NCBI RefSeq assembly: GCF_006740045.1
Contig: NZ_AP019749.1
Coordinates: 3,367,001 to 3,431,000, forward strand
DNA: 64,000 nucleotides
Reading direction: 5' to 3'
Origin: Comamonas terrigena NBRC 13299
GTDB lineage: Bacteria > Pseudomonadota > Gammaproteobacteria > Burkholderiales > Burkholderiaceae_C
Shown: piece by piece, positions 1 to 64,000 of the stretch
Numbering within the stretch: position 1 is the first letter of the stretch
Layout of the letters: each line of letters opens with the position of its first letter
Made by a program: the position numbers and the translations under genes
The notes under the pieces: generated by a model
What the model was told of the DNA's origin: nothing
Seen by the model: only the letters and a program-made list of their open reading frames with translations
Databases searched by the model: none

Positions 1-682
1 GCACGCGCACCGCGTACTCACGCTCCAGACCGAAGCGCGGGTGCATCAGGTTGTTGGCCAGGGCGCCGGAATTGGTCAGCAGCAGCAGGCCTTCGGTGTT
101 CAGGTCCAGACGGCCGACGGACTGCCACTTGCCGGTGTGCAGCTTGGGCAGCTTGCGGAACACCGTGGGGCGGTTTTGCGGGTCGTCGTGGGTCACCACT
201 TCGCCCACGGGCTTGTGGTAGGCGATCACGCGGGCAGGCGGCGGTTCGATGCGGAAGTGGATCGGCTTGCCGTTGACCTTGATCTGGTCCCCGAACTGGA
301 CGCGCTGGCCCACGTGGGCCGGCTCGTTGTTGACCGAGATGCGGCCTTCCAGGATGAGCTTTTCCATCTCCAGGCGCGAACCCATGCCGGCCTGGGCCAG
401 CACCTTGTGCAGCTTGGGCGATTCGGCCTGCGGTTGCAGCACGCGCTTGGCCGGCGCCAGGTCTTCGCGTGCTTCGTCGGCATCCAGGGCGCCCGACACC
501 ACGTCTTCGAAGGCATAGCCTTGCGCTTCGAGGGCGGTTTCCGGGGTTTCAGCGGCATCCACGGCTTCATTCACCTCGGCGGCGTCCACCACCTGGGGGG
601 CTCGCGGTGTGGCCGCGCGCGGTTTGCGGGCGCCGGCAGCAGGTTTGGCGGCGCCACGGGGCGCCCGGTCTTTGGGGTTCAT
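1..682 (-). CDS. rluB: 23S rRNA pseudouridine synthase RluB (3' end outside window)
   Basis: RluB converts one uridine in the peptidyl-transferase region of 23S rRNA to pseudouridine. The reading frame starts at the ATG at 682 and leaves the window at position 1, so the C-terminal part is missing. An N-terminal Ala/Pro/Arg-rich stretch of about 75 residues precedes an S4 RNA-binding domain ([14 protein letters not shown]), then the catalytic motif [15 protein letters not shown], whose Asp is the conserved nucleophile of the RsuA/RluB family. It lies directly after scpB, a common bacterial arrangement (scpA-scpB-rluB). Only the upstream scpB reading-frame extension is unusual here. Confidence 0.93.
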
Positions 683-756
683 ACGATCCATTCCCTGCGC
701 CACCCGGGCGCAGTCTAGTGTCATTGCATGTGGCGAAGCCGGCGGGCTTTGCGCAC

Positions 757-1871
757 TTAAAAGCGGTTCTTCCAGATCCAGCTCTGGTTTCCACCATCGT
801 CTTCTGGCTGCTCTGGCTGCTCTGGCTGCTCTGGCTGCTCTGGCTGCTCTGGCTGCTCTGGCTGCTCTGGCTGCTCTGGCTGCTCTGGCTGCTCTGGCTG
901 CTCTGGCTGCTCTGGCTGCTGGCTGGCTGCTCTGGCTGCTCTGGCTGCTCTGGCTGCTCTGGCTGCTCTGGCTGCTCTGGCTGCTCTGGCTGCTCTGGCT
1001 GCTCTGGCTGCTCTGGCTGCTCTGGCTGCTCTGGCTGCTCTGGCTGCTCTGGCTGCTCCGGCTGCTCCGGCTGCTCCGGCTGCTCCGGCTGCTCCGGCTG
1101 CTCCGGCTGCTCCGGCTGCTCCGGCTGCTCCGGCTGCTCCGGCTGCTCCGGCTGCTCCGGCTGCTCCGGCTGCTCCGGCTGCTCCGGCTGCTCCGGCTGC
1201 TCCGGCTGCTCCGGCTGCTCCGGCTGCTCCGGCTGCTCCGGCTGCTCCGGCTGCTCCGGCTGCTCCGGCTGCTCTACGGCAGCATCCTGCGTTTCGGGCG
1301 CTGCCGGCAGGTTTTCGCCATCGGCACCGTCGAGCTGGGCAAACAGATTGGCCTGCACCTCGGACGACTCCAGCATCGGCAACTGGTCCAGCGCCTGCAG
1401 GCCCAGATCGTCCAGGAACTGGCGCGTGGTGGCAAACAGTGCAGGACGGCCCACGGTTTCGCGGTGGCCGATCTCCTCGATCCAGCCCCGGTCTTCCAGC
1501 TGCTTGATGATCAGGCTGTTGACCGTCACGCCGCGGATGTCCTCGATGTCACCGCGCGTCACAGGCTGACGGTAGGCGATGATGGCCAGGGTTTCCAGCG
1601 TGGCGCGGGAGTAGCGGGGAGGCTTTTCCGGGTGCAGACGGTCCAGGTAGACGCGCATTTCCGGCTTGCTTTGAAAGCGCCAGCCCGAAGCCACCTGCAC
1701 CAGCTCCACACCGCGCTGTGTCCAGTCGCGTTGCAAAGCCAGGAGCAAATCCTTCAGCGTGTCGGTACCCAAAGTGCCATCGAACAGAGCGCGCAGCTCT
1801 TTGAGCGTCACCGGCTGGTGCGCGCAGATCAAGGCAGTTTCGAGGACCCGTTTCGCATCTACCGTATTCAT
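757..1871 (-). CDS. scpB: Segregation and condensation protein B with long Pro-Glu-Gln repeat tail; frame shifted inside the repeat
   Basis: ScpB is the winged-helix partner of ScpA in the SMC condensin complex that compacts the chromosome. The first about 185 residues are typical ScpB (ATG at 1871; [22 protein letters not shown]). A tail of about 40 Pro-Glu-Gln triplets follows. One repeat unit near 914-927 is 11 nt instead of 9, so the frame changes from PEQ to SSQ, reads through the normal stop and ends at 567 inside rluB. If the frame is kept, the tail ends [16 protein letters not shown] with TAA at 757-759, clear of the rluB start at 682. I give these coordinates as the likely ancestral gene. 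A real slippage mutation or an assembly error in the repeat would both explain it. Confidence 0.8.
804..1275. repeat. 9-bp tandem repeat, about 50 copies, inside scpB
   Basis: The plus strand reads GGCTGCTCT over and over from about 804 to 1054, then GGCTGCTCC from about 1055 to 1275. On the coding (minus) strand these are CCAGAGCAG and CCGGAGCAG, both Pro-Glu-Gln. The two blocks differ only at the proline third base, which suggests two separate expansions. A single 11-nt unit (CCAGCCAGCAG) near 914-927 breaks the phase by +2. There are no spacers, so this is not a CRISPR array. Confidence 0.97.
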
Positions 1872-1952
1872 GAGCGGAGATTCCGGGGGAAGTCAGAGTG
1901 CGCCTTCACAGGCGTGCCATACAGCGTACGCAGGCAGGCAGCCCGCGCAGTG

Positions 1953-2951
1953 TCAATGGGGGGGATTGTAGCGCAGCCCCAAAAAGTCGATGGCCGCCAT
2001 GAAATCGGCCGGCGGCGTGCTGCGCACCAGCACCTCCTGGCCGGTGATGGGGTGCACAAAGCCCAGGCGGTAGGCATGCAGCGCCTGGCGCTCCATCCCC
2101 GCCAGGGGCGTGCCGCCGTACAGGGCGTCGGCCAGCAGGGGGTGGCCCAGCCAGGCCATGTGCACACGGATCTGGTGGGTGCGCCCGGTGTGGAGCTTGC
2201 AATGCACCAGGCAGGCCTGCTCGGCCGAGTCCACCCCGGTGATGTCGGTCTGCGCCGGCTTGCCCGCCTGGCTGCCCAGGTCGACCACGGCCATGCGCAG
2301 GCGGTTGCGCGGGTCGCGGCCGATGGCCTGCCGGACTTCGCGCATGCCGCCGCGCCAGGCGCCGTGCGCCAGCGCCACGTACTGGCGCGAGACATCGCGG
2401 CGCGCGATCATGGCCACCAGCGCGTCCATTACATGGCGGCTCTTGGCCACCACCATCAGGCCGCTGGTGTCCTTGTCCAGGCGGTGCACGATGCCGGCAC
2501 GCGGTACCTGGGCCGCGCCCGCATGCCAGGCCAGCAGACCGTTGAGCAAGGTACCGCTCCAGTTGCCGGGTGCCGGGTGCACCACCAGGCCGGCCGGCTT
2601 GTTGACGATCAACAGGTGCTCGTCCTCATAGGCCACATCCAGCGCCATGGTTTCCGCACGGAACGACTGGCTTTGCGCCGTCGGTCGCATTTCCACCTGC
2701 AGGCGGTCGCCCCAGCGGACCTTGGCGGAGGCCTTGGTGACGACCGCGCCCTGCACCTGCACGGCCCCCTGGGCCAGCAGCTGCTGCAGGTAGCTGCGCG
2801 AGAACTCGGGCACCAGCTCTGCCAGCACCTTGTCCAGCCGCAGGCCATGCAAGGCGGTGGGCACCTCCACGGCGCGCAGCTCCGCCTGCTCCTGGACCTG
2901 CGCCCAGTCGTCCGCTTCCACGCTGTCAATGGCCTCTGTTGACTCCGTCAC
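1953..2951 (-). CDS. rluD: 23S rRNA pseudouridine(1911/1915/1917) synthase RluD
   Basis: RluD makes the three pseudouridines in helix 69 of 23S rRNA, at the subunit interface of the ribosome. The S4-like domain (LRLDKVLAELVPEFSRSYLQQLL) is followed by the RluA-family catalytic motif GIVHRLDKDTSGLMVVAK with the conserved Asp. I choose the GTG start at 2951 because AAGGA lies 7 nt upstream; this gives 332 residues, normal for RluD. The same frame stays open further upstream into nlpD, but that stretch is low-complexity and crosses a terminator. The terminator of nlpD at 2996-3027 lies only 45 nt before the start, so rluD is probably transcribed from its own promoter or by read-through. Confidence 0.93.
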   Translation of the reverse strand: MTESTEAIDSVEADDWAQVQEQAELRAVEVPTALHGLRLDKVLAELVPEFSRSYLQQLLAQGAVQVQGAVVTKASAKVRWGDRLQVEMRPTAQSQSFRAETMALDVAYEDEHLLIVNKPAGLVVHPAPGNWSGTLLNGLLAWHAGAAQVPRAGIVHRLDKDTSGLMVVAKSRHVMDALVAMIARRDVSRQYVALAHGAWRGGMREVRQAIGRDPRNRLRMAVVDLGSQAGKPAQTDITGVDSAEQACLVHCKLHTGRTHQIRVHMAWLGHPLLADALYGGTPLAGMERQALHAYRLGFVHPITGQEVLVRSTPPADFMAAIDFLGLRYNPPH

Positions 2952-2961
2952 ACCCGCATCC

Positions 2962-2988
2962 TTGTCTGTGTTGTCTGTGTTGTCTGTT
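2962..2988. repeat. Three tandem copies of TTGTCTGTG upstream of rluD
   Basis: Two exact copies and one copy with a final T instead of G (TTGTCTGTT) sit between the nlpD terminator and the rluD ribosome-binding site. The function is unknown. They might be a slippage-prone leader element. Confidence 0.8.
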
Positions 2989-2995
2989 GTTGCAT

Positions 2996-3027
2996 AAAAA
3001 AAAGCCAGCGCCGGCAGACACGCTGGC
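2996..3027 (-). terminator. Rho-independent terminator of the surE-pcm-nlpD operon
   Basis: Perfect 7-bp arms GCCAGCG (3004-3010) and CGCTGGC (3021-3027) enclose a 10-nt loop. On the minus strand they are followed by eight T residues (plus-strand A run 2996-3003). It lies 28 nt after the nlpD stop codon. Confidence 0.9.
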
Positions 3028-3054
3028 ACTGGCTGCGGCGGATCGCCCGGGCGA

Positions 3055-3912
3055 TCAGCGTGCGGGCAGATAGCGCGAGGGATCGACCGGCTTGCCCTGG
3101 CGGCGCACTTCAAAGTGCAGCTTCACGCGGTCGGCGTCGGTGCTGCCCATTTCGGCGATCTTCTGACCTTTCTTCACATTCTGGTCTTCCTTGACCAGCA
3201 GTTTCTGGTTGTGGGCGTAGGCCGTCAGATAGGTGTCGTTGTGCTTCAGGATGATCAGGTTGCCGTAGCCACGCAGACCGGCGCCGGCATAGACCACGCG
3301 GCCGTCCGCAGCGGCAGCGACCGGATCGCCGGCCTTGCCAGCGATGTCCAGCCCCTTGTTGCGGGATTCGTCAAAGCCTGCCAGCACGGCGCCGGAAGCC
3401 GGCCAGATGAAGCCCTGGCTGGTGTCGGCAGCGGGTGCCGGCGTCTTGGCCGGAGCAGGCTCCGCCGGTGCGGGCGTGCTGGTGGCCGGTGCAGAGCCGG
3501 CATCGCTGCCACCCACCACCACCGGCGCCACGGCGCGGCCGCCCGAGCTGCTGGAAGCCGGTGCGGAAGCCACCGACACATTGGGCGGCACCACGCGCAC
3601 CACCTGACCGACTTCGATCAGGTTGGCATTTTCCAGATTGCTCCAGCGGGCAATGTCCTTCCAGCTCTGGCCGTGTTCCAGACCGATGCGGATCAGGGTG
3701 TCACCGGGCTTGACGGTGTAGTAGCCGGGCTTGCCGGCGTTCTCGGCACCCGGCAGGGTGGACGGATCAACCGCAGGCGCCGAAGTCGAAGAAGCGGGAC
3801 GCGAGGCGCCGCGGTCTTCCACGGGAGCCTTGTTCACTTGTGCGCAACCCGCCAGGATCCCCCCGGCCACAACCAACGCACTCCAAGTGCCAAGACTTCG
3901 CGTAAACAACAT
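3055..3912 (-). CDS. nlpD: NlpD-like lipoprotein: LysM plus degenerate LytM (M23) domain
   Basis: NlpD homologues are outer-membrane lipoproteins that activate periplasmic amidases during septal peptidoglycan splitting. I choose ATG 3912 (AAAGGGAA 6 nt upstream) over an in-frame ATG at 3933. The signal peptide ends in a lipobox, LAGC, with Cys23. A LysM domain follows (YYTVKPGDTLIRIG, about residues 64-108), then a low-complexity Ala/Pro/Ser linker, then a LytM domain to the C-terminus. In that domain the first zinc His is replaced (NKGLDIAG) while LHFEVR is kept, as expected for a non-enzymatic activator. It is the last gene of surE-pcm-nlpD. In many proteobacteria rpoS follows nlpD; here the next gene is rluD. 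Confidence 0.92.
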   Translation of the reverse strand: MLFTRSLGTWSALVVAGGILAGCAQVNKAPVEDRGASRPASSTSAPAVDPSTLPGAENAGKPGYYTVKPGDTLIRIGLEHGQSWKDIARWSNLENANLIEVGQVVRVVPPNVSVASAPASSSSGGRAVAPVVVGGSDAGSAPATSTPAPAEPAPAKTPAPAADTSQGFIWPASGAVLAGFDESRNKGLDIAGKAGDPVAAAADGRVVYAGAGLRGYGNLIILKHNDTYLTAYAHNQKLLVKEDQNVKKGQKIAEMGSTDADRVKLHFEVRRQGKPVDPSRYLPAR

Positions 3913-3925
3913 ATGCAATTCCCTT

Positions 3926-4714
3926 TCAGGCAATCCCCGATTTTAGAGGGACAAAATTCACTGCTTCCAGAACTGTTTCATTGAAACCGTAAGGAGTTTT
4001 GTCAATCACCAGCAGGATCTGCTGGCCATTGCTCTGGACCATGGGGGCCACCAGGCGCCCGCCCACGGCCAATTGGTCGCACCAGGCGGCCGGCACCGCG
4101 TCGCCGCCTGCGGCCGCAATGATGCCCGCATACGGGGCACCTTGCGCATAGCCCACCATGCCGTCCCCAAAAATCAGGTGCACATTGGTGAGTCGCAAAG
4201 GACGCAAATTGTTCCGCGCCTTTTCGTGCAGGCCGCGCAGGCGCTCGATGGAGTAGACCTCCCGGGCCACGCGCCCCAGCACCGCAGCCTGGTAGCCGCA
4301 GCCGGTGCCGATCTCCAGCACCCGGCCCAGGCCGCCGCGCGCGCCTTCCGCACCCAGCAGCAGCTCGATCATGCGGGCCACCACGCTGGGCTTGGAGATG
4401 GTCTGCGCCAGGCCGATGGGCAGGCTGGTGTCTTCATAGGCCTGGTTGACCAGGGCGGTGTCGACAAACAGGTGCCGCTCCACGCTGCCCATGGCCTGCA
4501 GCACCGCTGCCGAGCTGATGCCGGAAGCCGCCAGGCGCTGCACCATGCGGCTGCGCACGGCCGCCGAATCCAGGCCCACGCCCCGGGGCGCCGGCATGGG
4601 CGCAGCGCTGCGCGGTGCGGCATTGCCGGCCGGGCGGACCACCGGGCGCACGGCATTCTGCGCGCTGGGCGGGCCCAGGCGGGCAGGAAAGCTGGGCCGC
4701 TTGGGCTGGTTCAT
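3926..4714 (-). CDS. pcm: Protein-L-isoaspartate O-methyltransferase
   Basis: Pcm methylates isoaspartyl residues that arise in ageing proteins, starting their repair, with S-adenosylmethionine as methyl donor. The 262-residue protein has a 50-residue Pro/Ala-rich N-terminal extension and then the PCMT fold. Key segments are the SAM motif [15 protein letters not shown] and the post-I region IFGDGMVGY. The ATG at 4714 has a strong GGAGG upstream and overlaps the surE stop codon by 4 nt (ATGA), so the two are translationally coupled. nlpD follows after 13 nt. Confidence 0.94.
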
Positions 4715-5493
4715 GCATCCTCCTTGCGGGGCTCCACGGCCTCCAAACGTGCGGCAGTCTGTGCCCAATACACCAGGTGATCGTGGTCCGTGAGGTCCAC
4801 TTTCAGCGGCGTCATGGCCACATGCCCATGGGCTGTGGCATGGAAATCGGTGCCCTCGGATTCGTCCAGCGCCGCACCGGCGCTGCCAATCCAGTACATG
4901 GTCTCGCCACGCGGGCTGACCTGGGTGATGACCGGCTCGGCCGAATGCCGGCGTCCCAGCCGGCAGACCTTGACGGCGCCCAGCTGCTGCGCCGGCAGGT
5001 TGGGAATGTTCACATTCAGCAGCCAGGGCTTGGTGCCCAGCAGCTTCTGCTGCGCCAGCTGCGCCACCATGTCGCGGGCCTTGCCGGCAGCGGCATCCAG
5101 TTCCACCCAGTCGCGCTCCACCTGGGAGAACGCGATGGACGGCACGCCGAACAGATAGCCTTCCATGGCGGCGCCCACGGTGCCGGAATACACCGTGTCG
5201 TCGCCCATGTTGGCGCCGTTGTTGATGCCGGACACCACCAGATCCGGCTTGTAGCCCAGCAGGCCGGTCAGCGCGATGTGCACGCAATCGGCCGGGGTGC
5301 CATTCACATAGCGAAAGCCGTTCGGCGCTTCGCGCACGTACAGCGGTGAATGCAGGGTCAGCGCATTGGATTTGGCGCTGTTGTTGTGCTCTGGCGCCAC
5401 CACCTCCACATCGGCGATGGTCTTGAGTGCGTTGTACAAGGCGACGATGCCCGGCGCTTGATAGCCGTCATCGTTGGAAATAAGAATCTTCAT
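4711..5493 (-). CDS. surE: 5'/3'-nucleotidase SurE
   Basis: SurE is a metal-dependent nucleotidase of the stationary phase that dephosphorylates nucleoside monophosphates. The start is fixed by [15 protein letters not shown], which carries the paired Asp metal ligands at residues 8-9. Further family blocks are [18 protein letters not shown] and the C-terminal DGTDFHAT-like segment ([18 protein letters not shown]). The 260-residue length is typical. It opens the surE-pcm-nlpD operon and is divergent from the GGDEF gene at 5662, with 168 nt between them. Confidence 0.95.
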
Positions 5494-5661
5494 GCTGTGC
5501 AAACGGGTTGCCCGGATTGTAGGGTGCTCACTCTTGCCCCCAAATACTTGCGGCGTTGTGCGGACATGCGACACCGTTTGCGCACGATGTCCCGGCCTGG
5601 TGCTGTGTTCTGTCACACTTTTGCCCGTCCCCCTCCTCTTTCCTCCCAAAGGTCTACCCCC

Positions 5662-7209
5662 GTGGCTGAACGCTCTGTCCCAGATATCGCCCGTGAAGCT
5701 TTCCGTCTGCTGGCCACCCGCAAGCTCCCGCCCACGCCCGAAAACTACCAGACCGTCTACGAGGAAGTGGCCGGCCAGCTGCCCCGCCCGCCCTTCCCCA
5801 GCAAGGCGCTGCGCCAGATATTCAGCGTGCTGCCCGCGCAAAGCGCGGTGCAGCAGCGCATCGCCCTGCATTTCAACCAGGCCATCAACGACCAGAACTG
5901 GCACGGCATCCAGCAGGCCATTCTGGCCTATGCGCACATGGACGACGTGCTGGCTGCCCACCAGTCCATGGGCACCGTACCGCCGGCCCCGGCCCCACAG
6001 ATGCTGGAATTGCTGCCGCCCGAGTTGGCCGAGCAGTTGGCCCGTGTGTTGGAGCACATTCTGCCCATGCTGTCCGAGGATGAGGACCGGCGCATGCACG
6101 AGCTGACCGACCAACTGGTGCATTTCCTGCGCATTTCGCCGCCTGCGCTGCAGGATCTGCTGCACATGCTGCAGAACTACGCCTACCGCCTGTCCTTTGC
6201 CACCGAAGACCAGGCCCAGCGCCGCCGCGCCATCCAGGGCCTGCTGCGCACCATGGTCACGCACACGGCCGAACTGAACCAGCAGGACAGCACCTTGCAG
6301 ACCCTCAGTACCACGCTGCTGCAGGCGCTGGAGCAGCCCTGGACGCTGCCCCACCTGGACCAGCTGCAGCAGCAGCTCCAGACCCTGCTGCTGCGCCAGC
6401 TGGACCTGCACAGCCGGGCCGGCGAGGCCCAGGCCCACATCAAGGACCTGCTGGGCGAATCCCTGCAGCGCCTGGCTGCGCTGTCGCGCAGCAATACCGT
6501 GCAGACCCGCCAGATCGAGGAATGTGCCGGCCAGCTGGAGCAGGCCCAGGGCCTGGCCGACATGGCGCCGGTGCTGGAGCAGCTGGTGGCCGCCACGCGC
6601 TCGATCGCCACCGAGAACAAGATCGCCCACGCGGCCCTGCAGGATCTGCAGGAGCGCAGCACCCAGGAGCAGCAGTCCATCGAGGCCCTGCAAAAAGCGC
6701 TGGACACGGCCGAGGAACTGGCCCGCCACGACCCGCTGACCCGTGCGCTGAACGCCAAGGGCCTGGAAGAAGGGCTGGACCGCGAGATGGCCCGCGCCAC
6801 CCGCTACCGCACACCCCTGAGCCTGGCATCGATGACGCTGGAAGGCCTGCACGCCCTGGGGCTGGAGCATGGCCCGGCCCTGGTGGAGCAGGCCCAGTGC
6901 CACCTCGCCATGGTGGCGCGCTCGGTGCTGCGGCCCCAGGATCTGCTGGCCCGCGACCAGGCCAACCACTTCTTTGTGGTGCTCTCCGGCGCCCATGCCG
7001 ACGATGCCCTGCAGGCCCTGATCCGCCTGCAGCAGGAGCTGGAACGCCGCCCGCTGCTGAGCGAGGATGAAAAAATCAGCTTGCGCATCAGCGCCGGTGT
7101 GGTGCAGGCTTGGCCTTCGGAACCGCGCCTGGACCTGATGAACCGTGCCGATCAGAGCCTGCAGCATGCCCAGATGACGGGATCGGGCGGGCGCCTGGCA
7201 CGCGGCTGA
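5662..7209 (+). CDS. Degenerate GGDEF-domain protein
   Basis: The protein is 515 residues from a GTG start at 5662, with AAAGG 9 nt upstream. Longer in-frame starts exist but lie in non-coding-like sequence. The N-terminal about 350 residues are rich in Leu, Gln and Glu and look largely helical or coiled-coil. The last about 160 residues match the diguanylate cyclase fold, beginning [26 protein letters not shown]. The signature GGDEF loop reads [13 protein letters not shown], so the catalytic Gly-Gly-Asp-Glu is absent and cyclic-di-GMP synthesis is unlikely. It may act as a sensor, an effector or a partner of an active cyclase. No membrane segment or EAL domain is visible. Confidence 0.8.
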
Positions 7210-7292
7210 TCCGGTCCTGTCCTGCACCGCGGGGCAGGCCCGCGCGGTCACACTCCCACCTGTTGCACAGCCACATCAACAAGGAGAACCGC

Positions 7293-9134
7293 ATGCCCAT
7301 GCCCCGACGCGCCGCCCCCTGGGCGCTGACAGCCGCCACCGCCGCTGCAGCCGCCCTGCTGTCCGCCTGCTCCAGCCCTTCCCTGCACTACGCCACGCCC
7401 ACGCTGGAGCCCGAAGGCAGCTCCGGCTGGACCGACAAGCCCGGCTGGGCCACCGAAAAGTTTGCCGTGGCCGCCGCCAACCCGCTGGCCACCGATGCCG
7501 GCTACCAGGTGCTCAAGGCCGGCGGCAGTGCCGTCGATGCAGCAATTGCCGTGCAGCTGGTGCTGGGCCTGGTCGAGCCGCAGTCCAGCGGCATCGGCGG
7601 CGGCGCCTTTCTGCTGCACGCCGCCGGCACCAAGGTCGAAGCCTATGACGGCCGCGAAACCGCCCCCGCAGCGGCTACCGAAACCCTGTTCCTCAAGCCC
7701 GACGGCACACCCATGGCGTTTCACGACGCCGTGGTGGGCGGGCGCTCCGTGGGCACGCCTGGCGCCATCCGCATGCTGGAGCTGGCGCACCAGGAGCACG
7801 GCAAGCTGCCCTGGGCCAGCCTGTTCACGCCGGCCATCCAGCTGGCGGACCAGGGTTTCAAGGTGAGCCCGCGCCTGCACACCATGCTGTCGAACGAGAA
7901 GTTCCTGAGCGCCGACCCCGAAGCCCGCGCCTATTTCTACGGCGCCGACGGCAAGCCCCTGCCCGTGGGCCATGTGCTGCGCAACCCGGCCTATGCCCAG
8001 GTGCTGCGCGCCCTGGCCCGCGATGGCAGCAAGGCCCTGCACGAAGGCGAAGTGGCCCAGGCCATCGTGCAGAAGGTGCGCAGCCATGCCACCAATCCCG
8101 GCCTGCTGAGCACCCAGGATCTGGCCGGCTACCGGCCCCGCAAGCGGGAAGCCCTGTGCCATGACTGGAACATTCCGCCCACCCCCGCCAGCGCCACCGC
8201 GCGCAGCTACCGGGTATGCGGCTTTCCGCCCCCGGGTTCCGGCGGCATTGCCGTGGGGCAGATCCTGGGCATCCTGGCGCAGACGCCCGCCGCAGCCATG
8301 CCGCTGGATGCCCAGGGCCTGCCCACGGCCAACTGGCTGCACTTCTATACCGAGGCCGCGCGCCTGGCCTTTGCCGACCGGGGCCTGTACGTGGCCGACC
8401 CGGACTTTGTGCAGGCACCCGGCGGCAACTGGCAGAACCTGCTGGACAGCCAGTACCTGGCCGAACGTGCCCGCCTGATCGGGGCGCAGAGCATGAAGGT
8501 GGCCCAGCCCGGCAACCCGGTCTCGGTGCGCAGCAGCTACGCGCCCATGGCGCACCAGATCGAGTACGGCACCAGCCACATCAGCATCGTCGACGCCCAG
8601 GGCAATGCCCTGGCCATGACCACCACCATCGAAGACCAGTTCGGCAGCCGCCAGATGGTCAAGGGCTTTTTGCTGAACAACGAGCTGACCGACTTCAGCA
8701 TGGCCCCGCGCACGGCCGACGGTCTGCCGATTGCCAACCGGGTGCAGCCCGGCAAGCGCCCACGCTCGTCCATGGCGCCCACGCTGGTGTTCGACAAGGC
8801 CACCGGCCAGCTGCTGATGAGCGCCGGCAGCCCCGGCGGGGCGCAGATCATCCACTACACGGCCAAGACGCTGTGGGGCGTGTTCGGCTGGGGGCTGACG
8901 CCGCAGCAGGCCATCAACCTGCCCAATTTCAGCAGCCTCAACGGCCCCAGCCTGCTGGAGGAAAAACGCTTCCCCGAAGCCACGGTCAACGCCCTGCGCC
9001 AGCGCGGCGCCGAGGTGAAGGAGCAGCAGCTGACCAGCGGCCTGCAGGCCATCACCCGGGGCGAAGCCCATGGCAAGACCTTCTGGTTCGGCGGCGCCGA
9101 CCCGCGCCGCGAAGGGGTGGTGATGGGCGACTGA
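7293..9134 (+). CDS. ggt: Gamma-glutamyltransferase, lipoprotein
   Basis: Gamma-glutamyltransferase cleaves the gamma-glutamyl bond of glutathione and transfers it to water or amino acids in the periplasm. ATG 7293 has AAGGAG 7 nt upstream. A signal peptide ends LLSAC (Cys26), so this copy is probably lipid-anchored rather than freely secreted. The proenzyme self-cleaves before the Thr of TSHISIVDAQGNALAMTT, matching the nucleophile region of the family. The glycine-rich oxyanion segment SAGSPGG is also present. Length is 613 residues, slightly longer than usual because of the N-terminal leader. It shares orientation and a lipoprotein leader with the next gene but is separated by 157 nt including a hairpin. 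Confidence 0.92.
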   Translation: MPMPRRAAPWALTAATAAAAALLSACSSPSLHYATPTLEPEGSSGWTDKPGWATEKFAVAAANPLATDAGYQVLKAGGSAVDAAIAVQLVLGLVEPQSSGIGGGAFLLHAAGTKVEAYDGRETAPAAATETLFLKPDGTPMAFHDAVVGGRSVGTPGAIRMLELAHQEHGKLPWASLFTPAIQLADQGFKVSPRLHTMLSNEKFLSADPEARAYFYGADGKPLPVGHVLRNPAYAQVLRALARDGSKALHEGEVAQAIVQKVRSHATNPGLLSTQDLAGYRPRKREALCHDWNIPPTPASATARSYRVCGFPPPGSGGIAVGQILGILAQTPAAAMPLDAQGLPTANWLHFYTEAARLAFADRGLYVADPDFVQAPGGNWQNLLDSQYLAERARLIGAQSMKVAQPGNPVSVRSSYAPMAHQIEYGTSHISIVDAQGNALAMTTTIEDQFGSRQMVKGFLLNNELTDFSMAPRTADGLPIANRVQPGKRPRSSMAPTLVFDKATGQLLMSAGSPGGAQIIHYTAKTLWGVFGWGLTPQQAINLPNFSSLNGPSLLEEKRFPEATVNALRQRGAEVKEQQLTSGLQAITRGEAHGKTFWFGGADPRREGVVMGD

Positions 9135-9160
9135 GCCAGCCCTTCACCGGCCTTCCTCCG

Positions 9161-9194
9161 CCCTGTGGGCGCCCACACCGGGTGCACCACAGGG
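9161..9194 (+). terminator. Hairpin after ggt, possible terminator
   Basis: Arms CCCTGTGG (9161-9168) and CCACAGGG (9187-9194) flank an 18-nt loop, 27 nt after the ggt stop. No T-run follows, so it could be a Rho-dependent or RNA-stabilising structure. Confidence 0.4.
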
Positions 9195-9221
9195 CTGGCA
9201 GCCCAATCCCGGGGCATCTGC

Positions 9222-9245
9222 TAGTGTTGTAGTGTTGTAGTGTTG
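9222..9245. repeat. Three tandem copies of TAGTGTTG
   Basis: Three exact 8-bp copies lie 47-70 nt upstream of the phospholipase D-like gene. They may fall in its promoter region, where copy number could alter spacing. No function can be shown from sequence. Confidence 0.85.
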
Positions 9246-9291
9246 TAACGTTGCATCCATCCACTTTCACTGACCGCCCCTTGAACGTGCC

Positions 9292-10851
9292 ATGCGCCTT
9301 GCACCGATATTCGCCCTCCTGAGCCTGGTGCTGAGCCTGGCAGGCTGCAGCCTGCCCTCGCTGGAAGGCCGTACCGACAGCCAGGCCGTGGCGGCCGATA
9401 CCACCGGCCAGTCCCGCCTGGGCCTGGCCGTGCAGCAGCTGCGCAGCAGCGGCCACGATGCGGCACTCACCGGCATCTATGCGCTGGCCGACCCGCGCGA
9501 AGCCTTTGCCGCGCGCGCCCTGCTGGCCCGGGCCGCAGACCAGACCCTGGATGTGCAGTACTACATCTGGCGCGGCGACAAGACCGGCCAGTTGCTGCTG
9601 CGCGAGCTGCTCACCGCCGCCGACCGCGGCGTGCGCGTGCGCCTGCTGCTGGACGACGGCGGCACGGCAGGGCTGGACGCCGAGCTGGCCGCGCTGGACA
9701 GCCACCCGCTGATCGAGGTGCGCCTGTTCAACCCCTTTGTGCTGCGCACCGGCAAATACCTGGGCTATCTGACGCATTTCCCGCGCACCAACCGGCGCAT
9801 GCACAACAAGTCCTTCACCGCCGACAACCAGGCCACCATCATCGGCGGGCGCAATGTGGGCAACGAGTACTTCGGCGCCACCGACGGCGTGCTGTTCTCC
9901 GACCTGGATGTGCTGGCCATTGGCCCGGCCGTGCCCGAGGTGTCGAACGACTTCGACTGCTACTGGAACAGTGCCTCGGCCTACCCCATCGCCTTGCTGG
10001 TGCGCCCGGATGCCGACACCACGCCCGACGCGCTGCGCCAGCAGTACCAGGTGCTGGCCGCCTCCGCCGCCTCCGAGGACTTTGCCCGTGCGGTGGAGAT
10101 GACGCCCTTCATCCAGCAGCTGCTGCAGGCCCAGCTGCCACTGGAATGGGCGCCGGTGCACCTGGTCAGCGACGACCCGGCCAAGGTGCTGGGCACGGCC
10201 GCGCAGGAGGGCCTGATGCTGCCCCAGTTGCTGCAGCGCACCGGCATGCCCACCCAACGGCTGGATCTGGTCTCACCCTACTTCGTGCCCACCCGCTCCG
10301 GTACCGAGGCCCTGGCCCAGCTCCAGCGCAGCGGCGTGCAGGTGCGGGTGCTGACCAATGCGCTGGAAGCCACGGACGTGGCGGTGGTGCATTCCGGCTA
10401 CGCCAAATACCGCAAACCGCTGCTGCAGGCGGGCATCGAGCTGTTCGAGATGCGCAGCAACAACCCCCAGCCGGTGGAGCTGGAAGACCAGTTCAAGCTG
10501 GGCTCGCTGGGCAGCTCGGGCACCAGCCTGCATGCCAAGACCTTTGCCATCGATGGGCAGAAGGCCTTTGTCGGCTCCTTCAACTTCGACCCGCGTTCGG
10601 CCATGCTGAACACCGAGCTGGGCTTTGTGATCGACAGCCCGGTGCTGGCCCGCCAGATCAGCGACACCTTCGACACCCAGGTGCCGCTGCGCGCCTACCG
10701 GGTCGGCCTGGATGGCCAGGGCCAGCTGCAGTGGCAGGCCCAGAACAACGACGGCGGGGTGGACACCTACACCCAGGAGCCCTACTCCAGCTGGTGGCTG
10801 CGCCTGCTGCTGCGGGTGCTGGGCTGGCTGCCGATCGAGTGGCTGCTGTAG
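9292..10851 (+). CDS. Phospholipase D-family lipoprotein, ClsC-like cardiolipin synthase
   Basis: The 519-residue protein has a lipoprotein signal ending LAGC (Cys19) and two HKD motifs: HNKSFTADNQATIIGGRN near residue 171 and HAKTFAIDGQKAFVGSFN near residue 414. Paired HKD motifs form one phospholipase D active site. The overall layout resembles ClsC/YmdC-type cardiolipin synthases, which condense phosphatidylglycerol with another phospholipid, but a phosphodiesterase with another substrate is possible. The C-terminal WWLRLLLRVLGWLPIEWLL is amphipathic and probably membrane-associated, as in that family. The start ATG 9292 is the first codon of the signal peptide. Confidence 0.85.
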   Translation: MRLAPIFALLSLVLSLAGCSLPSLEGRTDSQAVAADTTGQSRLGLAVQQLRSSGHDAALTGIYALADPREAFAARALLARAADQTLDVQYYIWRGDKTGQLLLRELLTAADRGVRVRLLLDDGGTAGLDAELAALDSHPLIEVRLFNPFVLRTGKYLGYLTHFPRTNRRMHNKSFTADNQATIIGGRNVGNEYFGATDGVLFSDLDVLAIGPAVPEVSNDFDCYWNSASAYPIALLVRPDADTTPDALRQQYQVLAASAASEDFARAVEMTPFIQQLLQAQLPLEWAPVHLVSDDPAKVLGTAAQEGLMLPQLLQRTGMPTQRLDLVSPYFVPTRSGTEALAQLQRSGVQVRVLTNALEATDVAVVHSGYAKYRKPLLQAGIELFEMRSNNPQPVELEDQFKLGSLGSSGTSLHAKTFAIDGQKAFVGSFNFDPRSAMLNTELGFVIDSPVLARQISDTFDTQVPLRAYRVGLDGQGQLQWQAQNNDGGVDTYTQEPYSSWWLRLLLRVLGWLPIEWLL

Positions 10852-10920
10852 TCAGTCCCCCACAGCAGAACAAACGCCCCGCAGGCGCAGCAGCGGCCCG
10901 GTCTGCCAGCGCACCCGGCG

Positions 10921-11481
10921 TCAGGCCGCCGGGCGCTGCCAGGCATAGGGTTCCAGCTCGGGGTTCAGCGGCGTGTGGGCCAGGTTGTTGGCAAAGTTGG
11001 ACAGGGTGGCCAGGCTGATGCCCAGCACCACTTCCAGCGCCTGCTGGTCGCTGAAACCGGCAGCACGCAGGGCCTGCAGCTCGGCATCGGGCACGTCGCC
11101 GCGTGTGGCGATCACGCTGCGGGCAAAGCGGGCCAGGGCTTCCAGCCGGGCGTCGGGCAGGGTCTGGCCGGCGCGCAGTGCTTCCACCACGGCCGGGTCC
11201 AGCTTGCCTTTGCCCAGCGCGGCCGGGGTGTGCGCCGCCACACAGAAATGGCAGCCATGGGTGGTGCCGGCCACCAGTTGCACCACCTCGCGCTCGCCCG
11301 GGCTCAGGCTGGTGCGCATGTTCAGGCCGGAGACCGTCATATAGGTTTCCAGCGCCGCCGGCGCCTGGGCCAGCATGCCGACAAAGTGCGGCAGAAAACC
11401 CATGGCCTTCTGCGATTTCTCCAGCAGCGGGCGGACGGACTCGGGGGCAGACTCGACAGTCAGGATGGGCAGACGCGCCAT
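10921..11481 (-). CDS. Carboxymuconolactone decarboxylase/AhpD-like peroxidase-related protein
   Basis: The 186-residue protein carries the AhpD-type CXXC motif in GTTHGCHFCVAAHT, near residues 75-90, and the all-helical CMD-fold pattern before and after it. Family members range from alkylhydroperoxidase reductants to lactone decarboxylases; the CXXC with a following His argues for a redox role. Start ATG 11481 has GGAG close upstream. It is convergent with the phospholipase D-like gene and divergent from the helicase, so it is probably monocistronic. Confidence 0.85.
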   Translation of the reverse strand: MARLPILTVESAPESVRPLLEKSQKAMGFLPHFVGMLAQAPAALETYMTVSGLNMRTSLSPGEREVVQLVAGTTHGCHFCVAAHTPAALGKGKLDPAVVEALRAGQTLPDARLEALARFARSVIATRGDVPDAELQALRAAGFSDQQALEVVLGISLATLSNFANNLAHTPLNPELEPYAWQRPAA

Positions 11482-11744
11482 GGCAGATCTCCGGGAGGGG
11501 GTGACAAAGGCACCAGCCTAGCGCCAAACCGCGCAGGCCGCAGCCCCCTGCGCCGCTGCGGCACGTTTATCCATAGATATGGGATCGCGGTGCCGTGCAG
11601 CACCCTGTGTGGCACTGCACCCGCCCCTGCCTGACCCCGCAGCTGTCCCACGCCGGCACAGGGCTGAGCCGGGCGCCGCAAGCGCTGAACCGCCCGCCCG
11701 GCGACAATCCCCCTTCTTTCGTTTGCGGATTGCCTGCCTCCACC

Positions 11745-13031
11745 ATGTCTTTTGCCTCCCTGGGCCTTGCCCCGTCCCTGGTCCACGCAGCCCAACGCCA
11801 CGGCCTGCTGGCTCCGACCGCCATCCAGACCCAGGCCCTGCCGGCCATCCTGGACGGCCAGGACCTGCGCGCCTGTGCGCCCACCGGGTCGGGCAAGACG
11901 GCGGCCTATGTGCTGCCGCTGCTGCAGCGCTGGATGCTGGCCGACGCGCCCGCCGGCCCGCGCAGCACGCAGACCCTGGTGCTGGTGCCCACGCGCGAGC
12001 TGGCCAGCCAGGTGGCCGAACTGGTCTACCACCTGGGCGAAGCCATGGGCCAGCGCCCCAAGGTGGCCGTGCTGACCGGCGGCGTGTCGATCAACCCGCA
12101 GCTGATGGCGCTGCGCGGCGGCGTGGACTGGGTGATTGCCACGCCCGGCCGCCTTCTGGATGTGGTGGAGCACAGCCGCCTGCAACTGAACCGCATCCAC
12201 ACCCTGGTGCTGGACGAGGCCGACCGCCTGATGGACCTGGGCTTTGCCGAGGAACTGGACCGCGTGCTGGCCCTGCTGCCCGCCACCGGCCAACGCCAGA
12301 CCTTGTTGCTGTCCGCCACCTTCCCGCCTGCGGTGGAAGCCATTGCGGCCCGCCTGCTGCAGGACGCGGCCGCCCGCGTGGAAATTGCCTCCACCCACCA
12401 GCAGGACGCCACCATCGTGCAGCGTGCCCTGCACGTGGACGCCGCCCGCCGCACGCCGCTGCTGCGCGATCTGCTGCAGGAATTCCAGTGGCCGCGCGCG
12501 CTGGTGTTTGTGGCCAGCCGCTACAGCGCCGAGCATGTGGCGTTCAAGCTCAAGGCCCACGGCATTGCGGCCCGCGCCTTCCACGGCGAACTGAGCCAGG
12601 GTGCGCGCCAGGCGGCGCTGGCCGATTTCAAGTCCGGCCTGCTGCAGGTGCTGGTCACCACCGACCTGGCCGCGCGCGGCATCCATGTGGATGCGCTGCC
12701 CGTGGTCATCAACTACGACCTGCCGCGCTCGCCCACCGACTACACCCACCGCATCGGCCGCACCGGCCGTGCAGGCCTGAGCGGCCTGGCCATCAGCCTG
12801 GTCAGCCCCGCCACCGCTGCCCACTGGCAGCTGATTGCCAAGCGCAACGCACTGGAAGTGGCACTGGAAGACCTGCCCGCCTACCCGGTGACCGAACAGC
12901 CCCCGGCCCGTGCTGCGCACGAGGACGGCGACAACGGCGGCGTCAAAGGCAAGCGCATGAGCAAGAAGGACAAGCTGCGCGCAGCAGCGGCGGCGGCAGC
13001 TGCTGCTGGCGGCGGCACCACACCGCGCTGA
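11745..13031 (+). CDS. DEAD-box ATP-dependent RNA helicase, RhlE-like
   Basis: The protein (428 residues from ATG 11745) has the helicase core in canonical order: Q motif GLLAPTAIQTQAL, Walker A APTGSGKT, PTREL, the DEAD box VLDEADRLMDLGF, SAT in LLSATFPP, and HRIGRTGRAG near residue 340. Such enzymes remodel structured RNA in ribosome assembly and mRNA decay. The C-terminal tail is short, Lys-rich and ends in an Ala run followed by Gly-Gly-Thr-Thr-Pro-Arg, as in RhlE-type proteins rather than DeaD or DbpA. A longer in-frame start at 11595 lacks a convincing ribosome-binding site. Confidence 0.92.
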   Translation: MSFASLGLAPSLVHAAQRHGLLAPTAIQTQALPAILDGQDLRACAPTGSGKTAAYVLPLLQRWMLADAPAGPRSTQTLVLVPTRELASQVAELVYHLGEAMGQRPKVAVLTGGVSINPQLMALRGGVDWVIATPGRLLDVVEHSRLQLNRIHTLVLDEADRLMDLGFAEELDRVLALLPATGQRQTLLLSATFPPAVEAIAARLLQDAAARVEIASTHQQDATIVQRALHVDAARRTPLLRDLLQEFQWPRALVFVASRYSAEHVAFKLKAHGIAARAFHGELSQGARQAALADFKSGLLQVLVTTDLAARGIHVDALPVVINYDLPRSPTDYTHRIGRTGRAGLSGLAISLVSPATAAHWQLIAKRNALEVALEDLPAYPVTEQPPARAAHEDGDNGGVKGKRMSKKDKLRAAAAAAAAAGGGTTPR

Positions 13032-13189
13032 TGGCGCTGCACCGGCAGCCGCCGATGCGGGTGCGAGTGCCGGCGGCCTGCCCGCATGGCCCAGTGCGCT
13101 GCAAGGCCATGCCTGCGCTTTGATAATTTCGGTGTTGATAGCACGCCGCGCTTGTGCAGCGTGCGCTGCCACCGCTTTTGATCCACGGC

Positions 13190-13591
13190 ATGCCCCGCCA
13201 GAACACCCGTCCCACCGATTTTCCGCCCGCAGTGCAGCAGCAGATTGCGCGGCTTGCCGAATGCATCGTGGCCGCACGCAAGGCCCTGGGCGAGACCCAG
13301 GCGCAGTGGGCCGCCCGGCTGGGCATTTCCCAGCCCACCATGGCACGGCTGGAACGTGGTGATGCCTCGGTGTCGGCCGCCACTTATATCCTCTGCCTGA
13401 GCCAGCTCAACCCCCAGCTGGACCTGACCGTGCTGCTGCCCCGCAGCACCGCACCGGCAGCGCCTGCCCACCCTTCAGCGGCCTCAGCGAAAACCGCGGC
13501 CACGGTTGCTGCGCCTGCCACGCCCTCTGCAGCCACCGGGGTGGACGACTTTGTGTCGCTGCTGGCCTCCTGGGCGCCGGCCAGCGTCTAG
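13190..13591 (+). CDS. XRE/HipB-like DNA-binding protein, orphan
   Basis: The 133-residue protein carries one helix-turn-helix of the Cro/C1 type at about residues 22-80 (ARKALGETQAQWAARLGISQPTMARLERGD). The spacing and the motif QPTMARLERGD recall HipB antitoxins. A Pro/Ala/Thr-rich linker leads to a short hydrophobic C-terminus (VDDFVSLLASWAPASV). No hipA or other toxin gene is next to it: the helicase ends 158 nt upstream and a membrane protein gene is convergent downstream. It may be a stand-alone regulator or a relic of a toxin-antitoxin pair. Confidence 0.8.
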   Translation: MPRQNTRPTDFPPAVQQQIARLAECIVAARKALGETQAQWAARLGISQPTMARLERGDASVSAATYILCLSQLNPQLDLTVLLPRSTAPAAPAHPSAASAKTAATVAAPATPSAATGVDDFVSLLASWAPASV

Positions 13592-13674
13592 CCACAGCAC
13601 AGCACAGCACAGCCAGCACGGCATCGCTCAGCGTCGCGGGATCACCGTGCCGCCATCCGCGCGGGCGGGCGGGC

Positions 13675-14178
13675 TCATTCGCGCATCTTGCGGTCTTCGC
13701 CCTTGGCTTCCTGCATGGCTTCGGGCTCCAGCTCCTCGGCCGAGCGGTTCAGGTGGATGAACACGCCCCACCCTGCCAGCAGGGCGCCCACCGCCACGAT
13801 CAGGGCGGATGAATACAGCAGGCTGGCCGGGTCTTCCTGGGCCTTGAACGTGGCCACCAGGCCCTCGATGGCCAGTGCCACCACCAGCACCACCAGAAAG
13901 CGGGACAGAAACCGGCGCACCCGCGTGGGGCCGCTGATGTGGGCATCGCGCACCACTTCCTCTTCCACCACGGTCTGGGCGATCTGCAGCGCCACCACGC
14001 CCGAAGCCAGAATGCCCAGGGCCTGCACCATGTGCAGCGTGGCATCGGCATCCAGCCCTCCGGACCACACGCTCCATGCGGTGCGAGCGGCGATCCAGAC
14101 CAGGGTCAGCGCTGCCAGCGCAAACAGCAGGGCAATGACGGCATGCACGGCCGTGAACAGACTGTGGACCAGTTTCAT
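13675..14178 (-). CDS. Small four-helix membrane protein of unknown function
   Basis: The 167-residue protein (ATG 14178, GAGGAG upstream) has about four hydrophobic segments, near residues 8-30, 50-68, 92-110 and 124-146. They are followed by an acidic tail rich in Glu and Lys. I do not recognise a named family with certainty; the pattern is that of conserved hypothetical inner-membrane proteins. It lies 85 nt after glxK on the same strand and could be its distal operon member. Confidence 0.8.
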   Translation of the reverse strand: MKLVHSLFTAVHAVIALLFALAALTLVWIAARTAWSVWSGGLDADATLHMVQALGILASGVVALQIAQTVVEEEVVRDAHISGPTRVRRFLSRFLVVLVVALAIEGLVATFKAQEDPASLLYSSALIVAVGALLAGWGVFIHLNRSAEELEPEAMQEAKGEDRKMRE

Positions 14179-14263
14179 GGGCGACACTCCTCGGACTGTC
14201 GGCCATGCTTTCACAGGCGGCGCGGCGGGCGCGTAGGACAGCACCCGGATAGCCGCCCTGGCG

Positions 14264-15415
14264 TCAGGCTCCGGCGCGCAGGCCCTGGCCCATTGCCAGC
14301 ACCGCCGCGATATTGCGCGCCGCGCTGCGCACATTGTGTTCGGCCTCGGCCAGCGCATCCTCGATGGTGCAGATGCGGCTGAGCACGCTGAAGATAGCGT
14401 CGATGCCGTGGTCGTGCACCACATGGGCATTGGTGCCCAGGCCGCCGGCAATGCCGACCACCGGCTTGCCGAACTGCTTGGCCACCGTGGCCACGCCGAA
14501 CGGTGTCTTGCCAAAGATGGTCTGCTGGTCGATACGGCCTTCGCCGGTGACCACCAGGTCGGCGTCCTTGACCGCGGCCTCCAGGCCCACGGCCTTGGCA
14601 ATGATTTCGCAGCCCGGGCGCAGCTGGCCTTTCAGAAAGGCCAGCATGGCCGCGCCCATGCCACCGGCGGCACCGGCGCCGGCCACGGCGTCCACGTCCG
14701 CCCCCACGTCACGCAGGATGATGCGGGCGAAGTGCTGCAGATTGGCGTCCAGCTGCTGCACCACCTCGGGCGTGGCGCCTTTTTGCGGGCCGAAGATGGC
14801 GGAGGCGCCGCGCGGGCCGGTCAGCGGGTTGTCCACGTCGCAGGCGACTTCGATGGTGCATTCGGCCAGGCGCACATCCAGGCCGGAGGCATCGATGCGG
14901 TCCAGCTGCGCCAGCGGCGCACCGCCACGGCCCAGCTGCAGGCCCTGGGCGTCCAGCAGCTGCACGCCCAGGGCCTGCAGCATGCCGGCGCCGCCGTCGT
15001 TGGTGGCGCTGCCGCCAATGCCCAGAATCAGGTGGCGCGCACCGGCGTCCAGCGCGGCGGTGATCAGCTCGCCCGTGCCGTAGCTGGTGGTCACGCGCGG
15101 GTCGCGCCGGGCCGGCGGCACCAGCGCCAGGCCGCTGGCGGCGGCCATCTCGATCATGGCGGTGCGGCCGTCGCCCGTCAGGCCGTAGAAGCCGGTGACC
15201 CGCTCGCCCAGCGGAGCGGTGACTTCCACCTCGATGTGGCGGCCCTGCGTGGCCTCGACCATGGCCTGCACCGTGCCCTCGCCGCCATCGGCCATCGGCA
15301 CCTTGACGTACTGGGCATCGGGGAAAATTTCCTGGAAGCCCCGTTCGATCTGCGTGGCCACTTCCAGGGCGGACAGGCTTTCCTTGTACGAATCGGGGGC
15401 AATGACGATTTTCAT
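14264..15415 (-). CDS. glxK: Glycerate kinase (GlxK/GarK family)
   Basis: Glycerate kinase phosphorylates D-glycerate, usually to 2-phosphoglycerate in this class, linking glyoxylate or sugar-acid breakdown to glycolysis. The start MKIVIAPDSYKESLSALEVA is diagnostic. Other family blocks are MADGGEGTVQAM, GIGGSATNDGGAGMLQALG and VTGEGRIDQQT. Length (383 residues) is normal. It follows the GntP permease gene with 147 nt between them on the same strand, which suggests joint use in uptake and activation of glycerate or a related sugar acid. Confidence 0.93.
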   Translation of the reverse strand: MKIVIAPDSYKESLSALEVATQIERGFQEIFPDAQYVKVPMADGGEGTVQAMVEATQGRHIEVEVTAPLGERVTGFYGLTGDGRTAMIEMAAASGLALVPPARRDPRVTTSYGTGELITAALDAGARHLILGIGGSATNDGGAGMLQALGVQLLDAQGLQLGRGGAPLAQLDRIDASGLDVRLAECTIEVACDVDNPLTGPRGASAIFGPQKGATPEVVQQLDANLQHFARIILRDVGADVDAVAGAGAAGGMGAAMLAFLKGQLRPGCEIIAKAVGLEAAVKDADLVVTGEGRIDQQTIFGKTPFGVATVAKQFGKPVVGIAGGLGTNAHVVHDHGIDAIFSVLSRICTIEDALAEAEHNVRSAARNIAAVLAMGQGLRAGA

Positions 15416-15562
15416 GGTCTGGGCTTTCGCAAACGGCTGCGGCTTCGAACCGCTTGCACTGCCAGCCCGCACAGGGTGCGCGGTGACAGCCAGGATCGAA
15501 GCCGCAGGCCACGGGTCATGCGCCGGCGGCGCACGACAATGTTCGCGATTGTAGGGGGCGCT

Positions 15563-16900
15563 TTACAGCATGAAGGCGCTGGCTGCCCAGATGCAGGCAA
15601 AGGTCACCACGCCCATCACGAAGGTGGATGAGGAGAACACGCGCAGCGACTGCTGCATCTCGATGTTGGAGAACTTGGTCACCACCCAGAAGTAGGAGTC
15701 GTTGGCGTGGGAGGCGATCATCGAGCCCGCGCCAATCGCCAGCACCGCGAACACGCGGCCCATTTCCGAATCCAGGCCGAAGGTCTGCAGGCTGGGGCTG
15801 ATGATGGCAGCGGTGGTCAGTGCGGCCACGGTGGAAGAACCCTGGGCCGTCTTGAGCAGCGCCGCAATGATGAAGGGCACCAGCAGGCCGACCGAGGCCC
15901 CGCCCAGCACTCCACCCAGCGCATTGCCCACGCCGGTTTCCTTGATGATGGCGCCGAACATGCCGCCGGCGGCGGTGATGATCAGGATCGGGCCGGCCTT
16001 GACGATGGCTTCTTCCAGCACCTTGGTGAAGTCGCCCTTCTGGCCGCCATGGCGGCTGAGCAGCCAGACGCCGCACAGCATGCCCACCAGCAAAGCCATC
16101 ACCGGGTTGCCCAGGAAGTGGAACACGGTGGCTCCGCCATCCTTCATGCCCAGGGTGGTCAGCAGGGTGGAAATGGAGATCAGCACCAGCGGCAGCACCA
16201 CGGGCACCAGCGCATGCGAAAACTTGGGCAGATTGTCCTGCGACAGGTCGTCGGCACCGTCCTCAATCTCGGCGGGGGCGTAGTTCTGGCCCTTGTCCAT
16301 CAGGCCGGCCCAGTAGTAGGAAGCCAGCAGACCGGGAATGGCAAACAGCACCGACGCCAGCACCAGCATGCCCAGATTGGCATTCAGCGCGGTGGCTGCC
16401 GCCAGCGCGCCGGGGTGGGTGGGCACCAGGCAGTGCACCACGAACAGCGACGAGCCCATGATGGCGGCGATCAGCGGCATCGAGGTCCTGGAGCTGGCGC
16501 TGACGCTGCGCGCAATGCCGCTCAGGATGATGTAGCCGGTGTCGCAGAAGATGGTCAGGCCGGGGATGAAGCCGGTCCAGGCCATGGCGGCCTTGGCGTT
16601 GCCCTTGCCCGCCAGCTTCAGGATGTGGCTGGCAATGCTCAGCGCGCCGCCGCTCTTTTGCATGCACACCGCAATCGCCGCACCAAAGATGATGATGAAG
16701 GAGATGCCGCCCAGCGTGTTGCCGAAGCTGCTCTTGAGGGTGTCGATCACCTTGCCCAGTGGCATGCCGGAGCCCAGCGCCAGCGCCAGCGATACGGCGA
16801 ACAGCGATCCGAAGACGCTGAACTTCACCTTGGATGTGAGGTAGATGATGGCCACAATACTGAGGACCACCAGAACGGATGAGAGTGCGATGCTGCTCAT
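15563..16900 (-). CDS. GntP-family gluconate/sugar-acid:proton symporter
   Basis: The 445-residue, strongly hydrophobic protein has about 12-14 membrane segments and the GntP-type blocks GFIPGLTIFCDTGYIILSGIAR and GQSSTVAALTTAAII-like (AQGSSTVAALTTAAII). Family members carry gluconate, idonate or glycerate with protons across the inner membrane. Pairing with glycerate kinase favours D-glycerate or an aldonic acid as substrate. The N-terminus (MSSIALSSVLVVLSIVAIIYL) fixes the start at 16900. Confidence 0.9.
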   Translation of the reverse strand: MSSIALSSVLVVLSIVAIIYLTSKVKFSVFGSLFAVSLALALGSGMPLGKVIDTLKSSFGNTLGGISFIIIFGAAIAVCMQKSGGALSIASHILKLAGKGNAKAAMAWTGFIPGLTIFCDTGYIILSGIARSVSASSRTSMPLIAAIMGSSLFVVHCLVPTHPGALAAATALNANLGMLVLASVLFAIPGLLASYYWAGLMDKGQNYAPAEIEDGADDLSQDNLPKFSHALVPVVLPLVLISISTLLTTLGMKDGGATVFHFLGNPVMALLVGMLCGVWLLSRHGGQKGDFTKVLEEAIVKAGPILIITAAGGMFGAIIKETGVGNALGGVLGGASVGLLVPFIIAALLKTAQGSSTVAALTTAAIISPSLQTFGLDSEMGRVFAVLAIGAGSMIASHANDSYFWVVTKFSNIEMQQSLRVFSSSTFVMGVVTFACIWAASAFML

Positions 16901-17238
16901 GGTTGGTGCGGGCAAGAAAGGGGGAAAGGGGCGGAACGCTGCACTGGCAAGCCGGCGGTCCGGGAGAGGGGCGGCGTACGGCCCCGCTGACGACCTTGCC
17001 ACGCCGGACCCACAAAGCTGTCCAGGCGACAAAGATGGGCGGGATTATAAAAGTCCGCTCCCTCGGCAAGAGGTCGCCTCCCAATACCCTGCGCCCCCAG
17101 ACCACCGCCGGATGAACAGCCTCCATCGGCAAGAGCAACCCCACCCTCCCTGGAGGCAGCATGGGTGGTTCGCACCAGCGTGTGCAACGGCTATCCCCAT
17201 CGCAAAGGACGACGCTGCCAGCACGGCAGCGAGGGTCT
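16901..17238. other. Intergenic region between gntP-like and glxA-like genes
   Basis: This 338-nt stretch holds no credible gene. The part nearest 16900 should contain the promoter of the permease operon; the part nearest 17239 is the 3' end region of the AraC-type gene. No clear hairpin terminator or operator palindrome was seen. Confidence 0.5.
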
Positions 17239-18237
17239 TTATCCCCCGAACCGCTCCCGGTACACCACGGGCGTGATGCCCAGGCGGCGCACAAACAGGT
17301 GGCGCAGCGCCTGCTCGGACCCCAGACCCACCTTGGCCGCTACGGTCTTCAGCGGCAGCGCGCCCAGGTTTTCCAGCAACTGCTTGGCGCGCTCCAGCCG
17401 GGCGTTTTCCACAAAGCTGCTGGGGCTGCAGCCGGTTTCCTGCTGGAACACGCGGCGGAAGTTGCGTTCGCTCATGGCCGCCTTGTCGGCCAGCAGCGCC
17501 AGCGGCATGGGCTGGTCCAGATGCGCCAGCACCCATTGCTGGGCCGCCTGCACACCGCTGTGCTGCGTGGCCTGCGCCGCCAGCGACACGCTGAACTGCG
17601 ACTGCCCGCCCGGGCGCTTGAGGTACATGACCAGATCGCGCGCCACATCCAGCGCCAGTGCGTGGCCGAAGTCCTGCTCCACCACGGCCAGCGCCAGATC
17701 GATGCCGGCCGTGACCCCGGCCGAGGTCCAGTAGCTGCCGTCCCGCACATAGATGGCATCGGCATCCACGGCAATGTGCGGATAGCGCTGGGCCAGCAGC
17801 CCCGCCACGCTCCAGTGCGTGGCCGCGCGCCGGCCATTCAGTACGCCCGCCGCAGCCAGGAAAAAGCTGCCGCTGCACAGCGCAATCATGCGCCCGACCT
17901 GGGGTGCCACGCGCGCCACCCAGTCCACCAGTTCCGGCGAGGCTGCCAGCACCTGTTCGATATGGCGCGAGCCCACCAGCAGCACCGTGCAGCCCGTGCC
18001 ATCGGCCTCCACCTGGGCCAGGGTGTGCGTGGCCTGCAGGCCCATCAACGTGTCGGAAGGCACCGGCCCTGCCTGCGCCGCCACCACGCGCACGGCATAG
18101 CCATCGGGCAGGCCCTTCTGGCGCAGGTGCACATTGGCGTAGTCGAACACCGACATCGGTCCTATGGCCTCCAGGGCCTTGAAGCCGGGGTAGACAACCA
18201 GATCGACGCGGTGGGCGCCTGCGTGGCGGTGTTCCAT
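17239..18237 (-). CDS. GlxA-family transcriptional regulator (DJ-1/PfpI domain plus AraC HTH)
   Basis: The 332-residue protein joins an N-terminal DJ-1/PfpI-like ligand domain (about residues 8-185, with the nucleophile-elbow-like sequence ALCSGSFFLAAAG) to a C-terminal AraC-type double helix-turn-helix (about 225-328: MSERNFRRVFQQETGCSPSSFVENARLERAKQLL). Such regulators control arginine, carnitine, choline or other amino-compound catabolism. The start at ATG 18237 gives a compact N-terminus; an upstream in-frame start at 18327 adds 30 unlikely residues. Its target is not evident; the glycerate genes are the nearest candidates. Confidence 0.88.
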   Translation of the reverse strand: MEHRHAGAHRVDLVVYPGFKALEAIGPMSVFDYANVHLRQKGLPDGYAVRVVAAQAGPVPSDTLMGLQATHTLAQVEADGTGCTVLLVGSRHIEQVLAASPELVDWVARVAPQVGRMIALCSGSFFLAAAGVLNGRRAATHWSVAGLLAQRYPHIAVDADAIYVRDGSYWTSAGVTAGIDLALAVVEQDFGHALALDVARDLVMYLKRPGGQSQFSVSLAAQATQHSGVQAAQQWVLAHLDQPMPLALLADKAAMSERNFRRVFQQETGCSPSSFVENARLERAKQLLENLGALPLKTVAAKVGLGSEQALRHLFVRRLGITPVVYRERFGG

Positions 18238-18449
18238 ATCCAAAACAAGAGCAGTCTGTGCAAGTACAACAAGTGCTGCAAGCCGTTCATCACAGCCCTG
18301 CAGCGCGCTGCGACCGACTATACGCAAGCGGCGCCCCGGGCGGTTGGGGCCCGGCGGGCAGCCACCGTGGCCAGCGGGGCTTCTGGCGGGCCTGGCCTGT
18401 CCGGCCTACCCCGCCGAATCCGCCGAATCTGGATCCCGCGAACCAAGGG

Positions 18450-19025
18450 CTACAGCAGGTCCGACTTGCGGCACAGGGGCGCCTCGGTCAGCGGCACCAT
18501 GACGTCGCTCACCTTGGCCGGGGCCTGCTGCGTCAAACGGGTGACGACCGACAGGCATTTGTTCTGGCTGTTGATGAAGCTGGCCTCGTAGTCCGTGTTC
18601 GCCTGCAAGGTGACCGTCTTGTTGACACTGCACTGGTAGCGCTTGCCCCCCGAGATATGGCCGTTGCTGAGATAGACCAGGGTCAGCGGCTGGTTGGCGG
18701 GGACATAGAACTCGGCCACGACCGTGGGAATTTCCTTGGGCACCACGTGCAGCGGCGCATCCGGCATTCCCAGGGAGCGGTCGTTCTGGTCTGCGAAGCC
18801 TTTGAGACTGGCCACCATCACCCCTGCGTCGGGCAAACGCCAGTCCACACAGCTGCTGCGGGGCACGGCGCGCACCATGCCGTCGGACACCACGCGCACG
18901 CGGGCACGCTCGCCGCCATCAGGCTCTTTGTACGTGGTGGAAAAGGATTTGACGGTCTGGATATTGCCGCAGCCAGCCAACAGCACGGCTCCCACGGCAA
19001 CTGCCGAAGCTTGCAGAAAACGCAT
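18450..19025 (-). CDS. Putative lipoprotein of unknown function
   Basis: The 191-residue protein begins with a signal peptide and lipobox LLAGC (about Cys19), so it is predicted to be exported and lipid-modified. The mature part contains four further Cys residues (in SSCVDW, YQCSVN, NKCLSV and APLCRK), which could form two disulfide bonds. I do not recognise the family. ATG 19025 is preferred over an in-frame start at 19106 because it starts the signal peptide. It is divergent from the transporter operon at 19341. Confidence 0.78.
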   Translation of the reverse strand: MRFLQASAVAVGAVLLAGCGNIQTVKSFSTTYKEPDGGERARVRVVSDGMVRAVPRSSCVDWRLPDAGVMVASLKGFADQNDRSLGMPDAPLHVVPKEIPTVVAEFYVPANQPLTLVYLSNGHISGGKRYQCSVNKTVTLQANTDYEASFINSQNKCLSVVTRLTQQAPAKVSDVMVPLTEAPLCRKSDLL

Positions 19026-19340
19026 ATATACAGTTGGGGTGATGGAAGAAAAACGGACCTTCATTCTGCGGCACCCGCACCAGCCCTCCCAGACCAGCGC
19101 CAGCACCCGCCATGGCCCAGGCCGTGCTGCGCGTGGTCATTCGGTTGGCTGCGGGCGACGGTGGCCTTGGCGGCCTTGGTGCGATGGCGGCTGTGGGCGC
19201 TGCAGCCCCCCATAACCACGCCACCGGGCCAGCACCGGCCATGGGTGAAATCCAACTATGGATATGCGCAAAACACGCTTAATTCCAAATGCTTATCAAG
19301 ATAAATTTCTTCATAAGCATTTCAAATTAAGGATCTCCCC
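19026..19340. other. Divergent intergenic region with operator-like palindrome
   Basis: This 315-nt region separates the lipoprotein gene (minus) from the TauABC-like operon (plus). Its right end turns AT-rich and carries a 10-bp perfect inverted repeat (19287-19322), listed separately. The remainder is GC-rich with no credible gene. Confidence 0.6.
19287..19322. promoter_or_regulatory. Perfect 10-bp inverted repeat upstream of tauA-like gene
   Basis: Arms AAATGCTTAT (19287-19296) and ATAAGCATTT (19313-19322) are exact reverse complements around a 16-nt AT-rich centre. The right arm ends 18 nt before the start codon at 19341. The spacing fits an operator overlapping the promoter or leader. 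In other proteobacteria sulfonate transporters are controlled by CysB/Cbl/SsuR-type LysR proteins, so a LysR-type site is plausible, but no such regulator is adjacent. Confidence 0.65.
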
Positions 19341-20357
19341 ATGCCCCGCTTTTCCGTGACCCGTGTTGCCGCAGCCGCCTTGTTGGGCCTGTCCGCGCTG
19401 TCGTCGTTTGCCCAGTCCGTTCCTTCCGAGGTGCGGTTGGCCTGGGCCGGCGGCCCGCGCGTGTGGATTCTGGGCAAGATCGACGGTTCGTTCGACAAGG
19501 CCTTCGGCACCAAGACCAAGTGGGTGCAGTTCGCCTCGGGTGCCGATGTGCTGAGCCTGTTTGCGGCCAAGGAAATCGACATTGCCCGCTTTGGCTCCAG
19601 CCCGGCTGCGGCCGGCATTGCGCGCAAGCTGCCGATCGAGGTGATCGGCACGCCCGAAATCATTGCCACCGCAGAGCGCCTGATTGCCCGCGACGGCATC
19701 ACCGACCTCAAGGGCCTGGAAGGCAAGACCGTGGCCTACCCTGCCAACTCCACCGCGCAGTACGCGTTCGAGCAGGCCGTGAAGCTGGCCAAGGTGGACC
19801 GCAGCAAGATCAAGGCGCTGTCGCTCAAGCCCGCCGAGATTGTGGCCGCCTGGAAGCGCGGCGACATCGACGCCGCCTATGTCTGGGGCCCCTTCACCCA
19901 GCAGCTGGAAGCCAGCGGCGGCAAGCAGATCTATGTCACCAAGGACCTGCAGAAGCACCAGGTGCTGGTGTTCAACAACTTCGTGGTGCGCAAGGAATTT
20001 GCCGAGAAGCACCCCGAGCTGGTGACCAAGTTCCTGCGCGTGGTGCAGGACAAGGTGGACCAGTACAAGAAGGACGAGGAAGGTTCGGTGCAGGCCATTG
20101 CCAAGCACCTGGACATTCCCGCCGACAGCGTGCGCAGCACCCTGGGCGGGCTGGAATACCCTTCGCTGCAGGAGCAGTTGACCCCGGCCTTCATCGGGGA
20201 TGAAAAGACCAAGTCCAACTCGCTGATCACCAAGGCCTACAAGGACTCGGCCGAATTCCTGGCTGGCATTGGCGAGCTGCGCAAGCAGGAGGTGCCGGTC
20301 AGCTACGGCCCCTACATCAACACCACCTATCTGCAGCGCGCTGCGGCCGCCAAGTAA
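19341..20357 (+). CDS. TauA/SsuA-like ABC transporter periplasmic binding protein
   Basis: The 338-residue protein has a Sec signal peptide ending at SSFAQS and a periplasmic binding fold of the sulfonate/nitrate type. Blocks include VRLAWAGGPRVWILGKIDG near the N-terminus, SGADVLSLFAAKEIDIARFGSSP, and LKGLEGKTVAYPANSTAQYAFE, which match TauA-type receptors. The likely ligand is taurine or another sulfonate, but no taurine dioxygenase or sulfonatase is in the operon. It is followed after 12 nt by the permease gene. Confidence 0.85.
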   Translation: MPRFSVTRVAAAALLGLSALSSFAQSVPSEVRLAWAGGPRVWILGKIDGSFDKAFGTKTKWVQFASGADVLSLFAAKEIDIARFGSSPAAAGIARKLPIEVIGTPEIIATAERLIARDGITDLKGLEGKTVAYPANSTAQYAFEQAVKLAKVDRSKIKALSLKPAEIVAAWKRGDIDAAYVWGPFTQQLEASGGKQIYVTKDLQKHQVLVFNNFVVRKEFAEKHPELVTKFLRVVQDKVDQYKKDEEGSVQAIAKHLDIPADSVRSTLGGLEYPSLQEQLTPAFIGDEKTKSNSLITKAYKDSAEFLAGIGELRKQEVPVSYGPYINTTYLQRAAAAK

Positions 20358-20369
20358 GCAGGCTGCGCC

Positions 20370-21236
20370 ATGTCCCTGTCTTCGCAAACGCCACTGCCGC
20401 TGTACCTGCCGCCCACGGCGGCGCAGGCCCCATCGCCACAGCCCGCACGCGCGCGCTGGATTCCCTCTGCGGGCCGGCTGGCGGCGGTCAGCATCACCAG
20501 CGTGCTGGCCGTGCTGCTGCTGTGGCAAGCCAGCGGCAGCCTGGGCTGGGTGGATGCGCTGATGCTGCCGCCCCCCACCGATCTGTGGCACACCCTGGTG
20601 GAACTGACCCAGGAAGGCTACCGCCAGACGCCGCTGTGGCAGCACCTGCTGACCAGCACGCTGCGCGCGCTGGTGGCCTTTGTCGTGGCCATTCTGGTTG
20701 GCGTGCCGCTGGGCCTGTCCATGGGCCTGTCGGCCACACTGTCCGCCACGCTCAACCCCTTTGTGCAATTTTTGCGGCCCCTGCCCAAGATTGCGCTGGT
20801 ACCGCTGGTCATCGTCTGGTTCGGCATTGGGGAAGGCGCCAAGTTCTTTCTGATCTTCATTGCCACGGTGCTGAGCATCGTCGTGGGTGCCGCTGCGGCG
20901 GTGGCCCATATCAGCCAGGCGCGGCTGCGCGCAGCGCAGACGCTGGGGGCCAGCCGCCGCCAGCTGTTCAGCCATGTGGTGCTGCCGCACGCCCTGCCCG
21001 AGCTGTTCACCACCGTGCGCCTGGCCATCGGCATTGGCTGGACCTCGCTGATCGCCGCTGAAATGGTGGCGGCCAATTCCGGCCTAGGCTGGATGGTCAT
21101 CAATGCCGGCAGCTATCTGCGCACCGACGTGGTGATGCTGGGCATTCTGCTGCTGGGCCTGATCGGCTATCTGTTTGACGTGGGCCTGGTGCTGCTGCAG
21201 CGCCATTACGCCCCCTGGGCCGGGAAAGACGCATGA
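20370..21236 (+). CDS. TauC/SsuC-like ABC transporter permease
   Basis: The 288-residue inner-membrane protein has about six transmembrane segments (about residues 30-50, 90-112, 125-145, 150-170, 210-230 and 250-272). It also has the BPD permease EAA-like loop RLRAAQTLGASRRQLFSHVVLPHALP that contacts the ATPase. The closest family pattern is taurine/sulfonate permease. Its stop overlaps the ATPase start by 4 nt (ATGA). Confidence 0.9.
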   Translation: MSLSSQTPLPLYLPPTAAQAPSPQPARARWIPSAGRLAAVSITSVLAVLLLWQASGSLGWVDALMLPPPTDLWHTLVELTQEGYRQTPLWQHLLTSTLRALVAFVVAILVGVPLGLSMGLSATLSATLNPFVQFLRPLPKIALVPLVIVWFGIGEGAKFFLIFIATVLSIVVGAAAAVAHISQARLRAAQTLGASRRQLFSHVVLPHALPELFTTVRLAIGIGWTSLIAAEMVAANSGLGWMVINAGSYLRTDVVMLGILLLGLIGYLFDVGLVLLQRHYAPWAGKDA

Positions 21237-22102
21237 GCGCGCACCTGCACACCACCACGCGGTCATCCGGTGGTCACCACGACCGCGACCATGGTCATAG
21301 TCAGAGCCACAGCCGCATCCAGATCCAGGGCGTGCACAAGCACTTTGCCCAGCCGGGCAAGGGGGACAGCCAGCAGGTGCTCAGCGATGTCTCGCTGGAG
21401 CTGCAGCATGGCGAATTCGTCTGCCTGCTGGGCGCATCGGGCTGCGGCAAGTCCACGCTGCTGAATCTGGTGGCCGGCTTCGAGCAACCCGACGGCGGGC
21501 GCCTGCTGTGCGACGGCCGCCCCATCACCGGCCCCGGGCCGGAGCGCGGCATGGTGTTCCAGCAGCCCACGCTGTTCCCCTGGCTTACCGTGCGCCAGAA
21601 CGTGGACTTCGGCCCGCGCATGGCCGGCCAGCGCGCCGCAGACTATGCAGCCCGCGCCGACGAGTTTCTGCGCCTGGTCGGCCTGGCCGACTTTGCCGAT
21701 CACCACCCCTGGCAGCTGTCCGGCGGCATGCGCCAGCGCGCCGCCCTGGCCCGCGCCTGGCTGCCCGAACCAGAAATCCTGCTGATGGACGAACCCTTCG
21801 GCGCGCTGGACGCCCAGACCCGGCTGGCCATGCAGGAGCTGCTGACCGGCATCTGGCAACAGAAGCGCACCACCATCCTCTTTGTGACCCACGATGTGGA
21901 CGAGGCACTGTTCCTGGCCGACCGGGTGGTGATTCTGTCCTCGCGCCCCGGGCGGATTCGCCAGGAGCTGCAGGTCCCGTTCGAGCGGCCGCGCAGCTTT
22001 GAGGACCTGGTGGCCGACCCGCGCTTTGGCGCCCTGAAACGCGACATCCTGCATGTGCTGCGTGAAGAAGCGGCCAAGTCGCTGCAGAGCGTGGCCGCAT
22101 GA
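21233..22102 (+). CDS. TauB/SsuB-like ABC transporter ATPase with His-rich N-terminus
   Basis: The 289-residue protein has Walker A GASGCGKST, the Q-loop (VFQQPTLFPW), signature LSGGMRQRAALARAW and Walker B LLMDEPFGALD, followed by the H-loop FVTHDVDEAL. It powers the permease encoded before it. Unusually, the first about 25 residues are rich in His, Ser and Arg (SGGHHDRDHGHSQSHS) before the nucleotide-binding domain begins. This tail is absent from typical TauB and could bind metal or be inert. It overlaps both neighbours by ATGA. Confidence 0.9.
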   Translation: MSAHLHTTTRSSGGHHDRDHGHSQSHSRIQIQGVHKHFAQPGKGDSQQVLSDVSLELQHGEFVCLLGASGCGKSTLLNLVAGFEQPDGGRLLCDGRPITGPGPERGMVFQQPTLFPWLTVRQNVDFGPRMAGQRAADYAARADEFLRLVGLADFADHHPWQLSGGMRQRAALARAWLPEPEILLMDEPFGALDAQTRLAMQELLTGIWQQKRTTILFVTHDVDEALFLADRVVILSSRPGRIRQELQVPFERPRSFEDLVADPRFGALKRDILHVLREEAAKSLQSVAA

Positions 22103-22818
22103 GCGCGCCGCGCCTGGTGGGCGTGCTGGGCGGCATGGGGCCGCTGGCCACGCTGGACTTTCTGCAGCGCCTGCTGGACATCAGCGGAGCGCAGCGCGAC
22201 CAGGAGCATGTGCCCACCGTGACCTGGAATGTGCCGCAGATTCCGGACCGGCAACGGGCCCTGGCCGGTGGCGGCGAGGACCCGCTGCCCGCCATGCTGC
22301 AAGGCATTGCCCGGCTGAATGCCGCTGGCGCCACCTGCATTGCCATTCCCTGCAACACGGCCCACGCCTGGTATGGCCCCTTGAGCGCCCACAGTGCCGC
22401 GCCCATCCTGCACATTGTCGACGCCACGGTGCAGGCACTACAGGCGGCGCCACAGCCATCGCAGCCATCCCCGGCCCGCATCGGTGTGATCGCCACGCGG
22501 GGCGCGCTGAGCCAGCGCCTGTACCAGTCGCGGCTGGAAGCGGCTGGCCTGGACTACCTGACGCCCACCGAGCAGGAGCTGGACACACTGTTCACCCCGG
22601 GCTGCTACGCCATCAAGGCCAACGACATTGCCACGGGCGGCCAGCTACTGGCGCAGACTGCCGAGGCGCTGCTGGCACGCGGCGCCACGCAACTGGTCAT
22701 GGCCTGCACCGAGGTGCCCATCGGCCTGCGCCACGCCGCGCCCGAACTGCTGGCGCTGAGCGTGGACCCGGCCACCGCACTGGCCCAGGCCTGCCTGCGC
22801 CACTGGCGGCAGGGTTGA
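22099..22818 (+). CDS. Aspartate/glutamate racemase family protein
   Basis: The 239-residue protein starts with VGVLGGMGPLATLDFLQR, typical of the aspartate racemase family. It has both catalytic cysteines in their usual contexts, PCNTAHAW in the N-half and ACTEVPI in the C-half. The expected reaction is co-factor-independent racemisation at an alpha carbon, of aspartate or another compound such as a hydantoin or maleate-type substrate. It overlaps the ATPase gene by 4 nt, so it is translationally coupled to a sulfonate-type importer, an uncommon pairing. That suggests the racemase acts on the imported compound or its product. Confidence 0.88.
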   Translation: MSAPRLVGVLGGMGPLATLDFLQRLLDISGAQRDQEHVPTVTWNVPQIPDRQRALAGGGEDPLPAMLQGIARLNAAGATCIAIPCNTAHAWYGPLSAHSAAPILHIVDATVQALQAAPQPSQPSPARIGVIATRGALSQRLYQSRLEAAGLDYLTPTEQELDTLFTPGCYAIKANDIATGGQLLAQTAEALLARGATQLVMACTEVPIGLRHAAPELLALSVDPATALAQACLRHWRQG

Positions 22819-24282
<1,464 letters not shown>

Positions 24283-24614
24283 GGCCGTACATAGCTACGT
24301 TGCCATGCAGCCCCGGTGCGCCCGCCATGCTTCCATCTGGAGTGCATGCACTGGTGCACCCGGCTGCGGCCTTCGCCTGTGGCAGGGTCTGCGGGGCGCA
24401 GACAGCCGGGGCGCATGCTGTGGACGACGTGGATGGCATAGCTTGAGCGCGCCAACATACACAACCCGCAGCACTGCCCGCGCAAACCGCACAACACGGT
24501 AGCGTGCCCCGGCTCTGACCCCATCCGGCCCACCGTCTGCACGCAGACGCCACGCATCCCACACGCCACTGCAGCGCCCCAGCGCTTGCGCGGCTACCGT
24601 TCAAGGAGTCACCC
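24283..24614. other. Intergenic region between adhC and fghA with small palindrome
   Basis: No gene is visible in these 332 nt. A 7-bp inverted repeat, CGTCTGC (24534-24540) and GCAGACG (24543-24549), lies about 65 nt before the fghA start and could be an operator or part of a leader hairpin. The length suggests that fghA has its own promoter. Confidence 0.5.
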
Positions 24615-25466
24615 ATGGAACTCAAATCCGCCCACGCCTGCTTTGGCGGCGCGCAGCGCTACTACCAGCACGATTCGCGTGAGATCGGCCTGCCGATGAA
24701 GTTCTCGGTCTACCTGCCGCCCAAGGCCGTGGCGGGCGAGAAAGTGCCTGCCGTGCTGTATCTGGCCGGCCTGACCTGCACCGAAGAAACCTTCATGACC
24801 AAGGCCGGCGCCCAGCGCCTGGCGGCCGAGCTGAACATCGCCCTGATTGCCCCCGACACCAGCCCGCGCGGCGCCAACGTGCCGGGCGAATCCGACAGCT
24901 GGGACTTTGGCGTGGGTGCCGGTTTCTACCTGGACGCCCAGCAGGCCCCGTGGGAACAGAACTGGCGCATGGAAAGCTACCTCATTGAGGAACTGCTGCC
25001 GCTGCTGGCCCGCCACCTGCCGATTGACACCCAGCGCCTGGGCATCTTCGGCCACAGCATGGGCGGCCACGGCGCGCTGACCCTGGCGCTGCACCACCCC
25101 GGCGTGTTCAAAAGCCTGTCGGCCTTTGCGCCCATTGCCAACCCGGTCAACTGCCCCTGGGGCCAGAAAGCCTTTGCCGGCTACCTGGGCGCCAACCAGG
25201 CAGCCTGGGCCCAGCACGACGCCACGCGCCTGATGGAAAGCCAGGGCAAGCCGCCCTACCCGGCCGGCATCCTGATCGACCAGGGCCTGGCCGACAAATT
25301 CCTGATCGAGAAACAGCTGCTGCCCGAAGCACTGGAAGCTGCCTGCGCCCAGCTGGGCCAACCGCTCACGCTGCGCCGCCATGCAGGCTATGACCACGGC
25401 TACTACTTCATCCAGACCTTTATCGACGACCACCTGCGCCACCACGCGCAGCAGTTGCAGGCCTGA
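24615..25466 (+). CDS. fghA: S-formylglutathione hydrolase
   Basis: FghA hydrolyses S-formylglutathione to formate and glutathione, completing glutathione-dependent formaldehyde detoxification begun by AdhC. The 283-residue esterase-D-family protein has the nucleophile elbow GHSMGGHG with Ser148, the oxyanion region LAGLTCTEETF, and a late catalytic His in HAGYDHGYYFI. Start ATG 24615 has AAGGAG upstream. A strong terminator follows. Confidence 0.96.
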   Translation: MELKSAHACFGGAQRYYQHDSREIGLPMKFSVYLPPKAVAGEKVPAVLYLAGLTCTEETFMTKAGAQRLAAELNIALIAPDTSPRGANVPGESDSWDFGVGAGFYLDAQQAPWEQNWRMESYLIEELLPLLARHLPIDTQRLGIFGHSMGGHGALTLALHHPGVFKSLSAFAPIANPVNCPWGQKAFAGYLGANQAAWAQHDATRLMESQGKPPYPAGILIDQGLADKFLIEKQLLPEALEAACAQLGQPLTLRRHAGYDHGYYFIQTFIDDHLRHHAQQLQA

Positions 25467-25504
25467 ACGGACAGCACCCGTGCGGCCCATGCCGCATTGC
25501 CACC

Positions 25505-25527
25505 AGCCGCCTGCGGGCGGCTTTTTT
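25505..25527 (+). terminator. Rho-independent terminator after fghA
   Basis: AGCCGCC (25505-25511) pairs with GGCGGCT (25516-25522) around a TGCG tetraloop and is followed by a run of six T residues. It lies 38 nt after the fghA stop codon. Confidence 0.93.
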
Positions 25528-25697
25528 GTGCCCGCACTGCCGCTGCACTGTGCCCCCCACCGCAGGCATGCTGCATGCCACGGGCAGCCTGTGACATGCC
25601 GCCAATGCGACGCCTCCACAGCCCGCCACCGCCCCGAGGCGCCAGCCGCTTTCTACAATCCACCGCAACACCACCCTCACCCTGTCAGGAGAACCGC

Positions 25698-26474
25698 ATG
25701 CCCACCCTCAGCCCCACCCGCAAAGTTGCCGTTGTCACAGGCGCCGGTTCCGGCATCGGCAAAGCCACCGCCCTGGCCCTGGTGGGCGACGGCTGGCATG
25801 TGGCCCTGGCCGGGCGCCGCCTGGCCATGTTGGAAGAAGTGCGCCAGGCCGCGCAGGACCAATACGAAGCCGCCGACCGCGTGCTGTGCGTGCCCACCGA
25901 TGTGACCGACGCCGCCGCCGTACAGCAGCTGTTTGCCCAGACCGTGGCGCAATGGGGCCGCGTGGACCTGTTGTTCAACAACGCCGGTCGCGGCAACCCA
26001 CCGGGTTCGTTCCTGGACTGGTCGGCTGCCGATTGGCAGGACGTCGTCAACACCAACCTCAACGGCATGTTCTATTGCCTGCAGCAGGCCTTCCGCGTGA
26101 TGCGCGACCAGTCCCCCCAGGGCGGGCGCATCATCAACAACGGCAGCATTTCCGCCCACGCGCCGCGCCCCAACTCTGCCGCCTACACCGCCACCAAGCA
26201 TGCGGTGATGGGCCTGACCAAGACCGCCTCCCTGGACGGCCGCGCCTGGAACATTGCAGTGGGCCAGATCGACGTGGGCAACGCCGTCACCGAACTGGCC
26301 GAACGCATGGCCAAGGGCGTGCCCCAGGCCAACGGCACGATTGCGGTGGAGCCCATGATCGACACCCACACCGTGGCCCGCTCCGTGCTGTACATGGCCA
26401 ATCTGCCGCTGGAAGCCAATGTGCTGTTTCACACGGTGATGGCGACCAAGATGCCTTTTGTGGGACGGGGGTGA
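25698..26474 (+). CDS. Short-chain dehydrogenase/reductase (SDR)
   Basis: The 258-residue protein has the classical SDR cofactor motif TGAGSGIG at residues 14-21, NNAG, the catalytic Ser in [12 protein letters not shown] and the YXXXK motif in AAYTATKHA. The substrate cannot be assigned. Start ATG 25698 has AGGAG 7 nt upstream. It is the last ordinary-composition gene before the accessory segment that starts with the KAP gene. Confidence 0.92.
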
Positions 26475-26690
26475 GTGGGGGCAAGTGGACCGAACATTGC
26501 ACAGAGGGCTGCGTTCGGCCTGAAGCTGGCGCCACCGCCTTTATGACTGTTTCAGGCTACGGATTCAACCGTTGCCAACGTCTAATGTATGAAGTCCGGC
26601 TTGGCCAAGCTGCGAAGTGAAGCGACTCCCCGCACAAGTCTTTCGCATCTCGCAGCAGCCTACGGCAGCACTGTCCGACTTGATTACCAC

Positions 26691-29432
26691 CTAGGATGTG
26701 CCAAAGCAAAAGCGCTTGGCTCGCCGACCGTATTGCAGCAAGAGCTGTGGTTCAAAAACGAGGATCTGCAAGTTTTCCTCGGCGAACGAGCCGGCTTTCT
26801 TCACTGCATCCCGGAAGAAAAAATTGTTTGTTGTTTTGGAAAGTCTTCTGTGGAACTCGCTCAATGAAGTCGGCGCGCCTCCGGCACTCTCGATTATCCT
26901 CAGCCAAGTCTCGTAATCGCTAGCGGAAATATTTGCCAGCGCCAGCTGCAAAATGATGATGAAGTCATGTTCAACGTCATCAACCATATTGAGCGACCTC
27001 GACGTTGCCTTCATCACGCGAAAAGCGTTCGCGTACCAGAGTATCTTGCGCGGAACAGTTGCGAAATATGGAATGAACAGGGCCATGGAGTCGCGATGGA
27101 ACGTCTTGAACGTCAATGAGTACACCCGCGGTTCTCTGTGCGCCGACGGCGTCAAACCGGAACTCTGCTGGCTTTCCCTTTGACCTCTGGAAGTATCAGA
27201 TTCTGAGGGGATGTCGTTATCAACGGGAATGAGCCCCTCGAGCAAGGTCTTACCAGACTTGCCGTTGACCTCCTCAATCCAATAAGGTAACTGAAAAATT
27301 TTTTCGAGGTAGTCGTGCGGCGCTGCGCTGGCGACACCGCTATCGGATTTCAGCAAAGACCCATATTGCTTCAGCAGCGCCTGCGAAAGCCAGCGCACAT
27401 CCACTGCGACAAATACGGTGAAAAGCGGGAAGGCAAGGAGCATGTGGACAGCTTGCAGCACCTCGATGACCTTCTCGTGTGAGCAGCGGTCTAAGTCGTC
27501 GATATATAAGACCAAGCGCTCGAATGGAAGCTCTAGTTTTTTCTTTTTCGCAGCATCTGGCTGCAGATCCAGCCTCAACGCCTCCAGAACCCTTTTGTCC
27601 TCCGGCAGAAGTCCGCTGTCATTGGCCTCAAGACGCTCAATTCGGGAAAGCAGTGCTGCCGCTTCCTCAGGCAGGAACGCTGAGGTTGCTTGGTCGCTCT
27701 GCATCCCGCGAGAAAGTTCTTCGAAGTCCCGGCGCACTGAAGCGATGAGACCGAGATGCTTTGCATAATGCCCATCCGTCGCACGCGCCTGAAGGAACTT
27801 GCGGAGCCTGCCGCTGCCAGTCGCGCCGTGAAAGTCTTCGACTGCTTTAGCCAAGTTGCCTGCGGATGCTGCGAGGTCTTGTTTTGCTGCAACGATGTCA
27901 GCTTCGGCCCTGCTCAAAGCAGTTTGCGCTTCTTCTACTGCGTCGTCATGCTCCTTCATGGCCAACGCAACTACCTCGTCGACCTTGGCCTTCACTACTC
28001 GCATATTCCTCAGGACAGGACCCGCCAGATCATGGAGCCTCCGGACCCCGATGCTCAGTGCAATCAAGCAAGTTGCTGCTGACGTGAGCAGACTGGTGAC
28101 GTGCGATACGTCAAAATCTTGCATCAGTTCCTTAAGGCACCAAGCGAGCAGCGGCGCCGCCGGAATGCATGCGAAAGCCAGTGCTGCGCCGATCTTGCTT
28201 CCCAATTTCGTGCTGACGCTGTTGAAGACAATCCGGCTTTCCCCTGCAAGAGTGTTGGTTGCTTCTAGGCTGGCCTGGATTTGACTCTTGGCAACCTCCA
28301 AATTAGTAATGCCGAGGGAGTTGGCCGCTTCCTGAAGCTGTGTGCGCAACTCGCTGTCGTCAGCAAGTACGCGATGCGCGATGTCTAGGTAGGTTGCGGG
28401 TCGCCCGACTACCTTTGCCGCTTCAACTAACCGTGCCTGCTCAGCCGCCGCTAGCTTGTCGGCAAACTCTTTCTGAGTCCTACGTTGGTCGGCAAGACGC
28501 TCTGCCGACTCAACAGTCAGCAGCCTGGTTGTGCCCAAGTTCTCCAGCAGAGCAGCTTTGCGGCGTTCGTCGTCGGTCTTTCGGCCCCCGTCCACGTCGA
28601 CCACAGATCCCAACTGGGTAAACAAGTGGTCCACTAGACTAGCCCAAAGGTTTGTTTCGCTGTAGTGCCAAGCGTTGAAACGAACCTGTACGATCCGGCT
28701 GTGGAAGCTTCCCGATGCCCCCTCAGGAGCTTTCGTGTAGTAATCGCCCTTGGCAAGTTCAGCAACGTGGTCGTGGACGAGCCGCATGAAGAATGACTTG
28801 CCGGAGCCCCAGCTTCCGAAAACCGCAATCGCGAGCGGGGGCCGCACGTCCTTGGAGGCGACAACGCGGGCGAAAGCCTTTGCGTCCTCGCTGAATCCAA
28901 GGCGGTCGACAGCTTTTCCGTCCCATGCATCGTCGTTCATGGGAGACGCGATTAGCGTCTCGCTCATCCGGCGTTTAGCTTCTTGGAGCTTAGCGTCGTC
29001 TTCTATCTCTCCAACCTTGACCGGCTGCTGAAAGAGTTCAGGTGCGTTTGATTCATTAAGTTCTTCCTCACGACCTGCAGAACGCTGGTTCAACGATGGG
29101 TCTGGTGTGGACAAGGGTGCAGCCTTCACGGACGCGAAAGGCGCCGACGTGTAAGACTCCATCGACACCTGCGAGGGGGCTCGGCGATTCGATGCGCGCT
29201 TCAGCGGAGGCGACTTGGTTCGCGCAGCGGTTGAGCCTTCAGTGGGCATTTGAGGTGGCGGCGCCGCACGGTCAGGTTTCGCAGGACTGACGCGTAGTGG
29301 TGTGCCGAGACCACTCAAGACTCGATTCGCGATGACATCGGCGAGCTCAATGGTGCTGTCGTCAGAGTCCGACTTCTGCTCTGGCGTGCCGTCAGGCGGC
29401 ACTTTTCCGACAGGGCTGGGTGGTGCTTCCAT
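26691..29432 (-). CDS. Membrane-associated KAP-family P-loop NTPase
   Basis: The 913-residue protein begins with about 170 disordered Pro/Ser-rich residues. The KAP NTPase domain follows, with Walker A GSWGSGKS at residues 206-213 and Walker B LYIDDLDRC near 645. Two hydrophobic segments (about 415-435 and 450-468) and a Glu/Lys/Ala coiled-coil stretch (about 480-560) are inserted between them, the usual KAP layout that places the ATPase at the inner face of the membrane. KAP proteins include phage-exclusion factors such as PifA and animal scaffold proteins; the role here is not known. GC content is lower than in neighbours and it lies beside the Abi-like island, so a defence role is an inference. 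It starts 24 nt after the monooxygenase-like gene. Confidence 0.88.
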   Translation of the reverse strand: MEAPPSPVGKVPPDGTPEQKSDSDDSTIELADVIANRVLSGLGTPLRVSPAKPDRAAPPPQMPTEGSTAARTKSPPLKRASNRRAPSQVSMESYTSAPFASVKAAPLSTPDPSLNQRSAGREEELNESNAPELFQQPVKVGEIEDDAKLQEAKRRMSETLIASPMNDDAWDGKAVDRLGFSEDAKAFARVVASKDVRPPLAIAVFGSWGSGKSFFMRLVHDHVAELAKGDYYTKAPEGASGSFHSRIVQVRFNAWHYSETNLWASLVDHLFTQLGSVVDVDGGRKTDDERRKAALLENLGTTRLLTVESAERLADQRRTQKEFADKLAAAEQARLVEAAKVVGRPATYLDIAHRVLADDSELRTQLQEAANSLGITNLEVAKSQIQASLEATNTLAGESRIVFNSVSTKLGSKIGAALAFACIPAAPLLAWCLKELMQDFDVSHVTSLLTSAATCLIALSIGVRRLHDLAGPVLRNMRVVKAKVDEVVALAMKEHDDAVEEAQTALSRAEADIVAAKQDLAASAGNLAKAVEDFHGATGSGRLRKFLQARATDGHYAKHLGLIASVRRDFEELSRGMQSDQATSAFLPEEAAALLSRIERLEANDSGLLPEDKRVLEALRLDLQPDAAKKKKLELPFERLVLYIDDLDRCSHEKVIEVLQAVHMLLAFPLFTVFVAVDVRWLSQALLKQYGSLLKSDSGVASAAPHDYLEKIFQLPYWIEEVNGKSGKTLLEGLIPVDNDIPSESDTSRGQRESQQSSGLTPSAHREPRVYSLTFKTFHRDSMALFIPYFATVPRKILWYANAFRVMKATSRSLNMVDDVEHDFIIILQLALANISASDYETWLRIIESAGGAPTSLSEFHRRLSKTTNNFFFRDAVKKAGSFAEENLQILVFEPQLLLQYGRRAKRFCFGTS

Positions 29433-29456
29433 CTTCTTCTCTCTTTTTGGTTCGGA

Positions 29457-29756
29457 TTAGGTAGCCCTCGACTCACTCACCTCATACACCTTCAAATTCC
29501 GCTCTCCAATCCCTAGCCCTTCCCAGCTGGCCCGCCATGCCTGAATATGCGCCGATGCAAAATGCGCATCCAGCGCGGCCTGTTCGATCCAGCGCTCTTT
29601 CACATGGATCAAGCCGGGCACAAATAGGTCTTCGGCGTAGACATATTCCAGGCAGCCGGCTTCGGCACGGGAGGCTTGCACCATGGCTCCCATTACGGGT
29701 TTGGCGCGTTCCAGGTTTTCGGGCGGCAGGCGCACGGTGCCCACGATCAACAGCAT
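29457..29756 (-). CDS. Antibiotic biosynthesis monooxygenase (ABM) fold protein
   Basis: The 99-residue protein matches the dimeric alpha-beta barrel of the ABM family: MLLIVGTVRLPPENLERAKP, then EAGCLEYVYAEDL and HVKERWIEQAALDAHFASAH. Members include quinol and haem-degrading monooxygenases and many small proteins of unknown role. ATG 29756 has TTGGAGAG upstream. The gene is complete, but its 5' flank changes at once into AT-rich island DNA. A decayed second copy (about 96% identical over the first 125 bp) lies at 31920-32113. The KAP gene follows on the same strand after 24 nt. Confidence 0.88.
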   Translation of the reverse strand: MLLIVGTVRLPPENLERAKPVMGAMVQASRAEAGCLEYVYAEDLFVPGLIHVKERWIEQAALDAHFASAHIQAWRASWEGLGIGERNLKVYEVSESRAT

Positions 29757-30241
29757 TAAAATGCTCTCCAAATAATGGGAATTCCGACAAAATACCTCAT
29801 GACAATTCATCGAAAGATAGAATAAGCAACTTCAGTTCATAGTCGACTATACAAGATAATTTTACAAATAGCATACTCTGCAATCAAACAATTCGCACTA
29901 TCTCTTGATAGGAAATTTCGCATATATATACGAAAATCGCAAACCTAAGGCAACCCATAAACCCGCAACTCGACTATCTACACATTGATTAAACTTTTTT
30001 CCAAACCGCAGTTCTAAACAACTACGTCTCAACGTCGCCTCAAGTCAAATAGCGCTAATTCAGCACCGTCTCACAATTCCTTAATCAAATTGGTCAAAGA
30101 CTTATATACATCCAATGGCTCAATTTTAGAGGATTCTAGATACTAAGACGACTGAACAATTTTATTTTAGAAATTACCACATGAAGACCAAATTACCAAC
30201 TCGCCTGATGATAACTTTTACGAAATAGATTAGTAAGAAAA
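29757..30241. other. AT-rich island left end, no gene recognised
   Basis: These 485 nt are much richer in A and T than the chromosome and contain no open frame that looks coding. A small hairpin, TTTCG ... CGAAA with an ATATAT-rich loop near 29927-29945, could be a weak terminator for the minus-strand Abi-like operon. No tRNA, integrase, retron-type RNA or inverted terminal repeat was recognised. Confidence 0.55.
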
Positions 30242-30985
30242 TCAACAATCGAATAGATTGTAATTCATACCAAGTTCATTTATAACTTTTTCAAATTCTT
30301 TATTTTTTTTAAAAAAATCTACCGATGGATAATCCATAAACTGAATGACAAGCATCATTAATCTAAGCTGAGGAAAAGATGTGAAATTTATTAAAGTAGA
30401 GTAATACAAATTTCTGTCATCCGAAGAAAAGCCATTTTTTTCACTCAGTCGATCAGAAACAAGTTTCACACTCAAAAAGAATCCTCTGAAAATATCATAA
30501 ATACGATCATCATCATCCATTAAATCAATAACACGCCTAACACCTTGAACACCTCCTCCAATATTTAAAACCCTGTCAACCTCATTTTCCACCTTATTAA
30601 TAAAACTACTAGCTTCAGAGATCCCGGCATCTCCAAATAAAATTGTGCCACCATTAAGTTTTTCAAATTCTTTTCTTTGAATTTCTATCAGATTAAAGAA
30701 TAGATTTTCGAAAGATTTTAATTTCTCAGTTTTTCTTGAATTATCTATCTCATTCTTCAGCGAAATATTAGACTCATTCTGAATATTTAACGATTTTATT
30801 AGAAGAACTATTGAAATAAAACTCAAAATAGGATTTAATGTTCCTCCAAGATAATCTCCAAGCTGCCCCCACACCTCTGGAAGCGGCGACAATTTAAAAT
30901 CCAGAATAATATAAAAATTTATTACATACAATCCAAGAATTATTAATATAAAAAAGATAGCGAATTTAATTAGCCAATTACTCAT
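30242..30985 (-). CDS. Two-TM putative phage abortive infection protein (putAbiC-like)
   Basis: The 247-residue protein has an N-terminal membrane segment (about residues 5-28), then the motif WGQLGDYLGGTLNP (39-52) leading into a second hydrophobic stretch (about 50-66), then a coiled coil (about 67-110) and a helical C-terminal domain. The WG-x-x-GDY-x-GG-x-x-NP motif between two TM segments is what I know from the putAbiC family (putative phage abortive infection protein). The molecular action of that family is not settled. Codon use is extremely AT-rich, unlike all flanking genes, which indicates transfer. Its start lies inside the 3' end of the 273-aa gene (8-nt overlap), so the two are translationally coupled. 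Confidence 0.78.
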   Translation of the reverse strand: MSNWLIKFAIFFILIILGLYVINFYIILDFKLSPLPEVWGQLGDYLGGTLNPILSFISIVLLIKSLNIQNESNISLKNEIDNSRKTEKLKSFENLFFNLIEIQRKEFEKLNGGTILFGDAGISEASSFINKVENEVDRVLNIGGGVQGVRRVIDLMDDDDRIYDIFRGFFLSVKLVSDRLSEKNGFSSDDRNLYYSTLINFTSFPQLRLMMLVIQFMDYPSVDFFKKNKEFEKVINELGMNYNLFDC

Positions 30986-31799
30986 TATACTTTCTAAGTA
31001 TATATTTAATAATTTTACCGCCCGGCAACTCTACAGGTAAAGCTGATACCTTCATATATTCCCAGTACTGTGGAAGAATGCCGTTATTTTTATTTAAATT
31101 TTCTGAAAAAATCTTTTTTTCATGAAACTCCATTTCTTTATATTTACCAGCAAAACCAAAAGAAACTGTTTCGTCATGGTCAAGTAGCTGCAGTCTACCG
31201 TTACCCGTATGAATGTTAAATCTAGTTATGCCTACAGTTAGATCAATTACATTCTTCCCGTAAATTGGTTTAATTGATTTCGCAGTTTCTTCGTCAAAAT
31301 ATGCAATTGGAATTTGAGACTCTCTACTTTTTCTATGTCTCAAAACAACATTATGATCAAATTTCATCGAAATCTGATGTATATTCTCTAATGCCGTAGT
31401 TCGCAATTGCTCAATAATTTCTTCTGATTTATAGCCCAAATTTTCCAAAACTTTATCCGCCTTGCTAGACAGATCCCCACCGTCCAAATAAACTGACTCC
31501 TTAAGAAAATATGATATCAACTCAATGAATGGAGCCGCTCCAATTTTTTTATATTTTTTAAGCAACTCGTCATCATAGACATCAATACTAAATATTTGCC
31601 CATAAGAACCTTTGAAATTTCTTTTTAAACTAGTCCTTATCTTGTCTTTATGACTCATCCTCTTGGGCACCTCACCAGTCAAAATTGACTCAGAGATACA
31701 GCGAACCCCATCAGACAATCCTTGCAACGTATCCAGACCCGCTTTCATGTCCACATAGTCTTCTGGAGTTGTTATCAGCACATCTAAATTAATCGTCAT
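30978..31799 (-). CDS. Hypothetical protein, upstream partner of the putAbiC-like gene
   Basis: I do not recognise this 273-residue protein. It has no membrane segment and no signal peptide. The N-terminal third contains LDTLQGLSDGVRCISESILTG and IRTSLKRNFKGSYGQIFSID, which look conserved (Gly/Ser-rich turns with basic residues), then a helical middle (residues about 100-150) and a probable beta-rich C-terminal part (ITRFNIHTGNGRLQLLDHDETVSFGF). It is AT-rich like its partner. Being first in the operon and soluble, it could be the sensor or regulator of the membrane-bound partner. Two palindromes lie just upstream. Weak GAAAG precedes ATG 31799. Confidence 0.8.
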   Translation of the reverse strand: MTINLDVLITTPEDYVDMKAGLDTLQGLSDGVRCISESILTGEVPKRMSHKDKIRTSLKRNFKGSYGQIFSIDVYDDELLKKYKKIGAAPFIELISYFLKESVYLDGGDLSSKADKVLENLGYKSEEIIEQLRTTALENIHQISMKFDHNVVLRHRKSRESQIPIAYFDEETAKSIKPIYGKNVIDLTVGITRFNIHTGNGRLQLLDHDETVSFGFAGKYKEMEFHEKKIFSENLNKNNGILPQYWEYMKVSALPVELPGGKIIKYILRKYNE

Positions 31800-31840
31800 A
31801 TATCTTTCAATTTATTTTACGCAAAATATTTCTTTCTACG

Positions 31841-31857
31841 TGCATATTAATTATGCA
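31841..31857. promoter_or_regulatory. Palindrome upstream of the Abi-like operon (proximal)
   Basis: TGCATA (31841-31846) and TATGCA (31852-31857) are perfect arms around a 5-nt centre. The site ends 42 nt before the operon start codon at 31799, in the expected promoter region of the minus-strand operon. It may be an operator. Confidence 0.5.
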
Positions 31858-31868
31858 TTCTAAGATTA

Positions 31869-31899
31869 TCAGAAATTTAATATTGAAAATAATTTCTGA
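31869..31899. promoter_or_regulatory. Palindrome upstream of the Abi-like operon (distal)
   Basis: TCAGAAATT (31869-31877) and AATTTCTGA (31891-31899) are perfect 9-bp arms around a 13-nt AT-rich spacer, 70-100 nt upstream of the operon start. Together with the proximal palindrome this suggests repressor control or an RNA structure at the 5' end of the transcript. Confidence 0.55.
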
Positions 31900-31919
31900 C
31901 ACTTTAATATCCAGAGAGT

Positions 31920-32113
31920 AGCTGCCACTCCTGAATATGTCTGGTAATCTAGCATTTTTTCACCTGAATCGACCATATAAAAAAGTCTTCAGCGTAGACA
32001 TATTCCAGGCAGCCAGCTTCGGCGCGCGAGGTTTGCACCATGGCACCCATTACGGGTTTGGCGCGTTCCAGGTTTTCGGGCGGCAGGCGCACGGTGCCCA
32101 CGATCAACAGCAT
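31920..32113 (-). pseudogene. Decayed copy of the ABM-fold gene
   Basis: The frame from ATG 32113 (GGAG upstream) reads MLLIVGTVRLPPENLERAKP and onward almost exactly as the intact gene at 29756. It then degenerates (AEDFFIWSIQVKKC, stop at 31949). Further scraps of homology, such as CCTGAATATG near 31930, show an internal deletion and loss of the 3' end. The 5' flank here looks like ordinary chromosome, so this is probably the resident copy, and the intact copy at 29457-29756 came with or was displaced by the inserted DNA. Confidence 0.8.
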
Positions 32114-32679
32114 GACAATCTCCAGAGGGGTGACCATTGCGGCCCACGCAGCGTGGTACCTGGCGGTCACTATTTAGCGCCGTCCATCCTAGACCAGCAT
32201 GCGTAACACAAGCTTACAACTGGCTGTGTATCTGGTGCATGCATTGCAAAGCTATGAATATCTAGCTTGCTCGTCCTGCGCATGGGCAGGGCTGCTTATG
32301 CCCAACGGCTATGCCATGTGCCGTTTCTGGTAAGCGTGTGCTGCAACAGAAACACTGGCATATGCATCCATAAAAGGCTCAGGAAAACACGCATACGGTT
32401 TTCCCTAGAACGCAGTTACTGCTGCAGCGCCGCAATCTGCGCCAGGCCTTGCAGGTGTTGACGGCTGCACGCAAAAGCTGATGCGTCCCTGTTTGGTGCG
32501 GGCGGCCTGCATGGGCTGCGCTGTCCAAAAAATGACAGCAGCGCTAATGCTGCCCACAGAGCATGGGGCCATCGGTGGATTGCCTCTCCCTCCCCCCATT
32601 TTTGCTGCGCATCCACTGCGATTCCGGCCTGGTTCCGCAAAACACAGGCCCTGGTTTTATTCACCTCTGGAGTCTTGCC
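32114..32679. other. Intergenic region right of the island
   Basis: This 566-nt stretch returns to chromosomal base composition after about 32400. The first part is mixed, with no convincing gene on either strand. A minus-strand frame ending at 32416 (…QHLQGLAQIAALQQ) could be the scrap of an older gene, but I cannot name it. The right end should contain the promoter of the Bug receptor gene. Confidence 0.45.
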
Positions 32680-33714
32680 ATGCGCCGTTTGCACACTGTA
32701 TTGAGCACTGCCTTGTTCCCCGGTTTTTCCCGCGCCGCGCGCTGGCGGCGTTGCTGCGCACCGGTGGCAGTGGCTGCACTGCTTTCGGCCGGCCCGGCCT
32801 GGGCCAATATGGAGGGGTACCCGGCCAAGGAAATCAATTTCGTCATCAACTTTGGGGCTGGCGGCAATACCGATGTGACGGCGCGCACCATTGGCAAGGC
32901 GATGGAGGAGGTGTTGAAAAAGCCGGTGATTCCCGTGAACAAGGGCGGCGCCCAGGGCACGCTGGGCGTGGGTTATCTGGCCAAGCAAAAGCCTGACGGC
33001 TACACGCTGGGCCTGGCCAGCTATACCAGCATGACCTTGTCGCCGCAGATCATGAAGCTGGATTACAAGCTGGATGATTTTGAGTACATCGCCGGGGTGG
33101 CGCGCTACCGCTATGGCATGGTGGTGCGGGCCGATTCGCCATACAGGAATATTGCCGACCTGGTTGCGGCTTCCAAAACCGGCAAGGGGGTGTTCTATTC
33201 ATCCCCCGCGTTTCCCAACAGCACGCCGTTCATGGAGCTGGCCAAGCAGACCGGCGGCAAGTTTGAAGAGATCACCTACAAGTCCGGCCCGGAAACCATT
33301 GGCGCGGTGCTGGGCGGGCAGGTGGATGCCAGCGTGCTGAACCCGTCGGATGTGCTGCCGCATATCCAGGCTGGCAAGCTGCGCATGATTGCCAGCGCCA
33401 GCCCCATGCGCTGGGTGGAGCTGCCGGAGGTGCCCACCATCCAGGAGCAGGGGCACAACATCACGGCCGATTCGTGGATGGGCATGGCCTTTCCCAAGGG
33501 CACGCCCAAGGCGCTGCGCGACCGGATGGAGCAGTCGGTGCTGGCCATCATGAAGACACCGGCCATTGCCGAAGCTTTTGCCCGCATTGGCATTGACCCG
33601 GTGGCGCTGAGCGGGGCCGAGTACCGGCAGAAGCTGGTGGAGGCGATTCCGCAGATGCGGGAGGCGGCCAAATCGGCCAACCTGCCCATCGTCAATCCGA
33701 ACTACCCGAACTGA
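32680..33714 (+). CDS. Bug-family TTT periplasmic receptor
   Basis: The 344-residue protein has a long signal region (cleavage near AWANM) and the Bug fold: YPAKEINFVINFGAGGNTDVTAR, the ligand-loop region DGYTLGLASYTS, and the C-terminal VPTIQEQG block. Bug proteins bind carboxylates for TctA/TctB-type transporters or act as free sensors. No tctA or tctB is near. It lies between the accessory island and the phosphonate genes on the opposite strand, so its ligand cannot be inferred. Confidence 0.88.
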   Translation: MRRLHTVLSTALFPGFSRAARWRRCCAPVAVAALLSAGPAWANMEGYPAKEINFVINFGAGGNTDVTARTIGKAMEEVLKKPVIPVNKGGAQGTLGVGYLAKQKPDGYTLGLASYTSMTLSPQIMKLDYKLDDFEYIAGVARYRYGMVVRADSPYRNIADLVAASKTGKGVFYSSPAFPNSTPFMELAKQTGGKFEEITYKSGPETIGAVLGGQVDASVLNPSDVLPHIQAGKLRMIASASPMRWVELPEVPTIQEQGHNITADSWMGMAFPKGTPKALRDRMEQSVLAIMKTPAIAEAFARIGIDPVALSGAEYRQKLVEAIPQMREAAKSANLPIVNPNYPN

Positions 33715-33934
33715 TTCACCCGACGCGCAGTCCGAACGGGCGACCCGGTCTGACGGCCAAGGCGAAGGGCCGGAAACGGGCGGCGGGGCCCCACACCCAG
33801 CGCCCTGGGTACCTGAGGTGTTGGAGGTGTGAGCGGCACACCACCACTGCCCTACCCCGCCAGCAGCCCGGTTCAAACCCCAGGGCTCGGGCACACGCAG
33901 CGGATGCCGGGTGCCGATTGCCATCTGGCAGCCT

Positions 33935-34846
33935 TCAGGCCGGGGTCTTGCCTGCGCGCATGGCAGCGGCGATCTGGGCCAGCACGGCGGGCAGTTCGGC
34001 CACGCTGCGCACCACGTAGTGGGCACCGGCGGCCTTGAGCTTGGCTTCGGCCACGGCCACGCGGGCGTCCACTTCGTCCTTCGGGGCCTGGGCGTATTCC
34101 TGCACGCTGTAGCCCACTTCATTGCCGGACAGGCTCAGGCCCACGGTCCACATGCCGGCGCGCAGGCCTTCGTCGATGCCGGGCACGGTGTCGTCCACCT
34201 TCACGCAGGCGCGCACATCGCCAATGCCCAGGGCCAGCACATTGGCCAGCGCCATGAAGGGGCCGGGGCGGCCGCCGGCAGGCAGTTCGTCACCGGCAAC
34301 CACATGGTCGGGTGCGATGCCGGCGGCGGCAGCCTGGGGAAGCAACTGGTTCAGCACCTCACGCGGGTAGCCCGAGCAGGAGCCCACTTTCAGGCCGTGG
34401 GCGCGCAGCCAGGGCAGCAGCTCTACCGCGCCTTCGATCGGCGCCGAAAACTCGCCCACCTTGGCAATCTGCATGGGCATGAAACGGGCGTAGATAGCGT
34501 CCACATCGTCATTGCCGGGTGCTCGGCCGAAGACGGTCTGCCACTGGGCGGCGATGCTGGCATCCTGCAGCAGCTGGTGGATGTGGTCCCACTTGCTCAG
34601 ACCCATGGGGCCGCGCGCCTGTGCCAAGGTGATGGTGATGCCGAAGGTGGCAAAGGCTTCCACAAAGATCTGCGTGGGGGCCAGGGACCCAAAGTCGACC
34701 AGGGTGCCGGCCCAGTCAAAGATGACGGCCTGCAGCGGCGCCAAGTCTGCGGCGGAGCCGGTTGCTGCCGCGGCGCAGCTTGCGTTGAAGGTGGCGGACG
34801 AGGTCGAAGTGGTGGCCTGCGTTGTGGCGGATGTGGTGGCGTTCAT
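33935..34846 (-). CDS. phnX: Phosphonoacetaldehyde hydrolase (phosphonatase)
   Basis: PhnX splits the carbon-phosphorus bond of phosphonoacetaldehyde into acetaldehyde and phosphate. This 303-residue HAD enzyme has the nucleophile motif FDWAGTLVDFG (Asp44) and the Schiff-base lysine in ARGPMGLSKWDHI (Lys85). The 41-residue distance between them equals that in the Bacillus cereus enzyme as I recall it. VKVDDTVPGIDEGLRAGMWTVG is the metal-binding region. The first about 38 residues (Thr/Ser/Ala-rich) are an extension absent from typical PhnX. AGGAG precedes ATG 34846. It is the last gene of the phnD-C-E-ADH-phnX run. Confidence 0.93.
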   Translation of the reverse strand: MNATTSATTQATTSTSSATFNASCAAAATGSAADLAPLQAVIFDWAGTLVDFGSLAPTQIFVEAFATFGITITLAQARGPMGLSKWDHIHQLLQDASIAAQWQTVFGRAPGNDDVDAIYARFMPMQIAKVGEFSAPIEGAVELLPWLRAHGLKVGSCSGYPREVLNQLLPQAAAAGIAPDHVVAGDELPAGGRPGPFMALANVLALGIGDVRACVKVDDTVPGIDEGLRAGMWTVGLSLSGNEVGYSVQEYAQAPKDEVDARVAVAEAKLKAAGAHYVVRSVAELPAVLAQIAAAMRAGKTPA

Positions 34847-35021
34847 GGCGAAGCTCCTGAAAAACAAAGAGGAAGGCAAACAGGGAGGAGGCTGCGCGGC
34901 CGCCTGCCGGGTCCACATGCACGGTGGTGCGGTCAGGGCAGTACGCGGCCAGCGGCAAGGTGGAGGTGGGGGACATGGCGGTCAGCGCAGCGCGGAAAAG
35001 GTCTGGGTCAGAGGGATAGGG

Positions 35022-36113
35022 TCAGGCCAGCGGACGGATGAAGTTGCGCCCGCGCGGGCCACTGGCGGCTTTCTGCACCATGGCCTTCCAGGCTGCGGGT
35101 GCCACGCCGTAGTGGGCAGGGTCGGTGGGCACGCCCAGCTGGTGCAGAAAGGCACGCAGCCGCTCACCTGCCAGCGCCGGGGTCATGGCGTCAAAGATGG
35201 ACAGCAGCGCGGCATCGGCCACCGGGTCTGCGCCCAGGGCCATGTCCAGCACCAGCGGCAGGCTGAACGAGCAGGCAATGCCGTGCGGCACGCCGTGCTG
35301 CAAGGTGATGTCGTAGGACAGGGAATGCGCCAGCGCCGTCTTGGTGTTGGAAAACGCCAGCCCAGCCAGCAGCGCGGCCTGCGCCATGTCGGCACGCAGT
35401 TGCGGATTGCCCAGGTCTTGCATCAACGCCGGCAAGGTGGCCAGGGTGCAGCGGGCCGATTGCACAGCCAGCGCCATGGATACTGGGTTACGGTGCACGT
35501 TCCAGATGGATTCCAGGGCGTGTGACAGCGCATCCAGCCCCGCCGCCAGGGTGGCGCCTGCGGGCAGGCTGGCCATCAGCTCGGCGTCGATGAGGGCGGC
35601 TTCCGGCCAGGTGCAGTGCTGGTGCAGCGAATGCTTGCGGCTGCCAGCCTGGTCCCAGATGGTGGCCCAGGGTGTGACTTCGCTGCCGGTGCCGGCCGTG
35701 GTGGGGATGGCAATCAGCGCCTTGTGGGCGGCAGAGGCAGGCAGCTGACCGCCCTGCTCCAGCACGGCCAGCAGTTCGGCAAAGCGGCCGCCGGGCGTGG
35801 CGCAGAGCAGCGCCTTGGCGGAGTCGATGGCGCTGCCGCCGCCGAGCGCCACGATGACCGGCACATCGGCATGTTCGCGCTGCACCTGTTCGTACAGCGG
35901 GGCCAGCCAGTGCACATCGGGGTTGGGCTGGATGCTGTCGATCACGCCGCGCAGCTGGGCGCCGATGAGGCTGCGCACGCGCTGCACCAGGCCCAGGCTG
36001 TCAGCCTCCGGGAAGGTGACCAGCAGGCAGCTGCGACCCGCCAGCAGCGCGGGCAGCTGGTTGAGGCTGCCATTGCCGGCGGTGACACGCACGGGGTTGT
36101 GATAAGTCCACAC
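35022..36113 (-). CDS. Iron-containing alcohol dehydrogenase, phosphonoacetaldehyde/hydroxyethylphosphonate type
   Basis: The 363-residue protein belongs to the group III iron-dependent alcohol dehydrogenases: GGGSAIDSAKAL (cofactor), IPTTAGTGSEVTPWATIWD, and the metal His residues in LDALSHALE and HSLSYDITLQHGVPHG. Its N-terminus, WTYHNPVRVTAGNGSL, resembles phosphonoacetaldehyde reductases known from phosphonate biosynthesis (FomC/PhpC type). I choose GTG 36113 with AAAGG 9 nt upstream; a TTG at 36131 is the alternative. It lies between phnE and phnX, so here it probably works in catabolism, for example oxidising 2-hydroxyethylphosphonate to phosphonoacetaldehyde. Confidence 0.85.
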   Translation of the reverse strand: MWTYHNPVRVTAGNGSLNQLPALLAGRSCLLVTFPEADSLGLVQRVRSLIGAQLRGVIDSIQPNPDVHWLAPLYEQVQREHADVPVIVALGGGSAIDSAKALLCATPGGRFAELLAVLEQGGQLPASAAHKALIAIPTTAGTGSEVTPWATIWDQAGSRKHSLHQHCTWPEAALIDAELMASLPAGATLAAGLDALSHALESIWNVHRNPVSMALAVQSARCTLATLPALMQDLGNPQLRADMAQAALLAGLAFSNTKTALAHSLSYDITLQHGVPHGIACSFSLPLVLDMALGADPVADAALLSIFDAMTPALAGERLRAFLHQLGVPTDPAHYGVAPAAWKAMVQKAASGPRGRNFIRPLA

Positions 36114-36321
36114 GGGATAAGACCTTTGCAAAATTCAGGGTGAGACCGGCCTGCCGCACTGGCGGGCCAGTGCAGACAGAGGGGGTTGAAAGGGTGTTGG
36201 GTAGGGGTTCGGGGTGGTGGGGGTGACGGCGTTGCCGAGCTATGGCCCACCACGTGCGGTGTGCGCGGTGTGTGCCGTGGCCGTGCAAGCTGTGCAGGCC
36301 AGGTGGCACCACCGCACCGCG

Positions 36322-37161
36322 TCAGTGGCGGGGACCTTGCTGGATGCGGTTGCGCAGCCAGTTGGAGACCATGTCGGCGGCAATCACCATCACCGTGATG
36401 ACGATGATGCAGGTGGCGGTTTCCTGGTAGCGGAACAGCTTGAGGCTGCTGACCAGTTCGAAGCCCAGGCCGCCCGCGCCCACCATGCCCAGCACGGTGG
36501 CCGAGCGCAGGTTCACTTCAAAGCGGTACAGCACCACGGCAATCCAGGCCGTGATGACCTGGGGCACCACGCCAAAGGCAATCACCTGCAGCTGGCTGGC
36601 ACCGGCGCTGCGCAGGGCCTGCAGCGGGCCGTCGTCAATCTCTTCAATCGCCTCGGCAAAGAACTTGGCCAGCATGCCCATGCCGTGCAGCGCCAGGGCC
36701 AGCACGCCGGGGAACGGGCCCAGGCCCACGGCCGAGACAAACACCAGGGCCAGAATCAGTTCGTTGATGCTGCGCACCACGTTCAAAAACTGGCGGGTGG
36801 TGCGGCGCAGCCAGTGCCAGCCGTGCAGATTGCTGGCGGCCACAAAGGACAGCGGCAGCGCCAGGACCACGCTGAGCAAAGTGCCCCAGATGGCGATCTG
36901 GATGGTCTCCAGCGCCGGCGCCCACAGGCGCGGCAGGATGTCCAGATCCGGCGGCACGGAGCGCGCCAGAAAATCGCCGATCTGCGGCATGCCGTTGGCC
37001 AGTTCGCCCCAGCTCATCTGCGCGCCGCCGGCGCTCCAGTGCAGCACCCAGCCTATGGCCAGTGCCAGTGCGGCGTAGCCCAGCCAGCCGCTGGTGGTTT
37101 CCGGGCGGCCGGCCGTCCACTGCCAGCTGTCGCGTGGTGTCTTCAAGGTCGGGCTGTGCAT
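36322..37161 (-). CDS. phnE: Phosphonate ABC transporter permease PhnE
   Basis: The 279-residue permease has about six membrane segments and the EAA-type loop (RSAGASQLQVIAFGVVPQVITAWIA). The segment VLGMVGAGGLGFELV near the C-terminus is typical of PhnE. Its ATG overlaps the phnC stop codon by one base (TGATG), so translation is coupled. A 208-nt gap separates it from the dehydrogenase gene. Confidence 0.93.
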   Translation of the reverse strand: MHSPTLKTPRDSWQWTAGRPETTSGWLGYAALALAIGWVLHWSAGGAQMSWGELANGMPQIGDFLARSVPPDLDILPRLWAPALETIQIAIWGTLLSVVLALPLSFVAASNLHGWHWLRRTTRQFLNVVRSINELILALVFVSAVGLGPFPGVLALALHGMGMLAKFFAEAIEEIDDGPLQALRSAGASQLQVIAFGVVPQVITAWIAVVLYRFEVNLRSATVLGMVGAGGLGFELVSSLKLFRYQETATCIIVITVMVIAADMVSNWLRNRIQQGPRH

Positions 37162-37994
37162 CACATTGCTCCTGCGCTGGTGGCCAGTTGCGCGCTGCCG
37201 GCATGCCACGGGCCTGTGGGCGCATGCACGCTGTGGCTGGGGCTGGTGGCGGCATCCGCCGCTTGCGTATCGGTGCTGTAGATGGCGTTGAGTGCTGCGT
37301 CATCCAGCTGCGCCGGGGCGCCGTCAAACACCATGCGGCCCTGGGACAGGCCGACGATGCGGTCGCCAAACTCCTTGGCGTAGTCCACCTGGTGCAGATT
37401 GCAGACCACGGCAATGCCCATTTCACGGGTGGCGTCGCGCAGGTACTGCAGCACGCGGCGTGCGGTCTTGGGGTCCAGGCTGGCCACGGGTTCGTCGGCC
37501 AGAATCACCTGCGGCTGCTGGGCCAGGGCGCGGGCAATGCCCACGCGCTGCATCTGGCCGCCGGACAGCGCTTCGGTGCGTTCCAGCGCCTTGTGGGCCA
37601 GGCCCACGCGTTCCAGGCACTGGTCTGCCAGGGCAATGTCGCTGTGCTTGAAGAACTGCAGTACCGATGCCAAGGTGCCCACCTGGCCCAGGCGGCCGGT
37701 CAGCACGTTCTTGCGCACCGACAGGCGATGCACCAGGTTGTGGTGCTGGAAAACCATGGCCACATGGCGGGCCAGTTCGCGCCGGGAATGGGTCTGCATC
37801 AGGTCGATGCCGCCGACCTGCAGGGTGCCGCTGTCCGGCTGGTTCAGGCCGTTCATGCAGCGCAGCAGGGTGGATTTGCCGGCGCCCGAAAGGCCCAGCA
37901 TGACCACGAATTCGCCGGCTTTCACATCCATGTCGATGCCGTGCAGCACATGGTTGCTGCCGTAGCTTTTGCGCAGGTTGCGGATGGTGATCAT
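37161..37994 (-). CDS. phnC: Phosphonate ABC transporter ATPase PhnC
   Basis: The 277-residue ATPase shows Walker A GLSGAGKST, the Q-loop VFQHHNLVHRLSV, the signature LSGGQMQRVGIARAL and Walker B VILADEPVASLD, in the usual order. The Q-loop HHNLV and the following RLSVRKNVLTGRLG are typical of PhnC. It overlaps phnD by 4 nt (ATGA) and phnE by 1 nt. The C-terminal about 35 residues are low-complexity. Confidence 0.94.
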   Translation of the reverse strand: MITIRNLRKSYGSNHVLHGIDMDVKAGEFVVMLGLSGAGKSTLLRCMNGLNQPDSGTLQVGGIDLMQTHSRRELARHVAMVFQHHNLVHRLSVRKNVLTGRLGQVGTLASVLQFFKHSDIALADQCLERVGLAHKALERTEALSGGQMQRVGIARALAQQPQVILADEPVASLDPKTARRVLQYLRDATREMGIAVVCNLHQVDYAKEFGDRIVGLSQGRMVFDGAPAQLDDAALNAIYSTDTQAADAATSPSHSVHAPTGPWHAGSAQLATSAGAM

Positions 37995-38872
37995 TTCATT
38001 TTCCCCAGGTCCAGATTCAGGGCCTTGGCGGTGGTGCGCACTACGTCATAGGCCTGGTCGTTGGTGGACGAGAAACCGTTCAGCTCGCCCCGGTCGCCCC
38101 AGGGCAGGCCTTTGATCTCGGCCATGGCGGCGGCCACTTTCTGCTTGGTGGCGGCGTCCAGGTTCTTGCGCCAGGCCATGGGCGATTCGGGGATGGCCTG
38201 CGAGCGCCACACCACCTGGAAGTCTTCGGCCTTGACCAGGCCCTTGGTGACGGCGTTGGAGAAGATGGGATCGGCCACGGCCGCGGCATCGACCTTGCCA
38301 TTGGCCACGGCCATGATGCTGGCGTCGTGCGAGCCCGAGAAGATCACGCGGGAGAAGTACTTGTCGGTATCGACGCCCTCGCCTTTCAGGCCGGCCTTGG
38401 GGAACAGGTGGCCGGATGCGGAGCTGGGGTCCACAAAGGCAAAGGTCTTGCCCTGCAGCTGGGGCACGCTGGTCAGGCCCTTGTCCTTCTTGGTGATGAT
38501 GATGCTGTGGTACGAGCTTTGGCCGGTCTTCTTGGTCACCGGAATCGCAAAGGCTTCGGCGTTTGCCATCTGGCTGGCCAGCACATAGGAGAACGGGCCG
38601 AAGTAGGCCACATCGATCTTGCCGGAGCGCATGGCTTCGATCACGCCGTTGTAGTCATTGGCCACAAAGGGTTTGACCTTCATGCCCGTCTTGGCGGCCA
38701 GCTGGTCCATCACCTGCTGGCTGGCGCGCATCATGGCCAGCGCGTCTTCGGAAGGGATCAGGCCCACACGCAGTTCGGTGGACTGGGCCATGGCGCTGCC
38801 GCCCATGCCGGCGGCGGCCAGGGCCAGGGTTGCGGTGGCGCATTGCAGCCAGGCTTTACGGGTCATCAACAT
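37991..38872 (-). CDS. phnD: Phosphonate ABC transporter binding protein PhnD
   Basis: The 293-residue periplasmic protein has a signal peptide ending MGGSAMAQ and the PhnD blocks LRVGLIPSEDALAMMRASQQV, NDYNGVIEAMRSGKIDVAYFGPFSYVLA and FVDPSSASGHLFPKAGL. These bind alkylphosphonates or 2-aminoethylphosphonate. ATG 38872 is chosen over 38890 because AAAGGA lies 8 nt upstream. It is the first gene of the phosphonate operon and is divergent from the LysR gene. Confidence 0.93.
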   Translation of the reverse strand: MLMTRKAWLQCATATLALAAAGMGGSAMAQSTELRVGLIPSEDALAMMRASQQVMDQLAAKTGMKVKPFVANDYNGVIEAMRSGKIDVAYFGPFSYVLASQMANAEAFAIPVTKKTGQSSYHSIIITKKDKGLTSVPQLQGKTFAFVDPSSASGHLFPKAGLKGEGVDTDKYFSRVIFSGSHDASIMAVANGKVDAAAVADPIFSNAVTKGLVKAEDFQVVWRSQAIPESPMAWRKNLDAATKQKVAAAMAEIKGLPWGDRGELNGFSSTNDQAYDVVRTTAKALNLDLGKMK

Positions 38873-38943
38873 GGGGGGAATCCTTTGCATCTCAGCATTC
38901 GCACTTGCGGGATGCCGTGCGATGGATGGAATGCTAGGGACGA

Positions 38944-38960
38944 CATATGACTGTCATGTG
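38944..38960. promoter_or_regulatory. Palindrome between phnD and the LysR gene
   Basis: The core ATGAC-T-GTCAT is a perfect palindrome, extended as CAtATGACTGTCATgTG. It lies in the 173-nt divergent spacer, about 72 nt upstream of phnD and 86 nt upstream of the LysR gene. This is where a LysR-type regulator would bind to control both directions. Confidence 0.6.
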
Positions 38961-39045
38961 AAGGTTTCAGAATCGGTTTGCACAGTTTCCATAGGTCACA
39001 CCTTGAGATGATTCTTCTCCCCTGCTGCCGCCGGAGTGCGGCCCC

Positions 39046-39897
39046 ATGAGCAACGCCCGCTACCGCACTTTTGTGGCCGTGGCCCACCACGGCAGCCTGA
39101 GCGCCGCCGCACGCGCGCTGGGCGTGAGCCAGCCCACGGTCTCCACCCAGATTGCCGCGCTGGAGCGGCAAAGCCAGGTGGAGCTGTTCCACCGCCAGGG
39201 CTACCGCATGGCGCTGACCACGGCCGGCAGCAAGCTGCTGTCGCTGGCGCAGCGCCTGCTGGCGCTGGAGTCGGAAGCCGCGTTCTTTCTGCGCGATTCA
39301 GGCAAGCTGCACCAGGGTGAGCTGAAGCTGGGCGCGGTTGGCCCTTTCCATGTGATCGAGATGGTGGCGGCCTACCGCGCGCGCTACCCCGGCATGCAGC
39401 TGTCGATCCGCATGGGCAATTCACAGCAGGTGCTGCACGACCTGGCGCACTACAGCACCGATGTGGCGGTGCTGGCCGGTCTGTACGAACGCCCCGAGCT
39501 GCTGGCGCGCGAATATGCGCGCCACGCCATCATTCTGTTTGCCCATGTGGACCACCCGCTGGCGCGGCACGACGAGGTGGACATCACCGCCCTGCACGGC
39601 CAGCCGCTGCTGCTGCGCGAACCCGGCTCCACCACCCGTGCGGCCATGGAGCAGGCCTTGCGCGCCGCCGGGGTGCAGCCCCGGCTGGGCCTGGAAATCG
39701 GCAGCCGCGAAGCCATCCGCGAGGCGGTGGCGCGCGGCCTGGGCATTGGCGCGGTGTCGGAGGCGGAGTTCATTCCCGATACGCGCTTCACGCCCATCCG
39801 CATTGCGGGCGCCCCGGCCTGTACCACCACCTATCTGTACTGCATGCAGGAGCGCAGCGACAGCGTGCTGGTACGGTCGTTCTGGGATGCGGTGTAA
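39046..39897 (+). CDS. LysR-family regulator, probable activator of the phosphonate operon
   Basis: The 283-residue protein has an N-terminal LysR winged helix-turn-helix (GSLSAAARALGVSQPTVSTQIAALERQ, about residues 16-42) and a C-terminal ligand-binding domain. The divergent position next to phnD, with a palindrome between, indicates control of the phnD-C-E-ADH-phnX operon. In other bacteria LysR proteins respond to 2-aminoethylphosphonate or phosphonoacetaldehyde; the ligand here is unknown. Confidence 0.9.
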   Translation: MSNARYRTFVAVAHHGSLSAAARALGVSQPTVSTQIAALERQSQVELFHRQGYRMALTTAGSKLLSLAQRLLALESEAAFFLRDSGKLHQGELKLGAVGPFHVIEMVAAYRARYPGMQLSIRMGNSQQVLHDLAHYSTDVAVLAGLYERPELLAREYARHAIILFAHVDHPLARHDEVDITALHGQPLLLREPGSTTRAAMEQALRAAGVQPRLGLEIGSREAIREAVARGLGIGAVSEAEFIPDTRFTPIRIAGAPACTTTYLYCMQERSDSVLVRSFWDAV

Positions 39898-40027
39898 GCC
39901 GTGGGCCGGCTGCGGCGCCCAGGGTGCGCATGGTGTGCGTGGTGTTCGTGGTGCGGGTGAGGCCAGCCGTGCGCTGCGTACGGTATGCCGCGTACAACGC
40001 GACGTAGACGTCTGACGTGCCGCGCAT

Positions 40028-41734
40028 TCAATCGGTGAACGAGGGGAGCTGGGTGCCCAGCTGGGGCAACTGGGGCGCCTGCCAGCGGTAGTCCGCATGC
40101 AGCACGTTGTGCTGCACCTGCTGGCCATGCCACTGCACCCCCAGCAGGTCCGCCAGCGTCCAGGCCGCCCAGTCCGCACGGAATGGCCGCTGGGCCCAGT
40201 CCGTCGGCATGGGCGCCGCCGCGTGTGACTGCCAGACGATGGCCGGGATGCGGTAGCCCGCCGCCGTGCCGGGGCTGTGGCCCACATGGTTGCCCACATG
40301 GCCGACTTCCTGTCCATGGTCGGACAGGTACATCCAGCCCGTATAGGCCTGTGGCCGGTCCGCTTCGCGCGACAGGCGCAGCAGCTCGGACACCACCGAG
40401 TCGTGGTAGAGCACGGCCGCGTCGTAGTTCTGGCGCAGCTCCCGCACCCAGACCGGGCGGCCCTGCCGGGCCATGGCCGCATCGACCGCGTCATCGGCAG
40501 CATCAAAGGGGTTGTGCCCTTTGGGAAAGCGCAGGCTGTAGTGCGGGTGCGCGCCCTGCATGTGGACCACGATGAACTTGCGCTGATCCGGCGCCTGCAG
40601 GGCGGTGTGGAATTCGTCCAGCATCTCGCCGTCCAGCGACATGCTGGAGCGCCCGGGTTCGCGGTTGATCATCTGCAGCACATCGGCGTGGCGGGCATGC
40701 TGCTGTTCGATGGCGACATCGTCGTGGTTGCTGATCCACCAGACCTTGTAGCCGGCCACCCGCGCCAGGGCCAGCAGGTGCTGGGCGTCGTCGGCCTCGG
40801 GCATGCCGAAGGAAAACAGGTTGCCGATTGCGGGCAAGGTGGCGGCATCCACCGACCAGGCGTTGCGCAGCACCTGCATCTGCGCGCCCAGCTGCCGCTG
40901 GTGCTGCTGCAGGCCGGGCGTGGTCTTGCGCCCATAGCCGTAGAGCGAGAAATTGTCGCGGTTGATGCTGTCCGTCAGCACCAGCACCACCGTGGAAGGC
41001 CCTTCACGCAGCACCACGGGCGCAGCGGCCTGAGCGCGCTCCAGCGCCTGGTTGCGCACCGCGTCCAGGTTGGCCCAGCCCTTGCGCAGTTTCTCCGTGC
41101 TTTCCACCCAGTGGGGCCAGAACAGCACCGGGTGCAGGCGGCGCCACGGCTTGTTGGCATAGGCCGCTGCTGACAACAGCAGCAGGATGCCGATCAGCAC
41201 CAGCACCGCGCAGTCCATCAGCGAGCGCTTTCGGCCCGGGCCGGGCGCAGGCACCGCCTCCAGCCTGCCGGACACCTGCCAGATCCAGGCGGCCACGGCC
41301 GCCAGCACCAGGCCGAACAGCGCCAAGCCACGCCAGGACTGGGCCGCGTATTCCAGGCTTTCGCGCAGATTGGTATTGGCCATGGCACTGAGCACCAGCG
41401 TGGAATCCGGTGCGGCCTGGTAGCTGCTGAGCAGGTAGGTGCGTGCCGCGCCATCCAGCACGAACACCAGGATGCCCAAGGTGACCAGCCAACGCCGGAC
41501 CATGATGCCCACAGGTGTGCGCAAGGGCATGCGCAACCACAGCAGCAGGGGCAGCAGCAAGGTCAGCAGCTGCGCGACACGCCGCCCCTCATAGCCCAGC
41601 ACGATGAAACACAGACCGGGTGCGCCCAGTGCGGCCACGGTCAGCCAGCGTGCACGCCAACCAGAGCGGGGGGCGGCAGGGGGTGCAGCAGGGGGTGTGG
41701 TGCGGGATTCAGCGTCGGGGGATAGATCGGCCAT
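40028..41734 (-). CDS. Membrane phosphoethanolamine-transferase-like sulfatase-family protein
   Basis: The 568-residue protein has about five N-terminal membrane segments (to residue about 195) and a periplasmic alkaline-phosphatase-fold domain. The motif TDSINRDNFSLYGYGRKTTP corresponds to the GES-x-R-x-x-x-x-S-L-x-GY-x-R-x-T-x-P signature of EptA/CptA-type enzymes. MQGAHPHYSLRFP, MYLSDHGQEVG and GHSPGTAAGYRIPAIVW follow. These transfer phosphoethanolamine to lipid A or core sugars. The usual GES is replaced by TDS, and the nucleophile Thr is probably in SVDAATLPAIGNLFSF. The exact acceptor is unknown. Confidence 0.85.
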   Translation of the reverse strand: MADLSPDAESRTTPPAAPPAAPRSGWRARWLTVAALGAPGLCFIVLGYEGRRVAQLLTLLLPLLLWLRMPLRTPVGIMVRRWLVTLGILVFVLDGAARTYLLSSYQAAPDSTLVLSAMANTNLRESLEYAAQSWRGLALFGLVLAAVAAWIWQVSGRLEAVPAPGPGRKRSLMDCAVLVLIGILLLLSAAAYANKPWRRLHPVLFWPHWVESTEKLRKGWANLDAVRNQALERAQAAAPVVLREGPSTVVLVLTDSINRDNFSLYGYGRKTTPGLQQHQRQLGAQMQVLRNAWSVDAATLPAIGNLFSFGMPEADDAQHLLALARVAGYKVWWISNHDDVAIEQQHARHADVLQMINREPGRSSMSLDGEMLDEFHTALQAPDQRKFIVVHMQGAHPHYSLRFPKGHNPFDAADDAVDAAMARQGRPVWVRELRQNYDAAVLYHDSVVSELLRLSREADRPQAYTGWMYLSDHGQEVGHVGNHVGHSPGTAAGYRIPAIVWQSHAAAPMPTDWAQRPFRADWAAWTLADLLGVQWHGQQVQHNVLHADYRWQAPQLPQLGTQLPSFTD

Positions 41735-41887
41735 CTCAGCGAAGAACTGCTTGGAGGTGCTTGGACCTGCCCGGAATTACCTGCGGTGCACCGCTGCAGG
41801 TACCGTTATCGACAAGTACCGCTACAGCGTGCGTGGGCAGGAGGCAGGCGTTGCGTGGGGAACGCGGCGCCCGCTGCCAGGCCAAGA

Positions 41888-42165
41888 TGCCTGTGCAGAA
41901 ACCGGAGCCCCCATGGGATTCGCGCGCGTTGCTATGTTTTTTTTGTCTATTTTGTTCGCTGTGCGAATACGCCGACTGGCATCCTAGCGGCGGGCGCCGC
42001 CGTGCAGCGGTTTCACCTGCTTTTTGTACGGTCATCCACACCCCAAACAGGCTTTGCTGGCCGCCCAGCAGGTTGGGGGGACAGCTAGGCACGCACACCT
42101 CGGGCAGGTTGGCCTGACGAACCGGGTTGCACCGTCCAGCCCCGGCGAATGGCCCAGTCATCGGT
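41888..42165 (-). pseudogene. Decayed 3' remnant of a second radical SAM gene copy
   Basis: From about 41888 to 42078 the DNA matches the region at and beyond the 3' end of the intact radical SAM gene (53452-53640) at roughly 85% identity in the same orientation, including the last codons (LLGGQQSLF). It then jumps to sequence matching 54347-54437 of that gene (GACAGCT-GGC…CACCTCGGGCAG…GTCCAGCCC), where the minus-strand frame reads QANLPEV. About 0.7 kb between these parts is missing. It marks the left border of the IclR-Bug cluster. Confidence 0.8.
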
Positions 42166-42251
42166 TGCCCAATCGCCTGAGAACTGCTCGGTCAATTCAT
42201 CGAAGCACTACCCGCGGTTTTCGTGCGCGAAACACCAGGCGTGGGCATGTA

Positions 42252-43052
42252 TCAAGGGTGCCAATGGCTTGCTCTGACTGCAGGCGCCGTCGCACCGGTA
42301 TGGCCTGCCAATGCATAAGAGAGCTGATTGGCGGCAGCAATGACTGTGGGGGCCATCTCTTCCAACCTTTGCTGTGGCAAACGGGAGGCTGGACCAGACA
42401 CGCACACCGAACCGAGAAGGCGCCAGTGCTTTCCAAAAACAGGAGCTGAAATGGTTGCAACTCCTTGCTCGCGCTCCCCGATGGACCAGTGAAAGCCCCG
42501 CTGGCGGATTTCTTCATACAGCGCGCCAGGCTCCCCCGAGAACGCCAGGATCACGCGCCCTGGCGAGCCCCGGTCCAGAGGCAGGCCTTCACCCATGCGC
42601 GCGTGGTGCCGCAGCGCCTGAGGTCCTTCGACACGCACGAGGCAGGTTCTCACGCTTCCTTCTCTGACATAGAACGCAGCGCTCTCTCCGCTGGCGGATG
42701 TCAATGCACGCAACGCCGGCTCCAGCACGTTCTGCACATCAAAGCCCGCTTGGTACCGTGCACCGAGCCAGCCCGCCGCAGGGCCAAGACGCCAATCCCC
42801 ATCCTCGCGTTGGACCAGATAGCCAGACAGGGCCAGCGTGCGCGCGATGCGCAGCACCGTGGTTTTGTGCAACTGGCAGCGGCGACTCAGTTCGGCCAAC
42901 GGCAGATGCGACTCTCCCAAAGCAAAGGCATCCAGCACCTGCATCGCTCGCACGACGGCCGTCACGCTGCCGGTGGATGGTTCCGCGACGATTTGGCTTG
43001 CCGAGACATCGCTCGACGGTGAGCTTGCGTGGCTGGCGGATGGGTTGCTCAT
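42252..43052 (-). CDS. IclR-family transcriptional regulator
   Basis: The 266-residue protein has a winged helix-turn-helix (about residues 28-90: AMQVLDAFALGESHLPLAELSRRCQLHKTTVLRIARTL) and a C-terminal GAF-like effector domain ending PTVIAAANQLSYAL. It is divergent from the first Bug gene, with an IclR-type palindrome between. It is therefore the likely local regulator of the cluster at 43.2-52.9 kb. The effector may be one of the organic acids processed by that cluster. Confidence 0.92.
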   Translation of the reverse strand: MSNPSASHASSPSSDVSASQIVAEPSTGSVTAVVRAMQVLDAFALGESHLPLAELSRRCQLHKTTVLRIARTLALSGYLVQREDGDWRLGPAAGWLGARYQAGFDVQNVLEPALRALTSASGESAAFYVREGSVRTCLVRVEGPQALRHHARMGEGLPLDRGSPGRVILAFSGEPGALYEEIRQRGFHWSIGEREQGVATISAPVFGKHWRLLGSVCVSGPASRLPQQRLEEMAPTVIAAANQLSYALAGHTGATAPAVRASHWHP

Positions 43053-43062
43053 GGTGCAATCT

Positions 43063-43079
43063 GTTTCGTTGTACGAAAC
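43063..43079. promoter_or_regulatory. IclR-type operator palindrome
   Basis: GTTTCG (43063-43068) and CGAAAC (43074-43079) are perfect arms around TTGTA, 11 nt upstream of the iclR-type start. Placement fits autorepression and control of the divergent Bug-amidohydrolase operon. Confidence 0.75.
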
Positions 43080-43171
43080 TCCATTGTACCCGTTGAAACT
43101 TTTTTTTAGAGTCAGGCACCCCTCGGCGCATGACCAAGTGGGAGCACAAATAAACGATACGGAGACAACGT

Positions 43172-44170
43172 ATGACCATCACGACACGAGCCATTTCCAT
43201 GTCTGCGCGCCTTTGCACGTGGATGTTCGGCGCTTCCGTACTGGCTGTTGCCGCGGTGAGCGCACACGCCCAGGCCGGCTACCCCACCAAGCCCATTCGC
43301 CTGATCGTGCCGTTTCCTCCCGGCGGAGGCACGGACATGATTGCCCGTTCCGTGGCCCAAAAAGTCACGGAAAAGACCAGCTGGAATATCGTTGTCGATA
43401 ACCGGCCCGGAGCAGGCGGGAATCTGGGGGTGGATGCCGCGGCAAAGTCCTCGCCAGACGGATACACCCTGGTCATGGGACAGACCAGCAACCTGGCGAT
43501 CAATCCGGCGTTGTATAAAAAGCTGCCCTACGATCCGCTGAAGGATCTGGCCCCTGTGGCACTGGTGTCGTCTTCACCCATCCTGATGGTCAGCGGCAAA
43601 TCCTTCACGTCGATGGCCGAAGTGCTGAAGGCCGCCAAAGCAAAGCCCGACATGATTACCGTGGGCTATGCGGGCAACGGCACCGTGGCCCATCTGGCAG
43701 TGACACAGATCGAACAGGCCAGCGGGGTCAAGCTGCGCCACATCCCCTACAAGGGCATTGCACAGGCGATCACCGATTTGTCTGGCGGACAGATTGATCT
43801 TTTTGTGGGCTCCATTCCATCGCTGATCGGCCAGGTGCGCAACGAAAAACTGCACCCTCTGCTGGTCACGTCCAAGCAGCGTTCCGGCCAATTGCCCGCG
43901 ACACCGACCATGGCGGAAGCCAGCGGCAAGAACTTTGAAGCGATCACCTGGTTCGGCATCCTGGCGCCAGCGGGAACACCGGATGCCATTGTGCAGAAGC
44001 TGAACACCGCTATCAATTCGGCACTGGCTGAAGCAGATGTCGCGGAGAAATTGCGCTCAGAGGGCGGTGATGTCCTTGGAGGGAGCAGCAAAGACTTCCG
44101 CCTGCTGCTGCAGTCGGAAGTTCCTCGTTGGGCCAAGGTGGTCAAGGACTCTGGAGCCAGCCTGAACTGA
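43172..44170 (+). CDS. Bug-family TTT receptor (cluster copy 1)
   Basis: The 332-residue protein has a signal peptide (VSAHAQ) and Bug blocks YPTKPIRLIVPFPPGGGTDMIAR, DGYTLVMGQTSNLAINPALY and HIPYKGIAQAITDLSGGQIDLF. It should bind a carboxylate in the periplasm. It is the first gene of the IclR-controlled cluster; the leader ATACGGAGACAAC recurs before the next Bug gene at 45132. No TctA/TctB membrane component is in the window, so a partner elsewhere or a sensing role is needed. Confidence 0.9.
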   Translation: MTITTRAISMSARLCTWMFGASVLAVAAVSAHAQAGYPTKPIRLIVPFPPGGGTDMIARSVAQKVTEKTSWNIVVDNRPGAGGNLGVDAAAKSSPDGYTLVMGQTSNLAINPALYKKLPYDPLKDLAPVALVSSSPILMVSGKSFTSMAEVLKAAKAKPDMITVGYAGNGTVAHLAVTQIEQASGVKLRHIPYKGIAQAITDLSGGQIDLFVGSIPSLIGQVRNEKLHPLLVTSKQRSGQLPATPTMAEASGKNFEAITWFGILAPAGTPDAIVQKLNTAINSALAEADVAEKLRSEGGDVLGGSSKDFRLLLQSEVPRWAKVVKDSGASLN

Positions 44171-44206
44171 CGCTGCATTGCGTTCTCCCCTCCAGTGGAT
44201 ACCACC

Positions 44207-45112
44207 ATGCATCGCGACAGCCTTGCTGCGCCCGTGCGCTTCTCAACGGGCATCGCGCGCCCCAGAACGCCGCTCCCGGCGGGGGCCTGTGACTGCCATG
44301 TACATGTCTACGACAGCAGCTTTCCGGCAGCCGCGGGGGCCAGGCTGCTGCCGCCCGATGCCTCGGTACATGACTACCGCGCTTTGCAAAAGCGCATTGG
44401 CACCACGCGCACCGTGCTGGTCACACCGTCCACCTACGGCACCGACAACCGCTGCATGCTGGAAGCACTGGCCTCCCTGGGTTCCGATGCCCGGGGCGTG
44501 GCCGTGATCGACGGCAGCGAGAGCGATGCCGAACTACAGCGCCTGCACGCCGTCGGTGTGCGCGGCGTGCGGTTGAACCTGTCACTCGGCGTGTCAGGTT
44601 CGGTGGACTTGTTGCGACCGCTGGCGCACCGCATCGCCCCGCTGGGCTGGCACCTGCAGTTGCTGATGGCGCCGGACATGCTGGCCATGCAGGGGGAAGT
44701 GTTGCGCCATCTACCGGTACCCGTGGTGTTTGACCATTTCGGGCGCATCGCACCCGCGCTGGCGGGCCGGCACCCCGCCCATGCCCTGCTGCTCGATTTG
44801 CTGCAGGCCGACCGGGCGTGGATCAAGTTGTCCGGAGGCTACATCGTGAGCGAACACCACGCCATGGACGACCCCGCGCTGGATGCGCTGGCCGCAGGCT
44901 ACCTGTGCGCCGCACCACAGCGCGTGCTATGGGGCAGCGACTGGCCCCACGCCACCGCCTCGTCCGGCATGCAGCCCATGCCGGACGACGCTCGGCAGAT
45001 CGACCGCCTGGCCGACTGGGCGCACCAGAACGGGGGACCCTCCGCGCTGCAGCGCGTGCTGGTGGACAACCCGGCGGCGCTGTACGGCTTCGCACCCCTT
45101 GCCTCTTCATAA
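44207..45112 (+). CDS. Amidohydrolase 2 family lactonase (pyrone-dicarboxylate/galactarolactone type), copy 1
   Basis: The 301-residue TIM-barrel protein has metal-site residues in ACDCHVHVYD (His31, His33), conserved PSTYGTDNRCMLEAL, a late His in FDHFGR, and the Asp in WGSDWPH. This pattern fits COG3618 enzymes such as LigI (2-pyrone-4,6-dicarboxylate hydrolase) and D-galactarolactone isomerase. The start could be ATG 44207 (GGA upstream) or GTG 44195. A paralogue at 50985 shares the same motifs. The exact lactone is unknown. Confidence 0.87.
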   Translation: MHRDSLAAPVRFSTGIARPRTPLPAGACDCHVHVYDSSFPAAAGARLLPPDASVHDYRALQKRIGTTRTVLVTPSTYGTDNRCMLEALASLGSDARGVAVIDGSESDAELQRLHAVGVRGVRLNLSLGVSGSVDLLRPLAHRIAPLGWHLQLLMAPDMLAMQGEVLRHLPVPVVFDHFGRIAPALAGRHPAHALLLDLLQADRAWIKLSGGYIVSEHHAMDDPALDALAAGYLCAAPQRVLWGSDWPHATASSGMQPMPDDARQIDRLADWAHQNGGPSALQRVLVDNPAALYGFAPLASS

Positions 45113-45131
45113 CAACCATACGGAGACAACC

Positions 45132-46148
45132 ATGAACGCATCGACAGCCATCTCTTCTTCACCGGGTCGCACACGCCGCGCACTGATCGCCGCCGCAGGC
45201 GCTGCGCTGCTGGGACCGCTGTGTGTGGCGCCCCTGCAGGCGCAAGGCGACTGGCCCGCCGGCAAGGTCATCACCTGGGTGGTGCCGTACCCGCCGGGCG
45301 GCAGCACCGACGTGCTGGGTCGCAACGTGGCGCAGCGCATTGGCGCGTCACTGGGAACGAACGTCATCGTGGACAACAAGGCCGGCGCCACCGGCACCAT
45401 CGGTGCGGCCTTCGTCGCCAAGGTGCAGCCGGACGGCTACACGCTGCTGGGCACCTCCATCGGCCCGCAGGCGATCGCACCGCACCTGATGAAGCTGTCC
45501 TATGACCATATCGCCGCGTTCGAGCCGGTGGCCATCATCGGCACCATTCCACACATGCTGGTGGTCGGCGCACACCAACCGTTCAAGACCGTGTCCGACC
45601 TCGTGGCCGCAGCCAAGGCGCAGCCTGGCAAGCTGGCCTTCGCCTCGGGCGGTAACGGCACCATCCTGCAGATGCAGGGTGAGCTGCTTCAGCAGCAAAC
45701 GGGCGCGCGCTTCATCCATGTCCCCTACAAGGGCGACACGCCGGCGCTGCAGGACACGCTGGCCGAGCAGGTGCAGTTCATGTTCGCCCCCGTTGCCGCA
45801 GCGCTGCCGCACGTGCAGTCGGGCAAGTTGCGCGCGCTGGCCGTCACCTCGGCCCAACGCCTGAAGGCGCTGCCGGAGGTGCCCACCATGGGCGAAGTTG
45901 GAATGCGCGACTTTGTGGTGGAGCAGTGGCAGGCCGTGTTCGCGCCAGCCAGGACGCCTGCAGCCGTCGTACAGCGGCTGAACAAGGACATCAACCAGGC
46001 GCTGAAAGACCCCGCACTCATTGCACTGGCAGACCGCCTCGGTGTGACGCTGGTGGGCGGCACTTCCAAACAGCTCGGCGACCTGCAGAAGGCCGACTCG
46101 GCCAAGTGGGCCAAGGTCATCAAGGACGGAAACATCAAGGCCGAGTGA
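45132..46148 (+). CDS. Bug-family TTT receptor (cluster copy 2), possible Tat signal
   Basis: The 338-residue protein begins with a signal that contains GRTRRALIAAAGAALLG, a possible twin-arginine motif, and ends APLQAQ. Bug blocks are KVITWVVPYPPGGSTDVLGRN, DGYTLLGTSIGPQAIAPHL and HVPYKGDTPALQDTLAEQVQFMF. The leader repeats the ATACGGAGACAAC of the first copy. It follows the first amidohydrolase by 19 nt. Confidence 0.9.
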   Translation: MNASTAISSSPGRTRRALIAAAGAALLGPLCVAPLQAQGDWPAGKVITWVVPYPPGGSTDVLGRNVAQRIGASLGTNVIVDNKAGATGTIGAAFVAKVQPDGYTLLGTSIGPQAIAPHLMKLSYDHIAAFEPVAIIGTIPHMLVVGAHQPFKTVSDLVAAAKAQPGKLAFASGGNGTILQMQGELLQQQTGARFIHVPYKGDTPALQDTLAEQVQFMFAPVAAALPHVQSGKLRALAVTSAQRLKALPEVPTMGEVGMRDFVVEQWQAVFAPARTPAAVVQRLNKDINQALKDPALIALADRLGVTLVGGTSKQLGDLQKADSAKWAKVIKDGNIKAE

Positions 46149-46209
46149 GGCCCATGTTGTTGCCATTGACCGTACTGCATCTTTCCCCCAACCCTATTGG
46201 AACCACACC

Positions 46210-46896
46210 ATGAGCCAACTTCCCGAAATGATCCGTGACATCGAGCGCGTCAGCGCCGATGTGGTCGCCAAGGCCGGCACCTTCCAGGCCGCCATCCTGG
46301 CCGACGTGGCCGGCCGCCGCGGTACCATGCACGCCCGCATTGCCCCCGTGCACCAGGACATGAAACTGGCCGGCCCCGCATTCACCGTCGAAGTGCGTCC
46401 CGGCGACAACCTCATGATCCACGCCGCCATCGCGCTGGCCAAGCCCGGCGATGTGCTGGTGATCGACGGCAAGGGAGACCAGACCGCGGCACTGATGGGC
46501 ACACTGATGCTCAGCGCCTGCAAGAAGATCGGCCTGGCCGGTGTGATCGTGGACGGTGCCATCCGCGACAAGCTGGAGATCCTGGACCTGGGCTTTCCCG
46601 TATTCAGCGCCGGCTTCAACCCTGCCGGCCCCACCAAGTTTGTGCCTGGTCGCATCAACCATCCCATCTCCGCCGGTGGAACCATGGTGAACCCGGGTGA
46701 CCTGGTGGTGGGCGATGCCGATGGTGTGGTCGTGATCGAACGCGCCAAGGCACCTGCCATGCTGGCCCTGGCCGACAAGAAAGTGGCCGACGAGGCCGCG
46801 CGCATCGAGGCCATCGCTCGCGGTGACACAGCCTCCAAATGGCTGCCTGCCGCGCTGCACGCCGCCGGCGTGCTCAAGGAAGGAGAATCGCTGTGA
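46210..46896 (+). CDS. RraA-fold aldolase/decarboxylase family protein
   Basis: The 228-residue protein has the RraA/LigK pattern: a conserved core PGDVLVIDGKGDQTAALMG and GVIVDGAIRDKLEI with the Arg-Asp pair, and NPGDLVVGDADGVVVIE. This fold includes 4-carboxy-4-hydroxy-2-oxoadipate aldolase and related lyases, and also the RNase E inhibitor. Its neighbours (a lactonase of the LigI type and a hydroxyacid dehydrogenase) favour an aldolase role. The stop overlaps the GTG of the next gene. Confidence 0.87.
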   Translation: MSQLPEMIRDIERVSADVVAKAGTFQAAILADVAGRRGTMHARIAPVHQDMKLAGPAFTVEVRPGDNLMIHAAIALAKPGDVLVIDGKGDQTAALMGTLMLSACKKIGLAGVIVDGAIRDKLEILDLGFPVFSAGFNPAGPTKFVPGRINHPISAGGTMVNPGDLVVGDADGVVVIERAKAPAMLALADKKVADEAARIEAIARGDTASKWLPAALHAAGVLKEGESL

Positions 46897-47822
46897 GCGC
46901 CCCCACCATCATCATCACAGGCGCCGACCTGGCGCAGCAGGCGCTGGACCTGCTCAGCGGCTACGAAATCGTCTACGCCGGCAAGACCCCTACCGAAGAA
47001 GACATGGTGGCGCTGAGTCGGCAGCACGACCCGGTGGCCATCATCGTGCGTTACGGCAAGGTGGGTGCGTCTGTGATGGACGCGGCGCCTTCGCTGAAGG
47101 TCATCTCCAAGCATGGCAGCGGCACAGACACCATCGACAAGGAGGCTGCCAAGGCACGCGGCATCGAAGTGGTGGCGGCCGTGGGTGCCAATGCCGCCGC
47201 GGTGGCCGAGCAGGCACTGGCGCTGCTGCTGGCATGCGCCAAGTCCGTGGTGGCACTGGACGCGCGCATGCACGCCGGGCACTGGGACAAGGCCACGCAC
47301 AAGAGCCTGGAGTTGGGTGGTCGCACCGTGGGCCTCGTGGGCCTGGGCGCCATCGGCCTGCGCTTTGCCAAGATGGCCGATGCCCTGGGCATGCGCGTGA
47401 TCGGCTTCGATCCTTTCGCCAAGAACCTGCCTGACTACGTGCAGAGCGTAGACCTGGAAACCATCTGGCGAGAGGCCGATGCCATCTCGCTGCACTGCCC
47501 TCTGACCGACGAAAACCGCGGCATGCTGAACGCCACCACATTGGCCCAGTGCAAGCGCGGCGTGATCGTGGTGAACACGGCACGCGGAGGCCTTGTCAAT
47601 GAGGCAGACCTTTTGACCGCCGTGCGTTCCGGCCAGGTGATGGCCGCCGGTCTCGACAGCTTTGCGGTGGAGCCGATGACCACAGGTCACCCGTTCCAGG
47701 GCGAGAAGAACTTCGTTCTCAGTCCGCATATCGGTGGCGTCACCAGCGATGCCTACGTGAACATGGGCGTGGGCGCTGCCAAGAACTTGCTGGCCGTGCT
47801 GGCCCAGACAACCGTGGCCTGA
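46893..47822 (+). CDS. D-2-hydroxyacid dehydrogenase (phosphoglycerate dehydrogenase-like)
   Basis: The 309-residue protein has the NAD motif GLVGLGAIGLRFAKMADALGM, the substrate Arg in VVNTARGGLVNEADL and the catalytic His in LSPHIGGVT. The start is the GTG at 46893 (AAGGAGAA upstream) in a GTGA overlap with the RraA gene, so the two are coupled. It should oxidise or reduce a 2-hydroxy acid. 3-phosphoglycerate is unlikely given the cluster. Confidence 0.88.
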   Translation: MSAPTIIITGADLAQQALDLLSGYEIVYAGKTPTEEDMVALSRQHDPVAIIVRYGKVGASVMDAAPSLKVISKHGSGTDTIDKEAAKARGIEVVAAVGANAAAVAEQALALLLACAKSVVALDARMHAGHWDKATHKSLELGGRTVGLVGLGAIGLRFAKMADALGMRVIGFDPFAKNLPDYVQSVDLETIWREADAISLHCPLTDENRGMLNATTLAQCKRGVIVVNTARGGLVNEADLLTAVRSGQVMAAGLDSFAVEPMTTGHPFQGEKNFVLSPHIGGVTSDAYVNMGVGAAKNLLAVLAQTTVA

Positions 47823-47871
47823 GGCCCGCTGCGAAGCTTGGAGCCTGCTCTAAGCTTCCTCCCATAAAAGA

Positions 47872-47890
47872 GACCCCGCTCGACGGGGTC
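47872..47890 (+). other. Leader hairpin before Bug copy 3
   Basis: GACCCCG (47872-47878) pairs with CGGGGTC (47884-47890) around CTCGA. It lies between the dehydrogenase stop and the next ATG with no T-run after it. It could protect mRNA or separate transcripts. Confidence 0.5.
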
Positions 47891-47908
47891 CACTACAGGA
47901 GACAAGAC

Positions 47909-48961
47909 ATGTACACACGCTCAGGCCAGCGGGGCTCCGCTGCGCCCTGCCAGGTCGCCCGGGCCGCTCCACCGATAACAAAATCGCATGCGATGCGGGC
48001 TTGTCGATCGCTGGCAGTGGCACTTCTCATCGCCTCTGCAACCTGCCACGCACAGACAGCCGCCTACCCGTCCAAGCCCGTCAAGTTGGTGGTGGGCTTT
48101 GCCGCAGGCGGCCCCACCGACGTGGTGGCGCGGGCATTCGCCGACCATGCAAGCCGCGCGCTGGGACAGGCCTTCATCATTGACAACAAGCCAGGCGCCA
48201 ACACGATCCTGGCTGCACAAGCCGTGGCCAGCGCACCGGCCGACGGCTACACGCTGCTGTTCGGCGCCACCAACCACACGATGATCCCGGGGCTATACAG
48301 CGGCCGGGTGAAGTTCGACGCAGTGAAGTCCTTCAAGCCGCTGTGCACGGTGGCCACCAGCCCGACGGTGCTCGTGGTGGGGCCGAGCCTGCCAGTGGCA
48401 TCGCTGGCCGATTACATGGCCCACGTGCGCAAGGCGCCGGGCCGCACCACGGCCGGCACGGCGGGCATGGGTAGTTCGGGCCATTTCGCCACAGAGATGT
48501 TCGCGCGTGCCAACAGCCTGCAGCTCAACCACGTGCCCTACAAGGGTGCAGCGCCCGTGGTCACCGACCTGATGGGCGGCCAGCTCGACAGCTCGTTCGC
48601 CACCCTGGGCTCGGTGCTGGCGCAGATCCAGAGCGGCAAGCTCAAGGCACTGGCCGTGGCTTCACCCAAGCGCTCGCCGCTGCTGCCGCAAGTGGCCACG
48701 TTCGCCGAGGCCGGTGGAGGCAACTATTCGGCCGACGCCTGGTACGGCGTGCTGGCCCCGGCCGGTTTGCCGGACCCCATCGCGCAGCAGCTGGAAAAGG
48801 TCGCGCGCGAATTCTCCGGCAGTGCTGCCGCAGCCGAAAAGCTGCGCGGCCTGGGACTGGACGCCAACGCCACCTGCGGTACAGCCTTTTCCAGGCAGGT
48901 GGAGCGCGAAGTCGCTACCTACACGCAGATCGCACGCGACCTGAACCTCAAGGCCGAATGA
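47909..48961 (+). CDS. Bug-family TTT receptor (cluster copy 3)
   Basis: The 350-residue protein has a long signal region (IASATCHAQTA) and Bug blocks YPSKPVKLVVGFAAGGPTDVVAR, DGYTLLFGATNHTMIPGLY and HVPYKGAAPVVTDLMGGQLDS. GGAGACAAG precedes ATG 47909; an inner ATG at 47993 would start a shorter signal. A truncated near-copy of its 5' third lies at 53125-53360. Confidence 0.88.
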   Translation: MYTRSGQRGSAAPCQVARAAPPITKSHAMRACRSLAVALLIASATCHAQTAAYPSKPVKLVVGFAAGGPTDVVARAFADHASRALGQAFIIDNKPGANTILAAQAVASAPADGYTLLFGATNHTMIPGLYSGRVKFDAVKSFKPLCTVATSPTVLVVGPSLPVASLADYMAHVRKAPGRTTAGTAGMGSSGHFATEMFARANSLQLNHVPYKGAAPVVTDLMGGQLDSSFATLGSVLAQIQSGKLKALAVASPKRSPLLPQVATFAEAGGGNYSADAWYGVLAPAGLPDPIAQQLEKVAREFSGSAAAAEKLRGLGLDANATCGTAFSRQVEREVATYTQIARDLNLKAE

Positions 48962-48984
48962 CGCTTTCGCAAGGAGACACATCC

Positions 48985-49956
48985 ATGAAACGCATGTATT
49001 TTCCCCTGTGCGCGGCCCTGGCGCTGGCAAGCAGTGCCGCCAGCGCACAGCCGCCATCGCCCTATCCGAACAAGGCCGTCAAGATTGTGGTGCCCTATCC
49101 CCCGGGCGGGGCCGTGGACCAGGTCACACGCCGGATCGCGCAAAAGCTCACCGAGCAGACCGGCCAGAGCTTCTTCGTCGAGAACAAGGCCGGTGCCACT
49201 GGCACGATCGGAGCCCAGCAGGTGGCACGTTCAGCAGGCGATGGCTACACGCTGATGGCCAACGACACCACCTACTCCATCCTGCCGCAGGTCTTCAAGA
49301 AACTGCCCTGGGACTACACGCAGGACCTGGTGCCGGTAGCAGGCTTCAACTTCGCACCCACCGCTGTGGTGGTGGCGGCGGGATCGCCTTTCAGGACGCT
49401 GGGCGATCTGGTGGCCTATTCGCAGGCCAACCCCGGCAAGCTGAACTATGGCACCGGTGGTGCCGGAACCATGCCGCACTTTGCGACGGAGGCCTTGCAA
49501 GGCAGCAGCGGCTTGAAAGCCACCCACGTGCCATTCAAAGGCGCAGGAGAGGCCACCCTGGCGCTGCTGGGCGGCACCATCGACTTCCAGATTGCCTCGA
49601 CCCCGGGGGTGATGGGACAGGTGCGTGGCGGCAAGGTGCGCCTGCTGGCTGTGAGCGGCGACCAGCGCCTGCAGGCGCTGCCCGAGGTTCCGACCTTTGC
49701 ACAAGCCGGAGTTCCCGGCTACAAGGTGGTCAATTTCACGGGTTTGTGGGCTCCCAAGGGCACACCGGATGCGGTACTGGAGCGGCTGCGCACGGAAATC
49801 GCCAGGGCCATGGCCAGCCCTGACGTGCAGGCTTTTGCCAACGACCTGGGCGCAGTGCCGCGGGTGGTCAGCGGCCCGGCATTCGCCGACAAACTGAAGA
49901 CCGATGCCCTGCTGTGGGAGGCCGTGGCCGCCAAGGTCGGCATCGACAAGCAATGA
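48985..49956 (+). CDS. Bug-family TTT receptor (cluster copy 4)
   Basis: The 323-residue protein has a signal peptide (SSAASAQ) and Bug blocks YPNKAVKIVVPYPPGGAVDQVTR, DGYTLMANDTTYSILP and HVPFKGAGEATLALLGGTIDFQI. AAGGAG lies 9 nt upstream of ATG 48985, 23 nt after copy 3. Sequence divergence from the other cluster copies suggests different ligands, not a recent duplication. Confidence 0.9.
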   Translation: MKRMYFPLCAALALASSAASAQPPSPYPNKAVKIVVPYPPGGAVDQVTRRIAQKLTEQTGQSFFVENKAGATGTIGAQQVARSAGDGYTLMANDTTYSILPQVFKKLPWDYTQDLVPVAGFNFAPTAVVVAAGSPFRTLGDLVAYSQANPGKLNYGTGGAGTMPHFATEALQGSSGLKATHVPFKGAGEATLALLGGTIDFQIASTPGVMGQVRGGKVRLLAVSGDQRLQALPEVPTFAQAGVPGYKVVNFTGLWAPKGTPDAVLERLRTEIARAMASPDVQAFANDLGAVPRVVSGPAFADKLKTDALLWEAVAAKVGIDKQ

Positions 49957-50023
49957 CGGTATGGCCGCGCTGCGCCCTGCACCCAGAGCAGCAGATTTTT
50001 CTTCTAATCAGCCTGCAATCACC

Positions 50024-50980
50024 ATGAAATCCCTCAAGCAATACCTGTTGGCGGCCTGTGCCTGTGCCGCCGTGGCTGCACATGCAGCCTTTCCCGAGCG
50101 CACCATCACCATGGTCGTGCCATATGCCCCCGGCGGTGCGGCAGATGCCGTGGCGCGCGTGGTGGCCACGCGTCTGGGCGCCAAGCTGGGAGTCAGCGTG
50201 ATCGTGGACAACAAGGCTGGAGCCAGCGGCACCATCGGCGCAGGCTTCGTCGCCAAGGCACCCGCGGATGGCTACACGATGCTGTACGACGCCACACCGC
50301 AATCCATCAACCCGCACCTGTTCCCCAAGATGCCGTACGCAGCGAACGCGCTGCAGCCGCTGTCGCTGGTGCTGCTGGCGCCCAATGCGCTGGTCGTGAA
50401 GGCCGATTCGCCGCTCAAGAGCGTGAGCGACCTGATTGCCAGGGCCAAGGCCGAGCCAGGCAAGCTGAATTTCGCCTCCGGTGGCAGCGGCACCGTGCAG
50501 CGCCTTGCGGCAGAACTGTTCCGCCAGAAACTGAATCTGGACATGGTGCACGTGCCCTACAAGAGCGGTGGCCCGGCAATTGCCGATGTCATGGGCGGGC
50601 AGGTGGATTTCATGTTCGGTACCGTCGCTGCCACCTACCCCTTGATTTCGGGTGGCAAGCTGCGTGCCTTGGCTGTATCGGCTCCCGAGCGCTCCAAGCG
50701 CCTGCCCGATGTGCCGACCGTGGCCGAGACGGTAATCCCCGGTTATGAGGCGTATGAATGGAACGGGGTGTTCCTGCCGGCCGGCACGCCCGAGCCTGTG
50801 GCGGCCAAGCTGCAGCAGACCCTGGCCGAAGTGCTGAAGGAGGATGCCGTGAAGCAGCGCCTTTCCGACCTGGGTGCCCAGGCTATTGGATCGACACCCG
50901 CCGATTTCGCTGTGTTCCTGAAGCAGGAGGATGCGAAATGGGGCGAGGTGGTGCGCAAGGGCCACATCAAGCTGGACTGA
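50024..50980 (+). CDS. Bug-family TTT receptor (cluster copy 5)
   Basis: The 318-residue protein has a signal peptide (AAVAAHA) and Bug blocks FPERTITMVVPYAPGGAADAVAR, DGYTMLYDATPQSINPHL and HVPYKSGGPAIADVMGGQVDF. ATG 50024 is the natural start of the signal; an upstream in-frame ATG at 49904 overlaps copy 4. The second amidohydrolase gene begins 4 nt after its stop, so the two are tightly linked. Confidence 0.9.
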   Translation: MKSLKQYLLAACACAAVAAHAAFPERTITMVVPYAPGGAADAVARVVATRLGAKLGVSVIVDNKAGASGTIGAGFVAKAPADGYTMLYDATPQSINPHLFPKMPYAANALQPLSLVLLAPNALVVKADSPLKSVSDLIARAKAEPGKLNFASGGSGTVQRLAAELFRQKLNLDMVHVPYKSGGPAIADVMGGQVDFMFGTVAATYPLISGGKLRALAVSAPERSKRLPDVPTVAETVIPGYEAYEWNGVFLPAGTPEPVAAKLQQTLAEVLKEDAVKQRLSDLGAQAIGSTPADFAVFLKQEDAKWGEVVRKGHIKLD

Positions 50981-50984
50981 AGCG

Positions 50985-51884
50985 ATGGAGCTGCCGCCGC
51001 TATCCACACCCGTGCCGCATTCCGCAGGCGTGAACCGCCCTTCATGCACATTGCCTGCGCTTGCGTGCGACAGCCATATGCACATTTTTGACGCGCGTTT
51101 CGCTCCATCGCCGCATTGGCATCGCACACCGCCCTCGGCTCCCGTGGCAGCTTACAGGATGCTGCAGCAGCGCCTGGGGACATCGCGCACGGTGGTCGTG
51201 ACGCCATCGACCTATGGCACCGACAACACCTGTACCCTCGATGCGTTGGCGCAATTGGGCGACAGCGCACGCGGTGTGGCTGTGGTGGATGCCACGGTGA
51301 ATGCCTCTGAACTGACCCATCTTGCATCCCGCGGTGTGTGCGGGCTGCGGGTGAACTTTGTCTCGCCCCAGTCCTGGGGACGCACCACAGCCGAGATGCT
51401 GACCACCCTGGCCGATAAGGTGGTTCGCCACAGGGATTGCGCAGGCTGGCACCTGCAGGTGTTTGCCCACCCTGAGCAAATAGTGGCCTTGGCACCCTGG
51501 CTGCACAAGCTGCCGGTGCCGCTGGTCATCGACCACCTGGGGCACATAGATCCATCCGAAGGTCCGGCAGCCGAGGCCTATGGGGTGCTGCGCCGGTTGC
51601 TCGATGGTGGCCGGACCTGGGTCAAGCTCTCAGGGGCCTACATGCGCTCGTCGGTGCACGGCCCCAGTTATGCCGACACCCTGCCCCTGGGTCATGCCTT
51701 GGTCAGAGATGCTCCGCAGAGGCTGGTATGGGGCAGCGACTGGCCGCACACCACCGAGGCTCCGGGTAGCGTGAATGACGCCGACCTGGTCGATCTGCTC
51801 CAAGCCTGGTGCGGCTCCGCATCGGCCATGCACCGCGTCCTGTCGGACAACCCGGGCCAGCTCTATGGGTTCGATCACTGTTGA
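50985..51884 (+). CDS. Amidohydrolase 2 family lactonase, copy 2
   Basis: The 299-residue protein is a paralogue of the one at 44207: ACDSHMHIFD with His31 and His33, VVTPSTYGTDNTCTLDAL, VIDHLGH and WGSDWPHTTE occur in the same order. Metal and substrate residues are kept, so both should be active. Overall divergence suggests different lactones or stereoisomers. It directly follows Bug copy 5, as copy 1 follows Bug copy 1. Confidence 0.87.
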   Translation: MELPPLSTPVPHSAGVNRPSCTLPALACDSHMHIFDARFAPSPHWHRTPPSAPVAAYRMLQQRLGTSRTVVVTPSTYGTDNTCTLDALAQLGDSARGVAVVDATVNASELTHLASRGVCGLRVNFVSPQSWGRTTAEMLTTLADKVVRHRDCAGWHLQVFAHPEQIVALAPWLHKLPVPLVIDHLGHIDPSEGPAAEAYGVLRRLLDGGRTWVKLSGAYMRSSVHGPSYADTLPLGHALVRDAPQRLVWGSDWPHTTEAPGSVNDADLVDLLQAWCGSASAMHRVLSDNPGQLYGFDHC

Positions 51885-51970
51885 AAATCCCATTGGATGT
51901 CCCTGCCCAGCCAACTGGTCGGATCCGGCGGGCCGGGATTTGATGTTTCACAAATAGGAAAGCTGTTCTT

Positions 51971-52891
51971 ATGTTTCTGCTGCAGCCCCCTGAAGTCCGC
52001 GAACTGGAAACGTTCAGCGTCATGCCGGACGTTTTCCGCCGCCCCGCGCCCAGCGTTTGGGCCGATGCCAACCGGGGAGGCACCATCACCGACTCGTTCC
52101 TGGAAGGCCCGGTGTTTGACGGAGCCGGCAATCTGTACGTGACCGACATTCCCTGGGGCCGCATCTTCCGCATTGACCCGCAGGGCATGTGGAGCTTGGT
52201 GGCCGAGTACGACGGCGAACCGAATGGCATGAAATTTTTGGATGCCAACACCTTGCTGATCACGGATTACAAGAACGGGCTGGTGCGCCTGGATGTGGCC
52301 AGCGGCGCTGTCACCCCGTTCCTGGAGCGTCGCAACAGCGAGAGCTTCAAAGGTGTGAACGATCTGATCTTTGACGCCGAAGGCAATCTGTACTTCACGG
52401 ACCAGGGGCAGAGCGGCCTGCATGACCCCAGCGGACGCTTGTACCGCCTGCGGCCCAACGGCCAGCTTGATCTGCTGCTGCACAACGTGCCCAGCCCCAA
52501 CGGAGTGGCCTTGTCGCCCGATGGACGCGTTCTGTACCTGGCGGTCACACGGGGCAACTGCGTGTGGCGGGTGCCGCTGTTGCCCGATGGCAGTGTGGCC
52601 AAGGTCAGCCAGTTCTTTACGTCGTATGGGCCGAGCGGCCCTGACGGTTTGGCTGTCGATGCTCAAGGCCATGTGCTGGTGGCGAACCCCGGACTGGGCC
52701 ATGTGTGGGTGCTCAACCACCGGGCTGAACCGGTGCAGGTGCTGCGTGGTGTGCCAGGCAGCTCCACCACCAACCTGGCTTTTGGCGGCGTGCAGCGCAA
52801 GCAGCTGTTTGTCACAGATTCCACCCACGGCCGCATTTTGACTACGACGTTGGATACCCCTGGGCAACCCATACACCCGCGCAAGAACTAA
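51971..52891 (+). CDS. SMP-30/gluconolactonase family lactonase
   Basis: The 306-residue six-bladed beta-propeller shows the metal ligands of the family: Glu in FLEGPVFDGAG, Asn in GVNDLIFDAEGN, and SPNGVALSPDGR, then DGLAVDAQGHVLVANP. Such enzymes open aldonolactones and related lactones. With two amidohydrolase lactonases this makes three lactone-acting enzymes in one cluster. It is the last intact gene before the remnant region. Confidence 0.9.
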   Translation: MFLLQPPEVRELETFSVMPDVFRRPAPSVWADANRGGTITDSFLEGPVFDGAGNLYVTDIPWGRIFRIDPQGMWSLVAEYDGEPNGMKFLDANTLLITDYKNGLVRLDVASGAVTPFLERRNSESFKGVNDLIFDAEGNLYFTDQGQSGLHDPSGRLYRLRPNGQLDLLLHNVPSPNGVALSPDGRVLYLAVTRGNCVWRVPLLPDGSVAKVSQFFTSYGPSGPDGLAVDAQGHVLVANPGLGHVWVLNHRAEPVQVLRGVPGSSTTNLAFGGVQRKQLFVTDSTHGRILTTTLDTPGQPIHPRKN

Positions 52892-53029
52892 CAGTCGACA
52901 GGATGTGAATCCAACATCCTTGCATCGCAGATGCTCCGAAGCTGAAGCTAAAACGTGACGATCCCGGTCCGCGCTGCTTTCGAGGATCTCCACCACTGCG
53001 GCGCACAACCCCGCCAGGGATCCCAGCTC

Positions 53030-53118
53030 AGGTGAAACGGTAGGCCGGAACCTTGATGCAGACAGGGGCTTGTTCAGTTGCGGTCCCGTCAGGCCTGGAG
53101 CTGGTGTGGCCAGTACCG
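53030..53118 (-). pseudogene. Decayed upstream/5' remnant of a second radical SAM gene copy
   Basis: 53043-53118 matches the region upstream of the intact radical SAM gene (54799-54875) at about 85% identity in the same orientation (GCCGGAACCTTGATGCA, GGGGCTTGTTCAGT). Just left of it, CAGGTGAAACGG-AGG-CGG near 53034 matches an internal part of the gene (54490-54508). The stretch between, including the LexA box, is missing. It marks the right border of the catabolic cluster. Confidence 0.7.
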
Positions 53119-53124
53119 CTTTAC

Positions 53125-53360
53125 CGACGACAAAATCGCATGCGATGCGGGCTTGCCCATCGCTGGCAGTTGCACTTTTCATAGCCTCTGCGACGCCCAT
53201 CAAGCTGGTAGTGTGCTTTGCCGCAGGCAGCCCCACCGACGTGGTGACTCAGGCATTCGCCGACCATGCAAGCCGCGCGCTGGGACAGGTCTTCATCATC
53301 GACAACATGCCTGGCGCCAACACGATCCCGGCTGCACAGGCCGTGGCCAGCGCACCGCTG
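53125..53360 (+). pseudogene. Truncated copy of Bug receptor gene (5' third)
   Basis: The frame reads TTKSHAMRACPSLAVALFI... and ...TDVVTQAFADHASRALGQVF, matching the Bug gene at 47909 at about 90% DNA identity. A short deletion removes the signal cleavage region, and the similarity stops at ASAP near 53359. It cannot encode a receptor. Confidence 0.85.
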
Positions 53361-53451
53361 TGGCGACGGCCGCAGCGTGCGAGGCAGGAGGTATGCATGG
53401 TGTGTGGGGCGCATGTGGGGGGTGAGCCGCGCCAGCCGCTGGGCCGCAGTG

Positions 53452-53640
53452 CCTGTACAGGGGCCGATGTCCCCATGGGATTCGCGCGCTGTTGTCTATT
53501 TTTTTGTCTGTTTTGTTCGTTGTGCGAATACACCGGCTGCAGCCTAGCGGCGGGCGCCGCCGCACAGCGGTTTCACCTTTTTCTTGTACGGTCATCCGTA
53601 CTCAAAACAGGCTTTGCTGGCCACCCAGCAGGCTGGGGTG
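53452..53640. repeat. Direct repeat, right copy (pairs with 41888-42078)
   Basis: About 190 bp, starting CCTGTACAGGGGCC and running through the 3' end of the radical SAM gene, resemble 41888-42078 at roughly 85% identity. Shared landmarks are CCATGGGATTCGCGCGC, CCTAGCGGCGGGCGCCGCC and CAGGCTTTGCTGG. A GGCGG-GCG-CCGCC hairpin (53548-53560) occurs in both. Confidence 0.85.
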
Positions 53641-54759
53641 GTACTGGCTGCAGTCCAGCTGCACGCGCTCGCGGTTCAGGCCCAGCTTGCGGCAAGCCAG
53701 GGAAAAGCGCTGGGCCAGCATGTCGGCCCAGGCGCCGGTGCCTTTCATGCGCTGGCCGAACTGGCTCTGGTAGACCTTGCCTTCGGCACGGCCCTCCTCG
53801 CTGATGCCATGCAGATCGCGCACCCGCTCCAGCACGCGCTGGGCGCGGTCCGGGTAGTGCAGGCGCAGCCATTCCTCGAACAGCGGCGCCAGCTCCCACG
53901 GCAGGCGCAGCACGGCATAGAAGGCCTGGCGTGCGCCGGCGGCCTGCGCGGCGGCCAGCACCTGTTCCAGGTCGTCGTTCAGGAACGGGATCTGCGGCGC
54001 CAGGCTTACCCCCACGGGCACGCCGGCTTCCGCCAGGGCGCGCACCGTGCGCAGGCGCCGGTGCGGTGCGGCGGCGCGGGGCTCCAGCCTGCGCGCCAGA
54101 TCGGGCTGCAGCGTGGTCAGGGTGACATAGACCGCCACCAGGTTCTGCCGGGCCAGCGGCACCAGCAGGTCCAGGTCGCGTTCGATGCCGCTGCCCTTGG
54201 TGACGATGGAAAACGGGTGGCGCGCGGCGGCCAGCACTTCGATGGTGCGGCGGGTCAGGCCCACATCGCGCTCAATGGGCTGGTAGCAGTCGGTGACCGA
54301 ACCCAGCATCACCGGTGCGGCCACATGGCGGGGGCGGGACAGCTCGGCCCCCAGCACCTCGGGCAGATTGGCTTTGGCGACAAGCCGGGTTTCAAAGTCC
54401 AGCCCTGGCGAGTAGCCCAGGTAGCTGTGCGTGGGCCGGGCGTAGCAGTAGATACAACCGTGCTCGCAGCCCCGGTAGGGATTCAGGCCCAGGTGAAACG
54501 GCAGGTCGGGAGAGTCATGCCGGCTGAGGGCGGATTTGCACTGCTCCCATTCCAGCTGCGTGCGCAAGGCAGTTGCCGCTTCGCCGTCGTCCCCTTCTGC
54601 GCCGGCCGCATTGACCGCCGGATCCGCCCAGCCATCGTCAAACGCTTCCCGGGCATCGCGTGCAAAGCGGTGGGCGATCCAGCTGGCCGCACCCCGGCCC
54701 TTGTGCAGCGGCACGGGCTGGGCGGGCAGATCGGAATGCTGGTCGCGATAGGAAGACAT
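53602..54759 (-). CDS. Radical SAM protein, PA0069/SplB-like family
   Basis: The 385-residue protein has the radical SAM cluster motif CEHGCIYCYARP near residue 98-109, preceded by LNPYRG and followed by DFETRLVAKANLPEVL. This is the PA0069-type family, related to spore photoproduct lyase and often of unknown substrate. A palindrome matching LexA boxes lies 6 nt upstream of the ATG, so it is probably induced by DNA damage, which fits a repair-linked role. I recall PA0069 of Pseudomonas aeruginosa being listed in the LexA regulon. An old second copy is split around the catabolic cluster. Confidence 0.9.
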   Translation of the reverse strand: MSSYRDQHSDLPAQPVPLHKGRGAASWIAHRFARDAREAFDDGWADPAVNAAGAEGDDGEAATALRTQLEWEQCKSALSRHDSPDLPFHLGLNPYRGCEHGCIYCYARPTHSYLGYSPGLDFETRLVAKANLPEVLGAELSRPRHVAAPVMLGSVTDCYQPIERDVGLTRRTIEVLAAARHPFSIVTKGSGIERDLDLLVPLARQNLVAVYVTLTTLQPDLARRLEPRAAAPHRRLRTVRALAEAGVPVGVSLAPQIPFLNDDLEQVLAAAQAAGARQAFYAVLRLPWELAPLFEEWLRLHYPDRAQRVLERVRDLHGISEEGRAEGKVYQSQFGQRMKGTGAWADMLAQRFSLACRKLGLNRERVQLDCSQYHPSLLGGQQSLF

Positions 54760-54762
54760 GAG

Positions 54763-54786
54763 ATAACTGTATATAAATACAGTTAT
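54763..54786. promoter_or_regulatory. LexA (SOS) box upstream of the radical SAM gene
   Basis: The site reads CTGT-ATATAAAT-ACAG (54767-54782) and extends to a perfect palindrome with arms ATAACTGTAT and ATACAGTTAT around ATAA. CTGT-N8-ACAG is the LexA consensus of gamma- and betaproteobacteria. It ends just before the start codon at 54759, so bound LexA would block transcription directly. Confidence 0.88.
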
Positions 54787-55138
54787 TCAAGCAATACAGG
54801 TGCCGGAACCTTGATGCAAGCAGGGGCTTGTTCAGTGGCGGTTTCGTCAGGCCCGGAGACGGTGTGGCCGGTGCCGCAGCGCTTCCCAGCAAATACCGGC
54901 GCCCACAGCTAGCTCCTTTTTTGAAAGCTGCACGCCGCCGAAGCAATTCGCACTGGCAGCGTGCGAGATGGCTTGGCAGGAGCGCGGCAAAGCGCCACAA
55001 TACGGACAGCGCACCAAATTGGTGCTTTTCATTGCCTTGGCCCGGACAACCCCGTTGCCCGGGCTTTTGTCCGTGTGGGCTTTTGTTTTTTTGAGCCTGG
55101 CGGACCGACTTTCACCCCATCCCGCAAGGAGCACCGCC
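54787..55138. other. Intergenic region with rnk leader
   Basis: The left part (54796-54880) is the sequence duplicated at 53043-53118. The right part is the leader of rnk with overlapping hairpins and a T-rich run (55040-55092). No gene is recognised between. Confidence 0.6.
55040..55092 (+). promoter_or_regulatory. rnk leader: attenuator-like overlapping hairpins
   Basis: GCCCGG (55040-55045) can pair with CCGGGC (55059-55064). Alternatively CGGACAA (55043-55049) can pair with TTGTCCG (55067-55073), with GCC/GGC closing the base, directly before TTTTGTTTTTTT (55081-55092). The second form is a rho-independent terminator 47 nt upstream of rnk, and the two forms exclude each other. An rnk leader with an internal terminator is known from gammaproteobacteria. 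A free-standing small RNA ending here is the alternative. Confidence 0.65.
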
Positions 55139-55549
55139 ATGGAGCGCAAGCCCACCATCACTCTGTCGACCTTGGACCTGGAGCGCATCGAAGCCCTGCT
55201 GGAGAAAATGCCGGGCGAGTTTCCGGGCCGCGCCGTGCTGGAAGCCGAACTCGACCGTGCCGATGTGCTGGAGCCGGCCCAGATGCCCGCCACCGTGGTG
55301 ACCATGAATTCCACCGTGCGCTTCACCCTGCTGGAAAGCGGCAAGAGCAACACCCTGACCCTGGTCTACCCCAAGGACATGGATGGCAGCGCGGACAAGG
55401 TGTCGGTGTTCGCCCCGGTGGGCATTGCCCTGCTGGGCCTGAGCGTGGGCGACGAATTCCAGATGCCCAGCCCCACGGGCCAGAAGGTGACGGTGCGGGT
55501 GGACGGCATCGACTTCCAGCCCGAGAACGCGGGCGAACTGCACCGCTGA
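55139..55549 (+). CDS. rnk: Nucleoside diphosphate kinase regulator Rnk
   Basis: Rnk is a GreA-like protein that binds RNA polymerase and affects nucleotide pools and NTP levels. The 136-residue protein has a short N-terminal helical arm (TLSTLDLERIEALLEKM) and the GreA/GreB C-terminal fold (VVTMNSTVRFTLLESGKSNTLTLVYP; SVFAPVGIALLGLSVGDEF). AAGGAG lies 7 nt upstream of ATG 55139. The leader contains an attenuator-like structure. Confidence 0.93.
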   Translation: MERKPTITLSTLDLERIEALLEKMPGEFPGRAVLEAELDRADVLEPAQMPATVVTMNSTVRFTLLESGKSNTLTLVYPKDMDGSADKVSVFAPVGIALLGLSVGDEFQMPSPTGQKVTVRVDGIDFQPENAGELHR

Positions 55550-55630
55550 GCCCGCCCGCGCCGGGCCGGTGACCCCGATGCAAGCCACCGTTCGGCGCGG
55601 CCGCCCTCCGGCCCAGCCTGCATTGCGGAC

Positions 55631-55652
55631 AATTTCAGGAAGTGCTGAAATT
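55631..55652. promoter_or_regulatory. Palindrome upstream of the GbsR/MarR gene
   Basis: AATTTCAG (55631-55638) and CTGAAATT (55645-55652) are perfect 8-bp arms around GAAGTG, 27 nt upstream of the start codon. The position is typical of an autoregulatory operator for a MarR-type repressor. Confidence 0.75.
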
Positions 55653-55678
55653 CTTAAATTCACAGGCACAATTCCTTT

Positions 55679-56275
55679 ATGAGTCAGCTTCAACCCCTTC
55701 CTTCCCTGAACCGGCAGTTCGTCTCCCACTTTGGCGAGATGGGCAGCCGCTGGGGCATCAACCGCACGGTGGGTCAGATCTACGCGCTGCTGTTTCTGTC
55801 GCCGCGCGCGCTGAATGCGGAAGAGATTGCGGAGACGCTGGAGTTTTCGCGCTCCAACGTCAGCATGGGCTTGAAGGAACTGCAGTCGTGGCGCCTGGTG
55901 AACCTGCGCCACCAGCCCGGTGACCGCCGCGAATATTTTGAGGCGCCGCAGGATGTGTGGGACATCTTCCGCCGCCTGGCCGAGGAGCGCCGCCGCCGCG
56001 AGATCGAGCCCACGCAGTCCATGCTGCGTTCGGCCCTGCTGGAAGAGGCCCAGTCCGACGACGAACGCCATGCGCAAAAGCGCATGCAGGAGATGTACGA
56101 GCTGATCGAAAAGCTGATGACCTGGTTTGACGATGTGCAGCGCCTGCAACCCGAAACCGCCATGCAGCTGATGGGCATGGGCGCCGCCGTGACGCGGGTG
56201 CTGGAGATCAAGGACAAGCTCACCGGCCGTGCCAAGCCCAAGGACCCCAAGGGCGGCAAGGACCCGCAGGATTGA
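55679..56275 (+). CDS. GbsR/MarR-family transcriptional regulator
   Basis: The 198-residue protein has a winged helix-turn-helix (about residues 35-95: NRTVGQIYALLFLSPRALNAEEIAETLEFSRSNVSMGL as the core) and a long helical dimerisation tail with Glu/Arg-rich coils, ending in Lys/Pro/Asp-rich residues. The pattern is that of GbsR-type regulators. A palindrome sits at its promoter. The cytochrome bd operon is close but convergent, so its target is not certain. Confidence 0.88.
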   Translation: MSQLQPLPSLNRQFVSHFGEMGSRWGINRTVGQIYALLFLSPRALNAEEIAETLEFSRSNVSMGLKELQSWRLVNLRHQPGDRREYFEAPQDVWDIFRRLAEERRRREIEPTQSMLRSALLEEAQSDDERHAQKRMQEMYELIEKLMTWFDDVQRLQPETAMQLMGMGAAVTRVLEIKDKLTGRAKPKDPKGGKDPQD

Positions 56276-56335
56276 GTACCTGCAGGGGTACGGCGCTGCC
56301 CTGGTGCTTGCGCTGTCAGCCCCTGCGCCGACCAC

Positions 56336-56367
56336 AAAAAAATGGCCTGCAACTGCAGGCCATTTTT
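56336..56367. terminator. Bidirectional rho-independent terminator
   Basis: ATGGCCTGCA (56342-56351) and TGCAGGCCAT (56354-56363) are perfect 10-bp arms. An A-run precedes and a T-run follows, so it can stop transcription of the GbsR gene (plus) and of the DUF3014 gene (minus). Confidence 0.93.
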
Positions 56368-56432
56368 GCGTGCGCAGCCCTCGAAGTGCGAAGGGCTGCA
56401 CCCGTGCATTCCGCAGGGCGCGGGCCTTTTGC

Positions 56433-57338
56433 TCAGCGCCGGGTGATCTGCGCCCGCAGTGCCCGCAGCTGGGCCTTGATGCGCTGGGTGTGTTCCACGC
56501 CCATGCGCAGCAGGATCTTCTGCCCTGCCGACAGGGACTGCAGATCCGCATCGGCAAACTCGTAGCGCAGCCACGGCTGCTGGGGCGCCAGCTGGCCTTG
56601 CACCTGTACCAGTTTCAGCGCCAGCGGCCCGGGAGGTTCGGGGGTCTGCAGCAGGTGGTCGATCACCGCCACCAGCCGGTCATTGAAGCGCTGGCCGGGA
56701 TAGCCCAGCTCTTCATAGGCCTGCTGCAGCACCGGGTAGACACGGCGGTACAGGACACCGGCCTGCTCCACATCCAGGCCCACGACAAAGCGCACCACGG
56801 CTTCGTAGCGCGCGGCGTTGGCTGGCGCGATCTCCATGCGTCCGTCGTCGGTCTGCGTGACGGCCATGCGCCCGCCCACCGGGTGCAACGGCCACAAGCG
56901 CGAGGCCGCCTGGCTGCGCGCCAGGTTGTCCACCGTGGCCGCAATGCGGCGTGCCAGAGCGTCGGTGGCGACAAAGCGCAGCGTGCGTTCACGCCCCAGC
57001 CATTCCGTGACAGCCTGGGCCAGGCCGTCGCCATCGCCACCGGCCAGCGGCGGGCGGCCCTGGGCGTCGGCCGCTGGTTCCAGCGGATGGGAGGTGTCAG
57101 CGGCCGGCTCCGCCGCAGGCGCTGCCGGTGCGGGTTCCGTGATGGTGGGCGCCGGGGCCGCAGGGGCGGGCGCTGCGACAGGCGGTGTCTCCAGGGCTGC
57201 CGGCGCCCTGCCCCAGTAGTGCCAACCGGCATAGCCCGCTCCCAGCAACACCACGGCCACCAGCGCCCATCGGCCGGTGGTGCCCAGGCCCTCTTTGCGG
57301 TGGTGTTGGCGGGAAATCGGTTCGCTGCGCGCTTCCAT
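56433..57338 (-). CDS. DUF3014 membrane-anchored protein
   Basis: The 301-residue protein has one membrane segment (about residues 25-43) followed by an Ala/Pro-rich linker (to about 80), then a domain that resembles DUF3014: FVATDALARRIAATVDNLARSQAASRLWPLHP and GLDVEQAGVLYRRVYPVLQQAYEELGYPGQRFNDRLVAVIDHLL. The function is unknown; the bulk of the protein should lie in the periplasm. GGAGGA precedes ATG 57338. Confidence 0.82.
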   Translation of the reverse strand: MEARSEPISRQHHRKEGLGTTGRWALVAVVLLGAGYAGWHYWGRAPAALETPPVAAPAPAAPAPTITEPAPAAPAAEPAADTSHPLEPAADAQGRPPLAGGDGDGLAQAVTEWLGRERTLRFVATDALARRIAATVDNLARSQAASRLWPLHPVGGRMAVTQTDDGRMEIAPANAARYEAVVRFVVGLDVEQAGVLYRRVYPVLQQAYEELGYPGQRFNDRLVAVIDHLLQTPEPPGPLALKLVQVQGQLAPQQPWLRYEFADADLQSLSAGQKILLRMGVEHTQRIKAQLRALRAQITRR

Positions 57339-57658
57339 CACGGCTCCTCCTTGCTGTGCGATAGAGATGGGAATCTTGACCGGACTACCCTAGCAGCAAT
57401 CGGTGGCTGTGCACCGCATGCACACGCTTTGTTGCATGACCAGATGTCAACGGCGGTACAAAACGGGCCTGCATCCTCTGCTATGCGCCGCCCCCAAAAA
57501 CACAAGGCCTGGTGCCATCACAGCACCAGGCCTTGCCTGGGCACCCGAACGGGCGACCGAATCCGGAGCGGCTGACTGCACCTTCGGTCACCGCGGCTCT
57601 GCAAAGTCTCTGCGACTCCGCCGCCATGCAGCGACGAAAGGCACTGTGCCTGCGGCCT
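57339..57658. other. Region between DUF3014 gene and cydX
   Basis: These 320 nt hold the terminator of the cyd operon (57496-57534) and the promoter of the DUF3014 gene on the same strand. No coding signal was found. Confidence 0.6.
57496..57534 (-). terminator. Rho-independent terminator of the cyd operon
   Basis: AAGGCCTGGTGC (57504-57515) and GCACCAGGCCTT (57523-57534) are perfect 12-bp arms with a 7-nt loop. On the minus strand they are followed by GTG and TTTTT. It lies 125 nt after cydX. Confidence 0.9.
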
Positions 57659-57796
57659 TTACTCGGGCAGCTTGCTGGTGCGCTCCAGGATGCGGCGGCG
57701 GGTGGCCTCGTCATCCATCAGCTCGTACCACATGGCATTGAGCACAGCAAAAGCGGCGGCCAGTGGCAGGCCCAGAATCCACGCGAAATACCACAT
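57659..57796 (-). CDS. cydX: Cytochrome bd oxidase small subunit CydX
   Basis: The 45-residue protein MWYFAWILGLPLAAAFAVLN… with ELMDDEATRRR after the membrane helix is the CydX/YbgT type. This single-TM subunit binds CydA and stabilises the haem site of the oxidase. ATG 57796 has AAAGGAA 8 nt upstream and lies 20 nt after cydB. The length is in the 35-50 range of the family. It is the last gene of the cyd operon before the terminator. Confidence 0.93.
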   Translation of the reverse strand: MWYFAWILGLPLAAAFAVLNAMWYELMDDEATRRRILERTSKLPE

Positions 57797-57816
57797 ATCG
57801 AATTCCTTTCTACCGG

Positions 57817-58968
57817 TTAGTAAGAGTGGCCTTTGCCGGTGGCAATCGCAGCGATATCAACCTTGCCGCGCAGCACCGCGTACACCCAGCTGGTGTAGGC
57901 CAGGATCAAGGGCAGGAAGATCAGCACGCACACCAGCATGATGAACAGCACCACATGGCTGGAGGAGGAATCCCACACCGTCAGGCTGAAGCGCGGATCG
58001 ACGGTGGACGGCAGGATCATGGGGAACATGGCAGCGCCCACGGTCAGGATGATGCCGGCAATCGCCAGGCCGCTGCCCAGCAGGCTCAGCCATTCGCGGC
58101 GGCTGCGCAGGCCCAGGGCCACGATCAGCGGCATGACCAGACCGATACCGGGCACGACCCACAGCGCGGGGTAGGACTGGAAGTTGTGCATCCAGGCGCC
58201 AGCGACTGCGGCAGCGGTCTTGTTCATCGGATTGGAGGGGCCGATGTGGCTGATCTCGCTGGTGATGACATAGCCGTTGATGCTGCCCAGCCACACGCCG
58301 GCGGCGGCAAACAGCAAGGTGGTCAGCAGCGCAAACAGCACGCCGTACCTGGCTGCGCGCCGGGCGACTTCGCCCTCGGTCTTGAACACCAGCCAGGACG
58401 CACCGTGCATCAGCAGCATGGACAGCGACACCAGGCCGCACAGCAGCGCGAACGGTGTCAGCAGGCCGAAGAAGCTGCCGTCGTAGTAGATGCGCATATC
58501 GTCACCCAGGCGGAAAGGCACGCCCAGGATCACATTGCCCACGGCCAGGCCGAACAGCAGCGCTGGCACCAGGCCGGTGATGCACAGTACCCAGTCCCAG
58601 CCGTTGCGCCAGGCAGCGCTCTCGCGCTTGCTGCGGAACTTGAAGGCCACGGGGCGCAGGATCAGCGGCACCAGCACGGCGAACATGGCCAGGTAAAAGC
58701 CGGAGAAGGAGACCGCGTACAGCTGCGGCCAGGCGGCAAAGATAGCACCGCCGCCCAGAATCAGCCACACTTGGTTGCCTTCCCACACGGGGCCGACCGC
58801 GTTGATGGCGGTGCGGCGTTCCACATCGGTTTTGGCCGTGGCGCGCAGCAGCCCCATGCTGCCCAGATCGAACCCGTCGGTCACGGCAAAGCCCACCAGC
58901 AGCACGCCCAGCAGCAGCCACCAGATGACGCGCAGCACGTCATACGAAATCAGTTCATGCAAGATCAT
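57817..58968 (-). CDS. cydB: Cytochrome bd ubiquinol oxidase subunit II
   Basis: CydB is the second large membrane subunit of the terminal oxidase that reduces oxygen with quinol at high affinity. The 383-residue protein has about nine membrane segments and conserved blocks WWLLLGVLLVGFAVTDGFDLG, VGPVWEGNQVWLILGGGA and LRPVAFKFRSK. AAGGAG lies upstream of ATG 58968, 23 nt after cydA. Confidence 0.97.
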   Translation of the reverse strand: MILHELISYDVLRVIWWLLLGVLLVGFAVTDGFDLGSMGLLRATAKTDVERRTAINAVGPVWEGNQVWLILGGGAIFAAWPQLYAVSFSGFYLAMFAVLVPLILRPVAFKFRSKRESAAWRNGWDWVLCITGLVPALLFGLAVGNVILGVPFRLGDDMRIYYDGSFFGLLTPFALLCGLVSLSMLLMHGASWLVFKTEGEVARRAARYGVLFALLTTLLFAAAGVWLGSINGYVITSEISHIGPSNPMNKTAAAVAGAWMHNFQSYPALWVVPGIGLVMPLIVALGLRSRREWLSLLGSGLAIAGIILTVGAAMFPMILPSTVDPRFSLTVWDSSSSHVVLFIMLVCVLIFLPLILAYTSWVYAVLRGKVDIAAIATGKGHSY

Positions 58969-58991
58969 TTTTGTGTACTCCTTGCTTGCAT

Positions 58992-60578
58992 TCAGCGGGC
59001 GCGGGCCAGCTTTTGGATCATGGGTTCGTAGAAGCTCAGGTGCGGCTCGCTCTCATGCTCCGGCCCCTTCTGGATGGCGCGCACCATGAGTTTGAGTTCG
59101 ATCACCAGCAGCACGGTGTAGATCAGCACAAAGCCTGCAATCGTCAGCAGCAGCGTGCCGGCGCCCAGGTGGGAGACGGCCATGGCCGTGGGCAGCACGC
59201 CTTCGATGATCCAGGGCTGGCGGCCCAGCTCGGCCACGACCCAGCCGCATTCGGCCGCAATCCACGGCAGCGGGATGGACAGCACGGCCACCTTGAGCAG
59301 CCAGGGGTAGGCATCCAGCCTGTGGCGCACGGACAGCCAGAAGAAAGTGCCGGTCAGCACGATGAAGAACATGCCCAGGGCCACCATGACGCGGAAGCTC
59401 CAGAACAACGGGCCCACCGGGGGAATGGTGTCGGTCGCCGCCTTCTGGATCTGTTCGGCGGTGGCTTGGCGCGGGTCGTCTACATAGCGCTTGAGTAGCA
59501 GCGCGTAGCCCAGGTAGACACCTTTTTCCTCAAAGCGCGTGCGCGCCTCGGCAGGGACTTCGGCGTCCGACCTGGCGCTGCGGATGGTCTGCAGCGCGTC
59601 ATAGGCGTCGATGCCGCTGCGGATATAGCCTTCGGCGTTGCTCACCAACTGGTTGATGCCGGGGATCTCGGTGTTGAGCGAGCGCGTGCCGATCAGGCCC
59701 ATCACCCAGGGGATGTGCACGGCGAAATGGGTTTCGCGCGCTTCGCGGTCCGGGAAGCCGATGGCGGTGAAGGCCGCCGGTGCGGGCTCGGTCTCCCACA
59801 TGGCTTCGATCGAGGCCAGCTTCATCTTCTGGTGTTCGGACGACAGGTAGCCGGACTCGTCGCCCAGCACCACCACCGACAGCGAGGCGGCCAGACCGAA
59901 CGAGGCGGCCACCGTCATCGAGCGCTTGGCCAGGTGCAGGTGGCGGCCCTTGAGCACGTACCAGGCCGACACGCCCAGCACGAATAGCGAGGCCATCACA
60001 TAGCCGGCCGAGACCGTGTGCACGAACTTGGCCTGTGCCACCGGGTTGGTCAGCACCGCAAAGAAGTCGGTCACTTCCATGCGCATGGTCTGCGGGTTGA
60101 AGGCGGCGCCCACGGGGTTCTGCATCCAGCCGTTGGCCACCAGGATCCACAGCGCCGAGAAGTTGGTGCCGATGGCCATCAGGCAGGTCACGATCAGGTG
60201 CTTGACTTTGCTCAGCCGGTCCCAGCCGAAGAAGAACAGGCCCACGAAGGTGGCTTCCAGGAAGAAGGCCATCAGCCCTTCAATGGCCAGCGGAGCACCG
60301 AAGATGTCGCCCACGTAGTGGCTGTAGTAGCTCCAGTTCATGCCGAACTGGAACTCCATCACCACGCCCGTGGCTACGCCCATGGCGAAGTTGATGCCGA
60401 ACAGCACGCCCCAGAACTTGGTCATGTCGCGCCAGATTGTGCGGCCGGTCATCACAAACACCGTCTCCATGATGGCGATGAGAATCGACAGGCCCAGGGT
60501 CAGCGGCACGAACAGAAAGTGGTAGAGCGCCGTTATCGCGAACTGCAGCCGCGATAAGTCGACGATGTCGAGGTCCAT
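58992..60578 (-). CDS. cydA: Cytochrome bd ubiquinol oxidase subunit I
   Basis: CydA carries haems b558, b595 and d and oxidises ubiquinol in the inner membrane. The 528-residue protein has the haem ligand His in SRLQFAITALYHFLFVPL (His20), the His in KFVHTVSAGYVMASLF and the Met in FWSFRVMVALGMFF. The long stretch after GVYLGYALLLKRY is in the range of the E. coli-type long Q-loop. RBS GGAATTCCCC precedes ATG 60578, 18 nt after cydC. Confidence 0.97.
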   Translation of the reverse strand: MDLDIVDLSRLQFAITALYHFLFVPLTLGLSILIAIMETVFVMTGRTIWRDMTKFWGVLFGINFAMGVATGVVMEFQFGMNWSYYSHYVGDIFGAPLAIEGLMAFFLEATFVGLFFFGWDRLSKVKHLIVTCLMAIGTNFSALWILVANGWMQNPVGAAFNPQTMRMEVTDFFAVLTNPVAQAKFVHTVSAGYVMASLFVLGVSAWYVLKGRHLHLAKRSMTVAASFGLAASLSVVVLGDESGYLSSEHQKMKLASIEAMWETEPAPAAFTAIGFPDREARETHFAVHIPWVMGLIGTRSLNTEIPGINQLVSNAEGYIRSGIDAYDALQTIRSARSDAEVPAEARTRFEEKGVYLGYALLLKRYVDDPRQATAEQIQKAATDTIPPVGPLFWSFRVMVALGMFFIVLTGTFFWLSVRHRLDAYPWLLKVAVLSIPLPWIAAECGWVVAELGRQPWIIEGVLPTAMAVSHLGAGTLLLTIAGFVLIYTVLLVIELKLMVRAIQKGPEHESEPHLSFYEPMIQKLARAR

Positions 60579-60596
60579 GGGGAATTCCTTTCTCTC

Positions 60597-62333
60597 TTAA
60601 AAACCCTTGGCCATTGCATGCGCTGCCGGGGTGGCGGCGTCATCGCGCAGCCGTGCCAGCAGCTTGTCAAAATCCGCTGTGCCGCGCCGGGCGTCGCCCA
60701 GCAAGCGACCACCTTCCACCCAGAGCAGACGATCGGCGCTTTCCGCCTCTCTGCGCAAGTGGGTAGCCACAATCACGGTGTGCCCTTTCATCTGCCGCTG
60801 CAGGCAGGCCAGCACATCCCGCGCGGTGGCGGCATCCAGTCCTTCGGAGGGCTCGTCCAGCAGCCAGCACGGCGCCGGGTGCAGCAGCAGCCGCGCCAGC
60901 GCCAGGCGGCGCGCCTGCCCGCCGGACAGGCCCAGACCGCCCTCGCCCAGCCGGCTCTCCAGCCCCTGGGGCATGGCGCGCACATCGCTGGCCAGGCCCG
61001 CGTCTTCCAGCGCCTGCCACAGCCGTTCGTCGCTGGCACCGGGGCAGGCCAGCAGCAGGTTGTCCCGCAGGCTGTCCTGGAACAACTCGGTGCGCTGGGT
61101 CAGCCAGGTGCCGGGCTGCGCGGCCACATGGCCTTGCGTGGCGGGCAGCTCGCCCGCGATCACGGACAGCAGCGTGCTTTTGCCAGCGCCGCTGGCCCCC
61201 ACCACCGCCACCTGGGTGCCGGCCGGGATCTGCAGGCTCACCGCTTCCAAGGCCCAGCGGGGACTGCCCTGGTGCCTGGCGCTGACCTGCTCCAGCACGG
61301 CCGCCACACCGGGCGGCGGCAGATGGACGGCAGTATCGGCCACCGGTGCCTGCACCACCTGGGGTGCCAGCCGTTGGATGGACAGCCAGGTGCGTCCTGC
61401 CTCGACGGCACCCCGGCGCAGCGCCGCAAACGGCTCCATCGCGGCCAGGGCCACCAGCAAGGCCAGTGCGGCCCCCGGGGCGCCGATCACGCCCTGCTCG
61501 GCCAGCCAGCCCACGGCCAGCAGCACGCCCACCAAAGTCAATGTGCTGACCACTCCATAGGCGGCGGTGGCATGCGCCTCCAGCCGGTTGAGCTGGCGGT
61601 CCGCCTGGGCCACGCAGGCCTCGGTCGCCGCCAGGCGCGCGCACTGTGCCGGCAGGCGCCCCGCCATCAGCAGATCGGTCTGCCCGGCCACCAGGTCCAC
61701 AGCCTGGGAGCGCAGCCGTTCCAGCGCCGCCGCGCGGCGCAATGCGGGCCGGCGGGCGCGCCGCGCCAGCACCACGGCAATGGCGGTGCCGACCAGCAGC
61801 AGCCACAGCCCCAGCAGCAGGCCCAGCTGCCAGTGCATGGCGCCCAGCACCACGGCCGCCAGCAGCGCCGCACCACAGGCGGACACCAGGGGCACGGCCA
61901 GGCGCAGGTACAGGCTGTCCAGCGCATCCACATCGCCGGTCAGGCGCTGCAGCCAGCGTGCCGGACGCAGGCGCAGCTGCGAGGCAGCACCAGCGGGTGC
62001 CCAGCTGCGGAACAGGCGCTCGCGCAGCGCGGCAAGCACGGCCAGCGTGGCATCGTGGGTGACCAGGCGCTCGCCATAGCGGGCGGCGGTGCGCCCCAGG
62101 GCCAGCAGCCGGATGCCGGCGCTGGGCATGAATACATCAAACACCAGGGCCGTGGCCGGCACCAGCCCGGCCAGCCCCGTGGCGGCAATGAACCAGCCGG
62201 ACAGGCCCAGCAGGGCCATGCCCATCAGCACCGTCAGGCAGGCCAGTGCCATGCCGCCCAGCCACAGGCGGCGCGGTGCCATGGCAGCCAGCGCTGCCAG
62301 CATGGCGCCCAGCGATGGACGTGTGCGCTTCAT
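60597..62333 (-). CDS. cydC: Thiol ABC exporter subunit CydC
   Basis: CydC forms a heterodimeric ABC exporter with CydD that moves glutathione and cysteine to the periplasm, needed to assemble cytochrome bd. The 578-residue protein has about six membrane segments, Walker A GASGAGKST near residue 380, signature LSGGQARRLALARLLL and Walker B CWLLDEPSEGLD. ATG 62333 overlaps cydD by ATGA. cydA follows after 18 nt. Confidence 0.95.
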   Translation of the reverse strand: MKRTRPSLGAMLAALAAMAPRRLWLGGMALACLTVLMGMALLGLSGWFIAATGLAGLVPATALVFDVFMPSAGIRLLALGRTAARYGERLVTHDATLAVLAALRERLFRSWAPAGAASQLRLRPARWLQRLTGDVDALDSLYLRLAVPLVSACGAALLAAVVLGAMHWQLGLLLGLWLLLVGTAIAVVLARRARRPALRRAAALERLRSQAVDLVAGQTDLLMAGRLPAQCARLAATEACVAQADRQLNRLEAHATAAYGVVSTLTLVGVLLAVGWLAEQGVIGAPGAALALLVALAAMEPFAALRRGAVEAGRTWLSIQRLAPQVVQAPVADTAVHLPPPGVAAVLEQVSARHQGSPRWALEAVSLQIPAGTQVAVVGASGAGKSTLLSVIAGELPATQGHVAAQPGTWLTQRTELFQDSLRDNLLLACPGASDERLWQALEDAGLASDVRAMPQGLESRLGEGGLGLSGGQARRLALARLLLHPAPCWLLDEPSEGLDAATARDVLACLQRQMKGHTVIVATHLRREAESADRLLWVEGGRLLGDARRGTADFDKLLARLRDDAATPAAHAMAKGF

Positions 62334-64000
62334 GCCGCGCCCTCCTGCACCTGAGCGGATGCTGGCGCTGGGCCTTGTTCCGGGGTTTGGGCTTGGGTTG
62401 GGATTGGGGTTTGCGTTTGCAGCTGCACCACCCGGTCCATGCGGGCAGCCAGCAGCGGATCGTGGGTGGCCACCACCAGGGTGCGGCCCTGGGCCAGCTG
62501 CAGCAGCGCCTGCGTGACCTGCGCGGCCGTGGCGGGGTCGAGGTGTGCCGTGGGTTCGTCCACCAGCAGCACGCCAGCATGGGGGGCGGCCACGGCCAGG
62601 CGTGCCAGAGCCAGGCGCACGGCTTCGCCGCCTGACAGGCCTTGCCCGCCTTCGCCCAGGCTGCTGCTGGGCCGTGCCTGCAGCACCGTGCCCAGGCCGG
62701 CCTGCTGCAAGGCCGGGGCAATGTCTGCCCCTGCCACATCGGGGCGGTCCAGGCTGATATTGCGCGCCACCGAACCGGCGAACACATGTGGGTGCTGGCC
62801 CATCCAGGCCATGCGACGGCGCAGCGCCGGGGCCGAGGCATCGGCCATGGGCACGCCATCGACCAGCACCTGCCCTTGGTCTGTGGGCAACAGGCCGGCG
62901 ATCTGGGCCAGCAGCAGCGATTTGCCGCTGCCGCTGGCACCCCACAGGGCCACATGCTCACCCGGCTGGATGTCCACATCCACCGGCACCAGCGGCGTGG
63001 CGGCCGCCGACCCGGGCAGTTGCAGCGCCTGCAGGGTCACGCGGGCGGGGGCAGCTTGCGCAGTGGAAGCGACCTCCGCCAGCGCACCCGGCAGAGGCTG
63101 GGCACCACAGGCCATGTGCTGCAAGGTCTGCAGCGCGGCGGTGCCGGCGGCGCGGTCGTGCCAGACGGCGGAGAGTTCGCGCAGCGGGTCAAAGAAGGCC
63201 GGGGCCAACAGCAGCACAAACAGGGCTTCGCCCAGGCTCAGCCGGCCCTGCCAGGTGCCGAACTCCAGATAGCCCAGCAGGTGAAAGCCCACATACACGG
63301 CCACCATGGCCACGCCCAGCGCGGCAAACAGCTCCAGCACAGCAGAGGACAGAAAGGCGATGCGCAGCACGCGCATGGTGCGCTGGCGCAGCGATTCGGC
63401 ATGGGCCCGCAGGCGCTGCGCTGTGGAATCCACCGCACCCAGGGCGCGCAAGGTGGTCAGGCCCCGCAGGCGATCCAGCAAAAAGGCATTCATCTGGCCC
63501 AGCTGCACCATGTGCGCCTCGCTGGCGGCCTGTGCACGCCAGCCCACGATGGCCATGAACAAGGGGATCAGCGGCGCGGCCACCAGCAGGATCAGGGCCG
63601 CCACCCAGGACTGCCAGGCCACGGCCAGCAGCAGCACCAGCGGCACCACGGTCGTGCGCCACATGGCCGTCTGGTAGCGCGACAGCCAGGGCACGATGGC
63701 TTCGGCCTGTTCGGCCACCGCACTGGCGGCCTGCCCAGACGGCGCGCGCTGCGTGTCCAGCGGCGAGCTGCTGGCCAGCTGCTGCACCACCTGGGCGCGC
63801 AGCGCCTGCAGCTGGGTGCGGGCAGCATCAAAGCTCAGCCGCATGCCACGGCCCTCGCAGACCGCCTTGGCCACCCCCAGCACCAGCAGGCCCAGTGCCA
63901 GACGCCCGACTTCGGCGGCCCGCCCTTCGGCAATCCACTGCACGGCGACCGCCAGCAATGCCGCCTGAGGCAGCCACAGCAGCGACGCCAGCACCGACCA
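62330..64000 (-). CDS. cydD: Thiol ABC exporter subunit CydD (5' end outside window)
   Basis: The reading frame is open from the right edge at 64000 and ends with TGA at 62330 in an ATGA overlap with cydC. It has membrane segments, then the nucleotide-binding domain with Walker A GASGSGKSLL, the signature LSGGEAVRLALARLAV and Walker B LLVDEPTAHLD. The C-terminal tail is a short Gln/Pro/Thr-rich repeat (TPIPTQAQTPEQ). At least 557 residues are visible, so only about 20-30 N-terminal residues are probably missing. Confidence 0.93.
   Translation of the reverse strand, partial: WSVLASLLWLPQAALLAVAVQWIAEGRAAEVGRLALGLLVLGVAKAVCEGRGMRLSFDAARTQLQALRAQVVQQLASSSPLDTQRAPSGQAASAVAEQAEAIVPWLSRYQTAMWRTTVVPLVLLLAVAWQSWVAALILLVAAPLIPLFMAIVGWRAQAASEAHMVQLGQMNAFLLDRLRGLTTLRALGAVDSTAQRLRAHAESLRQRTMRVLRIAFLSSAVLELFAALGVAMVAVYVGFHLLGYLEFGTWQGRLSLGEALFVLLLAPAFFDPLRELSAVWHDRAAGTAALQTLQHMACGAQPLPGALAEVASTAQAAPARVTLQALQLPGSAAATPLVPVDVDIQPGEHVALWGASGSGKSLLLAQIAGLLPTDQGQVLVDGVPMADASAPALRRRMAWMGQHPHVFAGSVARNISLDRPDVAGADIAPALQQAGLGTVLQARPSSSLGEGGQGLSGGEAVRLALARLAVAAPHAGVLLVDEPTAHLDPATAAQVTQALLQLAQGRTLVVATHDPLLAARMDRVVQLQTQTPIPTQAQTPEQGPAPASAQVQEGAA

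Follow-up and report, generated by a model that had tools for sequence, protein, structure and literature searches.

The window, that is, the whole stretch of 64,000 nucleotides of Comamonas terrigena NBRC 13299 DNA analyzed here, lies in a genome assembled as a single contig of 4.67 Mb. At positions 29761–31978, it contains an AT-rich insert of 2.2 kb with a GC content of 32% (0.324), which is bordered by a direct repeat and surrounded by chromosomal DNA of approximately 66% GC. The insert carries an operon of two genes, designated A and B. Gene A (30978–31799, minus strand; GC 0.345) is an ORF encoding a soluble protein of 273 aa, and gene B (30242–30985, minus strand; GC 0.293) is an ORF encoding a protein of 247 aa with two predicted membrane helices. 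According to the ORF calls, the start codon of B lies within the end of A, with an overlap of 8 bp. Most 1-kb steps of the window have a GC content of about 0.62–0.74, and a shoulder of 0.53–0.59 is present at 26–30 kb. An earlier note on this DNA had described two overlapping minus-strand genes, the second beginning inside the first and both far richer in A and T than the chromosome, and both parts of this description hold.

The direct repeat at the borders has a length of 141 nt. Its left copy (29622–29762) corresponds to the start of an intact gene of an ABM-type monooxygenase (29457–29756, minus strand; Pfam ABM, 1.1e-12 for the ORF 29457–29810), which adjoins the insert and lies outside the module. 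The right copy (31979–32119) is an ABM gene fragment that is 93% identical to the left copy; it is the second ABM match of this genome and contains one stop. An ABM relative is present in 30 of the 53 genomes of the host genus. A survey of 19 relative loci, with a flank of approximately 1.5 kb each, showed the hydrolase gene found at 33935–34918 of the window at a distance of about 150–260 bp from ABM in three loci (L163, L166, and L172); it was absent from this flank in the other 16. The closeness of the two genes in the three loci indicates that an insert-free neighborhood exists. Neither ABM copy is appreciably closer than the other to its relatives, and either may be the newcomer. The partial duplication of ABM at the insert border suggests recombination at this gene as the entry route, and the module, which stands beside the ABM and phosphonate genes, was probably acquired laterally.

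On its other side from the operon, the intact ABM gene is followed by a gene encoding a KAP-family P-loop NTPase of 913 aa (26691–29432, minus strand), which adjoins the module. It was found in one of the 53 genomes of the host genus, being as restricted as A, and is distantly similar to the PifA and QatA models (6.5e-14 and 3.9e-13, respectively). It is possibly a second defense gene.

The region between the start of A and the right-hand repeat (31800–31979) was searched for the two perfect palindromes that the earlier note had placed upstream of the operon. No perfect palindrome of at least 10 nt was found there, and one of 8 nt (AAATATTT) was detected; Markov shuffles of this region contained, on average, 0.44 and 1.45 such palindromes, respectively. 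The four perfect palindromes of at least 10 nt that the insert does contain are located within the two genes or downstream of B. Upstream palindromes acting as operators were, on this ground, rejected. Scans for promoters and terminators were uninformative: they gave 10 promoter-like sites where 9.5 were expected by chance and two terminator-like sites where 1.1 were.

According to family-averaged hydropathy, B has two hydrophobic helices with peaks at residues 6–24 and 45–63, and the sequence WGQLGDYLGGTLNP lies in the loop between them. The predicted topology places the N-terminus inside, the loop with this sequence outside, and the long C-terminal part inside; the fit of the charges to this arrangement is weak, the stretch after the second helix being near neutral. 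The loop is strictly conserved across the family, its G-D and N-P being invariant, and the long C-terminal part is conserved as well. B matches phrog_8999 (E 2.3e-37), a PHROG without known function, and has 146 relatives among approximately 5.8 billion proteins searched, most of the best 120 of them being nameless.

The earlier note had assigned B to the putative phage abortive-infection (putAbiC) family from its two-helix layout and the GDYxGG-NP motif. The layout and the motif are indeed present, and the analysis in the hhalign program aligned the first 113 profile columns of B with the hairpin of standalone putAbiC-type phage proteins with a probability of 99.8. The motif belongs to this hairpin. 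The Pfam model PF16872 matches 13 of 27 standalone hairpin relatives at E ≤ 0.01, and in the one standalone protein shown the match covers residues 197–266, outside the hairpin. B of the window gave no match with PF16872 at E ≤ 1. Among the 114 members of the B family, PF16872 was not one of the best 25 of 39 families, which leaves at most one member that could match it. In addition, no similarity was detected between the C-terminal parts of B and of the standalone putAbiC-type proteins. By the criterion of a two-helix hairpin with GDYxGGxLNP, which is our own description and not that of Pfam, B belongs with these proteins; by the Pfam cut-off it does not, and its membership in the Pfam family was rejected. 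Judging from these comparisons, B is best called a putAbiC-type hairpin protein without putAbiC membership in the sense of Pfam.

No hydrophobic helix was found in A by the same hydropathy analysis, in agreement with the earlier description of the first gene product as soluble. A matches phrog_13337 (E 6.8e-41), also a PHROG without known function; 203 relatives were found among the approximately 5.8 billion proteins, and most of the best 120 of these are nameless. A distant similarity to the Pfam domains DUF7946 and DUF7947 was noted, which is clearer in the relatives than in A of the window itself. The latter reaches 21.4 bits with DUF7947, where the Pfam cut-off is 27, has no match with DUF7946, and is not a member of the proteins carrying both domains above cut-off. 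Among 133 members of the A family, weak matches at E ≤ 0.1 were obtained in 120 for DUF7947 (best 8.3e-7) and in 76 for DUF7946 (best 5.3e-8). Compared directly, the profiles of A and of one true DUF7946/7947 family showed no significant similarity (probability 0.7%). No enzyme family matching A was found in Pfam, PADLOC, or NCBIfam. Weak KaiB matches in the NCBIfam search and matches with solved structures at E of 0.13 or more were taken as chance.

The neighborhoods of true DUF7946-DUF7947 proteins were compared using a flank of approximately 1.5 kb and a crude hydropathy criterion. At one of them (L113:1489-3241), the next gene on that strand encodes a membrane protein with two predicted helices and no Pfam match; this gene pair is possibly an independent analogue of A-B. 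A same-strand neighbor of this kind was seen in only one of the nine loci, and a general pairing of DUF7946/7947 proteins with membrane proteins is unsupported. A phage gene in L114 (also L152), considered as a second case, was discarded, as the A and B profiles match nothing there at E ≤ 0.01.

The pairing of A with B had been named beforehand as a point on which the earlier note could be refuted, namely, if the two genes never co-occurred elsewhere. Every A in the genome and viral scans has B directly downstream, in 19 of 19 loci of the genome collection and in 10 of 10 of the viral collection. A viral search through B retained 80 loci, 22 of which contain A then B, two begin at B and thus have no readable upstream sequence, and 56 encode distant B-like hairpin proteins standing alone without A. 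Combining the A and B searches, both genes are present on 25 distinct viral contigs, some of which are near-identical to one another. With B starts assigned by script, 52 of 54 distinct pairs have a spacing between −11 and +14 nt; of the other two, one has 331 nt and one was not placed. For 45 non-redundant pairs, the distances among A proteins correlate with those among B proteins (r = 0.86), and none of 2000 shuffles exceeded 0.19; such a correlation also follows from linkage alone, and what it shows is that the partners have not been exchanged. A and B are adjacent, usually overlapping or abutting, and are inherited as a unit. One copy, that of Azotobacter vinelandii CA (L013:9992-11550), has both A and B split between frames and looks broken.

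The distribution of the pair is sporadic. In the host genus, A is found in one of 53 genomes, namely, that of the window, and in the class in two of 369. B matches nine of 340 class genomes, strongly in two of them; these are the window's own genome and the other genome with A, in which A and B are side by side. The seven weak matches represent the distant kind. Among 50,697 phage records, A was found in one, Klebsiella phage Kp4865-4, with B beside it. A is also present on 19 plasmid records, 13 of which are typed as conjugative. Both genes were found on all five plasmids opened, among which one is of type IncX1 and two are ColRNAI; the smallest has 4.65 kb. One plasmid form of the pair occurs in 14 of 5426 Escherichia coli genomes, on plasmids only.

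Two further forms in E. coli are located in mobile elements at specific sites. In a P4-like satellite, A-B lies between the polarity-suppression gene psu and int, beside ssrA, and this form was found in 7 of the 5426 genomes. At distant sensitivity, the second form matched 36 of the 5426 genomes, always on the chromosome, and in 14 the match covered most of the query. In each of the five genomes opened, the copy belongs to a P2-like prophage (one of them essentially identical to a viral contig, L047) and A-B is placed between the replication endonuclease and the portal gene, the latter less than 200 bp away on the opposite strand. Among the 25 viral contigs, 14 have the portal gene at this distance and in this orientation, and 13 of these 14 also have the replication endonuclease upstream. 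Two near-identical contigs are P4-like. The remaining contigs either carry the pair at another place, such as behind the P2 tail gene D in L028, or have none of the markers. Judged by P2 and P4 markers only, relatives of the pair lie in the gpA-gpQ interval of P2-like phages or the psu-int interval of P4-like satellites; the copy of the window lies elsewhere, and these markers are absent near most of the 19 chromosomal A-B loci.

According to the available text of PMC9122126, both intervals are hotspots of anti-phage systems, and plaque assays, with positive and negative outcomes, demonstrated phage resistance conferred by cassettes from both. The same text notes that the P2 hotspot also holds a partition system and a toxin and that not all of its genes are defensive. 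This placement of the relatives supports the candidate anti-phage module proposed in the earlier note. In E. coli P13-6 (L147:7061-8668), a serine/threonine kinase gene matching the PD-T4-6 models shares the P2 hotspot with A-B.

The surroundings of the 19 chromosomal copies were also compared with the PADLOC models. Among 112 script-called ORFs within 3.5 kb of these copies, 17 PADLOC models were matched at E ≤ 1e-8, including RT_UG29, MzaA, PDC-S46 (two ORFs), and a ThsA-like SIR2, as well as a DnaG-like one that is probably housekeeping. For comparison, 94 ORFs at a distance of 5.5–9.5 kb gave eight, the best being mad3 (1.9e-24) and the others 1e-10 or weaker. This rough comparison is suggestive of defense-island enrichment around the chromosomal copies. 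Three resolvases and two integrases were found among the near ORFs. Ten neighbor genes were picked by hand as illustrations, six of which matched a PADLOC model at E ≤ 0.001. On a Plesiomonas plasmid, which has P2-like tail genes, a gene pair encoding an AAA ATPase and a DUF3226 protein and matching the PDC-M38A/B models (L107:10681-12425) is located approximately 1.1 kb downstream of A-B.

The earlier note had stated that the pairing is not a known named defense system, and no named system was matched in PADLOC or NCBIfam. No PADLOC-DB 2.0.0 model matches either protein at E ≤ 1, NCBIfam gave only matches far below cut-off for both proteins, and no Pfam model reaches its cut-off. No published name for the pair was found in a literature search conducted mostly without subscription papers and supplementary tables; a table of PMC9122126 may list the pair unnamed. 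The search found nothing for DUF7946/7947 and, for the putAbiC names, only papers titled on other subjects. The available text of the discovery papers PMC9519451 and PMC13092281 does not name these domains, and that of PMC11364771 describes another satellite-borne system.

Taken as a whole, A-B is probably an anti-phage defense, whatever its mechanism, since both genes turn up together in two distinct kinds of antiviral cargo site, each of which has been studied by experiment. This positional evidence is the strongest evidence for defense. As to the mechanism, we give roughly even chances to a mobile two-gene module in which A senses infection or restrains its partner and B is the membrane effector. 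Plasmid carriage, sporadic distribution, and a hairpin common to putAbiC-type phage proteins are consistent with such a module. A would be cytosolic and would recognize some consequence of infection or keep B inactive until infection; B, predicted to be a two-helix membrane protein with an outward GDYxGGxLNP loop and a long cytoplasmic part, would, once active, alter the inner membrane by forming a pore or by depolarization. Phage production would be halted in this way, most likely by abortive infection. B is taken as the effector because of its membrane hairpin and because the available text of PMC9122126 mentions the belief that the transmembrane proteins of known systems act as effectors. 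A is taken as the sensor or restrainer only on account of its solubility, its leading place in the operon, and its constant presence.

A more specific proposal is tentative. A may be a diverged DUF7946/7947-like infection sensor, with no NTPase, TIR, cyclase, or nuclease match, that directly gates a putAbiC-type hairpin. The hairpin may then be a general membrane-attacking part that has been combined in evolution with various regulators, which share its chain in standalone putAbiC-type proteins and form a separate protein in A-B. The pair could then be the first representative of a new class of immunity with membrane effectors.

Superinfection exclusion, in which B stops genome entry or another envelope step, A serves as a regulator or assembly factor, and the cells survive, is an unlikely alternative. 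Many temperate phages carry A-B, and a small prophage-encoded membrane protein whose outward loop is strictly conserved suits such a role. Still, the long conserved cytoplasmic part of B and its obligate soluble partner exceed the needs of a simple exclusion protein, and the pair is carried by plasmids as well. It is improbable that A-B is primarily a toxin-antitoxin or addiction module stabilizing prophages, satellites, and plasmids, with A neutralizing a membrane toxin B and phage protection being secondary: the soluble-then-membrane order, the overlapping genes, and carriage by plasmids as small as 4.65 kb agree with it, but the distant B-like hairpin proteins do without A in 56 of the 80 loci of the viral B scan, and the pair occurs in integrated satellites, at a slot that holds defense cassettes according to the available text of PMC9122126. 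Similarly improbable is non-defense cargo, i.e., a gene pair for lysogenic conversion or membrane stress that has nothing to do with phage competition; the non-defensive genes of the P2 hotspot offer a precedent, against which stand the recurrence of A-B at two different antiviral hotspots and on plasmids, its sporadic distribution, and its co-residence with the PD-T4-6-matching kinase and the PDC-M38A/B-matching pair.

If A-B is a defense module with a membrane effector, the defense catalogues would gain a widespread system that as yet has no name. The putAbiC-type proteins carry an "abortive infection" label, and A-B makes this label directly testable in standard strains: the pair is compact, combines this hairpin with an obligate soluble partner, and occurs naturally in E. 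coli P4 satellites, in P2 prophages, and on small plasmids.

Among known proteins, those with DUF7946 and DUF7947 (PF25678 and PF25679) resemble A by weak sub-threshold matches and differ from A-B in having a two-helix neighbor on the same strand at only one of nine loci. The putAbiC-type phage proteins (PF16872) share the N-terminal two-helix hairpin with B, whereas their C-terminal part shows no similarity to that of B and they stand alone without A in 56 loci. Among known systems, P2 old-tin and the other P2/P4 hotspot cassettes of PMC9122126 share the gpA-gpQ and psu-int intervals with A-B. Some of the P4 cassettes given in its available text also combine an enzyme with a transmembrane protein, e.g., a HAD hydrolase with a TM protein or an RT-nitrilase with a 1TM protein. 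By their description there, the validated systems differ from A-B, and none of the enzyme families in Pfam, PADLOC, or NCBIfam is matched by A. Compact two-gene modules with a membrane component are already known, but not with A and B as their components.
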